Assembly (NCBI RefSeq): GCF_014696715.1 | Contig: NZ_JACJQO010000005.1 | Location: 1,116,001-1,180,000 of the forward strand | Direction of reading: 5' to 3' | DNA: 64,000 bases | Origin: Pseudanabaena sp. FACHB-2040 | Lineage (GTDB): Bacteria > Cyanobacteriota > Cyanobacteriia > Phormidesmidales > Phormidesmidaceae | In this document: positions 1 through 64,000 of the stretch, piece by piece | Position numbering within the stretch: position 1 is the first letter of the stretch | Layout: each line of letters begins with the position of its first letter | Made by a program: the position numbers and the translations under genes | The notes under the pieces: model-generated | Told to the model about the DNA's origin: nothing | Database searches by the model: none | What the model saw: the letters and a program-made list of their open reading frames with translations, nothing else

Positions 1-864
1 AAAACCCCACTCTGACTCGGGTATCCAACCGCTAGCGAGGGGCGGCTGCCAGCGGCGGTGCTTTGACCCGCGCTGGTGGAGAAACTCGGCTAGCTCAGGG
101 GTGGGCTGGAAATAGTCGATGGGGGTAAGCTTTCCCTTGCCGCCGAACTGAAAGGAGTGGCGCTCATCGGCCTGAGTTGCCAGCCACTGATACTCACACT
201 CCAGCAAAAACAGAGTCGCTCCAGGTTCTAACGTGTCTTTGAGAAACTGCTTATACTGCTCTCCTAAGCGGGTGCGCTTGAGCCGGAAATAAGTGACATG
301 CCCCACCTTCAACCGATCCTGGTTGGGATCGTGCATTTGATAAACCTTAAGGTCGGGGTTGTTTTTTAGCAGGCGTTGGGCAGGGTCTGTAGCCCAGGCT
401 AGCTCTTGTTCAGGGTCGTCTTTATCCACGGAGTGGCGCAGACAGGTAAGCAGGGTTTGGGGCAACCAGGGCATACCCAAGGCTGCACAGAGATGGACGG
501 CTGCGCCATTGGACGAACCGATCATGGCCCCAGGGTAGTGACGCTTGGGGTATAGGTTAACGACCCAGCGCGATACCGTTTCTGCCCGCACACTATCGGC
601 TACCCAGGGACCAGAGGCATCTAACCAGCCGGAGAAAGTAGAAACTGTTTCAACCCACTTGTTGGGGAGGCGGTTGCCAACCTCAGCCAGAGTCGCCATT
701 AGTTCAGGCGCTACTCCTCCTGATCGCAGTTCTTTGCCATGCAGATACTGAGCAATGCCCTTAAGCGCTACCGTGGCTGAATCAAGCCCAATGACGTAAC
801 CGGGCTTACGTCCTTTTGAAACGAGGTAGTCAGTTAAGCGGGCGTAAAGGGACGAAACAGGCAT
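1..864 (-). CDS. conserved hypothetical protein, C-terminus cut by window edge
   Basis: An open frame of 288 codons runs from ATG at 864 to the first base with no stop, so the C-terminus lies outside the window. The protein begins MPVSSLYARLTDYL. It has a G-S-S-N-G stretch near residue 119, which resembles the nucleophile elbow (GxSxG) of alpha/beta hydrolases. No other catalytic residues can be placed, so a serine hydrolase fold is only a guess. There is no signal peptide or membrane segment. The gene is divergent from the GH31 gene, with about 197 bp between them for both promoters. I do not recognise the family. Codon use and GC look native. Confidence 0.75.
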   Translation of the reverse strand, partial: MPVSSLYARLTDYLVSKGRKPGYVIGLDSATVALKGIAQYLHGKELRSGGVAPELMATLAEVGNRLPNKWVETVSTFSGWLDASGPWVADSVRAETVSRWVVNLYPKRHYPGAMIGSSNGAAVHLCAALGMPWLPQTLLTCLRHSVDKDDPEQELAWATDPAQRLLKNNPDLKVYQMHDPNQDRLKVGHVTYFRLKRTRLGEQYKQFLKDTLEPGATLFLLECEYQWLATQADERHSFQFGGKGKLTPIDYFQPTPELAEFLHQRGSKHRRWQPPLASGWIPESEWGF

Positions 865-1061
865 GAGGCTGAGCTGGTTTTCTTCCCCTAAGTTACGCAA
901 CCTCAGTCTTAAGGAAATCGGGCCAGAGGCAGAGAACAGAGGTTAGCCTTTCAGTAGAAGCCTTTTGGCTGACTAAAACTTACTTTAGGGGGGATGTTTT
1001 GCTGCTGCGGCTGACATCGAATAGAGCGTTTGCTCTGCCTTGAAGTGTTTTGGGATGGCCT

Positions 1062-3497
1062 ATGGGGTTTCTGCACAAGGTGATGTTGCGGGTTCAGGCG
1101 CTGCTGCGATCGCTATTTTTTCTCCAGTTTCTTCCAGCCTCTTTTCTCTATGCTTTTAAGCGCGATCGCAACGAGCGCCGCTTTGCCAGCTCTGCCGCCC
1201 CCGCCGATCCGACCGCCCCTGGAAAACTGCAAAAGGCGGCAGCTACGGAGCGGGGCGCTCACTTCGTCTTTGAGCAGGCCACCCTTGATCTAGAATTTCT
1301 CGCCGCAGACTTGGTGTGCCTTACCTGGCAGCCAGGACTTTTGCCAGTGCCCTATGCCATTGCCCGTCAGGACTGGGAACAGGTCCAGACTACACTCAAG
1401 CCCTCTGAAGCAGGCTGGATGCTGACCAGTGAGGCGCTAGCGGTGACGGTGGAGCCAGCGGGGGCAGTAAAGCTGTGCGATCGCAACAACAATCTCTTGC
1501 GCCAGGACGATCCCCCAGAGTGGCGCGGAGAGACTTGGACCCATCGCACGCCGCTGCCGCAGGAGGCTCATATCTACGGCCTGGGCGAACGGATAGCCGG
1601 GCTCAATCTGCGGGCCGCCCGCAATGCTCAGGGCCAGCCCAAGACCTTCAGCCTGTGGAACACCGACCCTGCCAATATCAGCGAGCCAGGGCAAGACCCG
1701 CTCTACATCACGATGCCGGTGTATCTCGGGCTGCATCACCAGGGCAGCTACCTAACGTTTTACGAAAATTCTTTTAGGGGGGAGATGCAGTTTGGGGAGG
1801 GGGATGCGATCGCAAACTTCTCTGGTGGAGCCTTGCGCTACTATCTGGCAGCAGGCGATCCGCCCCAGCTACTAGAGCGCTTTAGTGAGCTGACTGGGCG
1901 AGCCCCTTTGCCGCCCCGTTGGGCTTTGGGCTACCACCAGTCGCGCTGGGGCTACCGCACCGAGGCCACAGTGCGGGCCGAGGTGGCGCTGTTTCAGCGC
2001 CACGACTTGCCGATTAGTGCAGTACATCTCGACATTGACTGCCAGGTTGGGCACCGCTCCTTCACCCTCGATCCCGACCGCTTTCCTAACCTCTGCCAGT
2101 TCACCCATGAGCTGCGAGAAGCCGGGGTGCGGCTGGTGGCAATCAACAACCCCGGCATTAAGCACAGCCGCCACAGCAACCTGTTTCTAGAGGGCCGGGT
2201 GCTCAACGCCTTCTGCACCTATCCCGACGGGGAGCTGGTGGTGGCTCCGGTGTGGCCCGGGCAGACCGTCTTTCCCGACTTTACCAACCCTCAGGTACGA
2301 ACCTGGTGGAGCTACCAGTTTGCCTACCTGCTAGATGTCGGCATCGCCGGGTTTTGGAACGATATGAACGAGCCGGTGACCTTTGTCAGCTGGGGCGAGG
2401 CCACCCTGCCTTTGGTCACTCAGCACAGCTTGGAGGGGCGCGGCGGCGACCACCGCGAGGCCCACAACCTATACGGCATGTTGGAATCGCGGGCAGCCTA
2501 TGAGAGCCTCTGCCAGCACCGGCCAGAGCGGCGGCCTTTTATTGTGTCGCGCTCTGGCTGGGTGGGCATGCAGCGCTACGCCTGGACTTGGACCGGCGAT
2601 ACCCTCTCCACCTGGGAAGCCCTGCGGTTGACCGTAGGCACGGTGGTGGGCTTGGGCCTGTCGGGGGTGCCCTTCAGCGGCCCTGATATCGGCGGTTTTT
2701 TGGGCAATCCTTCGGCAGAGCTATACGTCCGCTGGTTCCAAATGGCGACGTTTTTGGCCTTTTATCGCACCCACTGCTCCATTGGCGTTGACCCGCGTGC
2801 GCCCTGGACCTACGGCGAACCGACTCTCAGCACCATTCGCTATTTTCTGCGGCTGCGCTACCAGCTGCTGCCCTACCTTTATACGCTGGCTTGGGAAGCG
2901 GCTCAAACAGGTCATCCCCCGGTTCGCCCCTTGTTTTGGTACCACAGCGATGATCCCCAGCTTTGGGGGATTGAGGATCAGTTTTATCTGGGTGAGGCGC
3001 TGCTGGTCTGCCCAGTGGTGCAGGATGGGTTGCGATCGCGCCCCGTCCACTTACCTCAGGGCCACTGGTACGACTTCTGGAGCGATACCTGCTGGGAGGG
3101 TGGCAAAACTCTTGAAATAGAAGCCCCGCTAGAGCGTCTGCCACTGCTGGTTAAGGCGGGCACCGTGTTGCCGCTGGAAGCAGAGGAAACGCTTACCCTG
3201 CACCTCTATCCACTGCCCCAGGGCGAGAGCCAGAGCCAGATCTACAGCGATGCGGGAGAAGGGTACAGCCCTTCCCGGCTAGATCACTTTTGCCTATCTC
3301 GCCAGGACAATGAACTCACCCTGTCTTGGACCGCCTCTGGAGACTATCCTTGGCCCTACCAAAAGGTGAGGCTACAGGTTCACGGCCTGTCGCTGCAAAA
3401 AGCTTGGGTAGACGACCAAGAGGTTCTACTCCAAGATAACCAGGTAGAATGCCTGCCCTTTCAACAGGCCCGACTGGTCTGTGCTGCTCAACCCTGA
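1062..3497 (+). CDS. glycoside hydrolase family 31 (alpha-glucosidase-like)
   Basis: A GH31 enzyme, predicted to release alpha-D-glucose or alpha-xylose from the non-reducing ends of glucans or small glucosides. The (beta/alpha)8 catalytic core spans roughly residues 250-640. The nucleophile is Asp434 in FWNDMNEP, the acid/base is Asp513 in WTGDTLSTW, and the HLDIDCQ and GPDIGGF signatures are present. Its length (about 811 residues) is normal for the family. The N-terminal 30 residues are basic then hydrophobic, but no clear cleavage site is seen, so location is uncertain. Start: ATG 1062 is preferred; TTG 1050 and ATG 1083 (preceded by AAGG) are alternatives. A role in glycogen or compatible-solute turnover is inference. 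Substrate cannot be told from sequence. Confidence 0.9.
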   Translation: MGFLHKVMLRVQALLRSLFFLQFLPASFLYAFKRDRNERRFASSAAPADPTAPGKLQKAAATERGAHFVFEQATLDLEFLAADLVCLTWQPGLLPVPYAIARQDWEQVQTTLKPSEAGWMLTSEALAVTVEPAGAVKLCDRNNNLLRQDDPPEWRGETWTHRTPLPQEAHIYGLGERIAGLNLRAARNAQGQPKTFSLWNTDPANISEPGQDPLYITMPVYLGLHHQGSYLTFYENSFRGEMQFGEGDAIANFSGGALRYYLAAGDPPQLLERFSELTGRAPLPPRWALGYHQSRWGYRTEATVRAEVALFQRHDLPISAVHLDIDCQVGHRSFTLDPDRFPNLCQFTHELREAGVRLVAINNPGIKHSRHSNLFLEGRVLNAFCTYPDGELVVAPVWPGQTVFPDFTNPQVRTWWSYQFAYLLDVGIAGFWNDMNEPVTFVSWGEATLPLVTQHSLEGRGGDHREAHNLYGMLESRAAYESLCQHRPERRPFIVSRSGWVGMQRYAWTWTGDTLSTWEALRLTVGTVVGLGLSGVPFSGPDIGGFLGNPSAELYVRWFQMATFLAFYRTHCSIGVDPRAPWTYGEPTLSTIRYFLRLRYQLLPYLYTLAWEAAQTGHPPVRPLFWYHSDDPQLWGIEDQFYLGEALLVCPVVQDGLRSRPVHLPQGHWYDFWSDTCWEGGKTLEIEAPLERLPLLVKAGTVLPLEAEETLTLHLYPLPQGESQSQIYSDAGEGYSPSRLDHFCLSRQDNELTLSWTASGDYPWPYQKVRLQVHGLSLQKAWVDDQEVLLQDNQVECLPFQQARLVCAAQP

Positions 3498-3501
3498 CAA
3501 C

Positions 3502-6500
3502 TCAACTCTGACAATAGGAGGGCAGCGTAACGGTGAACGTCGTGCCGACCCCCAACTCGCTGCTGAGCTGTACTGTGCCGTGGTGTAGGTCTACGCATTT
3601 CTTGACAACCGATAGACCTAACCCGGTCCCCTGAATAGTGCCGACATTGCTGGCCCGATAAAAAGACTCAAACAGCAGTTCAATATCTGCCGCCGGAATG
3701 CCCAAGCCCCAGTCCTGCACCACAAAGCGGGCCTGTCCCTCCTTTAGATACAGGGAGAAGTGAACTGGGCTGCCCTCAGGTGAATACTTGATGGCATTGA
3801 CCAGCAGATTTATCAGAATTTGCCGCAGCAGCTTTTGATCCATGCACACGACGGGCATATCTGAGGGCGGCTGTGACGTGCCAGCACTTGAATACACCGA
3901 AAATTGCAGGCTGTGATGATCACTGCTGAGCTGCAGTTCCTGGGTCAGCGTCTGGCAAAACGGGACTAGGCTAAAGGTAGTAGGAATAAAGGCTAGCCTG
4001 TCGGCCTCTGCCCGGTTAAGCAGCAAAATGTCATCCAGCAGATGGGTGGTGTGCTGAACGTAGGTTTGAATGGTTTGCAGATGCTGCTGCTTTTTCTCTT
4101 CACTAAGACGGCTGCCAAAGCTCTTGAGAATGCCTGCAGAGGAGGCAATGACCGCTAGCGGTGTCCGAAATTCGTGGGAGGTCATGGAGATAACGCGAGA
4201 TTTGAGATCGCTAAGCTCCTTTTCTCGGGCCAGAGCACGGTGCATCTCCTGTTCACTGCGCTTGCGATCGGTAATGTCAGTCACCCGCACCAGATTAATC
4301 ACTTGGCCCTCAACGGGAATGGTGCGAGCGGCAAGATTGCCCCAAAACTCATTGCCTTTTAGGGTGATGTACTCAACCTCTCGGCTCCAAAAGCCTTTCT
4401 GGCTCATCTGCTCGACAATGGCCTCTAGTTCTGAGTCACTAAACAAATGCTTTTGCAGCGCTTCTCCGCCCACAATGCCAATCAAGTCTGCTTTGCAATC
4501 AGCTTCGAATAGTTCTACTGCTCGGTCATTGCAGTCAATCGTCAGAAAAGTTTCTGCATCTACTAGAAAAAGGGCATCGGTAGAGTTGTTGAAGATGGCG
4601 TCTCGCAGTTTTTGGGAGCGCTCGATTTCGGCTTCGACCTGCTTGCGCTGGGTAATATCGAGGAACAAACCGTCCCAAAGAATAGAGCCATCTTCCCGCA
4701 ATTCTGGTTCAGACATGCCCTGTACCCAGACCAAGCGACCCGAAGGGGTATAAAAGCGGCCCTCCCAAATCCAGCGGGTCAGAGTAGCGGCGGAGGCTTG
4801 AATAGTTTGGCTTAAAGAGTCCTGGTCGTCTGGGTGGAGCAGCCTAAGAGCAGTGTCAGCCTCCTGCTGAATGACGGCAGCATCGATTTCTAAAATTTCG
4901 GTGATGCGATCGCTCATATAAGGAAACTCGCGCCGCCCATCGCTGTGCAGCACAAACTGATACATGGCCCCCGGTGCGTTGGCAGCAATGCGCTGAAAGC
5001 GGGCCTGGTTGCGGCGAACGGTTTCTTCTGCGAGACGACGGGCCGAGATGTCACGAACCATGACCAGCACCGTATCGTCTTCGCAAAGCGTTAGGCGGGC
5101 CTCCTCATGTACGGTCTGACCGTTGATAACAATCTGGTACTCCTGAGTGCGGCTTACCCCTGTATCTAGAACCTGACGCACACAGTTCAGTCGGCTCTGG
5201 GCAAGGTCTGGCGGCAAAACGTCAAAAATATTGGCTCCTGGCATCAGCTTTTCCAAGTTGACCAGGTGCACTCCGGCACTCCTAAAGATATCTAGGTACG
5301 TACCGTTGCGGTCCACTCGCACCAGCAGATCAGGAATGGCATCAATTAGGGCTCGCTTGGTTCCTTCACTCTTTTGCAGAGCGGCCTCTGCCAGCTGCCG
5401 CTGAGTGACATCGCGGGCTGTGCCGACAAACTGCAGCACCTTTCCCTTTGAGTCTCGCTTAAAAACAGTGTCGTGGCTCTGAAACCAGCGCCAGGAACCA
5501 TCGGCCAGTCGGATTCGGTACTCGATTTGCGCTATTTCCCCTTCGCCCAGATTTCGAATCTGCTTGAGATAGGCAGACAGTCTCCCCACATCGTCAGGGT
5601 GGATATAGGACTGAAAGAAGCTAGCACCCATGCTCAAAATAGATTCCGGCGGGTAACCCAGGAGATCTTGAATGGCACGGTTTATATAGACATAGCGACT
5701 AGCCGACAGATCGTAGATATAGAGGATGTTGGGGCTCCTATCGGCAATGCTTTCAATGAACTGGCGACTTTCTCGCAGGGCTGCTTCAATCTCCTCTCGC
5801 TGATGAATCTCTAGCAATAACAGGTGATTGCTCTCTGCTAGCTCCCGGGTGCGGGCAGTAACCCGCTGCTCTAACTCCTGATTGAGGTTGAAAAGCTCCA
5901 GTTCAGCCTGCTTGCGCTCGGTGATGTCGCGCACAATCACCATAGACTCATCTTCACCGCAGGGCACAATTCGCACTTCCTCACGGCGTTCTTCCCCATC
6001 TAAAACAATGGTCTGCTCATAGACCTGCAGCTTCCCGGTTTCTAAGGCCTGCTGTAAGTAATGTAGGCGCTGGCGGGCGATGTCTTCGGGCAGTCCATCT
6101 GCCGCCATGTTTTCTGAGACTATCGGGTTAGGTAGCGGAATGAAGCGAACCCCACCGCCGCTAAAGAAATCTAGGTAGCGACCCTCTACTGTCATCCGCA
6201 TAATTAGGTCGGGTAAGGCTTGGAGCATAGCCCGGTTTTTGGCTTCGCTGCGGCGCAGAGCTTCCTCAGCCTGCTTGCGCTCGGTCATGTCGCGCACCAC
6301 CACTAGAGCCTCATCTTCGCCACAGGGAACAACGCGCACTTCTTCGCAGTGCGGTTCGCCCTCAATAATCATGGTCTGCTCATAGATCTGCCGAGACTGC
6401 GTTTCAACTGCCAAGCGCAGGTACTTCAACCGCTTGTGAGCCTCTTCGTCAGTCAGGGCGTCAAAGACAGTGTTGTCGGAAGTGGTAGGGTTGGGCAGCG

Positions 6501-7065
6501 GTACAGTTTTGAGATCTCCACCGCTAAAGAAATCTAGGTAGCGGCCATCGACTGTCATTCGCATAATCAAATCGGGCAGCGCCAGCAGCATTGCCTGGTT
6601 GCGAGCTTCGCTGCGTCGTAGGGCTGCTTCGATACGCTGATGCTGGGCTATGTCGTGGTGCGCAGATGGCGTTCCCTGACAGGCGAGCTGAGTCTTGGCC
6701 CTGACAGCTTCAATGGCCCAATGCAGCGCCGCTGGGGTCAGTTCCTCCCAGTTTAGATAGGCCTGGGCTCCTGCCTCAATTGCTCGGCTGATAGTCGTCT
6801 CATCCCCCGGATTCACTAGAATCAAGGCTGGGAGAGGCTGACTCCCCTGCTGCCCCAAAGCCCGGAGAACTGTTAGCCCATCTATTGCCGGAGGCTGATG
6901 GCTAATCAAAATAGCCTCGGGCTGAGAACTTTGGCAGTGCGACAGGGCTGCTGACTCTGTTGCTGCTTCTGCTAGGGAGTATTGGGTAGTCGGGTGATTC
7001 AGGCAATAGCGCAGGCGGTGGCAGTCTTCTGAAGCGCCTACCAGGAGTACATTGCAGAAATTCAT
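3502..7065 (-). CDS. multi-PAS sensor histidine kinase with N-terminal pseudo-receiver
   Basis: Cytosolic sensor kinase of about 1187 residues. Order: a receiver-like domain (about 1-135), six PAS domains with PAC ends of the form RDITERKQAE, a coiled coil between PAS2 and PAS3, then HisKA (H box TSHEFRTPL) and HATPase (N box NAIKYSPEG, GLGIP, GTGLGLSVVKK). The receiver lacks the phospho-acceptor Asp: the usual LLD..MP stretch reads ISHQPPAIDG, with Ser55 in place of Asp, and the conserved Lys region reads YLNWEE. It therefore cannot be phosphorylated in the usual way. PAS1 and PAS2 are near copies of each other. No membrane segment or output receiver is present, so the partner regulator is unknown. 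ATG 7065 is chosen because the receiver starts there; GTG 7107 would add 14 unconserved residues. It lies 83 bp downstream of another kinase and may be co-transcribed with it. Confidence 0.9.
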   Translation of the reverse strand: MNFCNVLLVGASEDCHRLRYCLNHPTTQYSLAEAATESAALSHCQSSQPEAILISHQPPAIDGLTVLRALGQQGSQPLPALILVNPGDETTISRAIEAGAQAYLNWEELTPAALHWAIEAVRAKTQLACQGTPSAHHDIAQHQRIEAALRRSEARNQAMLLALPDLIMRMTVDGRYLDFFSGGDLKTVPLPNPTTSDNTVFDALTDEEAHKRLKYLRLAVETQSRQIYEQTMIIEGEPHCEEVRVVPCGEDEALVVVRDMTERKQAEEALRRSEAKNRAMLQALPDLIMRMTVEGRYLDFFSGGGVRFIPLPNPIVSENMAADGLPEDIARQRLHYLQQALETGKLQVYEQTIVLDGEERREEVRIVPCGEDESMVIVRDITERKQAELELFNLNQELEQRVTARTRELAESNHLLLLEIHQREEIEAALRESRQFIESIADRSPNILYIYDLSASRYVYINRAIQDLLGYPPESILSMGASFFQSYIHPDDVGRLSAYLKQIRNLGEGEIAQIEYRIRLADGSWRWFQSHDTVFKRDSKGKVLQFVGTARDVTQRQLAEAALQKSEGTKRALIDAIPDLLVRVDRNGTYLDIFRSAGVHLVNLEKLMPGANIFDVLPPDLAQSRLNCVRQVLDTGVSRTQEYQIVINGQTVHEEARLTLCEDDTVLVMVRDISARRLAEETVRRNQARFQRIAANAPGAMYQFVLHSDGRREFPYMSDRITEILEIDAAVIQQEADTALRLLHPDDQDSLSQTIQASAATLTRWIWEGRFYTPSGRLVWVQGMSEPELREDGSILWDGLFLDITQRKQVEAEIERSQKLRDAIFNNSTDALFLVDAETFLTIDCNDRAVELFEADCKADLIGIVGGEALQKHLFSDSELEAIVEQMSQKGFWSREVEYITLKGNEFWGNLAARTIPVEGQVINLVRVTDITDRKRSEQEMHRALAREKELSDLKSRVISMTSHEFRTPLAVIASSAGILKSFGSRLSEEKKQQHLQTIQTYVQHTTHLLDDILLLNRAEADRLAFIPTTFSLVPFCQTLTQELQLSSDHHSLQFSVYSSAGTSQPPSDMPVVCMDQKLLRQILINLLVNAIKYSPEGSPVHFSLYLKEGQARFVVQDWGLGIPAADIELLFESFYRASNVGTIQGTGLGLSVVKKCVDLHHGTVQLSSELGVGTTFTVTLPSYCQS

Positions 7066-7148
7066 AGCGGGTTTTGCAAAGACTGGGCAAAGGAAACGCG
7101 ATCGCACCCGGACATGACCGTTTCTTAGAGTATGCCTTGCGTCTGCCT

Positions 7149-10100
7149 TTACTGGCCTTTGGCTAGCTGCAAAATCATCCGCACTAGCTTTAAAGGCTCT
7201 ACGGGCTTGCCAATGTGCATCTGAAAACCTGCGGCTAAAGCGCGCTGTTGGTCGTCTCCGCGGACGTAGGCAGTGAGGGCAGCGGCGGGAATTTGGCCGC
7301 CTGCTTGGGGAGAGAGAGTGCGGATTTTGCGGATCAAAGAGAAGCCATCTTCCTGGGGCATCCCGATGTCGCTGATCAGGATGTCGGGTGGGTCTTGCTG
7401 GAAGTAGGTGAAGGCTTCTTGGGCGGAGGCGGCTGCGATCGCGACCGCGCCAAACTCCTCCAGCACAGCCAGCAAAAACTCGCGGGTATCGGCTTCGTCG
7501 TCTACTACCATGACCCGTAGCCCAACTAGAGACAGCCTTGGGCTGAGGTCGTCCGACACGGGTATGAGGGCATGGGATGGAGATTTGGGGGCGAGCAGCG
7601 GCAACGCCACAATAAAAGTAGCGCCCTGCCCTTCTCCGGCGCTCTCGGCCCAGGCCGTACCGCCATGCAGCTCAACCAAGTTACGCACAATCGCTAGTCC
7701 CAATCCTAGACCGCCTTGGCTGCGGGTCGAACTGGCGTCGGCCTGGCGGAAGCGATCAAACACGTGGGGCAAAAAGTCCGGCTGAATGCCATTGCCGGTA
7801 TCCCTTACCTGAATCTGAACTAGAGTGTCTACCTGCTTGAGAGTAATCGTCACCTCACCGTGGTCAGGGGTGAATTTGATGGCGTTGGAGAGCAGATTCC
7901 AGACGACCTGCTGGAGCCGTTCTGAGTCGCCGGAGACAAGGCCCACCGGGGTATCGAGGTGGCTTTTTAGGCAAATGGACTTAGTGCTGGCTGTGGGCTG
8001 CACGGTATCGACAGCGGCCTGAACCACCGTTGCTAGATGAAGGGGCCGCAGGTGCAGCCGGATCTTGCCCCGAATAATGCGGGAAATGTCGAGCAGGTCT
8101 TCGATTAGCTGAGTTTGGGCCTGAGCGTTGCGCTCAATCGAGGCCAGGGCCTGCTCTGTTTTTTCGGGGCTGAGTTTGCGATCGCGCAGCAGCCGCGACC
8201 AGCCCAAAATTGCATTAAGAGGCGACCTCAGCTCATGGGAGACAATCGCTAAAAACTCGTCCTTCATCCGGCCGGCCCGCTCCAGCTCCAGACGGGCCGC
8301 TCGTTCTCGCTCTAGGGCCTGAACTCGCTCTTCGACAGCCAACTTCTGGTCATGAATATCGGTGCAGGAGCCAAACCACTTCAAGATGTGGCCCGCTTCG
8401 TCACGCAGGGGCAGCGCCCGGCCCAAGTGCCAGCGGTATTCGCCATTGCTAGCCTGGCGCAGGCGATACTCGACCTGATAGAGATTGCCTGTCTGCAGAG
8501 AGTCTTGCCAGATAATTTGGGTGTGCTCAATATCTTCTGGGTGCAGAATCGTCTGCCAGCCTTCACCTCGGGTCTGCTCCAGAGTTGCCCCTGTATAGTC
8601 GTACCAGCGCTGATTGAAATACTCGTGGTAGCCGTCGGGTTGGGTGATCCAAAACATCTGAGGCATGGCATCAGCCAGGGTGCGGAAGCTCAGCTCACTT
8701 TGCCGCAGCGCCACTTCAGCCAGTTGCCGCTCGGCCTCAATGCGTTTTGAAGCACTGACATCAACATTGACACCAACCATTCGCAGGGGTTGGCCGGTAC
8801 TGTCAAACAGCACCTTAGCTCGGCACTGCAGCCAGTGCATGCTGCCATCTGGCCAGAGTACCCGCCAGTCGGTAAACAGCTCCCCAGCTTGAAGGGCCTG
8901 CCCAATCTCAGCCTCTACCCGAGGCAAGTCTTCAGCATGAACCATCTGGGCCCAGTCTTCATAGGTACCGCCAAAAGTACCTTTCTCCAGCCCGTAGAGG
9001 GCTTCAATCTCAGGTGACCAAAGACTGATCTGGCCCTGGATATCCCACTCAAAGCTGCCAATTCTAGCGACGGACTGGGCCAGATCTAGCCTTTCCTCAG
9101 CCCGTTTACGCTCAGTGATGTCTTGCGTAATGACCATGCCTGCTATCACGGCACCGCTGCTGTTGTGAAGGGGCAGAATATGGACATCATTGACACGGTC
9201 GCCGAAGGGAATCTCTAAATGGCAAGACTCTCCAGCTAGGGCGCGATGGTAGGCTGGGACGACAATGGCGGCAGTAGCGGGTGAAACGACCTCCCAAACC
9301 GCCTTACCCACCAGCTGTTCACGGCTGCGCTTGACTTCAGCCAGCCCCATGCCCTCGGCCAGCAGGTAGCGCAGATCGGCATCAAACAAAAAAACAGCCC
9401 CATTGGGAAAATTTTCGAGCACCGCCCGATTCAGCGCTTCACTGCGGCGCAGCTCGGCTTCTTTCTCCTTTAAATGAGTGTTGGCATCGCTTAGCAGGCG
9501 GTTGAGCTGAAGGAGCTCTTCGCTAAACTGGGCTCGGGTTTCGTACTCGGCCCGGCGCACCTGCTCCTCAGCTAGAGCAGACTGGATGGCCACTCGCTCG
9601 GAAATGGCGGTGCCGACGAGCAGTGCGATCGCACCCTGTAACAGCAAGCTGAGCTTATGGGTGTGCAGCAGCTCTGGATCGACCGGAAAAAAAGGCAGAT
9701 TTAGGGCCTGGGGGTAGACGATTAGGTAGGCCAGGAGAACGATAAAAATCCGCAGGCTGGCAGTCAAAATGCCGCCTTTGACGCCAAACCGAATCGCCGC
9801 CCAAATCACCGGAATAAAGCCCAGCAGGGAAAGCTGTAGGGTCAAAAAAATGCTGGTTCGGGTTCCAAACACCGTCATCAGGGCAGTGCCAATGGCCAGC
9901 GCCAGAATGATCGCCCCTTCCCACCCGTGGGTACGAAAGAGGGGAATGCTGCCTTGGCTTGGGCGGTTTGACTCAGACAGCGTCAGCCAGCCCCGTCGCT
10001 GCAGAAGGGGGGTCAACAGCAGTAGGGCCACTGGCACTAGGGTCATCGTTCCCAGAGCGTTGCCTAACCACCAGTGAGCTAAGGTTGCCCCTATCGCTTC

Positions 10101-10550
10101 TGGCGCAATCCGGCCCAAACCAGTTAGCACCAGGCAGCCGACCGTCGCTGAAGCCGCACAAGCTGCCAGGGGCGCACTGAGCAAAAAGGCAATGACGCTG
10201 TGCAGCCCCCACAGCGTTAAAGAGCCGCTAAATAGCTTGCGGTAAAGCAGCCAGGCCACCGCAGGCTCAACGACATCAACTAAGCCCACCAGCCTAAACC
10301 AGCCCTCGCCGCCCCAAGCCGGAGCCACCATCACCGAGGCCAGCCCAGTTAAGACAATTCCCAAAGGCCCAAGCCAGAGGGTCAGTGCGATCGCAACCCC
10401 CGAGGGCGGAAACCAAAGCGAAACAGCAGGCTGAATTCTAAAGAGCAGGGCTGCCCCATGAGCCAGCAGCAGCACCAAAAACCCTAATAGAAGCGCCGAC
10501 CAATTAATACGAACGCTGCTTGCGGAGCGGGGATGATCCTGCCCTTTCAC
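7149..10550 (-). CDS. MASE1-PAS hybrid histidine kinase with C-terminal receiver
   Basis: Membrane-bound hybrid kinase, 1133 residues. The N-terminal ~310 residues form a MASE1-type sensor with about eight hydrophobic helices and the signature SLWFPPSGVAIAL. A coiled coil and three PAS/PAC units follow (roughly 370-750). HisKA has its H box in VSHELRSPLNAIL. The HATPase carries NLLSNAIKFTP and GLGLGLAIVRN. A complete receiver closes the protein: the acidic pair in VVDDEAD, the acceptor Asp in LISDIGMPQ and the Lys in IGKPVEP. An internal phosphorelay is therefore possible. The ATG start puts the hydrophobic sensor at the N-terminus after about 20 residues. It is followed on the same strand by the six-PAS kinase, which lacks a working receiver. 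Ligand unknown. Confidence 0.92.
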   Translation of the reverse strand: MKGQDHPRSASSVRINWSALLLGFLVLLLAHGAALLFRIQPAVSLWFPPSGVAIALTLWLGPLGIVLTGLASVMVAPAWGGEGWFRLVGLVDVVEPAVAWLLYRKLFSGSLTLWGLHSVIAFLLSAPLAACAASATVGCLVLTGLGRIAPEAIGATLAHWWLGNALGTMTLVPVALLLLTPLLQRRGWLTLSESNRPSQGSIPLFRTHGWEGAIILALAIGTALMTVFGTRTSIFLTLQLSLLGFIPVIWAAIRFGVKGGILTASLRIFIVLLAYLIVYPQALNLPFFPVDPELLHTHKLSLLLQGAIALLVGTAISERVAIQSALAEEQVRRAEYETRAQFSEELLQLNRLLSDANTHLKEKEAELRRSEALNRAVLENFPNGAVFLFDADLRYLLAEGMGLAEVKRSREQLVGKAVWEVVSPATAAIVVPAYHRALAGESCHLEIPFGDRVNDVHILPLHNSSGAVIAGMVITQDITERKRAEERLDLAQSVARIGSFEWDIQGQISLWSPEIEALYGLEKGTFGGTYEDWAQMVHAEDLPRVEAEIGQALQAGELFTDWRVLWPDGSMHWLQCRAKVLFDSTGQPLRMVGVNVDVSASKRIEAERQLAEVALRQSELSFRTLADAMPQMFWITQPDGYHEYFNQRWYDYTGATLEQTRGEGWQTILHPEDIEHTQIIWQDSLQTGNLYQVEYRLRQASNGEYRWHLGRALPLRDEAGHILKWFGSCTDIHDQKLAVEERVQALERERAARLELERAGRMKDEFLAIVSHELRSPLNAILGWSRLLRDRKLSPEKTEQALASIERNAQAQTQLIEDLLDISRIIRGKIRLHLRPLHLATVVQAAVDTVQPTASTKSICLKSHLDTPVGLVSGDSERLQQVVWNLLSNAIKFTPDHGEVTITLKQVDTLVQIQVRDTGNGIQPDFLPHVFDRFRQADASSTRSQGGLGLGLAIVRNLVELHGGTAWAESAGEGQGATFIVALPLLAPKSPSHALIPVSDDLSPRLSLVGLRVMVVDDEADTREFLLAVLEEFGAVAIAAASAQEAFTYFQQDPPDILISDIGMPQEDGFSLIRKIRTLSPQAGGQIPAAALTAYVRGDDQQRALAAGFQMHIGKPVEPLKLVRMILQLAKGQ

Positions 10551-10654
10551 CGTAACCCTGCACTGCTAATGTTGCTCCGCTCTTCGCCACCAGGCCAGGA
10601 GCCGCCCCTAGGATAGATCCCTAAACGACAAACATACTATAGCGACCATAAATC

Positions 10655-10678
10655 CAGGTCTATCCTTAGATAGACCTG
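10655..10678 (-). terminator. 10-bp perfect hairpin downstream of ileS
   Basis: A perfect 10-bp stem (CAGGTCTATC / GATAGACCTG) with a 4-nt loop lies about 33 nt after the ileS stop, before the kinase gene. No strong U run follows on the minus strand, so it is at best a weak terminator or a processing hairpin. Confidence 0.4.
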
Positions 10679-10710
10679 CACCTAACAAAGGGGCTAACAC
10701 TGCCGCAGCC

Positions 10711-13593
10711 CTAAAACTTACCGAGCAGCACCTCTACACAGCGTTCGCAGATAGCGGGATGCTCGGCGTTTTGACCGACCTGGGTGGAATAGTTCCAGCA
10801 GCGATCGCACTTTGCCCCTTCGGCATCGACCACCCCAACCCCTAAAAAGTCGGCTTCGCTGCGGTACGGCAATTCCTTCAGAGCATCTGCCGACTCTAGC
10901 AGCTCAACCTGGGATACCAGAAAGAGATAGCGCAGCTCATCGACATGGGCACTGCCCGGAGCGATGCTGTCTGCTGGGTTCATTGCCGTTAGCGCCTGTC
11001 GCAATTCTAAATCGGGCACGTAGAGCAAGAGCTTAGCCTCCAGAGAGGAGCCAATTGCCTTGCCGGTTCGGGCCTGCTCTAGAACCTTATTAACCTCCTG
11101 GCGAATGGCTCGCAGCTGAGTCCAGCTCTGGGCTAGCTGGGGCTGCTGCCACACTTTCTCCAGCTTCACCCAACCCGCTTGAAAGACCGACTGATAGGGC
11201 GTGGAGTAGGGCAGGTTTTGCCAAACATCTTCGGCCATGTGGGACAGCACAGGTGCGATCGCACGGGCCAGGTTTTCAATTGCGATCGCCAGCACGGTCT
11301 GACAGCTACGCCTGCGGAACGAGTCTGCCTCGCTGATGTAGAGGCGATCTTTAGCGATATCGAGATAGAAGTTAGACAGGTCCACCACACAGAAGTTCTG
11401 CACCGTCTGGAAGAACCGGAAAAACTGGTAGCTCTCAAAAGCATCCTGCACATCGCCAAAGATCTCCGTCATGCGGTGCAGCATGTAGCGATCTAGCTCC
11501 GGCAGCTGGTCATAAGGAACGGCATCCTTAGCTGGGTCAAAGTCATACAGGTTGCCCAGCAGGAACCGAGCCGTGTTGCGGATCTTGCGGTAGACATCGC
11601 TCAACTGCTTGAGGATGTTTTTACCCAGAGGCACATCCGAAGAATAATCAACCGACGACACCCACAGCCGCAGCACGTCCGCCCCGTAGGGTGGCTCTTG
11701 CTTCTGGTTTTTCCCGCCCTCGATCACAATGCGAGGATCGACCACGTTGCCCAGAGACTTGCTCTGCTTGCGGCCCTGCTCGTCTAGCACAAAGCCGTGG
11801 GTCAGCACCTGCTTATAGGGAGCTTGGCCGTGGGTAGCCACGCTGGTTAATAGGCTCGATTGGAACCAGCCCCGGTGCTGATCCGACCCTTCCAAATACA
11901 GATCCACAGGGTAGTGCAGCTCAGCTCGCTGCTCTGCCACCGCTGCCCAGGATGAACCTGAGTCAAACCACACGTCCATTGTGTCAGTACCCTTGCGGTA
12001 GGCGCGGCCATTGCTGCGGTAGGGTTCTGGCAGCAGCTCCGACTCGGGCCGTTCCCACCAAATGTCAGAGCCATGCTCGGCAAAGAGCTGCTGCACATGG
12101 GCAATTGTCTCTGCATTGAGCAACGGTTCACCCGTCTCTTCGTCGTAAAACACCGGAATCGGCACGCCCCAGCTGCGCTGACGCGAGATACACCAGTCAG
12201 AGCGATCAGCCACCATTGACGTGATCCGGTTCTCGCCCTGCGCCGGAATCCACTCGACCGTCTTGATCGCCTGCAGCGCCTCATCCCGGAAGCCCTCAAC
12301 CGAGGCAAACCACTGCTCAGTCGCTCGGAAAATTGTCGGCTTTTTGGTGCGCCAGTCGTAGGGATATTTGTGGGGATAAGGCTCGTGCTTCAGCAGCGAT
12401 CCGGCCTTTTCCATCGCCTCGATCACCGCTGGGTTGGCATCTTTGAGCACGTTTAGGCCCTCAAACTGCCCAGCTTCAGCAGTCATGTTGCCGCGCTCGT
12501 CCACCGGAGAGAGCACTGGCAGCCCGTAGCGCTGCCCCACCCTAAAGTCTTCTTCTCCATGTCCAGGCGCAGTGTGCACCAGGCCCGTCCCCGACTCAGT
12601 CGTAACGTAGTCACCCCCGATCAAAATGGGGCTGACCCGGTCAAACAGCGGGTGCCGGTAGGTAGAGTGCTCTAAGGCAGCGCCTTTGAGTTCAGCTTTC
12701 ACCGTCAGGCCCGTTCCCAAAACCTGGGTCATGCGCTCTACTAGATCTTTGGCGATGATCAGGTAGCGGAAGGGGTGAGCCGATTCGACTTCAACTACGG
12801 CATAGGTGAGGTCGGGGTTAACCGCCACCGCCAGGTTCGCCGGAATGGTCCAGGGCGTCGTTGTCCAGATGGCTACGCCCAATTCAGCCAGGTACGGCTC
12901 CAGTGCCGCCTTAGCGGTATCAGACGCGCTCACCATTGGAAACGCTGCGTAGATACTGGGGGAGATGTGGCCTTCGGGGTACTCCAACTCAGCCTCAGCT
13001 AGAGCCGTTTGCGATGACGGGCTCCAGTGGACAGACTTGAGACCCCGGTAGATGTAGCCTTTCAGGTACATCTCACCAAATACGCCGATCTGAGCCGCTT
13101 CGTATTCGGGCTTGAGGGTGAGGTAAGGCTGTTCCCAGTCGCCCCACACCCCGTAGCGCTTGAAGCTGTCTCGCTGCTCGTCAATGGCTTGAAGCGCAAA
13201 GGCAGCCGCTTTGCGGCGCAGGTTGATTGGGGTAAGCCCTTGCCGCTCTTTAGAATCCATTGCCTGCAAGACCTTCAGCTCAATCGGCAGGCCGTGGCAG
13301 TCCCAACCAGGGACGTAGCGCACCTTGCGGCCCTGGAGCAGCTGATACTTATTAATCGTGTCCTTCAGAATTTTGTTCATGGCGTGGCCAATGTGCAGGC
13401 TACCGTTGGCGTAGGGCGGGCCATCGTGCAGCACAAACAGGTCGCCGGGGTTTTCCTGTGCCAGCTTTTCGTAAATCTGATGATCTGCCCAGTACTTCTG
13501 AATCTCAGGCTCTCGCTTGGTGGAGTTGGCCCGCATGTCAAAGGCGGTCTGAGGCAGCAGAACGGTTTCTTTGTAGCTCTTGGTGTCTGTCAC
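10711..13593 (-). CDS. ileS: isoleucyl-tRNA synthetase
   Basis: Class I aminoacyl-tRNA synthetase that charges tRNA-Ile in the cytosol. At 960 residues it has the usual bacterial length. The HIGH motif is in NGSLHIGHAMNK near residue 65, and the KMSKS loop reads KQSKSLGNVVDP. The editing (CP1) domain lies between them, and the anticodon-binding domain follows. A C-terminal zinc finger with paired cysteines (CDRCW and CERCV) ends the protein, typical of the bacterial IleS type. Translation starts at GTG 13593, where the conserved N-terminus begins; no strong ribosome-binding site is visible. It reads away from a 370-bp gap rich in palindromes. No T-box leader is seen. Confidence 0.97.
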   Translation of the reverse strand: MTDTKSYKETVLLPQTAFDMRANSTKREPEIQKYWADHQIYEKLAQENPGDLFVLHDGPPYANGSLHIGHAMNKILKDTINKYQLLQGRKVRYVPGWDCHGLPIELKVLQAMDSKERQGLTPINLRRKAAAFALQAIDEQRDSFKRYGVWGDWEQPYLTLKPEYEAAQIGVFGEMYLKGYIYRGLKSVHWSPSSQTALAEAELEYPEGHISPSIYAAFPMVSASDTAKAALEPYLAELGVAIWTTTPWTIPANLAVAVNPDLTYAVVEVESAHPFRYLIIAKDLVERMTQVLGTGLTVKAELKGAALEHSTYRHPLFDRVSPILIGGDYVTTESGTGLVHTAPGHGEEDFRVGQRYGLPVLSPVDERGNMTAEAGQFEGLNVLKDANPAVIEAMEKAGSLLKHEPYPHKYPYDWRTKKPTIFRATEQWFASVEGFRDEALQAIKTVEWIPAQGENRITSMVADRSDWCISRQRSWGVPIPVFYDEETGEPLLNAETIAHVQQLFAEHGSDIWWERPESELLPEPYRSNGRAYRKGTDTMDVWFDSGSSWAAVAEQRAELHYPVDLYLEGSDQHRGWFQSSLLTSVATHGQAPYKQVLTHGFVLDEQGRKQSKSLGNVVDPRIVIEGGKNQKQEPPYGADVLRLWVSSVDYSSDVPLGKNILKQLSDVYRKIRNTARFLLGNLYDFDPAKDAVPYDQLPELDRYMLHRMTEIFGDVQDAFESYQFFRFFQTVQNFCVVDLSNFYLDIAKDRLYISEADSFRRRSCQTVLAIAIENLARAIAPVLSHMAEDVWQNLPYSTPYQSVFQAGWVKLEKVWQQPQLAQSWTQLRAIRQEVNKVLEQARTGKAIGSSLEAKLLLYVPDLELRQALTAMNPADSIAPGSAHVDELRYLFLVSQVELLESADALKELPYRSEADFLGVGVVDAEGAKCDRCWNYSTQVGQNAEHPAICERCVEVLLGKF

Positions 13594-13750
13594 AGCTGGA
13601 AGGACAACGATTACAAGATGTATCTATATAAGGGTAGGTCAGGTTTGCGCTTAATGGCAGTATCCGCCCTGAGGTTTTGGTAATTGCCTAAAGCTCTCGT
13701 TCTTAGCCGTAAGGCTTTGCCACTTGATTTTTGTGACTTGCAGGGGCCAA

Positions 13751-13814
13751 GATCCCCGGGTTCTTCTGCGCTAGTGCAGTTCAACTTCTAGCACCCAAAA
13801 AGAACCCGGGGATC
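13751..13814. repeat. inverted repeat with 15-bp perfect arms
   Basis: The arms GATCCCCGGGTTCTT (13751-13765) and AAGAACCCGGGGATC (13800-13814) are perfectly complementary across a 34-bp loop. The element can fold on either strand. It resembles the next element in carrying a CCCGG core flanked by TTCT/AGAA, which suggests a dispersed palindromic family. Confidence 0.8.
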
Positions 13815-13888
13815 TGCAGGTGGGGATCCTCAGGGTTTAGATCCCAAGGTTTACGGATACTCAGAGTGATAGATTAGCCCGGAGGTTG

Positions 13889-13951
13889 AGAAACCGGGTT
13901 TCTTCTAGCAACAAACATATTTTGATTTGCTAGAGGAGAAACCCGGTTTCT
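13889..13951. repeat. inverted repeat of the AGAAACCGGGTTTCT type
   Basis: The left arm (13889-13911) starts AGAAACCGGGTTTCT and continues to CTAGCAA. The right arm (13927-13951) is its complement with a 2-nt insertion. Each arm is itself nearly palindromic. It ends only 11 bp from the stop of the nblS-like gene and may act as that gene's transcript end. A related pair with GAAGCCCGGCTTC lies after sqdX. Confidence 0.8.
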
Positions 13952-13961
13952 GATAGATCGA

Positions 13962-15941
13962 TTAGGGAGAGGGGGCAAGTGCGATCGCATCTCCCGCTTT
14001 TTCCTTGTTTGGGCCTTCTGCCTGCGTGTTTACGTGGGAAAAAGGTGAGTCAGGCATGTAAACAATCAGGTCAAACCAGAATGTGGTGCCCACCCCGACC
14101 TCACTGACCAAGTGCACCTGGCTGCTGTGCTTTTCGATAATATTTTTGACGATTGACAAGCCCAGGCCAGTGCCCTCTAGGGTATGGACCCGGTTCTCTA
14201 CCCGAAAGAAGCGATCGAAAATAGCCTGCTGATCTTCAGGGGCAATGCCGATGCCCGTATCGGAAACCTCAATTCGAATGCTGCTGGAGCGACCATGCCC
14301 AGCTTCCAAGCAGGGCAGCGAGTAGGCCCGCAGCAAGACTTTCCCACCCGCTCGGGTAAATTTGAGCGCATTGCCCACCAAGTTGCCAAACACCTGCAGC
14401 AGCAAATCATAGTTGCCCAACACAGGCGGCAGATCTGGCTCGATTTCGTGGCCCAGTTCAATTTGCTTATCGCGGGCATTGAGCTGGTAGGTTCGCAGAA
14501 TCTGCTCGACAGTCGGCACAACCTCCACCGAAGTGAGCGGGTACTGGCGGTTCGACTCTAGGCGCGAGAGATCGAGCACATCGTTGACCAGACGGGTAAG
14601 ACGGTCGGTTTCGTGGTTGGCCGTTTCCAGAAATTCCTGCCGCTCGTGATCGCTGAGGTCTTCCCCGTACTCGTGCAGAGTTTCAATGAAAGATTTGATA
14701 TTAAACAGCGGCGTTCTCAGCTCGTGGGAGACGTTGCTGATGAACTGGGCTTTGGCCTCGTTGAGGGCCACTTCGCGAGTAATGTCCTGCACTGTAATGG
14801 CAATGCCTTTGACGTTTTCTCGCGCCTGGTCTAGCACCGTATTGAGCAAAATCCGGATGGTGCGAACGCTGGGCTCATGTAGGGAAATGCGAAACTCCAT
14901 GCCCTCTGACTGGCCTGCTACCGCCTGGAACAGGGGCCGGGTCAGCTGCACTCGCACTTCGCTGGGTAGGTGATCTAGTGCATTGCCCTGATCCAAATCC
15001 CGCCCCTCCCAGCCAAATATGCGGCGGGCGGTAGGGTTAACCAGCACCACGTTCATGCTGGTATCGAGCAAAATCGCGCCATCGGCAATGGTCGACACCA
15101 GGGTTTCGAGCTTGGCTTTTTCGGCAGTCATCTCTTCGATGTTCTGCTCTTCGTAGCGCTCTAGTCGCTCAGCCATATCGTTGAAGCTGTAGATCAGCTC
15201 CCCCAGTTCTCCGCCTAAGGGCAGATCGATGCGCTGCCTAAAGTTGCCCGCCGCAATATTTTTCACCCCCACCAGCAGCTCTTTGATCGGCTGAGTAATG
15301 GTGAGGGCATTAAAGACAGCTCCCAAAATCACCATCACCCAGATCGAGACAAATACCGCAATCGTGACATCGCGGGTGAGGTGGGAGGAGGCAACAACAG
15401 TCGGATTGGGGTTGATGCCCAGGGCCAACACGCCCAAATGCTTGCCGTTGTAGTTGAGCGGCACAAAGACATCGGTGACTTCTCCCGCTGGGGTCAGGTG
15501 CTGCCGCACCATCGGCTTGCCAGTATTGCGAGCATAGTCTTCGGGCAGCTGCATACGCCGCCGCAGCGTGAGGGAGTTTTGAACGGCTGCTTCAGAAAAC
15601 GGAATGCCAAAGAAAATGCTGCCGTCTTCGTCGGCATAGAGCATGTAGCGAACGCTAGAGGTGCTCTGGTAAAAGCTGTAGGAGAAGCGGGCCAGCTCGG
15701 TGCGGTTGTTTTCGCTGACCAGAGGGGCGACGTTGGCCGCGAGCAGCAGCCCTAGGTCACTGCCAAAGCGGGTGTCGTTGAGGCGGGCATCTTGCTGAAT
15801 TGTGTTAACCGCCCAGAAGGTCAAGCCACTCATGATCAGAGACACCACGAGGGTGGCCCCGGCCATTAACCGGGTCTGGAGGGTGAAGTCGCCCCACCAG
15901 CGCACGATGAGTTCTCGGATTTTTTTGAGTAGCTCAATCAA
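13962..15941 (-). CDS. nblS: NblS/Hik33-type sensor histidine kinase
   Basis: Membrane sensor kinase of 659 residues matching the cyanobacterial NblS/DspA/Hik33 (ycf26) family, which controls high-light, nutrient, cold and phycobilisome-degradation responses. It has two membrane segments (about 25-45 and 195-220) around a periplasmic loop, then HAMP, PAS (VNPTARRIFGWEG) and HisKA with His406 in VSHELRTPLFNIK. The HATPase has GNALKFTR and GTGLGLSIVKN. The only in-frame start after a stop is TTG 15941. It lies 109 bp downstream of purD on the same strand. Family assignment rests on overall similarity and domain order; the regulated genes are inferred from the family. Confidence 0.88.
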   Translation of the reverse strand: MIELLKKIRELIVRWWGDFTLQTRLMAGATLVVSLIMSGLTFWAVNTIQQDARLNDTRFGSDLGLLLAANVAPLVSENNRTELARFSYSFYQSTSSVRYMLYADEDGSIFFGIPFSEAAVQNSLTLRRRMQLPEDYARNTGKPMVRQHLTPAGEVTDVFVPLNYNGKHLGVLALGINPNPTVVASSHLTRDVTIAVFVSIWVMVILGAVFNALTITQPIKELLVGVKNIAAGNFRQRIDLPLGGELGELIYSFNDMAERLERYEEQNIEEMTAEKAKLETLVSTIADGAILLDTSMNVVLVNPTARRIFGWEGRDLDQGNALDHLPSEVRVQLTRPLFQAVAGQSEGMEFRISLHEPSVRTIRILLNTVLDQARENVKGIAITVQDITREVALNEAKAQFISNVSHELRTPLFNIKSFIETLHEYGEDLSDHERQEFLETANHETDRLTRLVNDVLDLSRLESNRQYPLTSVEVVPTVEQILRTYQLNARDKQIELGHEIEPDLPPVLGNYDLLLQVFGNLVGNALKFTRAGGKVLLRAYSLPCLEAGHGRSSSIRIEVSDTGIGIAPEDQQAIFDRFFRVENRVHTLEGTGLGLSIVKNIIEKHSSQVHLVSEVGVGTTFWFDLIVYMPDSPFSHVNTQAEGPNKEKAGDAIALAPSP

Positions 15942-16050
15942 GACGGTTCAGGGTTAAGGATGCAAGTGCCTTTATTCTGGCACGATCTTTGACAGTTGCT
16001 GCCCTGGCACGCCAATTGGCTGCCTGATAAAGGGAGGGAATCTGCTGTCG

Positions 16051-17328
16051 CTACCGAGCCTTCACCCGATGACCAATGTCCCGCCGGTAGTACATGCCGT
16101 CGTAGCTGATGCAGGCGGCGGCGGCGTAGGCATTTGCGATCGCACCTTCAAAACTATCCCCGACCCCAGTAATGCCCAACACCCGACCGCCATCGGCTAT
16201 CGTCTCCCCCTTCAGCTTGCGAGTCCCGGCATGGAACACTAGCGCCCCCGTTTCTTCAGCAGCGTCTAGCCCAGAGATAGCCATACCCTTGCGATGGGTG
16301 TCTGGATAGCCCTCAGCAGCAGCTACCACACAAGCCGCGGCCCCCGGCTTCCACTCTAGCGGCGGAAACGACTCCAGACGGCCTTCTACACAGGCCAACA
16401 TCAGGTCAGCTAGGGGAGTTTCTAGCAGCGGCAGGATGGCCTGAATTTCAGGATCACCAAAGCGGCAGTTAAACTCCACTACCTTGGGATCGCCCTCCGG
16501 CGTGATCATCAGCCCAGCATAGAGCACACCTCGGTAGTCAATCCCTTGATCCTTAACCGCCTGCAGCGCAGGCTCTAGGATTTCTCGCTGCACCCGCTCC
16601 ATCAAGTCTGGGGTGACGATAGGAGTAGGGGCATAGGCTCCCATACCGCCCGTATTAGGGCCTGTATCGCCCTCGCCAATAGTCTTATGATCCTGGGCTG
16701 GCAGTAGCAGTCGCAAGGTTTGACCATCGGTCACCGCCAGTACGGAGGCTTCTTGACCGATCAAAAACTCTTCGATCACCACCCGCTCTCCAGCAGCGCC
16801 AAATTTGCCGCTAAAGGCGGCCTCAATGGCGGCTGTCGCCTCATCTAGGCTATGGGCCACGGTTACCCCTTTGCCTGCGGCCAAACCGTCTACCTTAACC
16901 ACAATAGGGAAACCCTGGTGCTGCACAAACGCCAGAGCCGACGCCGCGTTGGTAAACACCTCAGATTGGGCCGTTGGAATACCGGCCTGAGCCATAAGTG
17001 CTTTAGACCAGGCTTTGCTGGCCTCGATCTGGGCTCCGGTCTGGGTCGGCCCAAACACCTTCAGGCCCTGCTGCTGCAGAAAATCAGCAATCCCATCAGC
17101 TAGGGGCTGCTCAGGGCCAACAACAACCAGGGGAAAGTTATTCACTAGAGCAAACCGGGCGATGCCTTCAAAGTCATTGACGCCCATTCCCACATTGCGG
17201 CACCTGGGCAGAGCCGCAGTCCCGCCGTTGCCCGGAATGCAGACCACCTCGCTCACTTTAGGCGACTGAAGCAGTTTCCAGGCCAGTGCGTGTTCACGCC
17301 CACCGCTTCCAACAACAAGGGCTTTCAC
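16051..17328 (-). CDS. purD: phosphoribosylamine-glycine ligase (GAR synthetase)
   Basis: Second step of de novo purine synthesis: ATP-dependent joining of glycine to 5-phosphoribosylamine, in the cytosol. 425 residues, normal for PurD. The N-terminus VVGSGGREHALAWKL, the ATP-grasp segment VKVDGLAAGKGV and the signature RFGDPEIQAILP identify it. The start is GTG 17328, directly before the conserved N-terminus. The next minus-strand gene is the nblS-like kinase; co-transcription is possible but not shown. Confidence 0.97.
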   Translation of the reverse strand: MKALVVGSGGREHALAWKLLQSPKVSEVVCIPGNGGTAALPRCRNVGMGVNDFEGIARFALVNNFPLVVVGPEQPLADGIADFLQQQGLKVFGPTQTGAQIEASKAWSKALMAQAGIPTAQSEVFTNAASALAFVQHQGFPIVVKVDGLAAGKGVTVAHSLDEATAAIEAAFSGKFGAAGERVVIEEFLIGQEASVLAVTDGQTLRLLLPAQDHKTIGEGDTGPNTGGMGAYAPTPIVTPDLMERVQREILEPALQAVKDQGIDYRGVLYAGLMITPEGDPKVVEFNCRFGDPEIQAILPLLETPLADLMLACVEGRLESFPPLEWKPGAAACVVAAAEGYPDTHRKGMAISGLDAAEETGALVFHAGTRKLKGETIADGGRVLGITGVGDSFEGAIANAYAAAACISYDGMYYRRDIGHRVKAR

Positions 17329-17810
17329 CGTTTTTACTAGCTCCCCTAAAGATCAAGCGCCTCCCATTGTCCCACGTGTATGAAGGGATCGGTAAAAGTC
17401 GTGGAAAGGGAAGTGAAAAGAAGGGGGTAGGTGAGGTGCCTGAGCAATCTTCCCAAGTTCAAAAGAATAAAGAATGATGTCCAGAATACCGATCGATGCC
17501 TGCAGTATGGTTCATATTAGAAAGCCCAAGGGTGCAACCACAAATCTGTGCGGATTGTTCTGGCCCGTGATCTGTCGCCATGGCGTCTATCGCCAGTCTG
17601 TCATCATAGTAAAGAGACACACTGAGCGAGCAGATCAAATCGAGCGGATCAAACAGAAGCCAGGTGGATCTTGATAACGCACAGTCTGTGAACTGTGCTG
17701 AGTGAACTGTCTCAACTAGATCCACAACTTTCTCACAGTCCAAACCGGAATCACGCAGCACAGATGCGTAGATGAAAGTAGGTTGGCGCACCTTGTAGCT
17801 TGAGCTTCTT
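17329..17810. other. intergenic region between divergent purD and cyclase genes
   Basis: 482 bp that should contain both promoters. An open frame of 143 codons on the minus strand (17459-17890) overlaps the cyclase start and has no protein-like features. Short imperfect repeats of ACTGTG occur near 17680-17715. I see no RNA gene or terminator. Confidence 0.6.
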
Positions 17811-20804
17811 ATGACTGAAAAACTACCCTTGACGGCTGGCAAGCTGAGCCAGAGGCCGCAACACATGGCTGTCTCAGTGGTGGGAGACAATACTGACCTA
17901 TCTCAGGCTGACATCTCGCGGGAGCTAGAAGCGCTGCGGCAGGAAAATCAGCAGCTGAAACAGGAGGTGTGCGATCGCACCGCCACGGTCGACCAGTTAA
18001 AGCAGCAAATTGCCCGGCTAGAGCAGCAGTCTGAAGAGCATACAGCTGCCCTGCGAGAGTCAAACGACAGCCTGATTGAAGAAATTGTAGAGCGGCAGCA
18101 GGCAGATGTTGCCCTTAGAGCAGCCCATGACCAGCTTCAGGCCATTCTAGATGCGGTTCCCGGCATTGTGTCCTGGATTAGTGCTGACCTGCGCTACTTA
18201 GGGGTCAACCGCCACCTAGCTAGCACCTTCAATCTGCCCGCAGAAGCTTTTATCGGGCAGGATATTGGCTTCCTGCACACCAGCAACGAATTCAACACCT
18301 TCGTCAAAGACTTCTTTGCCGCCGACCAGCAGGATGCCTACCGAGAAATCTCGGCCTATGTAGGCGGCTCCAAGCGGCGGTTTTTAATCGTGGCCCAGAA
18401 ATATAACCAGGGCCACGCCGCTTTTACAGTCGGCATTGACATCTCCCAGCGGAACGAGGCTGAAGAGGCACTGCGAAAAGCCGAGGCCAAATACCGCAAC
18501 ATCTTTGAAAATATTGTCGAGGGCATTTTCCAGACCACTGCCGATGGCCAGTACCTCAGTGCCAACCCCGCCCTAGCTCGAATCTACGGCTACAGTTCGC
18601 CTGAAGAAATGATGGCGAATCTGACCAGTATTCAGCAGCAGCTCTACGTCAAGCCCCTGCGCCGCGAAGAATTTATCCAGGCGCTGCTGCTGCAGGGCGA
18701 AGTCAAAAACTTTGAGTCAGAAATTTACCGCAAAGACGGCAGCGTTATCTGGATTTCAGAAAACGCCCGAGCGGTGCGAGACGAGACGGGCACGCTGCTC
18801 TACTTTGAGGGCACTGTCGAAGACATCACAGAGCGCAAAGAAGCTCAGGCAGCCCTGCAAAGGGCCAATGAGGAATTGGAGCAGCGAGTTACCCGCCGCA
18901 CCGCCGCCCTCACCGACTCCAACCAGCGCCTGCTGGGAGAAATCCGCGAACGCCAGCGCGTAGAGCGGGCCCTGCGAGACTCAGAAGCCGAACTGCGGGC
19001 GCTCTTTGCCGCCATGACCGACGTGATCACGGTATTTGATGCCGAGGGTCACTACCTCAATATGGTCGCCACCAACTCCGAACTGCTCTACAGCCCAGAT
19101 ACTGAGCGCATTGGCAAAACGGTCTACGAGGTGCTGCCGCCTTACCAGGCCACCCTGTTCATGCGCCACATTCATCAGGCACTCAATACAGGGCGCGCCG
19201 TTCGCCTGATGTATAGCCTGCCAATAGGGGAGTGGACAGGACAAAATCCAACGAACGGTGAAGTGGCCGCTGATGACTTTGAAAAAACGGCCTGGTACAG
19301 CGCTATAGTGTCGCCGCTGCCAGGCAACCGGGCAATCTGGGTAGCCCGCGATATCACTCAGCGCCGACGGGCAGATATCGCCCTGCAGCGAGCTGAGGAA
19401 AAATACCGCAGCATCTTTGAAAACGTGGCAGAAGGCATTTTGCAGGTCACGCCCGAAGGCAAATTCCTCAGTGCCAACCCAGCCCTAGCCGACATGCTGG
19501 GCTATAGCAGCCCGGCAGAGCTGATGGGTCAGGTCAGCGACATTAACCGGCTTTATGTCGATCCCGAGCTTCGCCGCCAGATGGTGGAGCGCCTCCACAG
19601 CCAGCCTGAGGGAATCACGGGGTTTGAGTCTCAGGTTTACCGGGCCGATGGTGAGATCATCTGGGTTTCAGAAAATAGCCGGGTCGTACGCGACAACTAC
19701 GGAGAAGTCCTCTACTACGAGGGTACCGCTGCCGATATCACCCAACGTAAACAGGCAGAGGATGCCCTGCAGGAAAGCCAACGGGCACTGGCGACCCTAC
19801 TGGGCAACCTGGCGGGTATGGCCTACCGGCGTCTGTGCAACGACGAGCGCATCTTAGACTTTGTCAGCGATGGCTGCTTTGAGCTGACCGGCTATCATCC
19901 CGAAGATCTCATTCACCAGTCCAAGCTGTCCTTTGGCTCTCTGGTTCACCCTGAGGACCACGGATACGTGGGCACCTATCTAGAAGCGGCCCGCTTAGAG
20001 AAACGCTCCTTTGAGATGATCTACCGCATCATCACCGCCTCTGGGCAGGAGAAGTGGGTGCTAGAGAAGGGCATTTGGGTCTGGGATGAGGCTGAGGAGC
20101 CCGTGGCGATTGAGGGCTTTGTTACCGACATCACCGATCGCAAGCGGGTCGAAGAAGCCCTGAAGGCCGAGCAGGAAGAATCGGAGCGGCTGCTGCTCAA
20201 CATTCTGCCTCAGCCCATCGCCGAGGAGCTAAAGCGTGAGCAGAAGTCGATCGCTTATCGCTTTGATGAGGTGACGATCTTGTTTGCCGATATCGTCAAC
20301 TTCACTGGGCTTTCTTCAGCGGTTTCACCGGCTGAGCTAGTCGATACGCTCAATCAGGTGTTCTCGACCTTCGACCGGCTGGCTGAAAAGCACGGCCTGG
20401 AAAAAATCAAGACCATTGGCGATGCCTACATGGTAGTGGGCGGGCTACCGCAGCAGATGACCCGCCATGCGGAAGCAGTGGCTCAAATGGCGCTGGACAT
20501 GCAGCAAGCCATCAGCCTATTCAAGCGGAGCGACGATAACAGCCCCTTTAACCTGCGAATTGGCATGGACACAGGGCCAGTCGTCGCTGGTGTGATTGGC
20601 ATGAAGAAGTTCTCCTATGACCTCTGGGGCGATGCTGTCAATGTCGCTAGCCGTATGGAGTCGCAGGGCCAGCCCAACCGGATTCAGGTGACGGCGAACC
20701 TTTATGAGCAGTTAAAAGACAGCTACCAGTTTGAGCGGCGCGGCATTATCGATGTCAAAGGCAAGGGCCTGATGACGACCTACTGGCTGCTGGGCCAGAA
20801 GTGA
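17811..20804 (+). CDS. five-PAS class III adenylate cyclase
   Basis: Soluble cyclase of 997 residues, predicted to make cAMP from ATP. A coiled coil at about 35-95 is followed by five PAS/PAC units (about 95-225, 225-345, 385-520, 525-650, 655-790), then a class III catalytic domain (about 815-990). The metal aspartates are Asp827 (FADIVNF) and Asp871 (GDAYMV). The purine-specifying pair is Lys867 (KTIG) and Asp937 (YDLWG), the combination of adenylate rather than guanylate cyclases. The transition-state Asn/Arg are in NVASRM. No membrane helix is present. The start is ATG 17811 without a strong ribosome-binding site. PAS2 and PAS4 are near duplicates (FENxxEGI, LSANPALA). Ligands unknown; flavin or heme binding cannot be judged. 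Confidence 0.93.
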   Translation: MTEKLPLTAGKLSQRPQHMAVSVVGDNTDLSQADISRELEALRQENQQLKQEVCDRTATVDQLKQQIARLEQQSEEHTAALRESNDSLIEEIVERQQADVALRAAHDQLQAILDAVPGIVSWISADLRYLGVNRHLASTFNLPAEAFIGQDIGFLHTSNEFNTFVKDFFAADQQDAYREISAYVGGSKRRFLIVAQKYNQGHAAFTVGIDISQRNEAEEALRKAEAKYRNIFENIVEGIFQTTADGQYLSANPALARIYGYSSPEEMMANLTSIQQQLYVKPLRREEFIQALLLQGEVKNFESEIYRKDGSVIWISENARAVRDETGTLLYFEGTVEDITERKEAQAALQRANEELEQRVTRRTAALTDSNQRLLGEIRERQRVERALRDSEAELRALFAAMTDVITVFDAEGHYLNMVATNSELLYSPDTERIGKTVYEVLPPYQATLFMRHIHQALNTGRAVRLMYSLPIGEWTGQNPTNGEVAADDFEKTAWYSAIVSPLPGNRAIWVARDITQRRRADIALQRAEEKYRSIFENVAEGILQVTPEGKFLSANPALADMLGYSSPAELMGQVSDINRLYVDPELRRQMVERLHSQPEGITGFESQVYRADGEIIWVSENSRVVRDNYGEVLYYEGTAADITQRKQAEDALQESQRALATLLGNLAGMAYRRLCNDERILDFVSDGCFELTGYHPEDLIHQSKLSFGSLVHPEDHGYVGTYLEAARLEKRSFEMIYRIITASGQEKWVLEKGIWVWDEAEEPVAIEGFVTDITDRKRVEEALKAEQEESERLLLNILPQPIAEELKREQKSIAYRFDEVTILFADIVNFTGLSSAVSPAELVDTLNQVFSTFDRLAEKHGLEKIKTIGDAYMVVGGLPQQMTRHAEAVAQMALDMQQAISLFKRSDDNSPFNLRIGMDTGPVVAGVIGMKKFSYDLWGDAVNVASRMESQGQPNRIQVTANLYEQLKDSYQFERRGIIDVKGKGLMTTYWLLGQK

Positions 20805-20895
20805 GCTGATCACAACCCGCTATGCCCAATCCCTCAACGGTGATTGCCATGCCGCTGAGGATGCTGGATGATCAGGGTGGTTTCCGGCTGCTCTC

Positions 20896-21282
20896 ATGCC
20901 CACAGATATCCTTGAACGAATTCGTCAGGACTACCAGCGATTCCCCTACGACCAGAGCTACGACCTCTACGCCAAAGGGGTCTGTTTCAAAGATCCGCTG
21001 ACTCAATTTCAGGGCGTTGACCGCTATCGCCAGATGATCGGCTTCATGGCGCGGTGGTTTAAGGCAGTCCAGCTTGACCTACACGCCATTGAGCAGCCAA
21101 CGGCAGAGCTGATCAAAACTCACTGGACTTTGAGCTGGACGGCTCCGGTTCCCTGGCAGCCCCGCATGAGTATCTCTGGTCGGAGCGAGCTGCGGCTGAA
21201 CGAAGCTGGCCTGATTTGCGCCCACATCGACTACTGGAACTGCTCTCGCCTATCCGTACTACGTCAACTGTTTGGTGGGTAG
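20896..21282 (+). CDS. DUF2358 family protein (SnoaL/NTF2-like)
   Basis: Small soluble protein of 128 residues matching the cyanobacterial and plastid DUF2358 family, whose function is not established. Visible hallmarks are the N-terminal helix DILERIRQDY, the segment YAKGVCFKDPLTQFQGVDRY and the strand-rich C-terminal half ending HIDYWNCSR. These fit a cone-shaped NTF2-like fold. It begins 91 bp after the cyclase stop on the same strand, so co-transcription is possible. No catalytic residues can be named. Confidence 0.85.
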   Translation: MPTDILERIRQDYQRFPYDQSYDLYAKGVCFKDPLTQFQGVDRYRQMIGFMARWFKAVQLDLHAIEQPTAELIKTHWTLSWTAPVPWQPRMSISGRSELRLNEAGLICAHIDYWNCSRLSVLRQLFGG

Positions 21283-21286
21283 TGAA

Positions 21287-21362
21287 TAGGATGGACAAAG
21301 GGCGATAGCCCATCTTTTAGGGACATGAGCTTTGATGAGCACGCTTTGCTTTGCCTATCCTA
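21287..21362. repeat. short MITE-like palindromic element, family A copy 1
   Basis: Terminal inverted repeats TAGGATGGACAAAG and CTTTGCCTATCCTA match at 12 of 14 positions around a 76-bp element with no open frame. A second, inverted copy sits at 39240-39317 and shares internal blocks (AAAGCAAAGCGTGC and CTAAAAGATGGGC). Confidence 0.75.
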
Positions 21363-21387
21363 CGGTACCGTTTGGTCGGCAGCTCTC

Positions 21388-21464
21388 GTAGGTTGGGATT
21401 TGCCGAGCCTCAACCCAACAGCTTCAGGAGTTTGTTGAGTCTCGCAAGTCCCACACCAACCTAC
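21388..21464. repeat. short MITE-like palindromic element, family B copy 1
   Basis: Terminal inverted repeats GTAGGTTGG (21388-21396) and CCAACCTAC (21456-21464) bound a 77-bp element that contains GAGCCTCAACCCAAC. A longer relative lies at 54007-54107. It lies 26 bp from family A copy 1. Confidence 0.75.
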
Positions 21465-21492
21465 AAAACATAGCAATACGGCACGGTGGGGG

Positions 21493-22521
21493 TCATAGGG
21501 AGATTAGAGTGCCGCCGGTTTGGAGGGATTGGGATAGAGCGGTTAGGGTTTTGACGAGATGGGTTGCGATCGCACCTCCCGAAATCTCCGGCTCTGCCTG
21601 TCCTTGAATGCGGGCTAAGAAGTGTTTGCACACCTGGGTTAGGGGCTGGGTGCGGTCATCTGGAAGAGGCAGAGGGTCAACCCCGCTCGGCAAAAACGGC
21701 GCAGCTTCGCCCTGAATTGCGCCCTGATATAGGGTTAGCCTGTTTGGAGCCAGTTCATCAAAGACCAGCGTACCCTGGTCACCCACGACTCCCAACCGCC
21801 GCTGCTTGTCGGCATTGAGCCAGCTGACGTGTAGGGTGGCCTCAAACTGATTGGGATACACTAGCCGCACCCAACCGACATCAGCCAGCCCAGCGGGAAA
21901 CAGGGGCTGGGGCTGGGGCTGCAGCCAAGCCTTGCCCCAGGCTGCAACCTGAACCGGGACGGCTTCTAGCCAAAAGTTGAGAATCGCAATGTCGTGAATT
22001 ACCAGATCCCAAAGCGCATCTACATCAGAGCGCACTGGGCCGAGATGGGTGCGGGCGGCGTAGCCATAGCGCAGGCGGCCCAGGCGGTTTTCTACAAACA
22101 CTTGCTTGGCGGCTTTAACGGCAGGATGGAACAGGTAGGTGTGGTCTACCACGAGCTGAAGCTGGTGCTGTGCCGCCAGGGTGCACAGTTCCTGGCATTC
22201 TGCCACGGCGAGGGTCATGGGCTTTTCGGTCAGCACATGAAGATGGCGCTCTAGAGCCGTTTTTATTAAGGGATAGTGAGTGGCGGCTGGGGTTGCGATC
22301 GCAACGGCCTCTAGCCCCGGCAGATCCATTGCCGCTCGCCAGTCAGTTAAGCCCTGCACACTATCTGGCAGCTCAAACTGATCCTGCAGCCGAGCTAGAG
22401 CCTCAGCTTGGGGGTCAATAACGGCCACTACCCTAGCCTCCGGCAGGGCCAGAAAATTTCGAACCAGATGCTCACCCCAGCGGCCCAGCCCAAAGATCGC
22501 CAGCCGAATGGGAGCCGTCAT
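21493..22521 (-). CDS. Gfo/Idh/MocA family NAD(P)-dependent oxidoreductase
   Basis: Soluble oxidoreductase of 342 residues. The N-terminal Rossmann domain is marked by IFGLGRWGEHLVRN. The catalytic Lys motif of the family is in HVLTEKPMTLA, and the DHTYLFHPAVK segment and C-terminal sheet domain follow. These enzymes oxidise or reduce sugars, inositol or related polyols; the substrate here is unknown. The ATG at 22521 overlaps the rnc stop (ATGA), so translation is probably coupled to rnc. The open frame extends further upstream, but that part lies inside rnc and is not conserved-looking. Confidence 0.88.
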   Translation of the reverse strand: MTAPIRLAIFGLGRWGEHLVRNFLALPEARVVAVIDPQAEALARLQDQFELPDSVQGLTDWRAAMDLPGLEAVAIATPAATHYPLIKTALERHLHVLTEKPMTLAVAECQELCTLAAQHQLQLVVDHTYLFHPAVKAAKQVFVENRLGRLRYGYAARTHLGPVRSDVDALWDLVIHDIAILNFWLEAVPVQVAAWGKAWLQPQPQPLFPAGLADVGWVRLVYPNQFEATLHVSWLNADKQRRLGVVGDQGTLVFDELAPNRLTLYQGAIQGEAAPFLPSGVDPLPLPDDRTQPLTQVCKHFLARIQGQAEPEISGGAIATHLVKTLTALSQSLQTGGTLISL

Positions 22522-23258
22522 GGGGTTGCAGGTTGCGCCTGTTCCAGGTGCTGCTTGAGATCGGTATAGGCCTTTTGGGCAGCAGTTTGCTCTGCCTGCT
22601 TCATGGAAGCGCCTCGGCCACTGCCCCAGCACTGATCCATAAACCACACTTCCGAGGCAAAGCGCTCGGCATCGCCGTGGATATGGCTGACCTCCTGGGT
22701 TTGGTATTGGGGCAGCGTCTTAAAATGGGCTTGGGTCAGCTCCTGCAGGGCCGCTTTGTAGTTTTGCAGGGTGGGGTCTTGCCAAATCTGCTGGGCCAGT
22801 CGCTGCAGGTGGCTGTCGAGCCACACCCGAATCAGGCTAAGGTTGTGGCGCTCCAGATAAAGTACGCCCAGCACCGCCTCAAAAACGTCTGCCAGTCGGG
22901 AGCGCCGTCCGGCCTTGTCGCCCCAGGCGCTGCTAGACATTTGCAGGAAGGGTTCTAGACCTAGGTCATCAGCCAAGTCGGCCAAGGCCTGATCGCTTAC
23001 CAGTCGCGATCGCACTGCCGCCAATTCTCCCACCGAGGCTTCAGGATAGGTCTCCATCAAAAACTCAGCTGCCGCCAGCCGCAGCGCCGCATCCCCCAAA
23101 AACTCCAGGTACTCATAGTTGGCCGAAGAAGACGCGGAGGAATGGGTAAAGGCCAGATCCAGCAGATGCCAGTTAACGGTGGTTTTATCAGGCAGTCCCA
23201 GCCGTTGCAGGCAGCGCTGCAGCTGTCTTTGGCGAGCAGGATCGGGCAGATCGGTCAT
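22518..23258 (-). CDS. rnc: ribonuclease III
   Basis: Double-strand-specific endoribonuclease that processes rRNA precursors and other structured RNAs. 246 residues from ATG 23258. The RNase III signature reads YEYLEFLGDAALRL, with the second acidic cluster in DVFEAVLGVLYLE. A dsRNA-binding domain occupies about 165-240 (NYKAALQELTQ ... AEQTAAQKAY). TTG 23273 would add five residues but begins only 8 nt from the RNase P RNA. It is downstream of rnpB on the same strand and overlaps the oxidoreductase gene by 4 nt. Confidence 0.95.
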   Translation of the reverse strand: MTDLPDPARQRQLQRCLQRLGLPDKTTVNWHLLDLAFTHSSASSSANYEYLEFLGDAALRLAAAEFLMETYPEASVGELAAVRSRLVSDQALADLADDLGLEPFLQMSSSAWGDKAGRRSRLADVFEAVLGVLYLERHNLSLIRVWLDSHLQRLAQQIWQDPTLQNYKAALQELTQAHFKTLPQYQTQEVSHIHGDAERFASEVWFMDQCWGSGRGASMKQAEQTAAQKAYTDLKQHLEQAQPATP

Positions 23259-23280
23259 AGTCGTGTCAATCAAAAAGTGG

Positions 23281-23706
23281 GGAAAGAGCCGGACATAAGC
23301 CGGGTTCTGTTCTCCTGACGGAGGGCGGTTATCTATCTGGGACGGCTGTTACCAGCCGCCTCTTGCGGTTCTCTTTAGCGGAGCTGGAAAAAGACCAACC
23401 ATCGCCCCTGCGACCTTGCTCCCAACCGGGGTTTACCGAGCCAGCACCTCTCGATGCTGCTGGTGCGCTCTTACCGCACCCTTGCACCCTTACCTGTAAA
23501 AGACCAGAAACCAGAGACTCAGGACAAGGTTTCCCTTCTATCCGCTGCCTTCTGCCCTCTGCCTTCCCATCGGCGGTATGTTTCTGTGGCACTCTCCTCA
23601 CGGTCACCCGCACTGGGCGTTACCCAGCAAGTCTGGTCTTTGGGGAGCCCGGACTTTCCTCAGACGGGCCTAAACCCGCCCGCAACTGCCTGCGCCAACT
23701 CTTTCC
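23281..23706 (-). ncRNA. rnpB: RNase P RNA (M1 RNA), cyanobacterial type A
   Basis: Catalytic RNA that removes 5' leaders from pre-tRNAs. On the minus strand the 5' end GGAAAGAG pairs perfectly with the 3' end CTCTTTCC to form P1, which sets both limits (426 nt). The conserved blocks GAGGAAAGTCCGGGCTCC, AAAGACCAGACTTGCTGGG, GTGACCGTGAGGAGAGTGCC and the 3' block AGAACCCGGCTTATGTCCGG are all present. The P12 region carries a heptamer-repeat insert (separate entry). rnc begins about 20 nt downstream. Ends are judged from pairing and may be off by a few nucleotides. Confidence 0.95.
23545..23565. repeat. three tandem heptamers (STRR-like) inside rnpB
   Basis: On the plus strand CTGCCTT, CTGCCCT and CTGCCTT follow one another exactly, within the variable P12 arm of the RNase P RNA. 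Insertion of short tandemly repeated repetitive (STRR) heptamers into P12 is known from filamentous cyanobacteria. Relatives of the heptamer occur near 32800 and 59345. Confidence 0.8.
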
Positions 23707-23797
23707 TTAGCTCTTAGTCTAGTCGAGATGGCTCCCCCTGACGTGATCTTGCAGACAGAATCTTGTAGTCGGAGTTGACCGGTTAATCACTCAAGAT

Positions 23798-24619
23798 TCA
23801 GCGAAGTTTGCCGTCCACCTTTCGGTTGGTATTCTCGTCGCGTCGGCTCAATATCCAGCGAAATAGCGGAATTGCGGGCTGGTCTGGCAGCACACCAATT
23901 TCAAAGCGAAACGGCAGCAGCAGCCGAATCACCGGCTGGTTAAGAGAGACCATTGGTTGAATACCAATTAGCAGCTCTAGAGCGTAGGTTCGCAGGGGTG
24001 GCGGCAAGGCCAGAACCTTACCGAGATTAACCAGTGGAGCAGTCGGCTGCAGGAGCTGAGTGTCAGGGCTGCGGCCAAAGGAATCTTCACTGGTGACGGT
24101 GGCGCTGAAAGACTGGCGAGGGTTGATCACGCTGTGCACCTGAGCCTGCACCAGATCCATCCGCATACCCGGAGTTTGGCGAATGACGCGACGGCCCAGG
24201 TTGTTGTGTAGGCTGAGGCTGCTGCTATCCCAGTCCACAATGACCTGAGCGGCGGGAACGGTGTTGACGATCTGCACTGTCAAGCCACCAATGGGTGGCT
24301 CAATGGGCCGGGTGCCCTGGGGTGAAACCTGAACGGCAATAGTGCCTTCCACCACCTCATCCTGCACCTGAATCGGTATTGTCAGACTCAGGCAAGCGGC
24401 CCGATTGAGCGGCATCGGCCCGGCATCTAGGATCTCCACCGGCAAATCTTCATAGCCCTGCTGCTGCAGCTGGTTTGCCACCGAACTCTGCAGCAGCTCT
24501 CGATCCAGCTGAATTACGATCTGGTCTTCTAGCTGGGCCTCGACAGACAGGGCCATCTTATAGACCACGTAGGAGACGACAATGAAGTAAATGGTCAGAA
24601 GTAGGATGTCAATTTCCAT
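23798..24619 (-). CDS. conserved hypothetical protein with N-terminal membrane anchor
   Basis: 273 residues with one hydrophobic helix at about 4-20 (ILLLTIYFIVVSYVVYKMAL), so probably single-pass. The rest is soluble with many predicted beta strands and no catalytic motif that I can place. The stretch PIEPPIGGLTVQIVN and the C-terminal LLLPFRFEIGVL look structural. I do not recognise the family. It reads on the same strand as rnpB and ends 91 bp upstream of the RNase P RNA. Confidence 0.75.
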   Translation of the reverse strand: MEIDILLLTIYFIVVSYVVYKMALSVEAQLEDQIVIQLDRELLQSSVANQLQQQGYEDLPVEILDAGPMPLNRAACLSLTIPIQVQDEVVEGTIAVQVSPQGTRPIEPPIGGLTVQIVNTVPAAQVIVDWDSSSLSLHNNLGRRVIRQTPGMRMDLVQAQVHSVINPRQSFSATVTSEDSFGRSPDTQLLQPTAPLVNLGKVLALPPPLRTYALELLIGIQPMVSLNQPVIRLLLPFRFEIGVLPDQPAIPLFRWILSRRDENTNRKVDGKLR

Positions 24620-24723
24620 GCCAGTTCCCGCCTGCGCCCCTCATCATATCGCTGAACCCAGAGCTTGAATAATTTTCAGCGGCAGAGTGGCATTACAAAG
24701 CGTGGCATGGGACTACGGCCAAT

Positions 24724-24754
24724 AAAAAAGGGATGCCTTTGACAGGCATCCCTT
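24724..24754 (-). terminator. intrinsic terminator of tkt
   Basis: An 11-bp perfect stem (AGGCATCCCTT with AAGGGATGCCT) with a 5-nt loop is followed on the minus strand by a T run (TTTTTTATT). It starts 18 nt after the transketolase stop. Confidence 0.9.
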
Positions 24755-24771
24755 GAAGCTTTTACCTAGCC

Positions 24772-26778
24772 TTAGCCCAGCAGAGCCTTGGCGCGGTCAA
24801 CAACGTTGTCTACGGTATAGCCAAACTTCTCCATGACGATGCCGCCGGGAGCAGAAACACCAAAGCGATCAACGCTAATGCTGTCGCCTTCAGAGCCGAC
24901 ATAACGGCACCAGCCGAAGCTGCTGGCTGCTTCTACCGCCAGACGCCTGGTTACGGCCTTGGGCAGTACAGACTCCCGGTAGGCAGCATCTTGAGCATCA
25001 AACAGCTCCCAGGAGGGCATGGATACCACTCGCACCTGCTTGCCTTCAGCCCGCAGCTTAACAGCCGCCTCAACGCAAAGGAAGACTTCGCTGCCGGTGC
25101 CGATCAGAATCAGGTCGGGCGTGCCTTCGCTATCGGAGAGGATGTAAGCTCCCTTGGCAACCGCATCAATGGAAGATCCTTCCAGCTGCGGCAGGTTTTG
25201 GCGGCTCAGGGCCAGCAGGGTCGGGATTTTGCGGTTTTCAACGGCTACCTTGTAGGCTCCGGAGGTTTCGTTGCCGTCGGCAGGGCGAATCACCACTAGG
25301 TTAGGAATGACCCGCAGGGAGGCAATGGTCTCGACTGGCTGGTGGGTAGGGCCATCTTCGCCCAGACCGATGGAGTCGTGGGTCATGACGTAGATGACGC
25401 CTGCGCCAGCTAGAGCCGAGAGACGGATGGGGGCGCGCATGTAGTCAGCAAACACCAGGAAGGTGGCGCAGTAGGGCACCAAACCCGAGTTGTGCAGGGC
25501 AATGCCGTTGCAGATTGCGCCCATGCCGTGCTCCCGCACACCAAAGCGCAGGTTGCGGTTTTCGTACTGCCCCTTCAAGAAGCTGCCGGAGATTTTCAGC
25601 TCGGTCAGGTTGGAGTGGGTCAGGTCAGCGGAACCCCCAATCAGCTCAGGCAGCACCGGAGCTAGGGCATTGAGGGTCATCTCGGAGGTTTTGCGAGTAG
25701 CAATGGCCTTGTCGCCAGGGCTGTAGGTAGGCAGCGCGTCGGCCCAGCCCTCGGGCAGCTTGCCTGAGATCATTCGCTCTAGCTCAGCGGCTTCGGCGGC
25801 ATACTGGGTGCGGTAGGTGGCGAAGGTTTCTTCCCACTCGGCCTCTAGGCTAGCGCCGCGCTCTATAGCTTGGCGCATGTGGTTGAGGGCATCTTCGGGC
25901 ACTTCAAAGTCGCCGTAGGTCCAGCCTAGGTTTTCGCGGGTGGCTTGGATTTCGTCGCTCCCCAAAGCAGCTCCGTGTACCCCAGCAGTGTTTTGCTTGT
26001 TGGGGGAACCGTAGCCGATGGTGGTGGTGACTTTGATCATTGTGGGCTTGTCGGTGACCGACTTGGCCTCTTCGATGGCTTTTGCGATCGCATCCAAATC
26101 CGTATTGCCATTCTCCACGTGCAGCACGTGCCAGCCATAGGCTTCAAAGCGCTTGCTGACGTCTTCGGTGAAGGAAATATCGGTAGAGCCGTCAATAGAG
26201 ATGTGGTTGTCGTCGTAGAGCGCGATCAGCTTGCCTAGGCCCAGGTGTCCTGCCAGGGAGCAGGCTTCGCCAGACACCCCTTCCATGTTGCAGCCATCGC
26301 CTAGGATGACGTAGGTGTAGTGGTCAACCACGGTGCAGTCAGGCTTGTTAAAGCGAGCGGCCAGGTGCGCCTCGGCCATCGCCAGACCCACACCATTGGC
26401 AATGCCCTGACCCAGCGGGCCAGTGGTCACTTCAATGCCAAGGGTCTCGAAGTTCTCGGGGTGGCCCGGCGTGCGAGAGCCCCACTGGCGGAACTGCTTG
26501 ATGTCATCGAGCGTCACGCTGTCATAGCCGGTCAGATACAGCAGAGCATACTGCAGCATGCAGCCATGTCCGGCAGAGAGGACAAAGCGATCGCGGTTGA
26601 ACCAGGCAGGGTTCTTGGGGTTAAACCGCATAAACTTGTCCCACAGGACAAACGCCATAGGCGCTGCGCCCATCGGCAGACCAGGGTGGCCCGATTTAGC
26701 TTTCTCAACGGCAGCAATCGCCAGAAAGCGGATGGAGTTGATACAAAGCTCTTCCAGTGTTTGGGTTGCGACAGCCAT
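24772..26778 (-). CDS. tkt: transketolase
   Basis: Thiamine-diphosphate enzyme of the Calvin cycle and pentose phosphate pathway that moves two-carbon ketol units between sugar phosphates, in the cytosol. 668 residues from ATG 26778; a GTG three codons earlier is possible. The TPP-binding motif [32 protein letters not shown] has the GDG...N pattern, and the [24 protein letters not shown] and [10 protein letters not shown] segments are typical. It follows acpP-fabF on the same strand, an arrangement seen in many cyanobacteria, but a 230-bp gap suggests its own promoter. A strong terminator follows. Confidence 0.97.
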
Positions 26779-27019
26779 AGTTTCCACAGCTCAACGACGG
26801 TTTACCAGGGGCCAGCCCGGACAAGAAGCCCAGAGATTAGCCATCAACAGAAATTTCTACCCCGTTGCCCTAGAAAAGGCTGGGGAATACGTAAAAAATC
26901 AAGCTTTTCACGAAGGAGCAGTCAGAAGACCCTAAGAGCACTCTAACCCCTCCCCCGAGAAAATCTTGAAGTTTAATAAAGCTCACTTAATGAGTCATTA
27001 TACCTATGAACCTGTAGCC

Positions 27020-28273
27020 TCAATTACGGTATTTCTGGAAAACCAGCGTCACGTTGTGCCCGCCGAAGCCAAACGAGTTGGACAGGGCCACATCTACCGT
27101 TAGAGCGCGACTCTTACCCGGCACGTAGTCTAGGTCGCAGCCCTCATCGGGAGTCTCCAGGTTAATGGTGGGGGGAACCTGGTCGTGTGCGATCGCAAGT
27201 GCCGTGGCCACCGCCTCAATACCGCCCGAGCCGCCCAGCAGGTGCCCAGTCATCGACTTGGTAGAGCTGACAGAAACTTTGTAAGCAGCCTCGCCCATCG
27301 CCGTTTTAATCGCCTGGGTTTCGGTCGGGTCGTTAGCCGGGGTGCTGGTGCCGTGGGCATTGATGTAGCTCACCTGCTCTGGGGTAATGCCCGCATCCTT
27401 GAGCGCAAGCTGAATGCACCGAGTTGCCCCAGCACCACCCGGCACCGGAGCCGTCATGTGATAGGCATCGCAGGTCATACCGTAGCCAACCATCTCCGCG
27501 TAGATGCGGGCTCCTCGGCTCTTAGCATGCTCTAATTCTTCCAAAATCAAGATGCCGCAGCCTTCGCCAATCACAAAACCATCGCGGTCTTTGTCAAAGG
27601 GGCGACTGGCGTGGGTGGGGTCGTCATTGCGAGTTGAAAGCGCGCGAGCCGAGCCAAACCCAGCGACGGACAGAGGCGTAATGGCCGCCTCGGTACCGCC
27701 GCAGATCATGGCCTGAGCATAGCCACCCTGAACTAGGCGAAATGCATCACCAATCGCGTTAGACCCAGCAGCACAGGCAGTCACCGCACAGGAGTTAGGC
27801 CCTTTAGCCCCGGTGTGAATTGCCGTTAGGCCAGCGGCCATATTGGCAATCATCATTGGCACCATGAACGGGCTACAGCGGCTAGGGCCTTTGGTGAGGT
27901 ACACCTCTTGCTGCTCTTCCATCACCCGCAGCCCCCCCACGCCTGTGCCAATGGCAATCCCGATCTGCTCCGCATTGAGATCGGTAATCTCCAGCTGAGC
28001 ATCTTGCAGCGCCTGCTGGCTGGCAACCACCGCAAACTGAGCAAAGCGATCCATCCGCTTGGCCTCCTTACGGTCGAGAAAGCTAGTCGGGTCAAACCCT
28101 TTAACTTCCCCAGCAATCCGGGCTACGTGCTTAGAAGCATCAAAGGCCGTAATTAGGCCGATGCCGTTACGACCTGAGGTCAGCCCCTCCCAGTATTCTG
28201 CCAGCGTGTTTCCAATGGGAGTAATGGCCCCCATTCCCGTTACCACAACGCGCTTTTTCTCAAGATTTGCCAT
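27020..28273 (-). CDS. fabF: beta-ketoacyl-ACP synthase II
   Basis: Fatty-acid elongation enzyme that condenses acyl groups with malonyl-ACP. 417 residues. The active-site Cys is in VTACAAGSNAIGD, and the two catalytic histidines are in NAHGTSTPAND and SMTGHLLGGSGG, the KAS I/II Cys-His-His set. The C-terminal NSFGFGGHN loop is present. The ATG start MANLEKKRVVVTGMG is clear. acpP lies 81 bp upstream on the same strand, so the two probably form an operon supplying carrier and condensing enzyme. Confidence 0.97.
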   Translation of the reverse strand: MANLEKKRVVVTGMGAITPIGNTLAEYWEGLTSGRNGIGLITAFDASKHVARIAGEVKGFDPTSFLDRKEAKRMDRFAQFAVVASQQALQDAQLEITDLNAEQIGIAIGTGVGGLRVMEEQQEVYLTKGPSRCSPFMVPMMIANMAAGLTAIHTGAKGPNSCAVTACAAGSNAIGDAFRLVQGGYAQAMICGGTEAAITPLSVAGFGSARALSTRNDDPTHASRPFDKDRDGFVIGEGCGILILEELEHAKSRGARIYAEMVGYGMTCDAYHMTAPVPGGAGATRCIQLALKDAGITPEQVSYINAHGTSTPANDPTETQAIKTAMGEAAYKVSVSSTKSMTGHLLGGSGGIEAVATALAIAHDQVPPTINLETPDEGCDLDYVPGKSRALTVDVALSNSFGFGGHNVTLVFQKYRN

Positions 28274-28354
28274 GATCTAACTCGGTTTTAGAGGCAAAAC
28301 GCCCACTATCGAAAACCGCCAAAGGCGGCTTTACAGGTCAACAGATAACTTCGC

Positions 28355-28597
28355 TTAGGCAGCAGTTTTTTCTTTGATGAAATCAACGGCGGCCTGTACC
28401 GTGCCAATCCCTTCTGCAGCTTCGTCAGGAATTTCGATGTCAAATTCCTCTTCGAGCGCCATCACGAGCTCAACGGTGTCAAGGGAGTCTGCCCCCAAAT
28501 CGTTGGCAAAGCTGGCTTCGGGCTTGACTTCTGCCTCGTCTACCCCGAGTTGCTCGGCCACAATTTTCTTGACTTTCTCAAAAACCTCTTCGCTCAT
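28355..28597 (-). CDS. acpP: acyl carrier protein
   Basis: Acidic 80-residue carrier of fatty-acid synthesis. The serine that receives 4'-phosphopantetheine is in [12 protein letters not shown]. The length and the start [15 protein letters not shown] are standard, with helices I-IV recognisable. It lies upstream of fabF and divergent from psaC. An ACTCCTTAAG stretch directly upstream on the plus strand gives AAGGAG on the minus strand, a good ribosome-binding site. Confidence 0.98.
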
Positions 28598-29250
<653 letters not shown>

Positions 29251-29281
29251 ATCCCACTTTAAGAAACTTCGTTTTTCTTAG

Positions 29282-29314
29282 CTCTTCCAGATTTCTTTCT
29301 GGGAGAGTTTTTTT
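29282..29314 (+). terminator. intrinsic terminator of psaC
   Basis: The stem CTCTTCCAG / CTGGGAGAG (9 bp with one G-T pair) around an 8-nt loop is followed at once by seven T residues. Confidence 0.9.
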
Positions 29315-29407
29315 GGTTTGATACAGGAGAAAGGGTTGGTGCGGGGTGGATTACACGAGGGTTGCGGGCTGCCTTTGGAGTCCGTCCCTGAGGCCCTTTA
29401 GCTTAGC

Positions 29408-29523
29408 CAGTAGGGTGTGTATGTGTCGCCTGGCGGAACACAGCCATTCGCAGCGAATTCGCCAACGGAACCCGCTTCTCGCTAGATTGGGTGCGTCACG
29501 CATTGCGATAACACACCCTGCTG
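29408..29523. repeat. MITE-like element, family C (AGGGTGTGT ends)
   Basis: The ends CAGTAGGGTGTGT and ACACACCCTGCTG are inverted repeats matching at 12 of 13 positions, 116 bp apart overall. The interior has GGGTGCGTCACGCATTGCGATAAC-like sequence and no open frame. A short solo relative with GGTGCG/CGCACC ends lies at 40927-40954. Confidence 0.7.
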
Positions 29524-29557
29524 GGGCTATCTGGGGCTACCTGTTTAGCGACGAAGC

Positions 29558-30460
29558 CTAGCGCAGGGCAAACTTGCGTACCGCTAGTAGGCTGCCCATC
29601 AACCCCACTAGCATCCCCATGCCCAGCAAAGAGAGCGGCAGCATGATCAGCTGCTGAGCGCTGAGCTGCAGACCATTGGCGAGAAACTGAATGAAATCAG
29701 GCTGCTGACTGGCCACTTCCTGGATAAATTGCTGAATGCCGAACAGCAGCCCCCAGGCAATACCAGCTCCGGCTAGGCCAAAGGTAGCTCCCTGCAGAAT
29801 AAACGGCAGGTAGATCCAAACGTGAGTGGCTCCGACGAGCTGCATGACTTCGATTTCGCGGCGGCGGGCCATCACAATCAGGCGGATGGTGGTGGTGATG
29901 ACAGCGGTTGCAGTCAAGCTCAAAATGCCGATGATAAACAGACTGACCCACTTCAAGCCATCGTTGAGCTGGGCCAGACGAGTCACTGCTTCATCAACGT
30001 AGCGCACTTCGTCAACACCCTGCATCTCCGTGAGTTTGGTGGCCAGGTTGGGAACATCTTCGGAGGAGCGCACCTTGACCTTAATTTCGTCTACCAGCGG
30101 ATTGCCATTGAGCTGCTCAGTGGCTCCTTCAATGTCAGAAATACCCAGGTCTTCAACCAGTGCCTGCCAGGCAAACTCTTTGCTTACGGGCCTGACCGAA
30201 ATCACCTCCGGCATTGCCTGCACAACAGGCAGCAGGGTATCTGCCTGCACACCGCTCTCTAAATACGCTGACACCTCTAGCTGGCTGCCAAACTGGTTGA
30301 GCAACCGCTCAACCTGCCAGGTTGACTGCAGGCTAATGCCAAACAAAAACAGCAGAACGGTAATGGTGCTGACGGCGGCCCAGTTCATCCAGCCGCCCCG
30401 GCGTAGGCCGAGCAGCGTTTCTCGCAGCAGGTAGTCGGTCTTGGTCAGGAACTTCAACAT
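29558..30460 (-). CDS. ftsX: cell division permease-like protein FtsX
   Basis: Membrane partner of the FtsE ATPase, which together control peptidoglycan hydrolases at the septum. 300 residues. The cytoplasmic N-terminus is followed by TM1 (about 27-47), an extracytoplasmic domain (to about 165), and three further TM helices (about 175-198, 220-245, 272-293). The segment VMARRREIEVMQLVGATHVWI is the typical FtsX loop. No ftsE lies beside it; the upstream neighbour is a divergent oxidoreductase. It is convergent with psaC. Confidence 0.93.
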   Translation of the reverse strand: MLKFLTKTDYLLRETLLGLRRGGWMNWAAVSTITVLLFLFGISLQSTWQVERLLNQFGSQLEVSAYLESGVQADTLLPVVQAMPEVISVRPVSKEFAWQALVEDLGISDIEGATEQLNGNPLVDEIKVKVRSSEDVPNLATKLTEMQGVDEVRYVDEAVTRLAQLNDGLKWVSLFIIGILSLTATAVITTTIRLIVMARRREIEVMQLVGATHVWIYLPFILQGATFGLAGAGIAWGLLFGIQQFIQEVASQQPDFIQFLANGLQLSAQQLIMLPLSLLGMGMLVGLMGSLLAVRKFALR

Positions 30461-30806
30461 AGCTAGTCCTAAACACGGCGGGTGAGAGGGTGATTCAGAC
30501 TCGATGCTGCCCCGATGAAATTGCCCAATGACTCATTCAGTGAATGTCCAGAGTGAAATTGTCCAGTAGATCGCGCTAAGCATGGTTTAAGCTAGGCGGG
30601 GATTGGGCCTCTGTCAAGCCTAATTTTGCAATTGATCACGCTGTTTTTGAGAGTTTCTGTAGCCTTTTTTTGAAGTTGCTGTAGCATTGAGCATCGCAAC
30701 TCCTGCTGGCATCCTCCAGTAAGTTCATCAATTTTCCGTAGAAATCGCGCCAAGTCTGGATTTCGTTGCTACACTCACGATCGATTGCTCCCCTTTTTGC
30801 CCCTTC
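30461..30806. other. divergent promoter region of ftsX and the FAD oxidoreductase
   Basis: 346 bp that should carry both promoters. A 70-codon minus-strand frame (30636-30848) reaches into the oxidoreductase start. Its C-terminal half (MNLLEDASRSCDAQCYSNF) looks somewhat protein-like, but there is no other support. No terminator or repeat is seen. Confidence 0.5.
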
Positions 30807-32795
30807 ATGTCGAAGCGTCGCTACCGTTCCCTGCCTCTCAAGCGTCAAAGAAGACAGCGTCGCCTAACTCGCCTCTCGGTGCTCTGCACGGCTACCATGG
30901 GCGGTGCGGCGGTGCTGCTACAGGCTTTTATCACCGTGGGCAACTTCTTGAGTCAGCCTGGGGCACCGCTGTCGCAGGGCCTAAGAGAAGGGGCTGCCCA
31001 GGCCGAATCGGGTGCAGAGGCAGAACCGTTGATGACGGCCAACGGACGGCCCAGACTCGATCCTCTACCCCAAGCAGCAGAAGTTTGGGAGTGTGAAGTT
31101 GTGGTTTTGGGCGGCAGCCTGGGTGGGGTGGCAGCCGCTTCCCACGCCATGCGAACAGGAGTGACGACCTGCCTGATTGAGCTGACGCCCTGGCTAGGCG
31201 GGCAGATCAGCGCTCAAGGGGTATCGGCTCTGGATGAATCGCGGGCAATGCGATCGCGCGACAATTTCTCTCCCAGTTGGGAGGCCTTTAAGCAGCTTAT
31301 TCGCAATCAGCCGGTCAACCTGCCCAGCTGGACAAACCTGCCCTCGACTCTACCTGTATCCGAGCTCAACAACTGCTGGGTGGGGGAACTGTGTTTCTCG
31401 CCCAAAGCAGGCGCGACAGCAGCTGAAATGTGGATGCGTGCTGCATCGGCCGAGTCTCCTGAGAGCCGCTGGTCTACCTCGACTGCCTTTAAGGGGGCTT
31501 CGTTTGATGCCTCAGGCCGCCAAATCACCGCTGTCTACGCAGTTAAACGAGTTCCGCGAGATTCTAGCTATGTGCCTGAGGGGCGGCTGTCTAAGGAGCT
31601 GAGCGCCTGGTATTCCTGGTCGGCTGATGCCGTTTACAACAAAGTTCCTATCCGGCTGCAGGCTCCGCCCGGTGGCCGGATGATGGTCATTGATGCGACT
31701 GACACGGCAGAGCTTGTGGGTTGGGCCAACTTCCCCCACCGGATTGGTTCTGATGCCCAAGCCGAAACCGGGGAAGTCAATGCCGCTTCTATGGCCAATC
31801 CTGACTGCACCCAGGCTTATACCTATCCCTTCATTCTGGCAACGTTCGACGATGGCGGCGAAAGCTACAATCGGCTGCAAAAAATCGAGTCTGACTATCC
31901 TCGTGAGCGACACCGCCAGCAGTTTGACCTAGAGGGCTTTCCCTTTTTTGATCGGGGCAGCGTTTTTAACTACCGCCGCATGGTGGGCCGCTACCCGGGC
32001 GCAGGAGCCGATTTGTCTCAGCCCGGAGAAAAAACGCTGGTCAACTGGAACCGGGGCAACGACTGGCACATCATGGAGCCACCCCTGATTCTGACAGAAG
32101 AGGACATTGTGCTCTCGGGGCAGCGGCAAAACTGGCTTGGCGGTCTCTCCCTCAAATCTTTGAAAGACGCCGAAAACCACGCCCTGATTTTTGCTGAGTG
32201 GCTAATCGAGACCCAGGCACAGCCCTACTTGCCGCTGTCGCTCCTATCCGGACCAGATGCGCCTTTGGGCACGCGCTCAGGGCTTAGTATGGTGCCCTAC
32301 TTCAGAGAGGGGCGGCGGATTTTGGGTCGCCCTGCCTACGGCCAAGACAACCTCATGCTGGTAGAAGCAGATCTGCGAGAGGACATGACCGGCGGGCGCA
32401 ACTTTAGCCCTACTGCCGTAGCCCTAGCCCACTACGATATCGATATTCACGGCTGCCGCTACTGGGACAAGCGCCCCACCTACGAAGCCTCTGGGGCCAG
32501 CATCAAAGAATTTGTCGTGCGCCCCCTGCAAATCCCGCTGGAGGCCCTAGTTCCTCAAGGTGTAGACAACGTGCTGATCGGCGGCAAAGGGATTGCCGTC
32601 AGCCACATTGTTAACGGCGTCACCCGAGTTCACTACGGAGAATGGAGCGTCGGCGCTGCGGCAGGAGCCACCTCAGGCTGGCTGCTGCAGTATGGCCGAC
32701 CCACGGACTTGAATCCGTCTCAGGTAGTCGTGACCGGGCAAATGCCAGCACTGCAGCAGTTTTTGATTGATCAGGGGTTGAGGTTTACTTGGTAA
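30807..32795 (+). CDS. FAD-dependent oxidoreductase, exported or membrane-anchored
   Basis: Large flavoprotein of 662 residues. A very basic N-terminus (RRYRSLPLKRQRRQRRLTR) precedes one hydrophobic segment (about 23-48), a pattern that fits an N-terminal anchor or an exported protein. The FAD-binding fold starts at about residue 95 with VVVLGGSLGGVAAASHAM followed by the Glu of CLIE. It resembles the FAD_oxidored group that also covers xanthan-lyase-type proteins. The C-terminal block NVLIGGKGIAVSHIVNG closes the FAD domain. Substrate unknown. The ATG at 30807 is the first in frame. It precedes the phytase-like lipoprotein by about 110 bp. Confidence 0.8.
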   Translation: MSKRRYRSLPLKRQRRQRRLTRLSVLCTATMGGAAVLLQAFITVGNFLSQPGAPLSQGLREGAAQAESGAEAEPLMTANGRPRLDPLPQAAEVWECEVVVLGGSLGGVAAASHAMRTGVTTCLIELTPWLGGQISAQGVSALDESRAMRSRDNFSPSWEAFKQLIRNQPVNLPSWTNLPSTLPVSELNNCWVGELCFSPKAGATAAEMWMRAASAESPESRWSTSTAFKGASFDASGRQITAVYAVKRVPRDSSYVPEGRLSKELSAWYSWSADAVYNKVPIRLQAPPGGRMMVIDATDTAELVGWANFPHRIGSDAQAETGEVNAASMANPDCTQAYTYPFILATFDDGGESYNRLQKIESDYPRERHRQQFDLEGFPFFDRGSVFNYRRMVGRYPGAGADLSQPGEKTLVNWNRGNDWHIMEPPLILTEEDIVLSGQRQNWLGGLSLKSLKDAENHALIFAEWLIETQAQPYLPLSLLSGPDAPLGTRSGLSMVPYFREGRRILGRPAYGQDNLMLVEADLREDMTGGRNFSPTAVALAHYDIDIHGCRYWDKRPTYEASGASIKEFVVRPLQIPLEALVPQGVDNVLIGGKGIAVSHIVNGVTRVHYGEWSVGAAAGATSGWLLQYGRPTDLNPSQVVVTGQMPALQQFLIDQGLRFTW

Positions 32796-32905
32796 AGCAG
32801 AAGGCAGATGCTCTTGGCTCCCCCTTCCCCAGCTCCCCACCCCTCGAATGTGGCAGCTAACCCCTAATTGCTATAGCCTGGGCACAAGCTAATGTGAGGA
32901 GCCCT

Positions 32906-34060
32906 ATGCGTCAAATATTCAAGCTCTGGTTGGCGGTTGGCTTGGTGGGTCTGCTGCTGCTGGGAGGCTGTGCGATACCTCGGGTGAAGGCTGAGGATCG
33001 GTTGTTTCTCAGGGTGTCGGTGGACTATCTAGATGAGTATCGGCTGCCTCAGCAGGATTTTGAGGGGACGACGGTGGGGGGGCTAAGTGCGATCGCATAT
33101 TCCCCCCAGACCAATCAGCTCTATGCCCTCTCTGATGACCGGGGCCGCCTGGGGCCACCTCGCTTTTATACGCTGACGCTGGGGCTGACCTCCGATAGTG
33201 CAGGCACGCCTGCCTTTGAAAGCCTGGCTGTAGACTCTTTCACGGAGCTGACAGATCCAGAGGGGCAGTCCTATGGTGTAGGCCAGCTTGACCCTGAGGG
33301 CATGGCTCTGTCGCCTCGGCAAACGGTTTTGATCAGCAGTGAAGGAGACGCTAGCCAGGGCGTTGCTCCGCTGATTGGGGAGTTTGACCTAGCGACAGGG
33401 CAAATGCAGGCGGCTTTTCGGCTGCCGGAGCGCTACCTGCCCAATGACGAAACACCGCCTAGCCAAGGCATTCAAAACAACCTCAGCCTAGAATCTTTGA
33501 CCGTGAGCCTGGGGCAACCGAGCAACGCCCTGATCGAGCCGTTTCGCGTCTTTACCGCTACAGAATCGGCCTTGGTGCAGGACTACGACGATGATCCGGC
33601 CCGGTCTCTCAACAACCGCTTTTTGCACTATCTGATTGGGGAAAGCCAGTCTACAGTCATTGCCGAGCACCGCTACCCTCTAGATTTAGAACCCCAGGGG
33701 GCTCTGCTCAATGGCTTGACTGAGCTACTGACCCTCGATCAGGGAGGGCATTTCCTGGCCTTGGAGCGGGCCTTTGGCCTGCGGGGTTTTCAGGTCAAGC
33801 TGTTTCAGCTAGCGACTGGGGGAGCCACCGACATCTCAAGGGTTGCTAGCCTCAAAGGAGACGTGGAGGGCATCCAACCGATTCGCAAGCAGCTGGTGCT
33901 TGATCTCACGGCAGCCGGTATCGCCGCTGAAAACCTGGAGGGGATGACTCTAGGGCCTCGCCTGCCCGACGGCAGTCAGAGTCTCTTGATGGTCAGCGAC
34001 AACAATTTCGAAGAGTCTCAAGAGACTCAGTTCCTGCTGTTTCGGCTAAAGGTGGGCTGA
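32906..34060 (+). CDS. phytase-like esterase lipoprotein
   Basis: Secreted lipoprotein of 384 residues from ATG 32906, chosen because GAGGAG lies 4 nt upstream; GTG 32894 is less likely. The signal peptide ends in a lipobox LLLGGC, so the mature protein should be lipid-anchored at residue Cys22 or near it. The rest matches the esterase-like phytase family (beta-propeller): GGLSAIAYSPQTNQLYALSDDRG, LDPEGMAL and ENLEGMTLGPRLPDG are typical. These proteins are thought to act on phosphate esters, but the activity of most members is unproven. It lies downstream of the FAD oxidoreductase on the same strand and upstream of sqdB. Phosphate regulation cannot be shown from the sequence. Confidence 0.82.
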   Translation: MRQIFKLWLAVGLVGLLLLGGCAIPRVKAEDRLFLRVSVDYLDEYRLPQQDFEGTTVGGLSAIAYSPQTNQLYALSDDRGRLGPPRFYTLTLGLTSDSAGTPAFESLAVDSFTELTDPEGQSYGVGQLDPEGMALSPRQTVLISSEGDASQGVAPLIGEFDLATGQMQAAFRLPERYLPNDETPPSQGIQNNLSLESLTVSLGQPSNALIEPFRVFTATESALVQDYDDDPARSLNNRFLHYLIGESQSTVIAEHRYPLDLEPQGALLNGLTELLTLDQGGHFLALERAFGLRGFQVKLFQLATGGATDISRVASLKGDVEGIQPIRKQLVLDLTAAGIAAENLEGMTLGPRLPDGSQSLLMVSDNNFEESQETQFLLFRLKVG

Positions 34061-34188
34061 GGCTAAACCTTTTAGTCTGAGAGTTTTAGGTGTCATCAGC
34101 AGTATTCCTGCCTACCGAGATCTTGCGTTGGGTGGTTTACAGGTTCACCAAACCTGATACATTGGGCGAGTATCAGCACAGTGTTTGA

Positions 34189-35349
<1,161 letters not shown>

Positions 35350-35490
35350 AAAGAGTAGGAGGGAGGAGAGAGGAGCTAGAGGAAGGCGGAGGGCAGAAAG
35401 GAACAACAAGGCAAAAGCCTCAGATCTTCCCGCCACCCCACTCCTCCACCCTCCTCACCCCCTCTATCTCCCCCACCCCCTAACCATTCA

Positions 35491-35516
35491 CCCATCCACC
35501 CCCTACCCATCCACCC
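35491..35516. repeat. C-rich tandem repeat in the sqdX leader
   Basis: The 11-mer CCCATCCACCC occurs twice with a 15-bp period (35491-35501 and 35506-35516). It sits inside an almost purely pyrimidine stretch (about 35425-35530) that runs to the sqdX start codon. A similar stretch precedes the response regulator start near 63520-63590. Confidence 0.75.
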
Positions 35517-35530
35517 TCTATCTAGCCCCT

Positions 35531-36664
35531 ATGCGGATCGCCCTCTTTACTGAGACCTTTTTGCCCAAGGTTGATGGCATTGTCACGCGCCTGAAGCACA
35601 CGGTAGAACATCTCCAGCGATCAGGCGACCAGGTATTAGTCTTTTCTCCCGAGGGGGGGCTGCGCGAGTACAAAGGGGCAAAAATTCATGGCGTGTCGGG
35701 CATGGCGTTTCCGCTGTATCCGGAGCTGAAGCTGGCGCTGCCCCGGCCCTCAATTGGCGAGGCGCTGGAGCAGTTCAACCCCGACCTCATTCATGTCGTG
35801 AACCCAGCAGTGCTGGGACTGGCCGGGATTTACTACAGCAAGTCTCTAAACCTGCCGCTAATGGCTTCATACCACACTCACCTGCCCAAGTACCTGGAGC
35901 ACTATGGGCTAGGCATGTTGGAAGGGGTGATGTGGGAGCTGATCAAGGCTATGCACAACCAGGCCCAGCTCAATTTGGTGACTTCGACAGCAATGCGGTC
36001 GGAGCTGAGCGAGCATGGGGTGGAGCGGGTAGAGGTGTGGCAGCGTGGGGTAGATACGGAGCTGTTTCGGCCTGAGTTGGCAAGTGAAGAGATGCGATCG
36101 CACCTCTCCCAAGGCCACCCCGAAGCGCCGCTGCTGCTCTACATCGGCAGGCTCTCCGCTGAAAAGGAAATTGACCGTATTAAGCCTGTCTTAGAAGCGA
36201 TTCCTGGGGCACGTTTGGCCCTAGTGGGCGATGGGCCGTTTAGGGCTGAGCTAGAGAAGCACTTTGCCGATCTGCCGGTTCACTTTGTCGGCTACCTGGC
36301 CGGGGAACAGCTTGCCTCTGCCTATGCCTCCGCCGATGCCTTTGTTTTCCCCTCCCGCACCGAAACGCTGGGGCTAGTGCTGCTAGAAGCGATGGCGGCA
36401 GGCTGTCCGGTAGTGGCGGCAAACTCTGGCGGCATTCCCGATATCGTAACCAACGGTGTAAACGGCTATCTGTTTGACCCTACCGATGAGCAGGGAGCCA
36501 TCAAAGCCACCCAAAAGCTGCTAGAAGTGAAAGCCGAACGCGAACAGATGCGGCTCAATGCCCGTGCTGAAGCCGAAAAGTGGGGCTGGGCTGCTGCTAC
36601 TCGCCAGCTACAGCAGTTTTACAAGGCCATTTTGGATCAATCCTCGCTGCCAATGGCGGCATAA
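35531..36664 (+). CDS. sqdX: SQDG synthase (sulfoquinovosyltransferase)
   Basis: GT4-type glycosyltransferase that moves sulfoquinovose from UDP-sulfoquinovose to diacylglycerol, the last step of sulfolipid synthesis, at the membrane surface. 377 residues from ATG 35531, where the conserved MRIALFTETFLPKVDG begins; the open frame extends 75 codons upstream through low-complexity sequence that is not coding. The donor-site motif is FVFPSRTETLGLVLLEAMAAGCPVV, with the E-x7-E pattern. The leader before the ATG is C-rich without a ribosome-binding site. sqdB lies upstream. Confidence 0.95.
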   Translation: MRIALFTETFLPKVDGIVTRLKHTVEHLQRSGDQVLVFSPEGGLREYKGAKIHGVSGMAFPLYPELKLALPRPSIGEALEQFNPDLIHVVNPAVLGLAGIYYSKSLNLPLMASYHTHLPKYLEHYGLGMLEGVMWELIKAMHNQAQLNLVTSTAMRSELSEHGVERVEVWQRGVDTELFRPELASEEMRSHLSQGHPEAPLLLYIGRLSAEKEIDRIKPVLEAIPGARLALVGDGPFRAELEKHFADLPVHFVGYLAGEQLASAYASADAFVFPSRTETLGLVLLEAMAAGCPVVAANSGGIPDIVTNGVNGYLFDPTDEQGAIKATQKLLEVKAEREQMRLNARAEAEKWGWAAATRQLQQFYKAILDQSSLPMAA

Positions 36665-36695
36665 GGTTCCTTTGTTGTTAGAAGCCGTTGTTGTT

Positions 36696-36728
36696 AGAAG
36701 CCAGGCTTCTTGAAGAAGCCCGGCTTCT
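36696..36728. repeat. tandem pair of 15-bp palindromes
   Basis: AGAAGCCAGGCTTCT (36696-36710) and AGAAGCCCGGCTTCT (36714-36728) are palindromic repeats with a 3-bp spacer, between sqdX and the convergent hypothetical gene. They may serve as a bidirectional transcript end. They resemble the AGAAACCGGGTTTCT elements near 13900. Confidence 0.8.
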
Positions 36729-36736
36729 CGAAGGAG

Positions 36737-37015
36737 TTAGGGCGAACGGTAGCGTTGCAGATAGCGCAGCACGTCGTCGGTGTCGGGGCGTATTACCAGG
36801 CCATTTTCGGGCATGGCGATGACTCGGCTCCACTCGAAGCGCTCAGCATAGCCCAGGATATGCAGGCTATCGATGGCGCTGCGGGTATCGGCTTCGGAAC
36901 CGACTAGGTACAGCCGCAACCGTCTGCGCCTCGGCTGGACTGTAACGTTTACAGACGCAGGAGGCTGTGCCGACTCTCCTAAAGGAGCCGACAAGAAGTA
37001 TTGAATTTGAAGCAT
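36737..37015 (-). CDS. small conserved-looking hypothetical protein
   Basis: 92 residues with no membrane segment. A beta-rich N-terminal half (MLQIQYFLSA ... RRRRLRLYLVGSEADT) is followed by a helical half ending DDVLRYLQRYRSP. I do not recognise it. ATG 37015 has AAAGGA about 9 nt upstream. It is convergent with sqdX, and its codon use is native. The gap upstream is 700 bp. Confidence 0.65.
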   Translation of the reverse strand: MLQIQYFLSAPLGESAQPPASVNVTVQPRRRRLRLYLVGSEADTRSAIDSLHILGYAERFEWSRVIAMPENGLVIRPDTDDVLRYLQRYRSP

Positions 37016-37280
37016 TCCAGGGATTCCTTTGAAATCAATGGGTAGGAATCCCCGAAAAAATGGCAGCCCTTGACATTGCTGAAATAACAGAGCGACCTAA
37101 AATAGGCAAAGCCCTGAGACAGGCTGGATCTGTCAATGGGTTAGGCGCTGGTTGATGCTGCTAACATCTGCCAGTGCCGCAGACCAAGTTTTCGGGGGAA
37201 GACAAGCTGCTCTCACACAGCTATGAGGATGAATCGTAGCCGATTTGATCCTCAATTTCAAGTAAAAACTGATACATCAG

Positions 37281-37312
37281 AAAGCGGGCTTCTTGGCGAG
37301 GCCCGCTTTTTT
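37281..37312 (+). terminator. orphan intrinsic terminator, possible end of a small RNA
   Basis: A 9-bp stem (AAAGCGGGC / GCCCGCTTT) around an 11-nt loop is followed by a T run (six T including the stem end). No plus-strand protein gene precedes it for 600 bp. The 200 bp before it contain a second hairpin (TGAGGAT / ATCCTCA near 37223-37251). A small RNA ending here is possible but unproven. Confidence 0.6.
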
Positions 37313-37385
37313 GTGAGGTGGGGAGTGGCGGGGGTGGAGGGGGGGGGTGCGATCGCACCTTGAAAACGTTAAGTACGCTAAAAAG

Positions 37386-37570
37386 AGTATGAAAGTTTCC
37401 AGCAATTCTCACATCAGCAAAATATTATGCAGAAAGTTTCCACCTAACACACCAGATCAGCGGTTAGGCAGAAACATTTCTATCTAATTGCCCTACAGGT
37501 GGGTGATTAGATAGAAATGTTTCCACCTAATCATCCCAAATAGGTGATTAGGTAGAAAGTTTCCCTCTAA
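37386..37570. repeat. array of five related imperfect palindromes, ~41-bp period
   Basis: Consensus TTAGRTAGAAA-nn-TTTCCACCTAA. Good copies are at 37425-37447, 37464-37487, 37507-37530 and 37548-37570, with a degenerate one around 37386-37405. Core AGAAA (or TGAAA) positions are 37390, 37431, 37470, 37513 and 37554, so the steps are 41, 39, 43 and 41 bp, close to four helical turns. The 16-19 bp spacers are unrelated to each other. This arrangement suggests protein-binding sites on one DNA face, or a recombination platform. Confidence 0.85.
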
Positions 37571-37721
37571 GTAGTTGTTATGCCGACTATGCTTGGTTTG
37601 GTGAGTATCTGTGACCTTCAAGATCAAGCATGTTCAAGACTACTGGTGAGAAAGTGCTTTTGAAATTGCTGGCAGGATAGCAAGGGTAAGTTAAGTTAGG
37701 AGCGATCGCAAATACTAAGGT

Positions 37722-38265
37722 ATGAACAGCTCAAGAAGTTTCACTCTAAATCGTTCTGGTTATTTAGCAAAGCTCCTCAGACTAGAGGATGCGACAGTAT
37801 TGCAAAACCTTTACGAGCAATGCACGGAGTTTGCTCTGCTAACTGATGGTCAATCGCCTTCATCGACGGCAGCGCGTGACGAATTTGATGCTTTGCCAGA
37901 TGGAAAAATGACTGAGGACAAATATATTCTGGGGTTGTTCAATCCACAGGATGTGCTGATCGGGATGATTGAATCGATTCGACATTAACTCAGACAATCA
38001 AACATGGTGGTTAGGGTTGATGATGTTGAGTCCCCAGCAACGAGGTCAAGGATTAGATTCAGAGTTTTATCAGGCGTTTGAAAATTAGGTATCAGCACAG
38101 GGAGTCAAGCAAGTATCATTGTCTGTAATTGAAGCCAATGAGTTAGGCTTACAGTTTTGGAGAAGCTTGGGATTTGAGGTTATCCGCAAGACAGAACCTC
38201 GACAATTTGGCAATAAAATTCATGCAGTTTATGTGATGAGTCGTCCTGTAGCAGCGACGGCATAA
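37722..38265 (+). pseudogene. GNAT family N-acetyltransferase, disrupted
   Basis: The first 88 codons (MNSSRSFTLNRSGYLAKLL ... GMIESIRH) stop at TAA 37986. An extra base at 37986-37989 breaks the frame. From 37990 the frame continues as DNQTWWLGLMMLSPQQRGQGL and, after a second stop (TAG 38086-38088 in place of a likely Trp), as LGLQFWRSLGFEVIRKT, the classic GNAT acetyl-CoA fold. The acetyl-CoA loop RGQGLD has Asp where Gly or Ala is usual. The reading ends at TAA 38263-38265, inside the attC box. One frameshift plus one nonsense change make it a pseudogene. Confidence 0.85.
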
Positions 38266-38349
38266 CAAGCCGCTTGCACACCGACCGTATCAAGATGGTT
38301 GCTTGAGAACGAAAGGTTACCAGCGGCGGGTGAAGCGGAACGTTATGCC
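38259..38349 (+). repeat. attC-like site 1
   Basis: The outer boxes GGCATAAC (38259-38266) and GTTATGCC (38342-38349) are exact inverted repeats. Inside them CCGCTTGCACACCG and CGGCGGGTGAAGCGG pair with bulged bases, as in attC R and L boxes. The total is 91 bp. The GNAT stop codon lies in the first box. Confidence 0.75.
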
Positions 38350-38420
38350 ACTTAGGTTATCGGTTAGGGCAGTTTTTGGGAATGCTCTTATAAGGAGAGT
38401 TTTGGTTTTACTAGGGATAT

Positions 38421-39164
38421 ATGAAGACTCTGTTTTTAGACATGGAGTGGGGGCAAGTTTATGGTTCTTATAGAAGACATTTTATTCCCATAGAAGTCGG
38501 TGTAGTCATCTCTGGTTCAGAAGATGGTGTGCCTGTTTTAGAGGGCAGAAAGTTCCGTCATGATATTGATCTAGTCATACGAAAAAACACTATTAATCAA
38601 ATAGGTAAGACAATTGGGTTTTCAGAATGGGTTGCCAATGTTGGGCGAGGAGAATATCAAAAACCATTCGACCCCAATTACCGGCTCAAGAAAACTGAAA
38701 AGATAGAGGCAGGAAAGCTATCCCTCAAAGCTCTGGGCAAACTGCGTCAATATCTTCACAGCTTGTTAAAGAAGTACCAAGTTTCTCAAATTGTATTGTT
38801 TGGAGGGCGTGAAGATCTCAACCTGTTGCGGAAAGCAAATATCAATACATTCAACATTACTATTGTTGATATACAGCGTATTGTTCAAAATGAAATACAT
38901 TACTTGTTTTCCCTTGATAAAATTTCATTGATTATTAGCTTTTACTCAAATAACAAGACTTTTGGCTCTAAAAATCTTCGATACCCGTTACCAGAGCGCT
39001 ACAGATACTTGATTAAGCCCCATAAAGCTATTGGGGATGCGTGTAGAATTTTCGTGATTTATGAAGAGTTTTTCAAGGTTAATCCTGAGTTTGTTCAGCG
39101 ATGTAAAAACTATCTTCACGCAAATCAACAAGCGACCACTAATGTTTCGGCAAAGTCGTTATGA
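38421..39164 (+). CDS. DEDDh-type 3'-5' exonuclease-like protein (cassette gene)
   Basis: 247 residues. The exonuclease I motif reads LFLDMEW (Asp7, Glu9), motif II includes FGGREDLNLL (Asp132), and motif III HKAIGD (His201, Asp206) has the His-x4-Asp spacing of the DEDDh class. All four acidic residues and the histidine can thus be placed, which suggests cleavage of DNA or RNA from the 3' end. I do not recognise a close family, and overall similarity to known exonucleases is low. Composition is AT-rich and Lys-rich compared with neighbours, which fits acquisition. It stands alone between two attC-like sites. A role in defence or RNA turnover is a guess. Confidence 0.7.
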   Translation: MKTLFLDMEWGQVYGSYRRHFIPIEVGVVISGSEDGVPVLEGRKFRHDIDLVIRKNTINQIGKTIGFSEWVANVGRGEYQKPFDPNYRLKKTEKIEAGKLSLKALGKLRQYLHSLLKKYQVSQIVLFGGREDLNLLRKANINTFNITIVDIQRIVQNEIHYLFSLDKISLIISFYSNNKTFGSKNLRYPLPERYRYLIKPHKAIGDACRIFVIYEEFFKVNPEFVQRCKNYLHANQQATTNVSAKSL

Positions 39165-39167
39165 CAC

Positions 39168-39239
39168 GGCATAACAATTCGGGCGCAGCGGATTGACGAG
39201 AGTTTCTTGTGATGTTGAAGATTTTTACTAGATTTCTTG
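39168..39239 (+). repeat. attC-like site 2, left half only
   Basis: GGCATAACAATTCGGG... begins 3 bp after the exonuclease stop and has the usual attC left end (box then AATTCG, GCAGCGGA). Its right half is missing: a 78-bp palindromic element (family A) starts at 39240, and no GTTATGCC box follows. Confidence 0.6.
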
Positions 39240-39317
39240 GGATGGGCAAAGCAAAGCGTGCCTATCCCAGGATAAACCTCTAAAAGATGGGCACGGGCTG
39301 TTGCCCTTTGCCTATCC
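39240..39317. repeat. short MITE-like palindromic element, family A copy 2
   Basis: The ends GGATGGGCAAAG and CTTTGCCTATCC are inverted repeats (11 of 12). It is in reverse orientation to the copy at 21287-21362 and shares GCAAAGCAAAGCGTGC and CTAAAAGATGGGC with it. It interrupts the cassette array between two attC halves. Confidence 0.75.
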
Positions 39318-39342
39318 TACAAATGTTACTTGTGCGATCGCG

Positions 39343-39429
39343 GTTCAACAATTCGGTTGGAGCAGGTTACCAAGAGCCCTCGGTGAAAATGCGAAGGTTG
39401 CTTGCAGCTGCTCAACAGAGCCGTTAGAC
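39343..39429 (+). repeat. attC-like site 3
   Basis: The left box GTTCAAC (39343-39349) fits the RYYYAAC consensus, and the right box GTTAGAC (39423-39429) fits GTTRRRY. Inside them TTGGAGCAG and CTGCTCAA pair with one extra G, the kind of bulge attC sites use. The site is 87 bp. No complete gene precedes it; it may be the remnant of a lost cassette. Confidence 0.6.
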
Positions 39430-39452
39430 TGCCGTTAAAGGGCGTGGCTAGG

Positions 39453-40082
39453 ATGACTAACAAACAATCGCCAAGTTTTGTGGTTGCTATAAGTGGCCCC
39501 TCTGGATCAGGAAAAACTTCTCTGGTTCAAAAAGTAACCGGGTTGCTAGAAGATGCTGTATCTTTCTATTTCGACGACTATGCTTCCGTATCGAAATACC
39601 CCTCGGACTTCTCTGAGTGGATTAGAGAGGGAGCTGATCCCAATCAATGGGAAACTCCACAGCTCCTTAAAGACTTGCAGATGTTACGGCATAGGGAAGC
39701 TGTTTCTCTCCCCAATAACAAAGGAGTGATCAAGGCAGCCAGCTTCATTGTTATAGAGGAGCCGTTTGGTAGAGAGCGAGCCCAGATGAACGAGCTTATT
39801 GATTTTGTAGCGGGTATCGACCTTCCGCTAGAAGTTGCCTTAGCACGTCGATTGCTTCGAGATATTGAATGGTGTCTCAGTGAGAAAAATCCAGAATACC
39901 TGGCAACCTATCTCAAAGAATACCTAACAGGGTATCTCAGTGGTGCTACCCGCGAAATGTATCTTGAAGTAAACGCAAGGGTCTTGAAGAATTGCGATTT
40001 AGCTCTAGATGGAGTCAAATCTCTGGATGAACTGGCAGATGAGACAGTCGCTGCGATCAAAACAAAACTGAGAACAGTCTAA
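39453..40082 (+). CDS. P-loop kinase-like protein, uridine-kinase type (cassette gene)
   Basis: 209 residues from ATG 39453, which has AGG directly upstream; an earlier in-frame ATG at 39402 lies inside attC site 3 and is unlikely. The Walker A motif GPSGSGKT is at residues 15-22, and an acidic DDY follows near residue 46, as in uridine and phosphoribulokinase-like kinases. The IVIEEPFGRERAQM segment resembles their Walker-B region. Substrate cannot be told: nucleoside, pantothenate or an antibiotic are all possible. The TAA stop is part of the GTCTAAC box of attC site 4. Confidence 0.75.
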   Translation: MTNKQSPSFVVAISGPSGSGKTSLVQKVTGLLEDAVSFYFDDYASVSKYPSDFSEWIREGADPNQWETPQLLKDLQMLRHREAVSLPNNKGVIKAASFIVIEEPFGRERAQMNELIDFVAGIDLPLEVALARRLLRDIEWCLSEKNPEYLATYLKEYLTGYLSGATREMYLEVNARVLKNCDLALDGVKSLDELADETVAAIKTKLRTV

Positions 40083-40130
40083 CTGTGAGTCCGAAAAGTC
40101 ACTAGCGGCGGGTGAACGGGGTCGTTAGAC
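40077..40130 (+). repeat. attC-like site 4
   Basis: The boxes GTCTAAC (40077-40083) and GTTAGAC (40124-40130) are exact inverted repeats and both fit the attC consensus. The right half (CTAGCGGCGGGTGAAC) is nearly the same as that of site 1 (CCAGCGGCGGGTGAAG). The site is short (54 bp), and the inner pairing is weaker. Confidence 0.7.
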
Positions 40131-40198
40131 TTAATTCACTATACATAATACATATTCAGTTTGGTAGACTTAGGGCATTAATTGGGCCAAGTTGACCT

Positions 40199-40825
40199 AT
40201 GACTATTGCAGTCGATCAAGCAATTCAACAGAAGCCACTTAGCTTTGACGAATTTCTCGCTCGTCATGGTGGCGACAACCGCTATGAACTGATCGACGGA
40301 GAGGTATTTGATTTGGAACCAACAGGTTTACATGAAGAAATTGCCGCCTTCATTACCGCAAAGATCTGTGTCCAGATTGACGCAATGGGCTTACCTTGGT
40401 TTGTTCTCCAGCGAGGCCTATTACGCCCTTCTAACACTGGTATGACAGCATTTCGACCTGACGTTGTAGTGGTTGATCGCGGTGAACTGATTAAAGAACC
40501 GCTTTGGTCTGAGCAATCAATCTTAACGCTGGGCAGCTCAATTAAATTTGTGGCAGAAGTGGTCAGTAGCAATTGGCAAAACGACTATGCTCGTAAGGTC
40601 GAAGACTATGCAGTTTTGGGCATTTCGGAATATTGGATTGCAGACTATGCAGGATTGGGTGGGACTCGACACATTGGGAAACCCAAACAACCCACTCTTT
40701 CTGTCTGTACGCTAGTGGACGGGGAATATGAAATTCGGCAATTTCGGGGTAATGAGGCTATTGTCTCTCACACCTTCCTAGATCTAAAACTAACCGCTGA
40801 ACAGGTTTTGAAGACTGCTGGGTAA
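40199..40825 (+). CDS. Uma2 family endonuclease-like protein (DUF820)
   Basis: 208 residues of the Uma2/DUF820 family, a PD-(D/E)xK nuclease fold that is expanded many-fold in cyanobacteria and of unknown role. Hallmarks are the start LSFDEFLARHGGDNRYELIDGEV, the Asp in RPDVVVVD, and the downstream FVAEVVSSNWQNDYARKVEDY (Glu with a Lys two helix turns on) and GISEYWIAD. Its AT-richer codons resemble the cassette genes next to it. It follows attC site 4 by 68 bp, but no attC is visible after its own stop, so I do not count it as a cassette. Confidence 0.88.
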   Translation: MTIAVDQAIQQKPLSFDEFLARHGGDNRYELIDGEVFDLEPTGLHEEIAAFITAKICVQIDAMGLPWFVLQRGLLRPSNTGMTAFRPDVVVVDRGELIKEPLWSEQSILTLGSSIKFVAEVVSSNWQNDYARKVEDYAVLGISEYWIADYAGLGGTRHIGKPKQPTLSVCTLVDGEYEIRQFRGNEAIVSHTFLDLKLTAEQVLKTAG

Positions 40826-40926
40826 CACCGCATGATTCGCCTGTGCTGGTGTGAAATCTATATTTTTCAAAGCTAAACTGAAAAGAAATCTCAGATTTAG
40901 CTGTGAGCAAATTTCGTTGGTGAATT

Positions 40927-40954
40927 GGTGCGCCGCGCTAAACGACGACGCACC
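40927..40954. repeat. short palindrome GGTGCG...CGCACC
   Basis: Arms of 6 bp with further partial pairing inside 28 bp, after the Uma2 gene and before the convergent SLH gene. It may be a degenerate member of the family C element at 29408-29523 or a weak transcript end. Confidence 0.45.
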
Positions 40955-40999
40955 CTGCCGATACTGCCCCCTCAACAATTTAGGGTAAGTCAGCTTTGT

Positions 41000-42628
41000 T
41001 TACGGATTGGCAGTGCGCGGCATTTGAATGTAGCCCCACTTGCCACCCCGAAGCTGGCTGGAATAAAAGCAGCCGTCACTTTGGGTACAGCCCGTCTGCA
41101 CTCGCGTCCAGGTGCCGCCCACATTGACCCGTGCCATGCCATCCGAGACACGATCAGCATCTACAAACTGAGTTGCGATCGCATATCGCCCCGTGCGGTC
41201 AATGAACCCAGCCTGCTCGCCCCGACGCACCATGGCAATGCCCCCCGAAAAGGGAGTCGTCACTGGGCCTTGATACTCTGAATGGGCAAAGAATTGAGGT
41301 TGAATGGCAGTTTCACCGACGCGGTTAATGTAGCCCCAGGTTCGTCCGTCACCATTGAGGCCAAGAACGGCAGCCAATCCCTCAGAAAAAGGCTCAGCAT
41401 CGTAATACTGAGGCTCGATGACAAATGCCCCGGTGCGATCGATATAGCCCCACAAAGCACTAGCTGTGGGAGAAGGACGCACTTTCACAGCGGCCAACCC
41501 GTCTGAAAACGCTCTGACTTGCTCAAACCGAGGCTGAATCACCATTGCCCCCGTTTTGTCGATAAAGCCAGATTGACCATTTACTGAGATTGCGGCTAGC
41601 CCTTCCGTAAAAGAGGTCGCGTAATAGGGCTGAGGCTGAATTGCGATCGCACCCGATTTGTCGATGAATCCAGTCAGTCCACCCTCAGTGCGAATGGCCG
41701 CCATGCCATCAGAGAAGTCGTCAGGGCGGGTCGTAAACTGCAGGGGAATGGCGTAGGCTCCCGTGCGATCGATAAAGCCCCATTGAGCCCCTACCCGCAC
41801 AGCCGCTAACCCGTCTGAAAACGTTCCCCCCTCGTCAAACTGCGGCGCAATTACAGTTGTCCCCTGTTGGTTCATATATCCAACTTTTCCATTGAATAAG
41901 AAGGACACTAGCCCCTCTGAAAAGCGATCAAACCCTCCCATCTCCGGAGGAATCGTAAACACCGTACGATCGCCTGCCACATACTGTACGGGCACCGTCC
42001 GAGCAAGGTTGAGAGACTGGCAGATCAAAGCCGCCACCTCGCCCCGAGTGATGGCTCGATTGGGCTGCAGTTGCCGCACGTTCGGATGGTTCACGACTAA
42101 GCGCCCAACCGTTCCGGCTGCGATCGCATTTCTAGCGTAGGCTGGCACCTGCTGAGCATCGTCAAAATATCGCTGCAAGACGGTTTCCGCTGTTTCTGGG
42201 CTGCTCATGTGAGTAGCATTCGCCAGAATTGCGATCGCCTGCACTCGGGGAATGGCTTCTGTAGGTCGAAACGTACCATCTGGATAGCCTGAGAAAAATT
42301 CCCGCGCGTAGGCGTCTCGAATAGCTCGATAGCCCCAGAAGGTAGCGGGCACATCTCGAAACGTCGGAGCACTACGAGTCGGCTCAACATCGCCAAACGA
42401 ATTGAGCATGAGAACAGCGAATTCAGTGCGAGTAAGGGTTGCCTGGGGCCGAAAGCTGCCCTCGGGATAACCACTCACGCGACGTTGCGCCGCTAATTGG
42501 TCAATACAGGTGGCTGCCCAATGAGATTGGGTGTCTGAAAAAGCAAGGGCACTGGAAGCGGCTAAAGCCCAAGCGAAAGTTGCGGTTGCTGAGAGGACAA
42601 TGGAGCGAAGCAGGTTAGGAGCGGTCAT
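41000..42628 (-). CDS. SLH-domain protein with WG (KWG) repeats
   Basis: Exported protein of 542 residues. The signal peptide (about 1-29, ending ASSALA) is followed by three SLH-type units (about 30-200) with GYPEGSFRPQATLTRTEF and GYPDGTFRPTEAIPRVQA. These usually bind the cell wall or outer-membrane layer. Seven or eight WG repeats follow (about 215-540), each near the pattern F-S-[DE]-GLAAV-x-GFIDKTG. The ending has two cysteines (CTQSDGCF). WG repeats occur in surface proteins of unknown function. It is convergent with Uma2 and divergent from the GH13 gene. Confidence 0.9.
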   Translation of the reverse strand: MTAPNLLRSIVLSATATFAWALAASSALAFSDTQSHWAATCIDQLAAQRRVSGYPEGSFRPQATLTRTEFAVLMLNSFGDVEPTRSAPTFRDVPATFWGYRAIRDAYAREFFSGYPDGTFRPTEAIPRVQAIAILANATHMSSPETAETVLQRYFDDAQQVPAYARNAIAAGTVGRLVVNHPNVRQLQPNRAITRGEVAALICQSLNLARTVPVQYVAGDRTVFTIPPEMGGFDRFSEGLVSFLFNGKVGYMNQQGTTVIAPQFDEGGTFSDGLAAVRVGAQWGFIDRTGAYAIPLQFTTRPDDFSDGMAAIRTEGGLTGFIDKSGAIAIQPQPYYATSFTEGLAAISVNGQSGFIDKTGAMVIQPRFEQVRAFSDGLAAVKVRPSPTASALWGYIDRTGAFVIEPQYYDAEPFSEGLAAVLGLNGDGRTWGYINRVGETAIQPQFFAHSEYQGPVTTPFSGGIAMVRRGEQAGFIDRTGRYAIATQFVDADRVSDGMARVNVGGTWTRVQTGCTQSDGCFYSSQLRGGKWGYIQMPRTANP

Positions 42629-42858
42629 TCTACACCAGATAGGTCAATGAAATGGAATGCAGCTTTAAGAATTATCAGCAGACAATAGATGATCAATGTC
42701 TAATTGTTTCATCTGTTAAAACTATTCCCACCTCTATAGCTATAGTCAGGCTCAAAATAGGGCTGGATACAGACGTACCTGCTGAATGTGCCTGCTGATA
42801 GATGCTGAGGCCGCTGCCTGTAACGATAGGATGTTCACGCCCTTACTTACAGGCGATC

Positions 42859-44502
42859 ATGCTAGATCTTTGGTACAAAGACGCCGTCATCTACTGCCTT
42901 GATGTAGAAATCTACATGGATGGAAACGGAGACGGTATTGGAGACTTTGTCGGGTTAGTCGATCGCCTTGATTACATTGCAGGTTTGGGAGTCAACTGCC
43001 TCTGGCTAATGCCGTTCTACCCGACGCCCAATCGAGACAATGGCTATGACATTACCGATTACTACAATGTCGATCCTCGGCTAGGAACATTAGGCGATTT
43101 CGTTGAATTCACTCGGCAAGCAGAGCAACGTGGATTACGGGTGATTGTAGATTTGGTGGTGAATCATACCTCGACAGATCATCCGTGGTTTCAAGCTGCC
43201 TGCAAAGACAAAGGCTCTAAGTACCGAGATTATTATGTCTGGGCTGACGAGAAGCCAGAAAATGCTGACGAAGGCATTATTTTTCCGGGATACCAAGACA
43301 GCACCTGGACTTATCAAGAAGAAGCCGGAGCCTACTATTTTCATCGCTTCTACGATCACCAGGCAGACCTAAATGTCGCCAATCCTAAGGTGCGAGAGGA
43401 AATCTACAAAGTCATGGGCTTCTGGCTGCAAATGGGAGTATCCGGCTTCCGAGTAGATGCAGTCCCTTTTCTAATTGAGCTAGAAGGCATCAAAGACACC
43501 GCTGAAGCCAAAGATCCGCTGCTGTTCCTCAAGGAAATTCGCAACTTTCTGTCTTGGCGTCGAGGAGATGCGATTGTCCTAGCAGAAGTCAACGAACCGA
43601 TGGACAAGATTGCCGACTACTTCGGTGACGGCGATCGCATGCAGCTATTGTTCAGCTTCATGGGCAATCAGACGTTGACTCTGGCGATAGCTCGAGAAGA
43701 GGCAGCCCCCCTGATCAATGGCTTAAAGGCACAACCCCATCCGCCTGAGATTGGGCAATGGGCGTACTTTGTGCGAAATCATGATGAGCTGACGTTAGAC
43801 AAGCTCTCAGATGAAGAACAAGACGAGGTCTTGCAGCGATTTAACCAGAATAAGGAAGACGTGTGGATTTTTGATCGCGGCATTCGTCGCCGCTTTCCAC
43901 CCCTACTAGACAACGATCCGCGTCGAATTCGCCTAACGTATAGCCTGATGTTGACCCTACCCGGAACGCCAGTGCTGTTTTATGGCGAAGAAATTGGCAT
44001 GGGGGATGACCTGTCGCTCGAAGCCCGCGACGCTCTGCGCACACCCATGCAGTGGTCGGCTCAGAAGAACGGTGGATTTTCAACCGCTTCCCCTGATGAG
44101 TTGGTGCGTTCGGTTATTGACGAAGGCCCCTATGGCTATCAGCAGCTAAACGTCATTGCTCAACGACGCGATTCCGAATCGTTGCTCAACTGGATGGAGC
44201 GCGCCATCCGCATGCGGAAGGAGTGCCCTGAGTTCGGTTGGGGCAGTTGGGAAATCATTGATACAGATAATCCGGCTGTTTTTGCCCATCGCTGCCAGTG
44301 GAAAGATGGCACCGTAATCGCAATCCACAACTTATCAAGAGAAGCTTGTGTCGTGACGCTAAAGCTGAAAGACGACGAGGCAACGTGTCTCACTGACCTC
44401 TTGGAAGACCAGCCCTATGAGGCGGTTCAGCAAGGGTCTCATGAAATTCAATTAGAAGGATACGGGTATCGGTGGTTTCGGGTGGGCGGCATTCATCTTT
44501 AG
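42859..44502 (+). CDS. GH13 trehalose synthase-like alpha-glucosyltransferase
   Basis: 547 residues of the alpha-amylase superfamily. The start DLWYKDAVIYCLDVEIYMDGNGDGIGDF, the invariant VNHTSTDHPWF, nucleophile Asp200 (GFRVDAVPF), acid/base Glu243 (LAEVNEP) and Asp309 (RNHDEL) make up the active site. The layout is closest to trehalose synthase (maltose/trehalose isomerase), GH13 subfamily 16-like, which interconverts maltose and trehalose. The amylase-type alternative cannot be ruled out. ATG 42859 is chosen because homologous proteins start there; the 19-residue extension from ATG 42802 is not conserved-looking. A compatible-solute role is inference. Confidence 0.87.
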   Translation: MLDLWYKDAVIYCLDVEIYMDGNGDGIGDFVGLVDRLDYIAGLGVNCLWLMPFYPTPNRDNGYDITDYYNVDPRLGTLGDFVEFTRQAEQRGLRVIVDLVVNHTSTDHPWFQAACKDKGSKYRDYYVWADEKPENADEGIIFPGYQDSTWTYQEEAGAYYFHRFYDHQADLNVANPKVREEIYKVMGFWLQMGVSGFRVDAVPFLIELEGIKDTAEAKDPLLFLKEIRNFLSWRRGDAIVLAEVNEPMDKIADYFGDGDRMQLLFSFMGNQTLTLAIAREEAAPLINGLKAQPHPPEIGQWAYFVRNHDELTLDKLSDEEQDEVLQRFNQNKEDVWIFDRGIRRRFPPLLDNDPRRIRLTYSLMLTLPGTPVLFYGEEIGMGDDLSLEARDALRTPMQWSAQKNGGFSTASPDELVRSVIDEGPYGYQQLNVIAQRRDSESLLNWMERAIRMRKECPEFGWGSWEIIDTDNPAVFAHRCQWKDGTVIAIHNLSREACVVTLKLKDDEATCLTDLLEDQPYEAVQQGSHEIQLEGYGYRWFRVGGIHL

Positions 44503-44814
44503 GTCATTAACCGTCAGTTTACTGCGCGCTGCTAGGGAAAGAGCAGGTTGTACGTATAGAGTTCGGCAAAAGTAGTTGCGATCGCAAGAGCCATATTTCC
44601 AATTAAATTCCAGATTAAGCGAGCATTCTTTGCAGATTGACTAGAGAGAAATCGCACCTATTCTAATCGGGCTACATAGCGAAAATTCACCTTGCCAACT
44701 CAAAATATCATTAAGTCGAAAGATATCTTGCGCCCACGATGTAACCAAAAAGAGAGAAGATTTCTAAGGAGATATTTAATAAACTTAACAATGTAGACAA
44801 AGAAACAGTTCAGT
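44503..44814. other. intergenic region before the fasciclin gene
   Basis: 312 bp, AT-rich, with one HIP1 site near 44577. It should carry the promoter and leader of the fasciclin gene. I see no gene, hairpin or repeat. Confidence 0.6.
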
Positions 44815-45453
44815 ATGAAATTTTTGACCCAAACAACCGCGAAGCTTGCCGTATTTGCGAGCATTCTCGGTTCAGGTGCACTAATAACTGCTCCTGCCCT
44901 AGCAGACAAGCATTTTGATTCGTCTGGTTCATCTAACTCCATGGAACAAATGGAGATGCAGCCAACAGAGATGAATCAGCCTGGTGCTGCTACGACAAAC
45001 AACATCGTAGATATCGCTGCTAACGGTGAATCATTCAGTACATTGGAACAGGCAGTGCAGTCAGCAGGACTGGTTAATACGCTGTCGGGCGAAGGTCCTT
45101 ACACGGTGTTTGCGCCTACGGATGAAGCCTTTAGTCTGCTGCCCGATGGTGCAATAGAGTACTTGTTCCAGCCTGAAAACCAAGACTTGCTGCGGCAAGT
45201 TCTGACTTATCACGTGGTTCGTGGCGAAGTTACGGCTAGCGAAATTGCGACCGGCCCCGTTGAGGCAATTGGTGGTGGACTAGCCGTTCGAGTGGCTGAT
45301 GATGGTCGCGTTATCGTCAACAATGCCAGCGTAGTCAATGCCGATATTCAAGCTAGCAACGGCGTCATTCACGCGGTGAATCGAGTTCTCCTACCTGAGA
45401 CGCTGCAACAGACTTTGGCATCTCGCTTAGGTCTGCAAGATATCTACCAGTAG
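44815..45453 (+). CDS. secreted fasciclin (FAS1) domain protein
   Basis: 212 residues. The signal peptide ends near ALA-DKHFD (about residue 31). A short Met/Gln-rich linker precedes one FAS1 domain (about 63-208) with the family segments NTLSGEGPYTVFAPTDEAF and the conserved YHVVRGEVT and NGVIHAVNRVLLP. FAS1 proteins mediate adhesion, and several cyanobacterial ones respond to stress; their partners are mostly unknown. No membrane anchor is seen. Confidence 0.93.
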   Translation: MKFLTQTTAKLAVFASILGSGALITAPALADKHFDSSGSSNSMEQMEMQPTEMNQPGAATTNNIVDIAANGESFSTLEQAVQSAGLVNTLSGEGPYTVFAPTDEAFSLLPDGAIEYLFQPENQDLLRQVLTYHVVRGEVTASEIATGPVEAIGGGLAVRVADDGRVIVNNASVVNADIQASNGVIHAVNRVLLPETLQQTLASRLGLQDIYQ

Positions 45454-45708
45454 TCTCTGAATCGAGCAATCGCGCGCTGATCTTTACGTAGATTAAGACA
45501 GTAGAGATGAATCAGCAAGCTTGCCCATATCGTCTCGACACGACTGCTCTCAACCATTTCACTATCGCTGCTCGGACCACCGGGTGGCGTTTTGTTCTTC
45601 CACGGAACTAGCATCAGCGCTTCTACTGATGTAGCGCCTCAGAAGGCTACCCAACCAGCCACCCCCCGGCCACCGCTCGCTCAGCTTTCAGGCAATAGCA
45701 GTCAGTCC

Positions 45709-48462
45709 TCAAGAAACCGTTGCACCCCTCGATCGAGACCCTTGAATCGGAAGTTGAATCTTAAACTCAGCGCCTTCACCCGGAGCTGACAGGCAGATCA
45801 GTTTACCGCCATGCTTCTCTACGATTTGATAGCTGATTGACAGTCCTAAGCCGGTGCCTTCCCCAACCGGCTTAGTCGTAAAGAAAGGATCAAAGAGCTT
45901 AGAGTGAGTCGCTTCACTCATACCAGGTCCATTGTCTTTGATGGCAATCTCTACCCAGTCTGCATCAAGCTGATGAGTTTTAATAACGATGGTTCCGGTA
46001 GCTGCTGTGAAGCCTTTTGCCGTTTGGGCATCCGCCTGCTGATGCAGAGCATCAATAGCGTTATTAATGACGTTCATAAAGACCTGATTGAGCTGTCCGG
46101 CATAGCACTCAACCAGAGGCAAATCGCTGTATTCCTTAATGAGAATAACGGCCAGGTGTTCTGGTTGGGCCTTTAACCGATTTTGCAGAATCAGCAGCGT
46201 GCTATCGAGCCCATCATGGATATCGACAGGCTTCATCTTGGCCTCGTCTAGCCGCGAAAAGTTGCGCAGCGTCAGCACGATTTGACGAATCCGGTCTGAG
46301 CCAAGCAGCATTGATGACAGCAGCTTGGGCAAATCTTCCTGCATGAAGCCTAAATCCATCTCCGAAATGCGCTTCTGCACCTGGGGGTCGGTGTAGGCAT
46401 AACCCTGCTGATACAAATCAACCAGGCTCAATAAATCCTGCAGATAGTTTTGAGCGTGGACAACGTTGCCATGGATGAAGTTGATGGGGTTATTGATTTC
46501 ATGAGCCACCCCAGCCACCATCTGACCCAGGCTAGACATTTTTTCGGTGTGGATTAGCTGAGTCTGGGTCTGCTTTAGGTCTTGCAAAGCCTGCTGTAGG
46601 CGAATGGCCTGCTTCATCGCCGTTTCTGCCGTGATGCAGCTACGCTCGTACAGTTTTGCCTGCTTGATAGCAATCTCAGCCTGCTCAGCTAGCTGTTGCA
46701 GCAGCGCTATTTCAGTTGCTTTCCACTGCCGAGGGGCGCGGCATTCGTGGGCGACTAGCAGACCCCAGAGCTGGCTACCAATGCGAATCGGCACAACTAG
46801 GTTGGACTTGACCTGCAGGCTCTGCAAAAACTGAATATGGCAAGGGTGCAGAGACGAGCCCTCTACATCATTGACGACGCTGACCCGGTTTTGGTCGCGG
46901 TACTGCAGAGCATATTCGAGGGGAAAGCAAATATCGTCGTAGACTTCGTGAAGGATCGAAATCCACTCCTCTTGCACATCCTCGACAACAACGGTGCCCT
47001 GGTAGTTGCGGGCGAATTTGTAGATCACCACCCGATCAGTATTGAGTAGCGATCGCACTTCGCGCACAATCGTTCGCAGCACCAGCTGATAGTCGAGCGT
47101 GCTGCGAATCTGGTCGGTCACCTGCCGCAGCAAATGAGCTGACTCTAGCGACTGCTGCAGCTCAGCCGTGCGCTCCTGCACCTGCCGCTCCAGACTGCTA
47201 TTGAGGGTTTGCACCTGCTCGTATAGAGAATGATGCTGAATCGCCATGGAAAACTGGCGCTGCAAAACTTGGGCTAGATCGATGTCCCTGGGTTGCCAGC
47301 CACGAATTTGTCCCCGCTTAAGTTCGCGCCAGGCAGCAAAAGACTGACGCGGCTGCTGCTGCTCTTGGGCCGGGTTAAACCGACCGGCCCACCAGGTTTC
47401 GGTCTCGGTTTCGTGGCGAAAAACGCTCAGGTAGCCCAGCAGCACCTGATTGTACTGCAGCGGCACTACTAGCAAACTGCGCAGCCGCTGCGGCTGAAAC
47501 GCCTCAGCAATAGGCTGGAGCGCAGCTTCTTGAGTAAGGTCATCAATAGCCCAAATGCGATCGTTTGGCCCCTCGGGATGAACAGTCTGTTGCCAGAGCG
47601 GATGGTGCTCCACTGGGCACAGGTGATCCTGGGAGAGTAAGATCGGCTGCTTACCTACTGTGTAGACCTGAGCAAACAGGTGATGATCGGTGTTGAGGTA
47701 TAGCCGTCCACCCACGCCCTGTAGCAGCTTGACCGTTTCCTCTAGCGCCTCGTGAAGCTGAATTTTAGGAAGAGAGTGCAGCAGGCTAGTAATTTTATTG
47801 AGAGCCGCTTCCCGCTGCGCCTGCTGCTGCGCCTGAACTAGCAGCGTCGCCTGGGCAATCGCTAGCGCTGCCTGATCGGCAATCTGCTGCACCAGCCGCA
47901 GCTCCTTCACCTTAAAAGATCGGGGTTGGGCATGGTGCGCCACCAGCAGACCCCACAGCTGCGGCTCAACCTGCTGCTGCTGCAGGTCGTAGTGCAAAAT
48001 GGGCACCACCAGCGACGCCTGCACGCCCATTGCCGTTAAATACTCAACGTGACAAGGGCTGACCGTCCGGTAGTGAATATCCTCAACGGCCAGCGGCTCA
48101 CCATTTTCAGGGCAAAGTAGGGGACTAAAGCCAATCTGCTGCAGATGCACATTCACAATCGATCGCTGCCGCGCCCTAAGATATAGCTCCCGCGCCCACA
48201 GGGGAATATCGTCGGCTGGGAAGTTAAGCCCTAGCAACGGCGGTAGGCAGCGATCGCGAATCGTTTCAGCAACCACCTCACCGCTGGCATCGGCATGAAA
48301 CTGGTAGAGCATCACCCGATCTAGGCTAAGACAAGCCCGGACCTCTTCTACCGTAGTTTCTAGAATTGCACTTAAATCCAGGGAGCGCCGAATGCGGTTG
48401 ATGGCCCGCTGAAGAGATATCTCCTGCTGACCACTCAAGGTGGACTCGCGTTGCTGATACAT
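45709..48462 (-). CDS. cyanobacteriochrome-like GAF histidine kinase
   Basis: Cytosolic sensor kinase of 917 residues. GAF1 (about 20-205) has the bilin Cys-His pair in TVSPCHVEYL (Cys137, His138) and a phytochrome-like FPADDIP. GAF2 (about 215-415) lacks such a Cys. GAF3 (about 445-605) has both the DXCF motif (DICF, Cys512) and the canonical Cys-His pair in HPCHIQFL (Cys541). The 29-residue spacing is close to that of known DXCF cyanobacteriochromes. HisKA (His654 in GVAHEINNPINF) and HATPase (NNAIDALH, GTGLGLSISYQ) follow. Bilin binding is inferred from motifs. No response regulator is adjacent. ATG 48462 is clear. Confidence 0.88.
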   Translation of the reverse strand: MYQQRESTLSGQQEISLQRAINRIRRSLDLSAILETTVEEVRACLSLDRVMLYQFHADASGEVVAETIRDRCLPPLLGLNFPADDIPLWARELYLRARQRSIVNVHLQQIGFSPLLCPENGEPLAVEDIHYRTVSPCHVEYLTAMGVQASLVVPILHYDLQQQQVEPQLWGLLVAHHAQPRSFKVKELRLVQQIADQAALAIAQATLLVQAQQQAQREAALNKITSLLHSLPKIQLHEALEETVKLLQGVGGRLYLNTDHHLFAQVYTVGKQPILLSQDHLCPVEHHPLWQQTVHPEGPNDRIWAIDDLTQEAALQPIAEAFQPQRLRSLLVVPLQYNQVLLGYLSVFRHETETETWWAGRFNPAQEQQQPRQSFAAWRELKRGQIRGWQPRDIDLAQVLQRQFSMAIQHHSLYEQVQTLNSSLERQVQERTAELQQSLESAHLLRQVTDQIRSTLDYQLVLRTIVREVRSLLNTDRVVIYKFARNYQGTVVVEDVQEEWISILHEVYDDICFPLEYALQYRDQNRVSVVNDVEGSSLHPCHIQFLQSLQVKSNLVVPIRIGSQLWGLLVAHECRAPRQWKATEIALLQQLAEQAEIAIKQAKLYERSCITAETAMKQAIRLQQALQDLKQTQTQLIHTEKMSSLGQMVAGVAHEINNPINFIHGNVVHAQNYLQDLLSLVDLYQQGYAYTDPQVQKRISEMDLGFMQEDLPKLLSSMLLGSDRIRQIVLTLRNFSRLDEAKMKPVDIHDGLDSTLLILQNRLKAQPEHLAVILIKEYSDLPLVECYAGQLNQVFMNVINNAIDALHQQADAQTAKGFTAATGTIVIKTHQLDADWVEIAIKDNGPGMSEATHSKLFDPFFTTKPVGEGTGLGLSISYQIVEKHGGKLICLSAPGEGAEFKIQLPIQGSRSRGATVS

Positions 48463-49027
48463 AAATTTATATTTGATTAAAAAATTTTGCCCCTTAGAAA
48501 ATAGTATTCATGAGCGCAGCCGAACTTAGCATTAAAACTAGACCAACCTACACAAAAATTAAGTAAACCTTAAGTAGGTACGTTGCTGCAACGCGTTCAG
48601 TATCACAGAGTCGGCAAATTTTAAAAAAGCGTTGGGGCAGGTTGCGTCTGCATCGTAACAGCTATTCAATGAATATTGAGTTTGCTTAAAACCTTCCGGG
48701 TTTCTACAGAACGGACTGAATAACGAAGACTTCGTGCCTCAGACAGACTCCTAGTGTTTTTTGGGAACACAGCTCTGTTACTTTTGGTCATTATGATCAG
48801 CCCTTTGCATGAAGTTGTTCTACCGAAAACTTCTATAAGCTTGAGAGTGGGTAAATTAATCTAGCTAATATTGCCTTGTCAGATATTTGACTATGGCAAC
48901 TAGTCTAATATTTCTCCCTTTAGAGGCTTTCTTTAAAGATTTAGAAATAGGGAGAAATAGTTGGAGCTTAATTATTTTCTAAACCCCTTTTGACAACGTT
49001 AAAGCAGATATTTGAGGACGCGTGAGT
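48463..49027. other. AT-rich divergent promoter region
   Basis: 565 bp between the photoreceptor-like kinase and the SLH gene. The sequence is unusually AT-rich for this genome, with no open frame or terminator. A ribosome-binding site GAGGA (49014-49018) serves the SLH gene. A long untranslated leader for that gene is likely but not shown. Confidence 0.65.
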
Positions 49028-50347
49028 ATGCTTCAATTTTCAAAATGGCAGCTAGGTGGGGCAGCCTTAGTCGCCCTTGGAACCGTTTCTGGGGTAGCTA
49101 GCACTCTAGTCACTACGGCTCCTGCTGAAGCCCAACAGGCAAACTTTTCGGATGTTAGTTTTGGCTACTGGGCTCGCCCCTTCATTGAGCGCTTGGCTCA
49201 GGAAAACATCATTGCTGGCTTTCCTGATGGCACCTTCAAGCCTAACCAGCCGGTAACTCGGGCCCAGTTTGCGGCGATTGTGGAGCAGGCGTTTGACCAG
49301 CCTGGGACCCGTTCAGCCCCAAATTTTCCTGATGTGCCTAACAACTACTGGGCTGAAGACGTAATCTCTGGGGCCTACAGCAGCGGCTTCTTATCCGGCT
49401 ATCCTGACGGTAGATTCCAACCTGCCCAGGAAATTCCCAGAGTGCAGGCGCTAGTGTCTCTGGCTAACGGACTGAACTTTAGCCCTCAAGGCAGCGTTAA
49501 TGAGGCTCTAGATCGTTACCAAGATGAGGGAGAGATCCCTCGCTATGCCCAGGAGGCTGTAGCTGCCGCAACCCAGCGTAACGTGGTTGTAAGCTATCCC
49601 ACCCCTAACACCCTCAACCCGCAGCGGCCAGCTACGCGGGCTGAAGTTGCGGCCTTTGTGTACCAGGCTCTAGTCGCCCAAGGTAAACTCCCTGCCCTAG
49701 AGGCCAATTCGGAAGCCGCAAGGTACATTGTCGGCTACGGAACAGGTACGGCTACAGGTACAGGTACAGGTACAGGTACAGGTACAGGGTCAAATCCGAC
49801 TACCTCAACTAACCAAAACTCAAACCTGAGGGTTGAGGCGGGCACTCCCATCAGCGTGCGCTATCCCAATGCGGGTGCCAACCGGATTGATATCATTGTG
49901 GCCCCTGGGCAAACGGTTGCGACCTCTCTAGAAGTCGCCCAGCCTATTCGTAATGCAGCGGGCCAAGTGCTGGTGCCAGCAGGCAGCACCCTTCAGGGCC
50001 GGATTGTGCCGGTCAACATTCAGGGCTCGTCGATTACGGCAGCTCAGTTTGTAGCCGATTCACTGACAGTTGGCAATAATAACTACCCAGTCCGGATCGT
50101 TTCTAGTCCGGTTGCGGCTACCCAAAACGTCAACCAGGCTACTCTACAGGGTGCGCTGGTCACCACGGCAGCCCAGTCAATTCTAGGGCCTCTGGTGGGG
50201 AACCAGAATATTGGCAATGTGATCGGTCAGGTGATTACCGGCAGCGGCAACACTACCTCTCAAAATGCGGTGGTTGTAATTAATCCTAATCAGCTGGAGC
50301 TGCGGGTAGATTCTGCGTTCTCTGTCAATTCGGTTGCACAGAACTAG
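49028..50347 (+). CDS. SLH-domain outer envelope protein with GT-rich linker
   Basis: 439 residues from ATG 49028, preceded at 9 nt by GAGGA; GTG 49022 is less well placed. A signal peptide (to about APAEAQQ) precedes three SLH repeats (about 40-210) with GFPDGTFKPNQPVTRAQF and GYPDGRFQPAQEIPRVQA. The linker YGTGTATGTGTGTGTGTGS is encoded by a hexamer repeat. A C-terminal soluble domain (about 265-437) follows, containing VPAGSTLQGRIVPVN, with no porin barrel visible. It is probably attached to the cell wall. Another SLH protein is encoded at 41000-42628. A transcription terminator follows. Confidence 0.9.
   Translation: MLQFSKWQLGGAALVALGTVSGVASTLVTTAPAEAQQANFSDVSFGYWARPFIERLAQENIIAGFPDGTFKPNQPVTRAQFAAIVEQAFDQPGTRSAPNFPDVPNNYWAEDVISGAYSSGFLSGYPDGRFQPAQEIPRVQALVSLANGLNFSPQGSVNEALDRYQDEGEIPRYAQEAVAAATQRNVVVSYPTPNTLNPQRPATRAEVAAFVYQALVAQGKLPALEANSEAARYIVGYGTGTATGTGTGTGTGTGSNPTTSTNQNSNLRVEAGTPISVRYPNAGANRIDIIVAPGQTVATSLEVAQPIRNAAGQVLVPAGSTLQGRIVPVNIQGSSITAAQFVADSLTVGNNNYPVRIVSSPVAATQNVNQATLQGALVTTAAQSILGPLVGNQNIGNVIGQVITGSGNTTSQNAVVVINPNQLELRVDSAFSVNSVAQN
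49742..49789. repeat. ACAGGT hexanucleotide microsatellite in coding sequence
   Basis: Eight 6-bp units, six matching ACAGGT exactly (five in a row, 49754-49783), with one variant ACGGCT and one ACAGGG. Each unit adds a Thr-Gly pair to the SLH protein linker, so changes in copy number keep the frame. Confidence 0.9.
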
Positions 50348-50381
50348 TTCAGTTCTAGGCATCTCAATGAGTTGAATCATC

Positions 50382-50410
50382 AGAAAACCCCGGCAAGACC
50401 GGGGTTTTCT
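50382..50410. terminator. bidirectional intrinsic terminator
   Basis: A 12-bp perfect stem (AGAAAACCCCGG / CCGGGGTTTTCT) with a 5-nt loop lies between convergent genes. A T run on the plus side and the complementary A run on the other let it work in both directions. Confidence 0.9.
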
Positions 50411-50420
50411 GTGGAGCTGT

Positions 50421-51314
50421 CTATTGCTGCTCAGAGCGGGCTCCATTGAGCGGCTTGCTTTCCTCAAAGTTGCGCTGGTCATAAAAGTGCAGAGTGCGGA
50501 TGGGGTAGGGGATGCTGATCTGGTTGCGATCGCAAGCCTCCTTCAGCGCCATAATTACCCGCGAACGGGTTCGTCGCACGTCAGCAATTTGCGGTGCCGT
50601 CCAATAGCGCACCTTAAAATCGATAGAGCTGTCGCCAAAACCTACTGCGTCTACCTCCGGGGCCGGTTCCTTCAGCACTCCTTCAATATCGCTGTTGAGC
50701 ACATTCAGAAACGCTTCTCTGGCTAGCGGCAGAGGTGTCGTGTAATCCACCCCAATATCTAAGTCAGTGCGACGGCATTGCTTAGCTGTGAGCACCCGCA
50801 CAGCATTGGTAAAGACGATGGAGTTAGGAATTTCAACCAGTTCTCCCGTGTAGTTGAGAATGCGGGTCGTGCGAATCTGAATTGATTCAACAATGCCCTC
50901 ATACTCATTGACCACAATTTGATCGCCCAGCTGAAACGGCTCCTCGATCAGCAGCAAAATGCCCGCCAAAAAGTTCTTAAAAATATCTTGGAAAGCAAAG
51001 CCAATCGCAACAGAGCCTAACCCCAGCAGGCCAATAATGTCTCCTAGCCGTAGGTCAGGAAAAGCCACAACCGCAGCAATCATAATGCCTACAACCCAAG
51101 TGCCAATGCGGCAGCTCTGGGTAAAGAGAAGCTGTAGAGAACGGCTCTTTAAGATGCGCCTACCAAACCGCTTACTAACCTGATTGACCCCCCGCACCAC
51201 ATACTGGGTAATCAGCAGAATAACCAGCGCCAGCAGGATTGCCGGGAGCAGCCTCACTGCTCCGCCCACCAGATCTAGTAGGCTCTCTTGAACTCTTTTC
51301 ACCAGTGCGTTCAT
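50421..51314 (-). CDS. mscS: small-conductance mechanosensitive channel (MscS family)
   Basis: Inner-membrane channel that opens under turgor stress. 297 residues with three TM helices (about 20-42, 68-86, 92-120). The pore helix region GLGSVAIGFAFQDIFKNFLAGILLL carries the Gly/Ala pattern of MscS TM3. The soluble vestibule follows, with VEIPNSIVFTNAV. It is short, as is usual for cyanobacterial members. The ATG at 51314 is clear. It is convergent with the SLH gene and divergent from the helicase. Confidence 0.93.
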   Translation of the reverse strand: MNALVKRVQESLLDLVGGAVRLLPAILLALVILLITQYVVRGVNQVSKRFGRRILKSRSLQLLFTQSCRIGTWVVGIMIAAVVAFPDLRLGDIIGLLGLGSVAIGFAFQDIFKNFLAGILLLIEEPFQLGDQIVVNEYEGIVESIQIRTTRILNYTGELVEIPNSIVFTNAVRVLTAKQCRRTDLDIGVDYTTPLPLAREAFLNVLNSDIEGVLKEPAPEVDAVGFGDSSIDFKVRYWTAPQIADVRRTRSRVIMALKEACDRNQISIPYPIRTLHFYDQRNFEESKPLNGARSEQQ

Positions 51315-51515
51315 AACCTTTCACAAATTGTCGCCTTGTCGTTGCTCAGTGGGGCCTATAGCCCACTAGAAGCGGTTGTAAAACCCCTAATGTCTTAACG
51401 CATTCTGGCGCGAACGGAACGTTCAGGATCTGCTACCTGTCTCTCAAAATCCAGGGACACTCACGAAAGCCCTTAAACTCGTTAATAGGCTATCGTGTGG
51501 GCTGGAGGCATTTCT

Positions 51516-53942
51516 GTGGCGAAGTTTCAACGCCTGCACCCAATTTATAGCTGGTTTTCGAAGCAGGGTTGGCAGCCGCTGGCGTTTCAGCAGAAGACCT
51601 GGGAAGCTTACCTATCGGGCAAAAGCGGCCTAATCCAGGTGCCCACTGGGTCAGGCAAGACCTACGCAGCCGTCATGGGACCGATCGCAGCCATGCTAGA
51701 AACGCCGGGGACAGGGCTGCAGCTGCTCTATATTACGCCGTTGCGATCGCTATCGAGAGACATCGAGCAGTCCATCCGGCGACCCATCGAAGAGATGGGC
51801 TGGGGCCTGCGGGTAGAGTCGCGCACTGGAGACACCAGTTCAGCCCGTAAAGCCAAGCAGCTCAAAGCTCTACCCGACATTCTCATCACCACACCCGAAT
51901 CGCTATCGGTAATGCTGTCTTACCAGGACGGGGCTAAGCGGTTCAGTACCTTGCGCTGCGTGATCTTAGACGAGTGGCATGAGCTAATGAGCACCAAACG
52001 GGGAACGCAGACGGAGCTGTGTTTGGGCTATTTGCGATCGCTTCAGCCCAACCTGCAAACCTGGGCCGTCTCTGCCACTCTAGGCAATCTAGAGGAGGCG
52101 GCTCAAACCGCTGTAGGGCTGGGGCCGAAACCCGCCATCATCCAATCGGACTTGAAACGAGAAACGGTGATTAAGAGCATTTTGCCGGAGTCGGTAGACA
52201 CCTTCCCCTGGGCGGGACACCTGGGCCTGCGGATGTTCGAGACGCTGGTAAACGCCCTCGATATTGAAAAGTCTACGCTCATCTTTACCAACACCCGCAG
52301 CCAGGCAGAGCGCTGGTTTCAGGCCCTAGCCTTTGCCCTCCCAGAGCACTTAGACAAGATTGCTCTGCACCACGGCTCTATCGACGTAAAAGAGCGGGAG
52401 GCAATCGAGGCCGGAGTAAAGCGGGGCGGCATCAGGTGGGTCGTCTGCACCTCCTCTTTGGATCTGGGCGTAGACTTTCAGCCGGTAGAGCGAGTTGTGC
52501 AGATCGGCAGCGCCAAAAAACTAGCGCGACTGCTGCAGCGGGCAGGCCGTTCAGCTCACGTTCCCGAAGGCACCTCAGAAGTATTCTTTCTGCCGACCAA
52601 CGCGCTGGAACTGCTGGAAATCTCGGCCTTTCGACGGGGATTAGCTTGCGGGGATGTTGAAACCCGAAAACCTCAAAACAAGCCTTACGATGTGCTGGTG
52701 CAGCATTTGGTGACGCTGGCTTGCGGCGATGGATTTGAGCCAACATCAATTCTGAAAAACCTGCGGCAGACCATAGCCTACTCTGATCTAAGTAACGAAG
52801 AATTTGAGTGGATTCTTAACTTCACTGAGAAAGGAGGCAAATGTCTCAGTGCCTATCCCCACTACCGCAAAGTAGGGCTGGAAGAAGGCATGTATCGCAT
52901 TGCTGATGACAAGCTCGCTCGAATGCATCGGATGGGCATTGGCACCATCACGTCTAATGCAGCAGTTCGCATTGTCTACACCAACCGCAAAGAAATTGGC
53001 ACGGTCGAGGAAGGCTTTGTCTCCCGGCTGAACAAAGGAGATGTCTTCTTTTTTGCGGGGCGACAGCTAGAGTTTTTTCAGATGAAAGACATGGTGGTGT
53101 ATGTCAAAAACACCCAGCGAAAATCGACCGTTACGCCTACTTGGGGAGGCAGCCAACTCGCCATTTCAGACACCCTCAGCCGCCATCTGCGACAGGAAGT
53201 GGAATGGGTCCAGCAGCAGACTAAACCCAATGAGGAGCTAGCCTGCATCCAGCCGATTCTAGCAACTCAAAATCGCCTTTCCTCACTGCCCACAACCGAG
53301 GAACTGCTGATCGAATCCTGCAAAACTCGCGAGGGGCAACACCTCTATGTCTTTCCCTACGAGGGACGATTTGTGCATGAGGGCTTGGGCTTCTTGTGGG
53401 GCTATCGCTTTGCCAAACAAAAGCAGGCAACCTTTACAATTTCAGTCAACGACTACGGCTTTGAGATTCTAGGCCCCAAAGACTACCCCTACAAAGACCT
53501 GTTTTCAAAGGACTTTTTTAGCCTCGATAACTTAGAAGACGACATCAAAGCCAGTCTCAACATTTCAGAGCTGGTTCAGCGCAAGTTTCGAGGTGTAGCC
53601 CAGGTAGCAGGGCTGGTGTTTAAGGGCTATCCGGGGTCGCGCAAAACCGCCAGTCAGCTGCAGGTCAGCTCTTCTTTGATGTATGACGTCTTTAGCAAAT
53701 ACGAACCCGACAACCTACTGCTAAAACAGGCAGAACGCGAAGTCTTGCAAGATCAGCTAGAAACGCATCGGCTAGCAAAGACCCTAAACCGCCTCAACGA
53801 GTTGTCAGTAGTTTGGAATGAGACCAAGCGCCCTTCCCCCTTTGCCTTTCCGCTACTGGTCGAGCGCCTGAGTTCCCGCATGTCAAATGAGTCTCTGCTA
53901 GAGCGCATTGAGCGAATGAAACAGCAGTGGGGCAAAAAGTAG
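51516..53942 (+). CDS. DEXH-box helicase of the ligase-associated Lhr-like group
   Basis: 808 residues. Superfamily 2 helicase: Walker A PTGSGKT (43-49), DEWH (152-155), SATLGN (motif III), and motif VI LQRAGRSAH. The region after the helicase core, with the winged-helix part and C-terminal extension, resembles the Lhr core. It fits the DEXH helicase that in many bacteria sits in a DNA-damage cluster with an ATP-dependent ligase, an exonuclease and a phosphoesterase. Here the ligase gene lies 3.1 kb downstream, but no exonuclease or phosphoesterase is near. Start: GTG 51516 has GGAGG at 51504-51508, 7 nt upstream; GTG 51495 adds an unconserved extension. Confidence 0.9.
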   Translation: MAKFQRLHPIYSWFSKQGWQPLAFQQKTWEAYLSGKSGLIQVPTGSGKTYAAVMGPIAAMLETPGTGLQLLYITPLRSLSRDIEQSIRRPIEEMGWGLRVESRTGDTSSARKAKQLKALPDILITTPESLSVMLSYQDGAKRFSTLRCVILDEWHELMSTKRGTQTELCLGYLRSLQPNLQTWAVSATLGNLEEAAQTAVGLGPKPAIIQSDLKRETVIKSILPESVDTFPWAGHLGLRMFETLVNALDIEKSTLIFTNTRSQAERWFQALAFALPEHLDKIALHHGSIDVKEREAIEAGVKRGGIRWVVCTSSLDLGVDFQPVERVVQIGSAKKLARLLQRAGRSAHVPEGTSEVFFLPTNALELLEISAFRRGLACGDVETRKPQNKPYDVLVQHLVTLACGDGFEPTSILKNLRQTIAYSDLSNEEFEWILNFTEKGGKCLSAYPHYRKVGLEEGMYRIADDKLARMHRMGIGTITSNAAVRIVYTNRKEIGTVEEGFVSRLNKGDVFFFAGRQLEFFQMKDMVVYVKNTQRKSTVTPTWGGSQLAISDTLSRHLRQEVEWVQQQTKPNEELACIQPILATQNRLSSLPTTEELLIESCKTREGQHLYVFPYEGRFVHEGLGFLWGYRFAKQKQATFTISVNDYGFEILGPKDYPYKDLFSKDFFSLDNLEDDIKASLNISELVQRKFRGVAQVAGLVFKGYPGSRKTASQLQVSSSLMYDVFSKYEPDNLLLKQAEREVLQDQLETHRLAKTLNRLNELSVVWNETKRPSPFAFPLLVERLSSRMSNESLLERIERMKQQWGKK

Positions 53943-54254
53943 ACGGTCTTGCTGACTCTGTCACCAGCTCAGACAAGCAATGTAGTAGAGCAGCTAGTCC
54001 TTTTTTGTAGGTTGGTGTCAAGCTTGCGCTGGCGTAGCCTCCTCTTTGGAGATAACCCAACAAACCTCTAAAACGGTTGGGTTTTGCTGAGCCTCAGTCC
54101 AACCTACTTGAGGCCCTATCCAAATCAGCCTTTTTGGTAGAGATTCGCTATTTCTACGGTAGACGCTGCTGAACCCCAGCAAAATCCCGTAATAACGCTG
54201 GCGAATTTTCGATGAAGCACTGGGCTCCCTGGACGTGGTGCATCAGAGAAAACA
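53943..54254. other. intergenic region with one palindromic element
   Basis: 312 bp between the helicase and comEC. It holds family B copy 2 (54007-54107) and otherwise no gene or terminator that I can support. Confidence 0.7.
54007..54107. repeat. short MITE-like palindromic element, family B copy 2
   Basis: Ends GTAGGTTGG (54007-54015) and CCAACCTAC (54099-54107), 101 bp overall. The interior includes AACCCAACAAACCTCTAAAACGGTTGGGTT-like pairing. It shares GAGCCTCA and the ends with the copy at 21388-21464. Confidence 0.75.
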
Positions 54255-56558
54255 ATGGTTGCCACTGCTGGGATTGTGCTTTGCCTGGCCTACTGTGTTG
54301 GGCTGTTTGTTGTGAGTCTGCTGGTTCAACATATTGGACTCGAGCCGCTACCAGGAACGGTAATCAGCAGCATTGGCCTGCTGGGATTAGGAGGATTGGC
54401 CGCAATTCTGATGCCGCGCCGCTGGCGGCTGGGTCCCCAAGCTCAAACCTGGCTGCTCGCCACCCTCTTCGCTCTACTCGCAGCCCTTAACTACTGCTGG
54501 CAGTGGCCGAGTCCAGCGCCCAACGACATTAGCCAGGTTTTGAACCGGGGAGAACTGGCCGGGGCAGAGCAGGTAATCTGGGGCACGGTGCAAGACACGC
54601 CGCGCCAGAACCGGGCTGGCCGAGGGCGGTTTTGGCTCAAAGCAGATCAGGTTCGCGCCCTTGATCAGACAGGCAACCCCTTTGGCAAACCCGAAGCTGT
54701 CAGCGGCAAAGTTTACGTAACGGCAGCGTGGGAAAGGGCAGAGCCATTCTATCCGGGGCAGAAGGTTGAGGTCACAGGTAGCCTATACGCTCCTAGCCCA
54801 GCTAAAAATCCAAACGGTTTTGACTTTCAGGGCTATCTGGCAGACAACAGTAGCTTTGCTGGGTTTACGGCAAAGCGAATCGCGCCTCAGGAGAAAGGGT
54901 CGCCGCCCCAGTGGCGACTCTGGCAACTCAGAAAGCGGATTGCCAAGGCGCAAGAGGCTGGGCTAGGGACACCTGCAGGGCCGCTAGTCAGTGCAATGGC
55001 ACTAGGCAGGCAGGCGGTTAATCTGCCCTACGAGATCCAAGATGCTTTCATGCAGGCTGGCATGGCCCACACCTTGGCGGCGTCTGGCTTTCAGGTGTCA
55101 TTGATGCTGGGCGTGCTGATGGCAGTTCTGAAAAACCAGCCTCCGCTGTTTAAGGTCGGTGCTGGCGCATTTGCTCTGCTCAGCTTTGTGGGCCTAGCTG
55201 GGGCAGAACCGAGCGTCATGCGGGCGGCGCTGATGGGGGGTGGTGTGCTGATTGGGTTAGCCCTAGAGCGCAAGGTCAGGCCACTGGGCTGTCTGCTGCT
55301 GGCGGTGACGCTGCTGCTGGTCTGGAACCCGCTGTGGATCGACAGCATTGGCTTTCGCCTGAGCGTGATGGCGACCTTTGGGCTGATGGTGGCGGCTGCG
55401 CCGCTGACAGAGCGGCTGGACTGGCTGCCGAGTAACCTAGCTTCCTTGGTGGCGGTACCCATTGCCGCCTACGTTTGGACCATTCCCCTTCAGCTCTATT
55501 ACTTCAACACAATCTCGATTTACAGCATCCTTTTGAACATTGTGACGACGCCCCTGGTAAGCCTGCTTAGCTTGGGCGGCATGGCCAGTGCGGTAGTTGC
55601 AGCCCTAGTGCCGGGGGTAGGCAGTATGCTGGCATGGCCGCTCTACTGGCCTACGCACCTGCTGATTGGGCTGGTGAATTGGGAGGTGGGGCTACCGGCC
55701 AACTCCATCGCGACGGGGCATATCTCCCTGATTCAAATGTTGGGCCTGTATGGGCTAGTGTTTTTGGCTTGGCTACAGCCCTGGTGCCGCAGACGGCAGT
55801 GGGCCTTAGGACTGGTGGCTTTTGTTGTGGCGGTGGGGCCGCTGTGGTATCACACCAGTACTTCCGCTCAAGTGACCGTGTTGGCAGCGGGCAGCGATCC
55901 GGTGTTGGTGGCGCAAGACCACCGCAAGACACTGCTGGTCAACAGCGGTGAACCCAAAACGACCTTCTACACGGTGCTGCCGTTTCTGCGCCAGGCTGGG
56001 GTAAACCGTCTGGACTGGGCGGTGGCGCTGCCGGGGAATTTGCCCGAAGCCTGGGAGATGGTGGTGCAAAAAACGCCAATTGAGATTCTTTTTAGCTCTG
56101 ACGGTAGCCGTCCTTGCGAGGCGGGCATCAAATCATTTCAGCCGCTACAGGTAGGGCATAGCCTCGAATTTGGGTCAGGGCAAATCCAGAACCTGGGCAC
56201 AGAGAACCCGATTCTGCGGCTAACGCTGGTGGAGGGGCAGGGATGGCTGATGCTGCCGAAGTTGGGGCTGGAGGTGCAGCGGCACTTGGCTAAGGCTGGA
56301 GCGGTGCTGGCGAGCGAGGTGCTTTGGTGGGATGGCAGCCCGCTGGCGGATGAGCTGGTGATGGCGGTAGGGCCGAGGGTTGCGATCGCATCTACCTCCC
56401 ACCTCAGTCCCAAAACCGAAGCCCAACTTCAGCAACAAAACATTCAGGTCTTTGTCACCGAACGAGATGGGGCTATTATCTGGACACCAGAAGCCGGATT
56501 TGAAGCGTATTTGCACGGCCAGCATCGCCGCCAGGTAGACCTTGATGGGGCAGGCTGA
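54255..56558 (+). CDS. comEC: ComEC/Rec2 DNA-uptake channel protein
   Basis: 767 residues, inner-membrane channel for incoming single-stranded DNA in natural transformation. Two or three TM helices at the N-terminus are followed by an OB-fold region, then the competence domain (about 235-510) with SAMALGRQAVNLP, AHTLAASGFQVSLMLGVL and about eight helices. The C-terminal part has the position of the metallo-beta-lactamase-like domain, but the HxHxDH metal motif is absent: the matching stretch reads WAVALPGNLPEAW. It is therefore likely inactive as a nuclease. ATG 54255 is chosen as the first in frame. A tRNA gene follows. Confidence 0.92.
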   Translation: MVATAGIVLCLAYCVGLFVVSLLVQHIGLEPLPGTVISSIGLLGLGGLAAILMPRRWRLGPQAQTWLLATLFALLAALNYCWQWPSPAPNDISQVLNRGELAGAEQVIWGTVQDTPRQNRAGRGRFWLKADQVRALDQTGNPFGKPEAVSGKVYVTAAWERAEPFYPGQKVEVTGSLYAPSPAKNPNGFDFQGYLADNSSFAGFTAKRIAPQEKGSPPQWRLWQLRKRIAKAQEAGLGTPAGPLVSAMALGRQAVNLPYEIQDAFMQAGMAHTLAASGFQVSLMLGVLMAVLKNQPPLFKVGAGAFALLSFVGLAGAEPSVMRAALMGGGVLIGLALERKVRPLGCLLLAVTLLLVWNPLWIDSIGFRLSVMATFGLMVAAAPLTERLDWLPSNLASLVAVPIAAYVWTIPLQLYYFNTISIYSILLNIVTTPLVSLLSLGGMASAVVAALVPGVGSMLAWPLYWPTHLLIGLVNWEVGLPANSIATGHISLIQMLGLYGLVFLAWLQPWCRRRQWALGLVAFVVAVGPLWYHTSTSAQVTVLAAGSDPVLVAQDHRKTLLVNSGEPKTTFYTVLPFLRQAGVNRLDWAVALPGNLPEAWEMVVQKTPIEILFSSDGSRPCEAGIKSFQPLQVGHSLEFGSGQIQNLGTENPILRLTLVEGQGWLMLPKLGLEVQRHLAKAGAVLASEVLWWDGSPLADELVMAVGPRVAIASTSHLSPKTEAQLQQQNIQVFVTERDGAIIWTPEAGFEAYLHGQHRRQVDLDGAG

Positions 56559-56622
56559 CTCTGAATCCTTCTACCAAGACCCCTCAGAATCGGTCAAACA
56601 GAGGTAAAATAGCTGGACACCT

Positions 56623-56709
56623 GGAGAGGTGGCAGAGTGGTTGAATGCGCTTGACTCGAAATCAAGTTTGGGGTCACACCCAACGAGGGTTCGAATCCCT
56701 CCCTCTCCG
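56623..56709 (+). tRNA. tRNA-Ser (CGA)
   Basis: The acceptor arm GGAGAGG pairs with CCTCTCC, the discriminator is G, and CCA is not encoded. The anticodon stem CTTGA/TCAAG encloses CGA at the right place, reading codon TCG. The long variable arm (about 20 nt, with GGGTCACACCC-like pairing) and the T arm GAGGGTTCGAATCCCTC are typical of tRNA-Ser. The total is 87 nt. Confidence 0.97.
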
Positions 56710-56801
56710 TTGAATTTTTAACTCTATCGGTCGTCAGACGCCTCTTACTGCTGCCTTATTTAAGATCATTAAGGATAGCTTGGCAGAACTAAGGAGCGTA
56801 G

Positions 56802-57029
56802 ATGGAGCGGGAAGTCACCGATGGCGAGGGCATTACCTGGACCTGTGTGCAGCCGTTGAGCGGCATTTCTGAGGCGGCGGCTCAGGTCGAGGGGCAAGAC
56901 GCTTACTGGGTGGTGTGTACACCCAGTGGCGGGGCGCAGTCGGTCAGGGTGCAGCTCGGCAAAGATTGGCAAACAGATTGCCCAGATGAAACGCTGCTGG
57001 AGAAAATTGCAGCGGCCCAGGAGGACTAG
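56802..57029 (+). CDS. small conserved hypothetical protein
   Basis: 75 residues, acidic, without signal or membrane segments. Strands DGEGITWTCVQPLSGI and DAYWVVCTPSGGAQSVRVQL precede a short helix TLLEKIAAAQED. I do not recognise a function. AAGGAG lies 6 nt before the ATG, a strong ribosome-binding site. The next gene (DNA ligase) starts two bases after its stop with its own GGAGG inside this gene, so the two are co-translated. Confidence 0.8.
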   Translation: MEREVTDGEGITWTCVQPLSGISEAAAQVEGQDAYWVVCTPSGGAQSVRVQLGKDWQTDCPDETLLEKIAAAQED

Positions 57030-57031
57030 GG

Positions 57032-58807
57032 GTGTTGCAGGAATCGCAGGACAACGCAGCTACAGGTTCGAATCAAGGAAGTTCTGTCAGCCTAGAGCCA
57101 GCAGGCGAGGTCAATGCGTTTGAGCGGTTTGCGATCGCAGCCGAACAAATCGCTGCCACAACCAAACGCTTGGCCAAGGCCGCTATTCTAGGCGAGTATC
57201 TAACCGCGTTGGCCGATGAAGATTTGCGTTTAGCGGCTCGCTACTTTGCCGGGTCGCCCTTTCCCCTGTCGGATCAGCGGGTGCTCAACGTTGGCGGGGC
57301 AGCTCTACTGAATGCGCTGCAGGCAGTTAGCGGTGCAGAGCGCTCATCCTTACAGGAAGCACTGGTCAAGCGGGGGGACTTAGGCGATGTAGCGCGTGAG
57401 GTATTGCCCGCAGCAGATTCTCCCACGCTACTGCTGACGGACGTCGAGAAATCCCTGGCAACGCTAGTAGAGACGCGAGGCAACAAGCGCAAGCTAGAGG
57501 TGATTACGGCGCTGCTGCAGCGGGCCACGCCGCTAGAGGCCAAGTACCTGATCAAGCTGATGACGGGGGATCTGCGGATTGGTCTGCGGGAGGGAGCAGT
57601 CGAGGATGCGATCGCACGTCTAGCCCAGGAAAAAGTTGAGCGTATTCAGTGGGTCAACATGCTCACAGGAGACATTGGGGAAGCGGCAGTCTTGGCCCGA
57701 CATCGCCAGCTAGACCAGGCACAGATGCGGCTATTTCACCCAATCAAGTTCATGCTGGCCAGCCCCGTCGAAGACTTCACTGAAATCACCAGCCGCATGC
57801 CTGAGGGCTTTGCCGTAGAAGACAAGTACGACGGCATCCGCGCCCAAGTTCACATTGCCCCTGTGAGCGATAACGCCGACCCGTTGCTGCATGGCGTGCC
57901 CCATGCCGGTGCTCGCGTAGCCCTGTTTTCCCGCACGCTTGACGAAATCACGCCCAGCTTTCCCGACCTGGTAGAGCCGCTGGCTTCGCTGCCGCCTGTA
58001 ACCTTTGGAGCAGGACTCATTCTCGATGGCGAGATCGTGCCCTACCGAGACGAGCGCATTTTGCCGTTTCAGGCATTACAAAAACGCCTGGGCCGCAAAA
58101 CCTTGCCCGAAGATCTGCTGCGGGAGGTGCCGGTCGCCTTTGTCGCCTACGACATTCTCTACCGCGACGGTCAAGTGCTGATTGAAGAACCCTACCAGGC
58201 ACGACAGGTTATGCTGGCAGCGCTGGAGCTGAACACGTCAGCCCTCCAGCGAGCTGCCTCTCAACAGTTCACAGACGCCACGGCTCTAGATGACGAGTTT
58301 CAGGCAGCCCGCGATCGCGGCAACGAAGGGCTAATGGTCAAGCATCTGCAGTCACCCTACAAACCCGGTAAGCGCGGCAAAGACTGGCTGAAGGTGAAAC
58401 GTGCGATCGCAACCCTCGATGTCGTAGTAACCGCCGCCGAAGTCGGGACTGGCAGACGGAGCCGTTTCCTCTCCGACTACACCTTTGCCGTTCGCGCCAG
58501 CGAAGACGACCCCACCCTGCTCAATGTCGGCAAAGCCTATTCAGGCCTTACCGATGTCGAAGTCACTGAACTGTCAAACTGGTTCAAAGCCCACACAATC
58601 GAAGAGTTTGCCCACGGCAGAGTGCGAACCGTCGAACCCAAAATCGTGCTAGAAGTCACCTTTGATCGAGTGCAGGCCTCTAAGCGGCACAAAGGCGGCT
58701 ACGCCTTGCGCTTCCCCCGCATTTTAAGAATTCGAGACGACAAACCACCAGAAGAAATCGACACCTTAGAGACGGTTCGCAAGCTGGCTGAGCATATGGC
58801 TGAGTAG
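57032..58807 (+). CDS. lig: ATP-dependent DNA ligase
   Basis: 591 residues. The N-terminal DNA-binding helical domain (about 28-220) is followed by the nucleotidyltransferase core. The lysine that carries AMP is Lys265 in VEDKYDGIR (KxDG). Motif III LFSRT, motif IIIa, LILDGEIV (IV) and GLMVKHLQSPYKPGKRGKDWLKVKR (V/VI) follow, then an OB domain. It resembles archaeal and bacterial LigB/LigC-type ATP ligases that join DNA in repair; the main replicative ligase (NAD-dependent) is not in the window. The GTG at 57032 has GGAGG 7 nt upstream. A partner DEXH helicase lies at 51516. Confidence 0.95.
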   Translation: MLQESQDNAATGSNQGSSVSLEPAGEVNAFERFAIAAEQIAATTKRLAKAAILGEYLTALADEDLRLAARYFAGSPFPLSDQRVLNVGGAALLNALQAVSGAERSSLQEALVKRGDLGDVAREVLPAADSPTLLLTDVEKSLATLVETRGNKRKLEVITALLQRATPLEAKYLIKLMTGDLRIGLREGAVEDAIARLAQEKVERIQWVNMLTGDIGEAAVLARHRQLDQAQMRLFHPIKFMLASPVEDFTEITSRMPEGFAVEDKYDGIRAQVHIAPVSDNADPLLHGVPHAGARVALFSRTLDEITPSFPDLVEPLASLPPVTFGAGLILDGEIVPYRDERILPFQALQKRLGRKTLPEDLLREVPVAFVAYDILYRDGQVLIEEPYQARQVMLAALELNTSALQRAASQQFTDATALDDEFQAARDRGNEGLMVKHLQSPYKPGKRGKDWLKVKRAIATLDVVVTAAEVGTGRRSRFLSDYTFAVRASEDDPTLLNVGKAYSGLTDVEVTELSNWFKAHTIEEFAHGRVRTVEPKIVLEVTFDRVQASKRHKGGYALRFPRILRIRDDKPPEEIDTLETVRKLAEHMAE

Positions 58808-58837
58808 GTTAAGTTGTAACGAAGAACGGCATAAATT

Positions 58838-59305
58838 CTATTTCTGAATTGGCCCTAGCTTAGCGTCTACCACTTTGAGATAATCCGCCGGAGACAACTG
58901 CAGCATACGTCCTCGCTTACCCGCCGAAACTGTAATCTGCTCTAGCGCCATTGCAGAATCATCTAGATAAACTGGGTATGGCTTCTTGCAGGCTAGAGCC
59001 GTGACACCCCCTCGGATATAGCCAGTTAAGGGCTGCACTTCCTTTAGGGGAACAGTATCTACTTTGCGATCGCCCGTCACCTTTGCCAGTGCCTTCAAAT
59101 CCAGTTCTGCACTAGCCGGGATAACGGCGAGACAAACGCCGTGACGATCTCCTCGCACTACCAACGTTTTAAACACTTGCGCGTAGGGCAATCCTAACTT
59201 TTCTGCGGCCCGCTCAGCTGCCAAGTCTTCTGGATCGACATCATACTCCAGCAGTGTGTAGGAGATTTTTTGCTGATCTAAAATACGGGCAGCATTGGTC
59301 TTCAT
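58838..59305 (-). CDS. ybaK: YbaK/EbsC family aminoacyl-tRNA deacylase
   Basis: 155 residues. It hydrolyses mischarged tRNA, typically Cys-tRNA-Pro, in the cytosol. The conserved start KTNAARILDQQKISYTLLEYD, the VFKTLVVRGD strand with its catalytic Lys, and GYIRGGVTALACKKPYPVYLD all match the family. Length is normal for YbaK. The ATG at 59305 is clear. It is convergent with the DNA ligase. The 44-residue small gene lies upstream on the same strand. Confidence 0.93.
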   Translation of the reverse strand: MKTNAARILDQQKISYTLLEYDVDPEDLAAERAAEKLGLPYAQVFKTLVVRGDRHGVCLAVIPASAELDLKALAKVTGDRKVDTVPLKEVQPLTGYIRGGVTALACKKPYPVYLDDSAMALEQITVSAGKRGRMLQLSPADYLKVVDAKLGPIQK

Positions 59306-59442
59306 GGAGAGGGATATGAACGGTAGTTATCCCCAGGTTAAAGTTAGAGAGCAGAGGGCAGAAGGCGAGAAGCAAACCTGATTCCATAGCCTTAAAAACA
59401 TTCAACAAACACACGACTTCTTGCTCCTCACCCCCCCTGTGC

Positions 59443-59577
59443 TTAGGGATAGCTCTTCCATGCTTTGAGTAAACGATTGAGGAACTGCCGATCTTCATCG
59501 CTTTGAGCAGTTTTGAGAGTCTGCTGCAGTTCTTCAACCTTTTTGTATTTCAAGTTCAGTATTTCTTCAGTGGTCAT
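59443..59577 (-). CDS. 44-residue small protein, unknown
   Basis: An ATG-to-TAA frame of 44 codons gives MTTEEILNLKYKKVEELQ followed by QTLKTAQSDEDRQFLNRL and LKAWKSYP. It is charged, Lys/Glu-rich and predicted to be helical throughout, unlike chance frames in this GC-rich genome. No strong ribosome-binding site is visible. Its function is unknown. A 137-bp gap with heptamer-like repeats (AGCAGAGGGCAGAAGGCG near 59349) separates it from ybaK. Confidence 0.5.
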   Translation of the reverse strand: MTTEEILNLKYKKVEELQQTLKTAQSDEDRQFLNRLLKAWKSYP

Positions 59578-59725
59578 TACTCTAGCCTCTATCAACATCA
59601 GCGATTGCAATACAAACTACTGAGCAATCGGGAAAAAGTGGAGATAATGTAAGCCCTGATGTTTTTAAAGATACAGAAGTTCAGACAGAACCCCGTACTC
59701 CTACTGACAGATTTGCCTGGGGTAT

Positions 59726-60475
59726 TTATTCTTCCGCTGCGATATAGCGCAGCTGTTCACTAAGATAGGTTTCTTCATCTTCGGCAGCAGCTACCTCTAA
59801 CGCTGCCAAATCCAGCAGCAGTTCGTCTCGGTAAGCTGCCAGCTCAGCCGGTAAGGAACGGCCAGCAACCAGCGCCAGAGCGTCATACCACAGACCAGCC
59901 TCAGCGTAGTGCTGTGCTAGCTGCATCGGATCGGCAGCAGCATCAGGCATTAGCGCATCCGTGGGGGCAATCACCTGAAGCTCGGCAGTGGTCACCAAGT
60001 CCCTAGAGGGCAGACCTACTACACAGGTAGACACAACTTGCCAGCGGTAGATTCGTCCAGCCTCTAGACCTGGCTCACTCTCCGGCCAGGCAAAGGCCAT
60101 GATACCCGCCGGACCCTCCTCTAGCGTGAAAGTGCTAAGCCGTTGCCATTGACCGCTATCACTCTTCTCATAAACCTCCAACTCCAGCGGTTGGCGAATG
60201 TCTGCCGGAACGAACCAGGTCAGCGTTGGGTGGCTGGACAGCGTCTGACCAATGTGGTGCTGCGGCGCTAGGGCTATGAGATCGATGTCCCCAGCTCCTT
60301 GGCAACCACCCCGTCGTCCGCCACTAGTAGAGCGGGAGGTGGGGGCATCGGCATCCGCCGGGGGGACGTATCCGGCTAAAGCCGACGGCATCAGGCCAAC
60401 TAAAACCGTAGCAAACCCGGCAAAAACCCCTAAGTAAGAAGACATATGGCGTTTTTTAACCCCTATTGATACCAT
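59726..60475 (-). CDS. DUF928 family exported protein
   Basis: 249 residues. The signal peptide reaches ALAGYVPP (about residue 35). A Gly/Arg-rich stretch TSGGRRGGCQG with one Cys leads into the DUF928 core, with HPTLTWFVP, LELEVYE, PGLEAGRIYRWQV and GLWYDALALV. The family is found beside CHASE2 and CHAT proteins in cyanobacteria; its function is unknown. ATG 60475 has GGAGG 8 nt upstream and is preferred over ATG 60445. Its first codons overlap the end of the small membrane protein gene by 13 nt, so translation is coupled. Confidence 0.87.
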   Translation of the reverse strand: MVSIGVKKRHMSSYLGVFAGFATVLVGLMPSALAGYVPPADADAPTSRSTSGGRRGGCQGAGDIDLIALAPQHHIGQTLSSHPTLTWFVPADIRQPLELEVYEKSDSGQWQRLSTFTLEEGPAGIMAFAWPESEPGLEAGRIYRWQVVSTCVVGLPSRDLVTTAELQVIAPTDALMPDAAADPMQLAQHYAEAGLWYDALALVAGRSLPAELAAYRDELLLDLAALEVAAAEDEETYLSEQLRYIAAEE

Positions 60476-60711
60476 CGTGTTTGCCTCCTAAATCGGCGCA
60501 TGGAAAATCGCTGATAGCAGAATTGCACAATTTGTATAGTCCAGTACAGCGTACTGAGGACAAGCAGCATCGTTCCCAAGCACTGCAGCCAAGGCAGATT
60601 CAGGCCGAGGTTGGTTACCGCCAGAATAATTGCATCATCCAAAAAGCTCAAAGCCAGGGGAAAAGCCTTCTGCAAGACGGATTGGAGTAAGGGGGCGGGG
60701 TCTACTTGCAT
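60463..60711 (-). CDS. small membrane protein, unknown
   Basis: 82 residues with two hydrophobic stretches (FPLALSFLDDAIILAVTNLG and LQCLGTMLLVLSTLYWTIQIV) and a basic C-terminus (RFSMRRFRRQTRWYQ). Probably a two-helix inner-membrane protein. It overlaps the DUF928 start by 13 nt. The CHASE2 kinase lies 227 bp upstream on the same strand. No family is recognised. Confidence 0.7.
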   Translation of the reverse strand: MQVDPAPLLQSVLQKAFPLALSFLDDAIILAVTNLGLNLPWLQCLGTMLLVLSTLYWTIQIVQFCYQRFSMRRFRRQTRWYQ

Positions 60712-60937
60712 GATGTCAGAGGTGTTTTCTCAGCGACATCTCTAAGGTAGAAACTTTACCTTTGCAAGGCAGTAGATCTTTGAGCCAGGTTGCTGACCGG
60801 ATGATGCCACTAACCTTGCAGTTTTCGGCAAAGCATCTATCGGACCCAAACACTTCATTAGCCTGTAAAGTGCCTCGATTCAAACACCTTTAGTTCAAAC
60901 ACCTTTAGTACGGTGAATGCTCCCTATTGGATGCCCT

Positions 60938-62848
60938 TTACGCTAAAAATTTCCAGCGGTGGGGCGGAGCGGCAGGCCATCGCAGCTCGCAGCACATGCC
61001 CTTGGGCGAGACAGGCGATCGCAAAAATTCTCCCCTCAATCGCCGCGCTAGCTGTTGAGCCTGCTGAGTGCCCCGACCGCCGATGCGGGGAGGGTCAGTG
61101 GGTGCCGCTGAGACAGCCTGGCCGTTGTCCTGTACTCGAATCAGATTTTCGCCGTTGGTACATAGGCAGGTAACGGTGAGCCGGGTAATTCCCTGAGCAT
61201 ATTTGCCGACATTGCAGAGGGCTTCTTCTAAAAAGCGGCAGAGGGCACGTTTGTCATCGGAGGTGAGGCGAGGCGTCACCATTGGCTCAAATTTCACCAC
61301 ATGAACGCGAATCGATTTGAAGTGGGGAAAGTCTCGCTCTAAGGTTTGGGTGTAGACAGCATAGAGCACTTCGTGGAGCGGGTTTTGCAGATCGAGGGGG
61401 CGCTGGCCGCTGTCAAGGGAGAGCTGGTTGCTCTGGGGCTGCGATTCCTTTAACAGCATGTTGTAGATGTCGCGCAGCTCTCGATTGAGGTCGTGCAGTT
61501 TGGGTAGGGTCTGTTCCCAAGTGCGCTCGTCGTCTTCCTGGCGCAGGACTTGAGCCAAGGTTTGCAGTGGCCCGTTATGAATGGCGTCGTAGGTTTGGTC
61601 GATGACCCGCTGGCGCTCGTCAATGCGCGATCGCAACGTCTGGTCATACAGATAAAACCCAGGCAGTACCAGGCCATTAAGGGTAAACGCTACCAGCGTT
61701 GGCACCACCGGAATCCACCAGCCGCCTAGCCACAGCAAGGCAAAGCTCCCTCCCAACAGCCCCAGCCCCGACAAAACAATCACCGGCAAGTAGGCAGAAG
61801 GTTTCGGCAGCCACCGCACTAGCACCATGCCTGCGCCCCCCCAAAGCACAATCCATAAATACTCCCAACCCTCCGGCCAGACCCGCAGGAGAGGCCGTTC
61901 CTCCTGTACGGCACTGAGGATCTGGCTAATGGCATGGGCCTGCAGCTCTACCCCGTTGACTAGACCAGGATTGTCAGCCACTACCGCTGCTGAATTCACC
62001 ACATCCTTGGTGCTGAGTGAGGTAATGCCTATCAACACGATCCGATCCCGGACCCAGGCCGGATCAACATTCCCCGCCATCAAGTCCTGATACGACACCA
62101 CGCGAAAAGGATTGGCTCCGCTACGCACGTTGAGCAGCACCTGATTGCCCCCGGCATCGGCCCCCACGTAACCGCCAGTATTAGCCCGAAAGCGAGTTAG
62201 TTCTGTCTCCCCCAGCCGCATTGCTGCCAGGTCTTGAATGCCGTTTCCCAGAAACACATCCTCTGCTGCCAGATAGTGCTCCGCCAAGCGCAGCGCCAAA
62301 GAGAAGTGGTATTCGCCTACCTCATCCACTGTCCCCAGCAGGCTGCGGCGAATAAACCCGTCCCGATCGCCAATAAAGTCTGAAAAGCCCACCCGCTCTG
62401 GCGGCAGAAACGGCGGCGGTGGCACTGCTGGCTCTAGCACCTTCTCAATGCCAAAGACATGGGGCATTGCCTCAACTGTATCTAGCAGGTTCTGGTGGCC
62501 CGGTTCTACGGCAAAGTCTCGAAAAATATCTAGACCAATGGCTCTCGGCTGGTACTGAGCCAGCGTTTGCAGCAGTTGAGTCACTGTCTGATCTGGCACG
62601 GGGTAGGTGCCGATCTGTTGAATAGAGGCATCGTCGATACCGACAATCAGCACCCGCTCATCTAGCGGTTCGGCAGGCCGCAGCCTGAGAAAGGTATCTA
62701 GTGCCCGCCATTCCAGACCTTGAAACAGACCCAGCAGCCGCGCCAGCACCACCAACCCCAGCACCGTTAGGCCGGGCAGCAGGCTTCTTTTCCAGGTCGC
62801 TAGCCCCGGCAGCCGCTCCCCAAGCCGGAGCCTATTCTGAGCAGCCAT
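60938..62848 (-). CDS. CHASE2 sensor histidine kinase
   Basis: 636 residues. One N-terminal TM helix (about 24-42) is followed by the extracytoplasmic CHASE2 domain (about 50-320) with VLIVGIDDASIQQIGTYPVPD and QPRAIGLDIFRD. Three TM helices (about 325-405) come next. The cytoplasmic part starts with a HisKA_3-like helix containing YDAIHNGPLQTLA (phospho-His), then a NarX/LiaS-type HATPase with EEALCNVGKYAQGI (N box) and RIGGRGTQQAQQLA. It belongs with the NarL-type regulator three bases upstream. The signal is unknown. Confidence 0.9.
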   Translation of the reverse strand: MAAQNRLRLGERLPGLATWKRSLLPGLTVLGLVVLARLLGLFQGLEWRALDTFLRLRPAEPLDERVLIVGIDDASIQQIGTYPVPDQTVTQLLQTLAQYQPRAIGLDIFRDFAVEPGHQNLLDTVEAMPHVFGIEKVLEPAVPPPPFLPPERVGFSDFIGDRDGFIRRSLLGTVDEVGEYHFSLALRLAEHYLAAEDVFLGNGIQDLAAMRLGETELTRFRANTGGYVGADAGGNQVLLNVRSGANPFRVVSYQDLMAGNVDPAWVRDRIVLIGITSLSTKDVVNSAAVVADNPGLVNGVELQAHAISQILSAVQEERPLLRVWPEGWEYLWIVLWGGAGMVLVRWLPKPSAYLPVIVLSGLGLLGGSFALLWLGGWWIPVVPTLVAFTLNGLVLPGFYLYDQTLRSRIDERQRVIDQTYDAIHNGPLQTLAQVLRQEDDERTWEQTLPKLHDLNRELRDIYNMLLKESQPQSNQLSLDSGQRPLDLQNPLHEVLYAVYTQTLERDFPHFKSIRVHVVKFEPMVTPRLTSDDKRALCRFLEEALCNVGKYAQGITRLTVTCLCTNGENLIRVQDNGQAVSAAPTDPPRIGGRGTQQAQQLARRLRGEFLRSPVSPKGMCCELRWPAAPPHRWKFLA

Positions 62849-62851
62849 GAC

Positions 62852-63514
62852 CTAGTCAATCAGCCCTTCTTCGCGGGCTCGAATTTCGGTCTGAATGCGG
62901 ATATTTTTGCCCGACTCAGGATACACGTCTAGGGCATCTTGCACCTTGGTCCAGTAGTGGCGCACAGTACGCTCAGAAACGTTCATGCGATCTGCGATCG
63001 CTTTGTCCTGCAGCCCCTCCTGAAAGGCCAGATGCAGCACATCTAGCCACTCTGGCTTGACTTCCAGCCCAGTTCGCATGTCCCTAGGTGTGTAGATAAG
63101 ACCCTGCATTGCCCAGTCCACTTTGGTCAGCATCTCCCGCAGTGGCAAGTTTTTATCGGCAATCGTAAATCCGGCCTGGTGGGTATCGATGATCGGCTTC
63201 AGCCGCACCAACGCCTTGACGTGAGCACTCTGCACCACAATGTTCAATTCTGGGTAGCGCTGCATGAGCGATCGCAACATTTGAATGCCTGTCTCTGTCT
63301 GAGCGGTATCTCCCGACTTCTCAGGAATCGACAGATCCATCACCAGCAGATCGGGCAGCGCCAGGGCCAGAGACTCCGTGGCCTCCTGAGCAGTGCGCGC
63401 GGTGCGGATATCAGCGTCGGCGTACTGCTTCTCTAGCGCAGCCACCGTCCCCCCGAGGACTGCTTCGTGATCATCGACAACGAAAATTTTGGTTTTGGTT
63501 TGAGGAGCTGGCAT
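62852..63514 (-). CDS. NarL/FixJ-type response regulator
   Basis: 220 residues. Receiver with VVDDHEAVLGG, acceptor Asp in LLVMDLSIPEKSG and the switch Lys in ADKNLP. The LuxR-type helix-turn-helix is GLQDKAIADRMNVSERTVRHYWTKVQDAL (about 170-200). It activates or represses unknown promoters when phosphorylated. The CHASE2 kinase starts 3 nt after its stop and is its natural partner. The leader before its ATG is C-rich on the coding strand and ends CCACCCCTATG, much like that of sqdX. Confidence 0.95.
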   Translation of the reverse strand: MPAPQTKTKIFVVDDHEAVLGGTVAALEKQYADADIRTARTAQEATESLALALPDLLVMDLSIPEKSGDTAQTETGIQMLRSLMQRYPELNIVVQSAHVKALVRLKPIIDTHQAGFTIADKNLPLREMLTKVDWAMQGLIYTPRDMRTGLEVKPEWLDVLHLAFQEGLQDKAIADRMNVSERTVRHYWTKVQDALDVYPESGKNIRIQTEIRAREEGLID

Positions 63515-63786
63515 AGGGGTGGGAGAGTGGATGGGTAAAGGGTGAAGGGGTGGATGAGGGAGCAGGGAGGATGGGAGCGGGTTGAATAGAGGGTAGTAGC
63601 ACTGCTTCTTTATTGAAAATCTGCCCAGTGTAGAGACTACAGCAGCCTTTAGGAAGTGTAAGTTTTCTGCTGGTTACTTGGGCTGATTTAACGAAGAATC
63701 AGGGGTCCAGCTGTGGCTTACACAAAAACTGGACATTCCCGCCTTTTACCTTTTACCCTCCAATTAAGTTTGCCCTGAATGCAGGT
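63515..63786. other. intergenic region with C-rich heptad-like leader
   Basis: 272 bp upstream of the response regulator. The first ~75 bp (63520-63595) are, on the coding strand, a CCC/CCATCC/CCACC-rich stretch reaching the start codon. The remainder holds no visible gene or terminator. Confidence 0.6.
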
Positions 63787-64000
63787 TCACCACGTCAACA
63801 CCCAAGTCAGGGCATGAGCTTGCTGATCCATCTGGGTAGTGCCGTTGCTGAGCCATTGAAATGTTTGCAGTAGAGAGGTCATGTCTTCTGACTTGCTCAA
63901 CTTTGCCAGGGGTTGTGGCAGGTTTCGGGAGTAGTTTACCTGCAGGGTGAAGGCTTTAGCGGCTGCTTGGTGCTTTAGGGAAACGTATAGTCGGTGAGGG
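63787..64000 (-). CDS. unknown gene, C-terminal 70 residues only
   Basis: An open frame enters from the right edge and ends at TGA 63787-63789. The visible part contains LYVSLKHQAAAKAFTLQVNY, SKSEDMTSLLQTFQWLS and the end DQQAHALTWVLTW. It reads like real protein but cannot be assigned. It lies 272 bp upstream of the NarL-type regulator on the same strand. Confidence 0.5.
   Translation of the reverse strand, partial: PHRLYVSLKHQAAAKAFTLQVNYSRNLPQPLAKLSKSEDMTSLLQTFQWLSNGTTQMDQQAHALTWVLTW

Follow-up and report, generated by a model that had tools for sequence, protein, structure and literature searches.

Integrons are described with a single attI site adjoining the integrase gene intI, and cassette arrays without intI (CALINs) are explained by cassettes inserting off-target, by the loss of intI or by rearrangement. 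The locus described here is a group of cassette-like genes in a cyanobacterial chromosome. The window, i.e. the whole stretch of DNA that was analysed, comprises 64,000 nt of a draft genome assembly of 44 contigs. The homology of its attI site, its attC sites, the cassette boundaries and the absence of intI show that the locus is a small integron cassette array without an adjacent integrase gene, which sits at an attI site of its own. The coordinates of all features are given in Table 1.

Table 1. Features of the cassette array and its upstream region (window coordinates)
Feature	Start	End	Strand	Description
Small ORF (92 aa)	36737	37015	-	Dispersed family found beside several attI platforms
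Conserved non-coding region, candidate RNA	37018	37320	+	Strongly folding, terminator-like hairpin at end; dispersed repeat
attI site	37427	37580	+	Tandem palindromic units 37430-37560, then core GAAAGTTTCCCTCTAAGTAGTTG|TTA; predicted crossover after G37577
Cassette 1	37578	38342	+	Decayed GNAT acetyltransferase gene 37722-38265; start GTTATGCC, end GGCATAAC
attC 1	38260	38348	+	R1 70.1 bits, 1.5e-18; extrahelical bases on L'' arm
Cassette 2	38343	39423	+	Exonuclease-like gene 38421-39164; half R'' box GGCATAAC 39168-39175; MITE-like repeat 39228-39324
attC 2	39343	39429	+	R1 48 bits, 7.3e-12; R'' box partly mismatched (GTTCAAC)
Cassette 3	39424	40124	+	P-loop, uridine-kinase-like gene 39453-40082; start GTTAGAC, end GTCTAAC
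Truncated attC	40077	40130	+	Right half resembles attC 1, left half missing

A preliminary description, made from sequence alone, had reported an integron-like cassette array with no visible integrase and a series of paired boxes. Every box is present (GTTATGCC at 37577 and 38342, GGCATAAC at 38259 and 39168, GTTAGAC at 39423 and 40124, GTCTAAC at 40077), and the array reading is supported, with no integrase gene in the 64-kb window. Three further claims also held, i.e. that the genes end in or near boxes (for the exonuclease-like gene, the stop precedes the box by 3 nt), that stop codons lie inside a box (TAA 38263-38265 in cassette 1, and that of the kinase gene), and that the first and fourth sites have a common right half (38304-38345 versus 40086-40127, 79% over 42 nt). 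The claim of four attC-type sites held only in part, because no more than two of the four are good attCs; the first, at 37577, is not an attC, and its box is the crossover point of the attI site. The exonuclease-like and kinase-like roles hold at the level of fold class only. The remark that little has been written on cyanobacterial arrays is justified where detailed accounts are concerned, yet integrons have already been reported in cyanobacteria (PMC8618304, PMC9668308).

For the identification of attC sites, a simple scan for boxes plus stems yielded 65 matches, versus 53 in the reversed sequence. As these were too many chance matches, the scan alone was dropped in favor of a covariance model, R1, trained on 14 attC-like sites from related genomes and none from the present one. 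The consensus fold of the training set has 21 pairs, with compensatory changes at 12, and part of this signal follows from the selection of the training sites by pairing. Both this model and the attI motif used below were built for the present analysis and not taken from IntegronFinder. In the window, R1 detected exactly two strong attCs; the next match had 14 bits (E 0.13), and the remainder were no better. The bottom-strand DNA fold of attC 1 has a z value of −3.8. The fold of attC 2 itself was no better than those of shuffles, and the same is true of the segment at 40077-40130, which gave no R1 match. Only a half site (9.7 bits) is present at 39168, followed by the MITE-like repeat in the attC region of cassette 2. 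That repeat has other copies in the genome; similar copies lie at L187, L108, and L189. An Rfam search for attC returned nothing credible. A sequence like attC 1 (77% over 84 bp) was observed at 4001-4083 of plasmid4 of Scytonema sp. NIES-4073 (AP018267.1, L285), 26 bp past a gene end.

In each cassette, the start box is the exact complement of the end box, i.e. GTTATGCC/GGCATAAC twice and GTTAGAC/GTCTAAC once. Such matching of R' and R'' is predicted by the integration of circular cassettes. An integron array further requires that the cassette genes end at an R'' box and share one polarity, which is met, and that its sites have R and L arms, extrahelical bases and a covarying structure, which is met by two sites, the third being truncated. 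The gene of cassette 1 is broken by a frameshift near 37985 and an internal stop, and its GNAT matches come from the C-terminal piece. The product of cassette 2 possibly has the motifs of a DEDDh exonuclease, recognised by eye only. This gene is patchily distributed (two of 386 cyanobacterial genomes), and its one other occurrence among these genomes has no attC beside the gene. The gene of cassette 3 matches PF00485 with 33.6 bits, above the cut-off of 22, and NF006085 with 3e-35, under the cut-off of that model. No homologs of this kinase gene were found in viral contigs.

The window attI is homologous over about 150 bp, by alignment, to the attI beside the intI gene on another contig (C8), and it also aligns with further sites of the same genome. 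Upstream of the C8 intI lies a block of tandem palindromic units that ends in GAAACTTTCCCTCTAAACAATTGTTAGCC, and the same block in the window ends in GAAAGTTTCCCTCTAAGTAGTTGTTATGCC. The nhmmer match of the window attI was 5.7e-38, the site itself being one of the six in the profile, and its hairpin fold has a z value of −9.2. Across our own, the cyanobacterial and the Cellvibrionales sites, positions up to GTTA carry about 1.5-1.9 bits each and those just past it only about 0.2-0.5, a sharp drop that marks the insertion point of the cassettes. Thus, homology to an intI-linked site and conservation ending at G|TT, both required of an attI, are met by the window site. A complete integron, with intI adjoining attI, is not present in the window, as intI sits on contig C8; a search for IntI matches found neither an intI gene nor an IntI remnant near or upstream of the window attI. 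Past capture of cassettes at this site by an integron integrase is well supported.

The genome encodes one full-length IntI (C8:183560-184498, TIGR02249 476 bits), whose homology to V. cholerae IntI4, a protein of solved structure (2A3V), extends over almost the full length of the protein (1e-94). When the attI core pattern was searched with up to three mismatches, eight sites were found genome-wide, and none with the reversed pattern; a profile search added a few more, diverged attI-like sites. Only one of the eight adjoins intI, namely that on C8. Seven of the eight have an attC in the correct orientation within 3 kb downstream, for which the probability by chance is about 4e-15; the eighth (C26) is a fragment situated behind two attCs. 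The C26 site and one more (C2) lack the full upstream block. The own attI of the array, the full-length IntI on another contig and the existence of several such platforms had all been missed by the preliminary description.

R1 detected 27 attC sites at E below 1e-3, scattered through the genome. The preliminary description would have been refuted if the boxes were scattered without relation to gene ends. This is not the case, because 17 of 29 attCs have an ORF end within 40 bp of the box in the orientation of a cassette, versus 7.4% at random positions; on the opposite side the number is four of 29 (29 attCs of the present genome, ORFs of at least 60 aa). No attI is recognised at about half of the genome's attC loci, which are, as things stand, plain CALINs or solitary attC sites.

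The duplication of intI-less platforms is shown. Two platforms (C1 and C5c) are 87% identical over 774 bp and have the same intI stub, i.e. the first few codons beside attI, with a breakpoint at L006:506. The deletion of intI therefore preceded duplication, and an intI-less platform was copied. The intI-less platforms differ in the cassettes that they carry, and some have good attCs and intact genes.

A module of the divergent small ORF and the non-coding region is common to the window platform and three others (C5b, C5:859k, and C4). The small-ORF family (80-96 aa) has no Pfam or NCBIfam match. Its relatives are found just 3' of an intact intI in two related integrons (L067 and L084), which is in line with the loss of intI from between the small ORF and attI. 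The non-coding region has a fold z value of −5.3, and over 11 copies seven pairs show compensatory changes. An Rfam search with this region gave nothing credible, and it is conceivable that the non-coding region within 36737-37320 of the window represents a new RNA family. The unit has at least 11 copies in the genome and is present in 24 of 64 family genomes. A general role of small ORF and candidate RNA as an attI-specific module was rejected because neither attI nor attC lies near seven further copies in the genome, or near most of those examined in relatives. In another genome of the genus (G008, L241), a different small-ORF unit, of type A, follows sqdX at the place of the window platform. 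The sequence past that unit resembles, by eye only, the 5' end of a group II intron; beyond this resemblance there is no support for the involvement of such an intron.

The attI core is not confined to this genome. In 64 family genomes, the motif has 28 matches in 14 genomes (control 0). Seven matches lie within 1.5 kb of intI or its fragments; of the other 21, which have none, two (L043 and L058) are cut short by contig ends. In relatives, intI stubs or fragments occur for example at L054 and L059. IntI is present in 34 of 65 family genomes and attC sites in 50 of 52. Three genomes (G021, G048, and G060) have 17 to 44 attCs each, yet no IntI at E 1e-60. A scan of named genomes found the motif on 31 contigs, including Cellvibrionales, so the same core occurs, mostly without intI, in related cyanobacteria and Cellvibrionales, and in both phyla it is correctly positioned upstream of intI. 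In Cellvibrio sp. 79, one IntI is accompanied by five attI-like sites; in Marinimicrobium agarilyticum, a single IntI goes with two exact and two weaker attI-like sites, none of them at intI. The core at the loci of Cellvibrio sp. 79 (L246-L249, L267) and M. agarilyticum (L248, L259) is the same as in cyanobacteria, even though the IntI of Cellvibrio shares only about 47% identity with that on C8. In Cellvibrio and M. alkaliphilum, sites without intI are followed by candidate attCs of a different type, which were identified by simple pairing without a model.

We consider it likely that the window locus is an intI-less integron platform, one of a multiplied set that is possibly served in trans by the single C8 IntI; recombination in trans and present activity are inferred. 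Cassettes would have entered one after another at G37577|TTA by IntI-type recombination. Several members of the set of at least eight attI-like sites would derive from integrons that had lost intI or had come to carry a small-ORF module in its place, and some intI-less platforms would then have been copied to other places in the genome. The single intact C8 IntI may act on these platforms in trans. That this enzyme carried out the capture at the window attI, and still can, is an inference, as there is no direct evidence of recombination in trans. More tentative, with the balance tilting slightly against it, is the wider idea of a one-to-many integron, in which non-autonomous units of small ORF, candidate RNA and attI have spread through the chromosome and one integrase enables capture at many scattered sites rather than in a single long array.

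The main rival, which remains possible, is a dead relic, i.e. a chromosomal integron of the ordinary kind from which intI has disappeared, leaving an inert attI and inert cassettes on which no enzyme now acts. The damage to the array (the broken GNAT gene, the truncated attC, and the disrupted half site) suits such a relic, as do the intI stubs and fragments at the C1 and C5c platforms and in relatives. In contrast, the core of the window attI is well kept, a full-length IntI persists in the genome, and the duplicated intI-less platforms have different cassettes, some of them with good attCs and intact genes. A second rival is a CALIN that arose when cassettes inserted off-target at a fortuitous GTT site. 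Such events have been proposed as a source of CALINs (PMC8618304), and IntI1 uses attI-like secondary sites (PMC10127599), but the attI homology of about 150 bp upstream of the crossover point contradicts it and all but excludes it. Ordinary dispersed REP/MITE-like repeats unrelated to integrons are likewise virtually ruled out: palindromic repeats are common in cyanobacteria and the attC matches are scattered through the genome, but the attCs track gene ends with the right polarity and come after attI sites, and the attI motif is correctly placed upstream of intI in two phyla.

Should many CALINs prove to lie on duplicated attI sites with an integrase acting in trans, the integron would in these lineages be a dispersed system, and a simple motif would then suffice to test directly how CALINs arise. 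Non-class-1 attI sites escape the standard program (PMC9024848), so that attI-bearing CALINs would go unseen.

Like a CALIN as defined by IntegronFinder, the window array has attC-bearing cassettes without an adjacent intI, and with two attCs by R1 it would just qualify under the two-attC rule of IntegronFinder 2; unlike a CALIN, it has an attI of the same type as the intI-linked attI of the genome. It resembles a sedentary chromosomal integron in its attI, cassettes, attC and chromosomal place. However, such an integron has one attI and a long array, whereas here intI lies on another contig and there are many attI sites with few cassettes each. In the open-access literature that was searched (subscription journals were mostly not covered), we found no precedent for many attI sites per genome and only one for an array that lacks intI but has an attI of its own, a Shewanella case in which the same genome also holds a complete integron beside the array (PMC9892861). 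The end of that attI, ...ACTAATAAAATGTT, resembles the TCTAATAAYATTGTT of relatives described here. The Shewanella case concerns two attI sites in one prophage, whereas here eight or more are distributed across a chromosome, and the type extends over several genera and two phyla.
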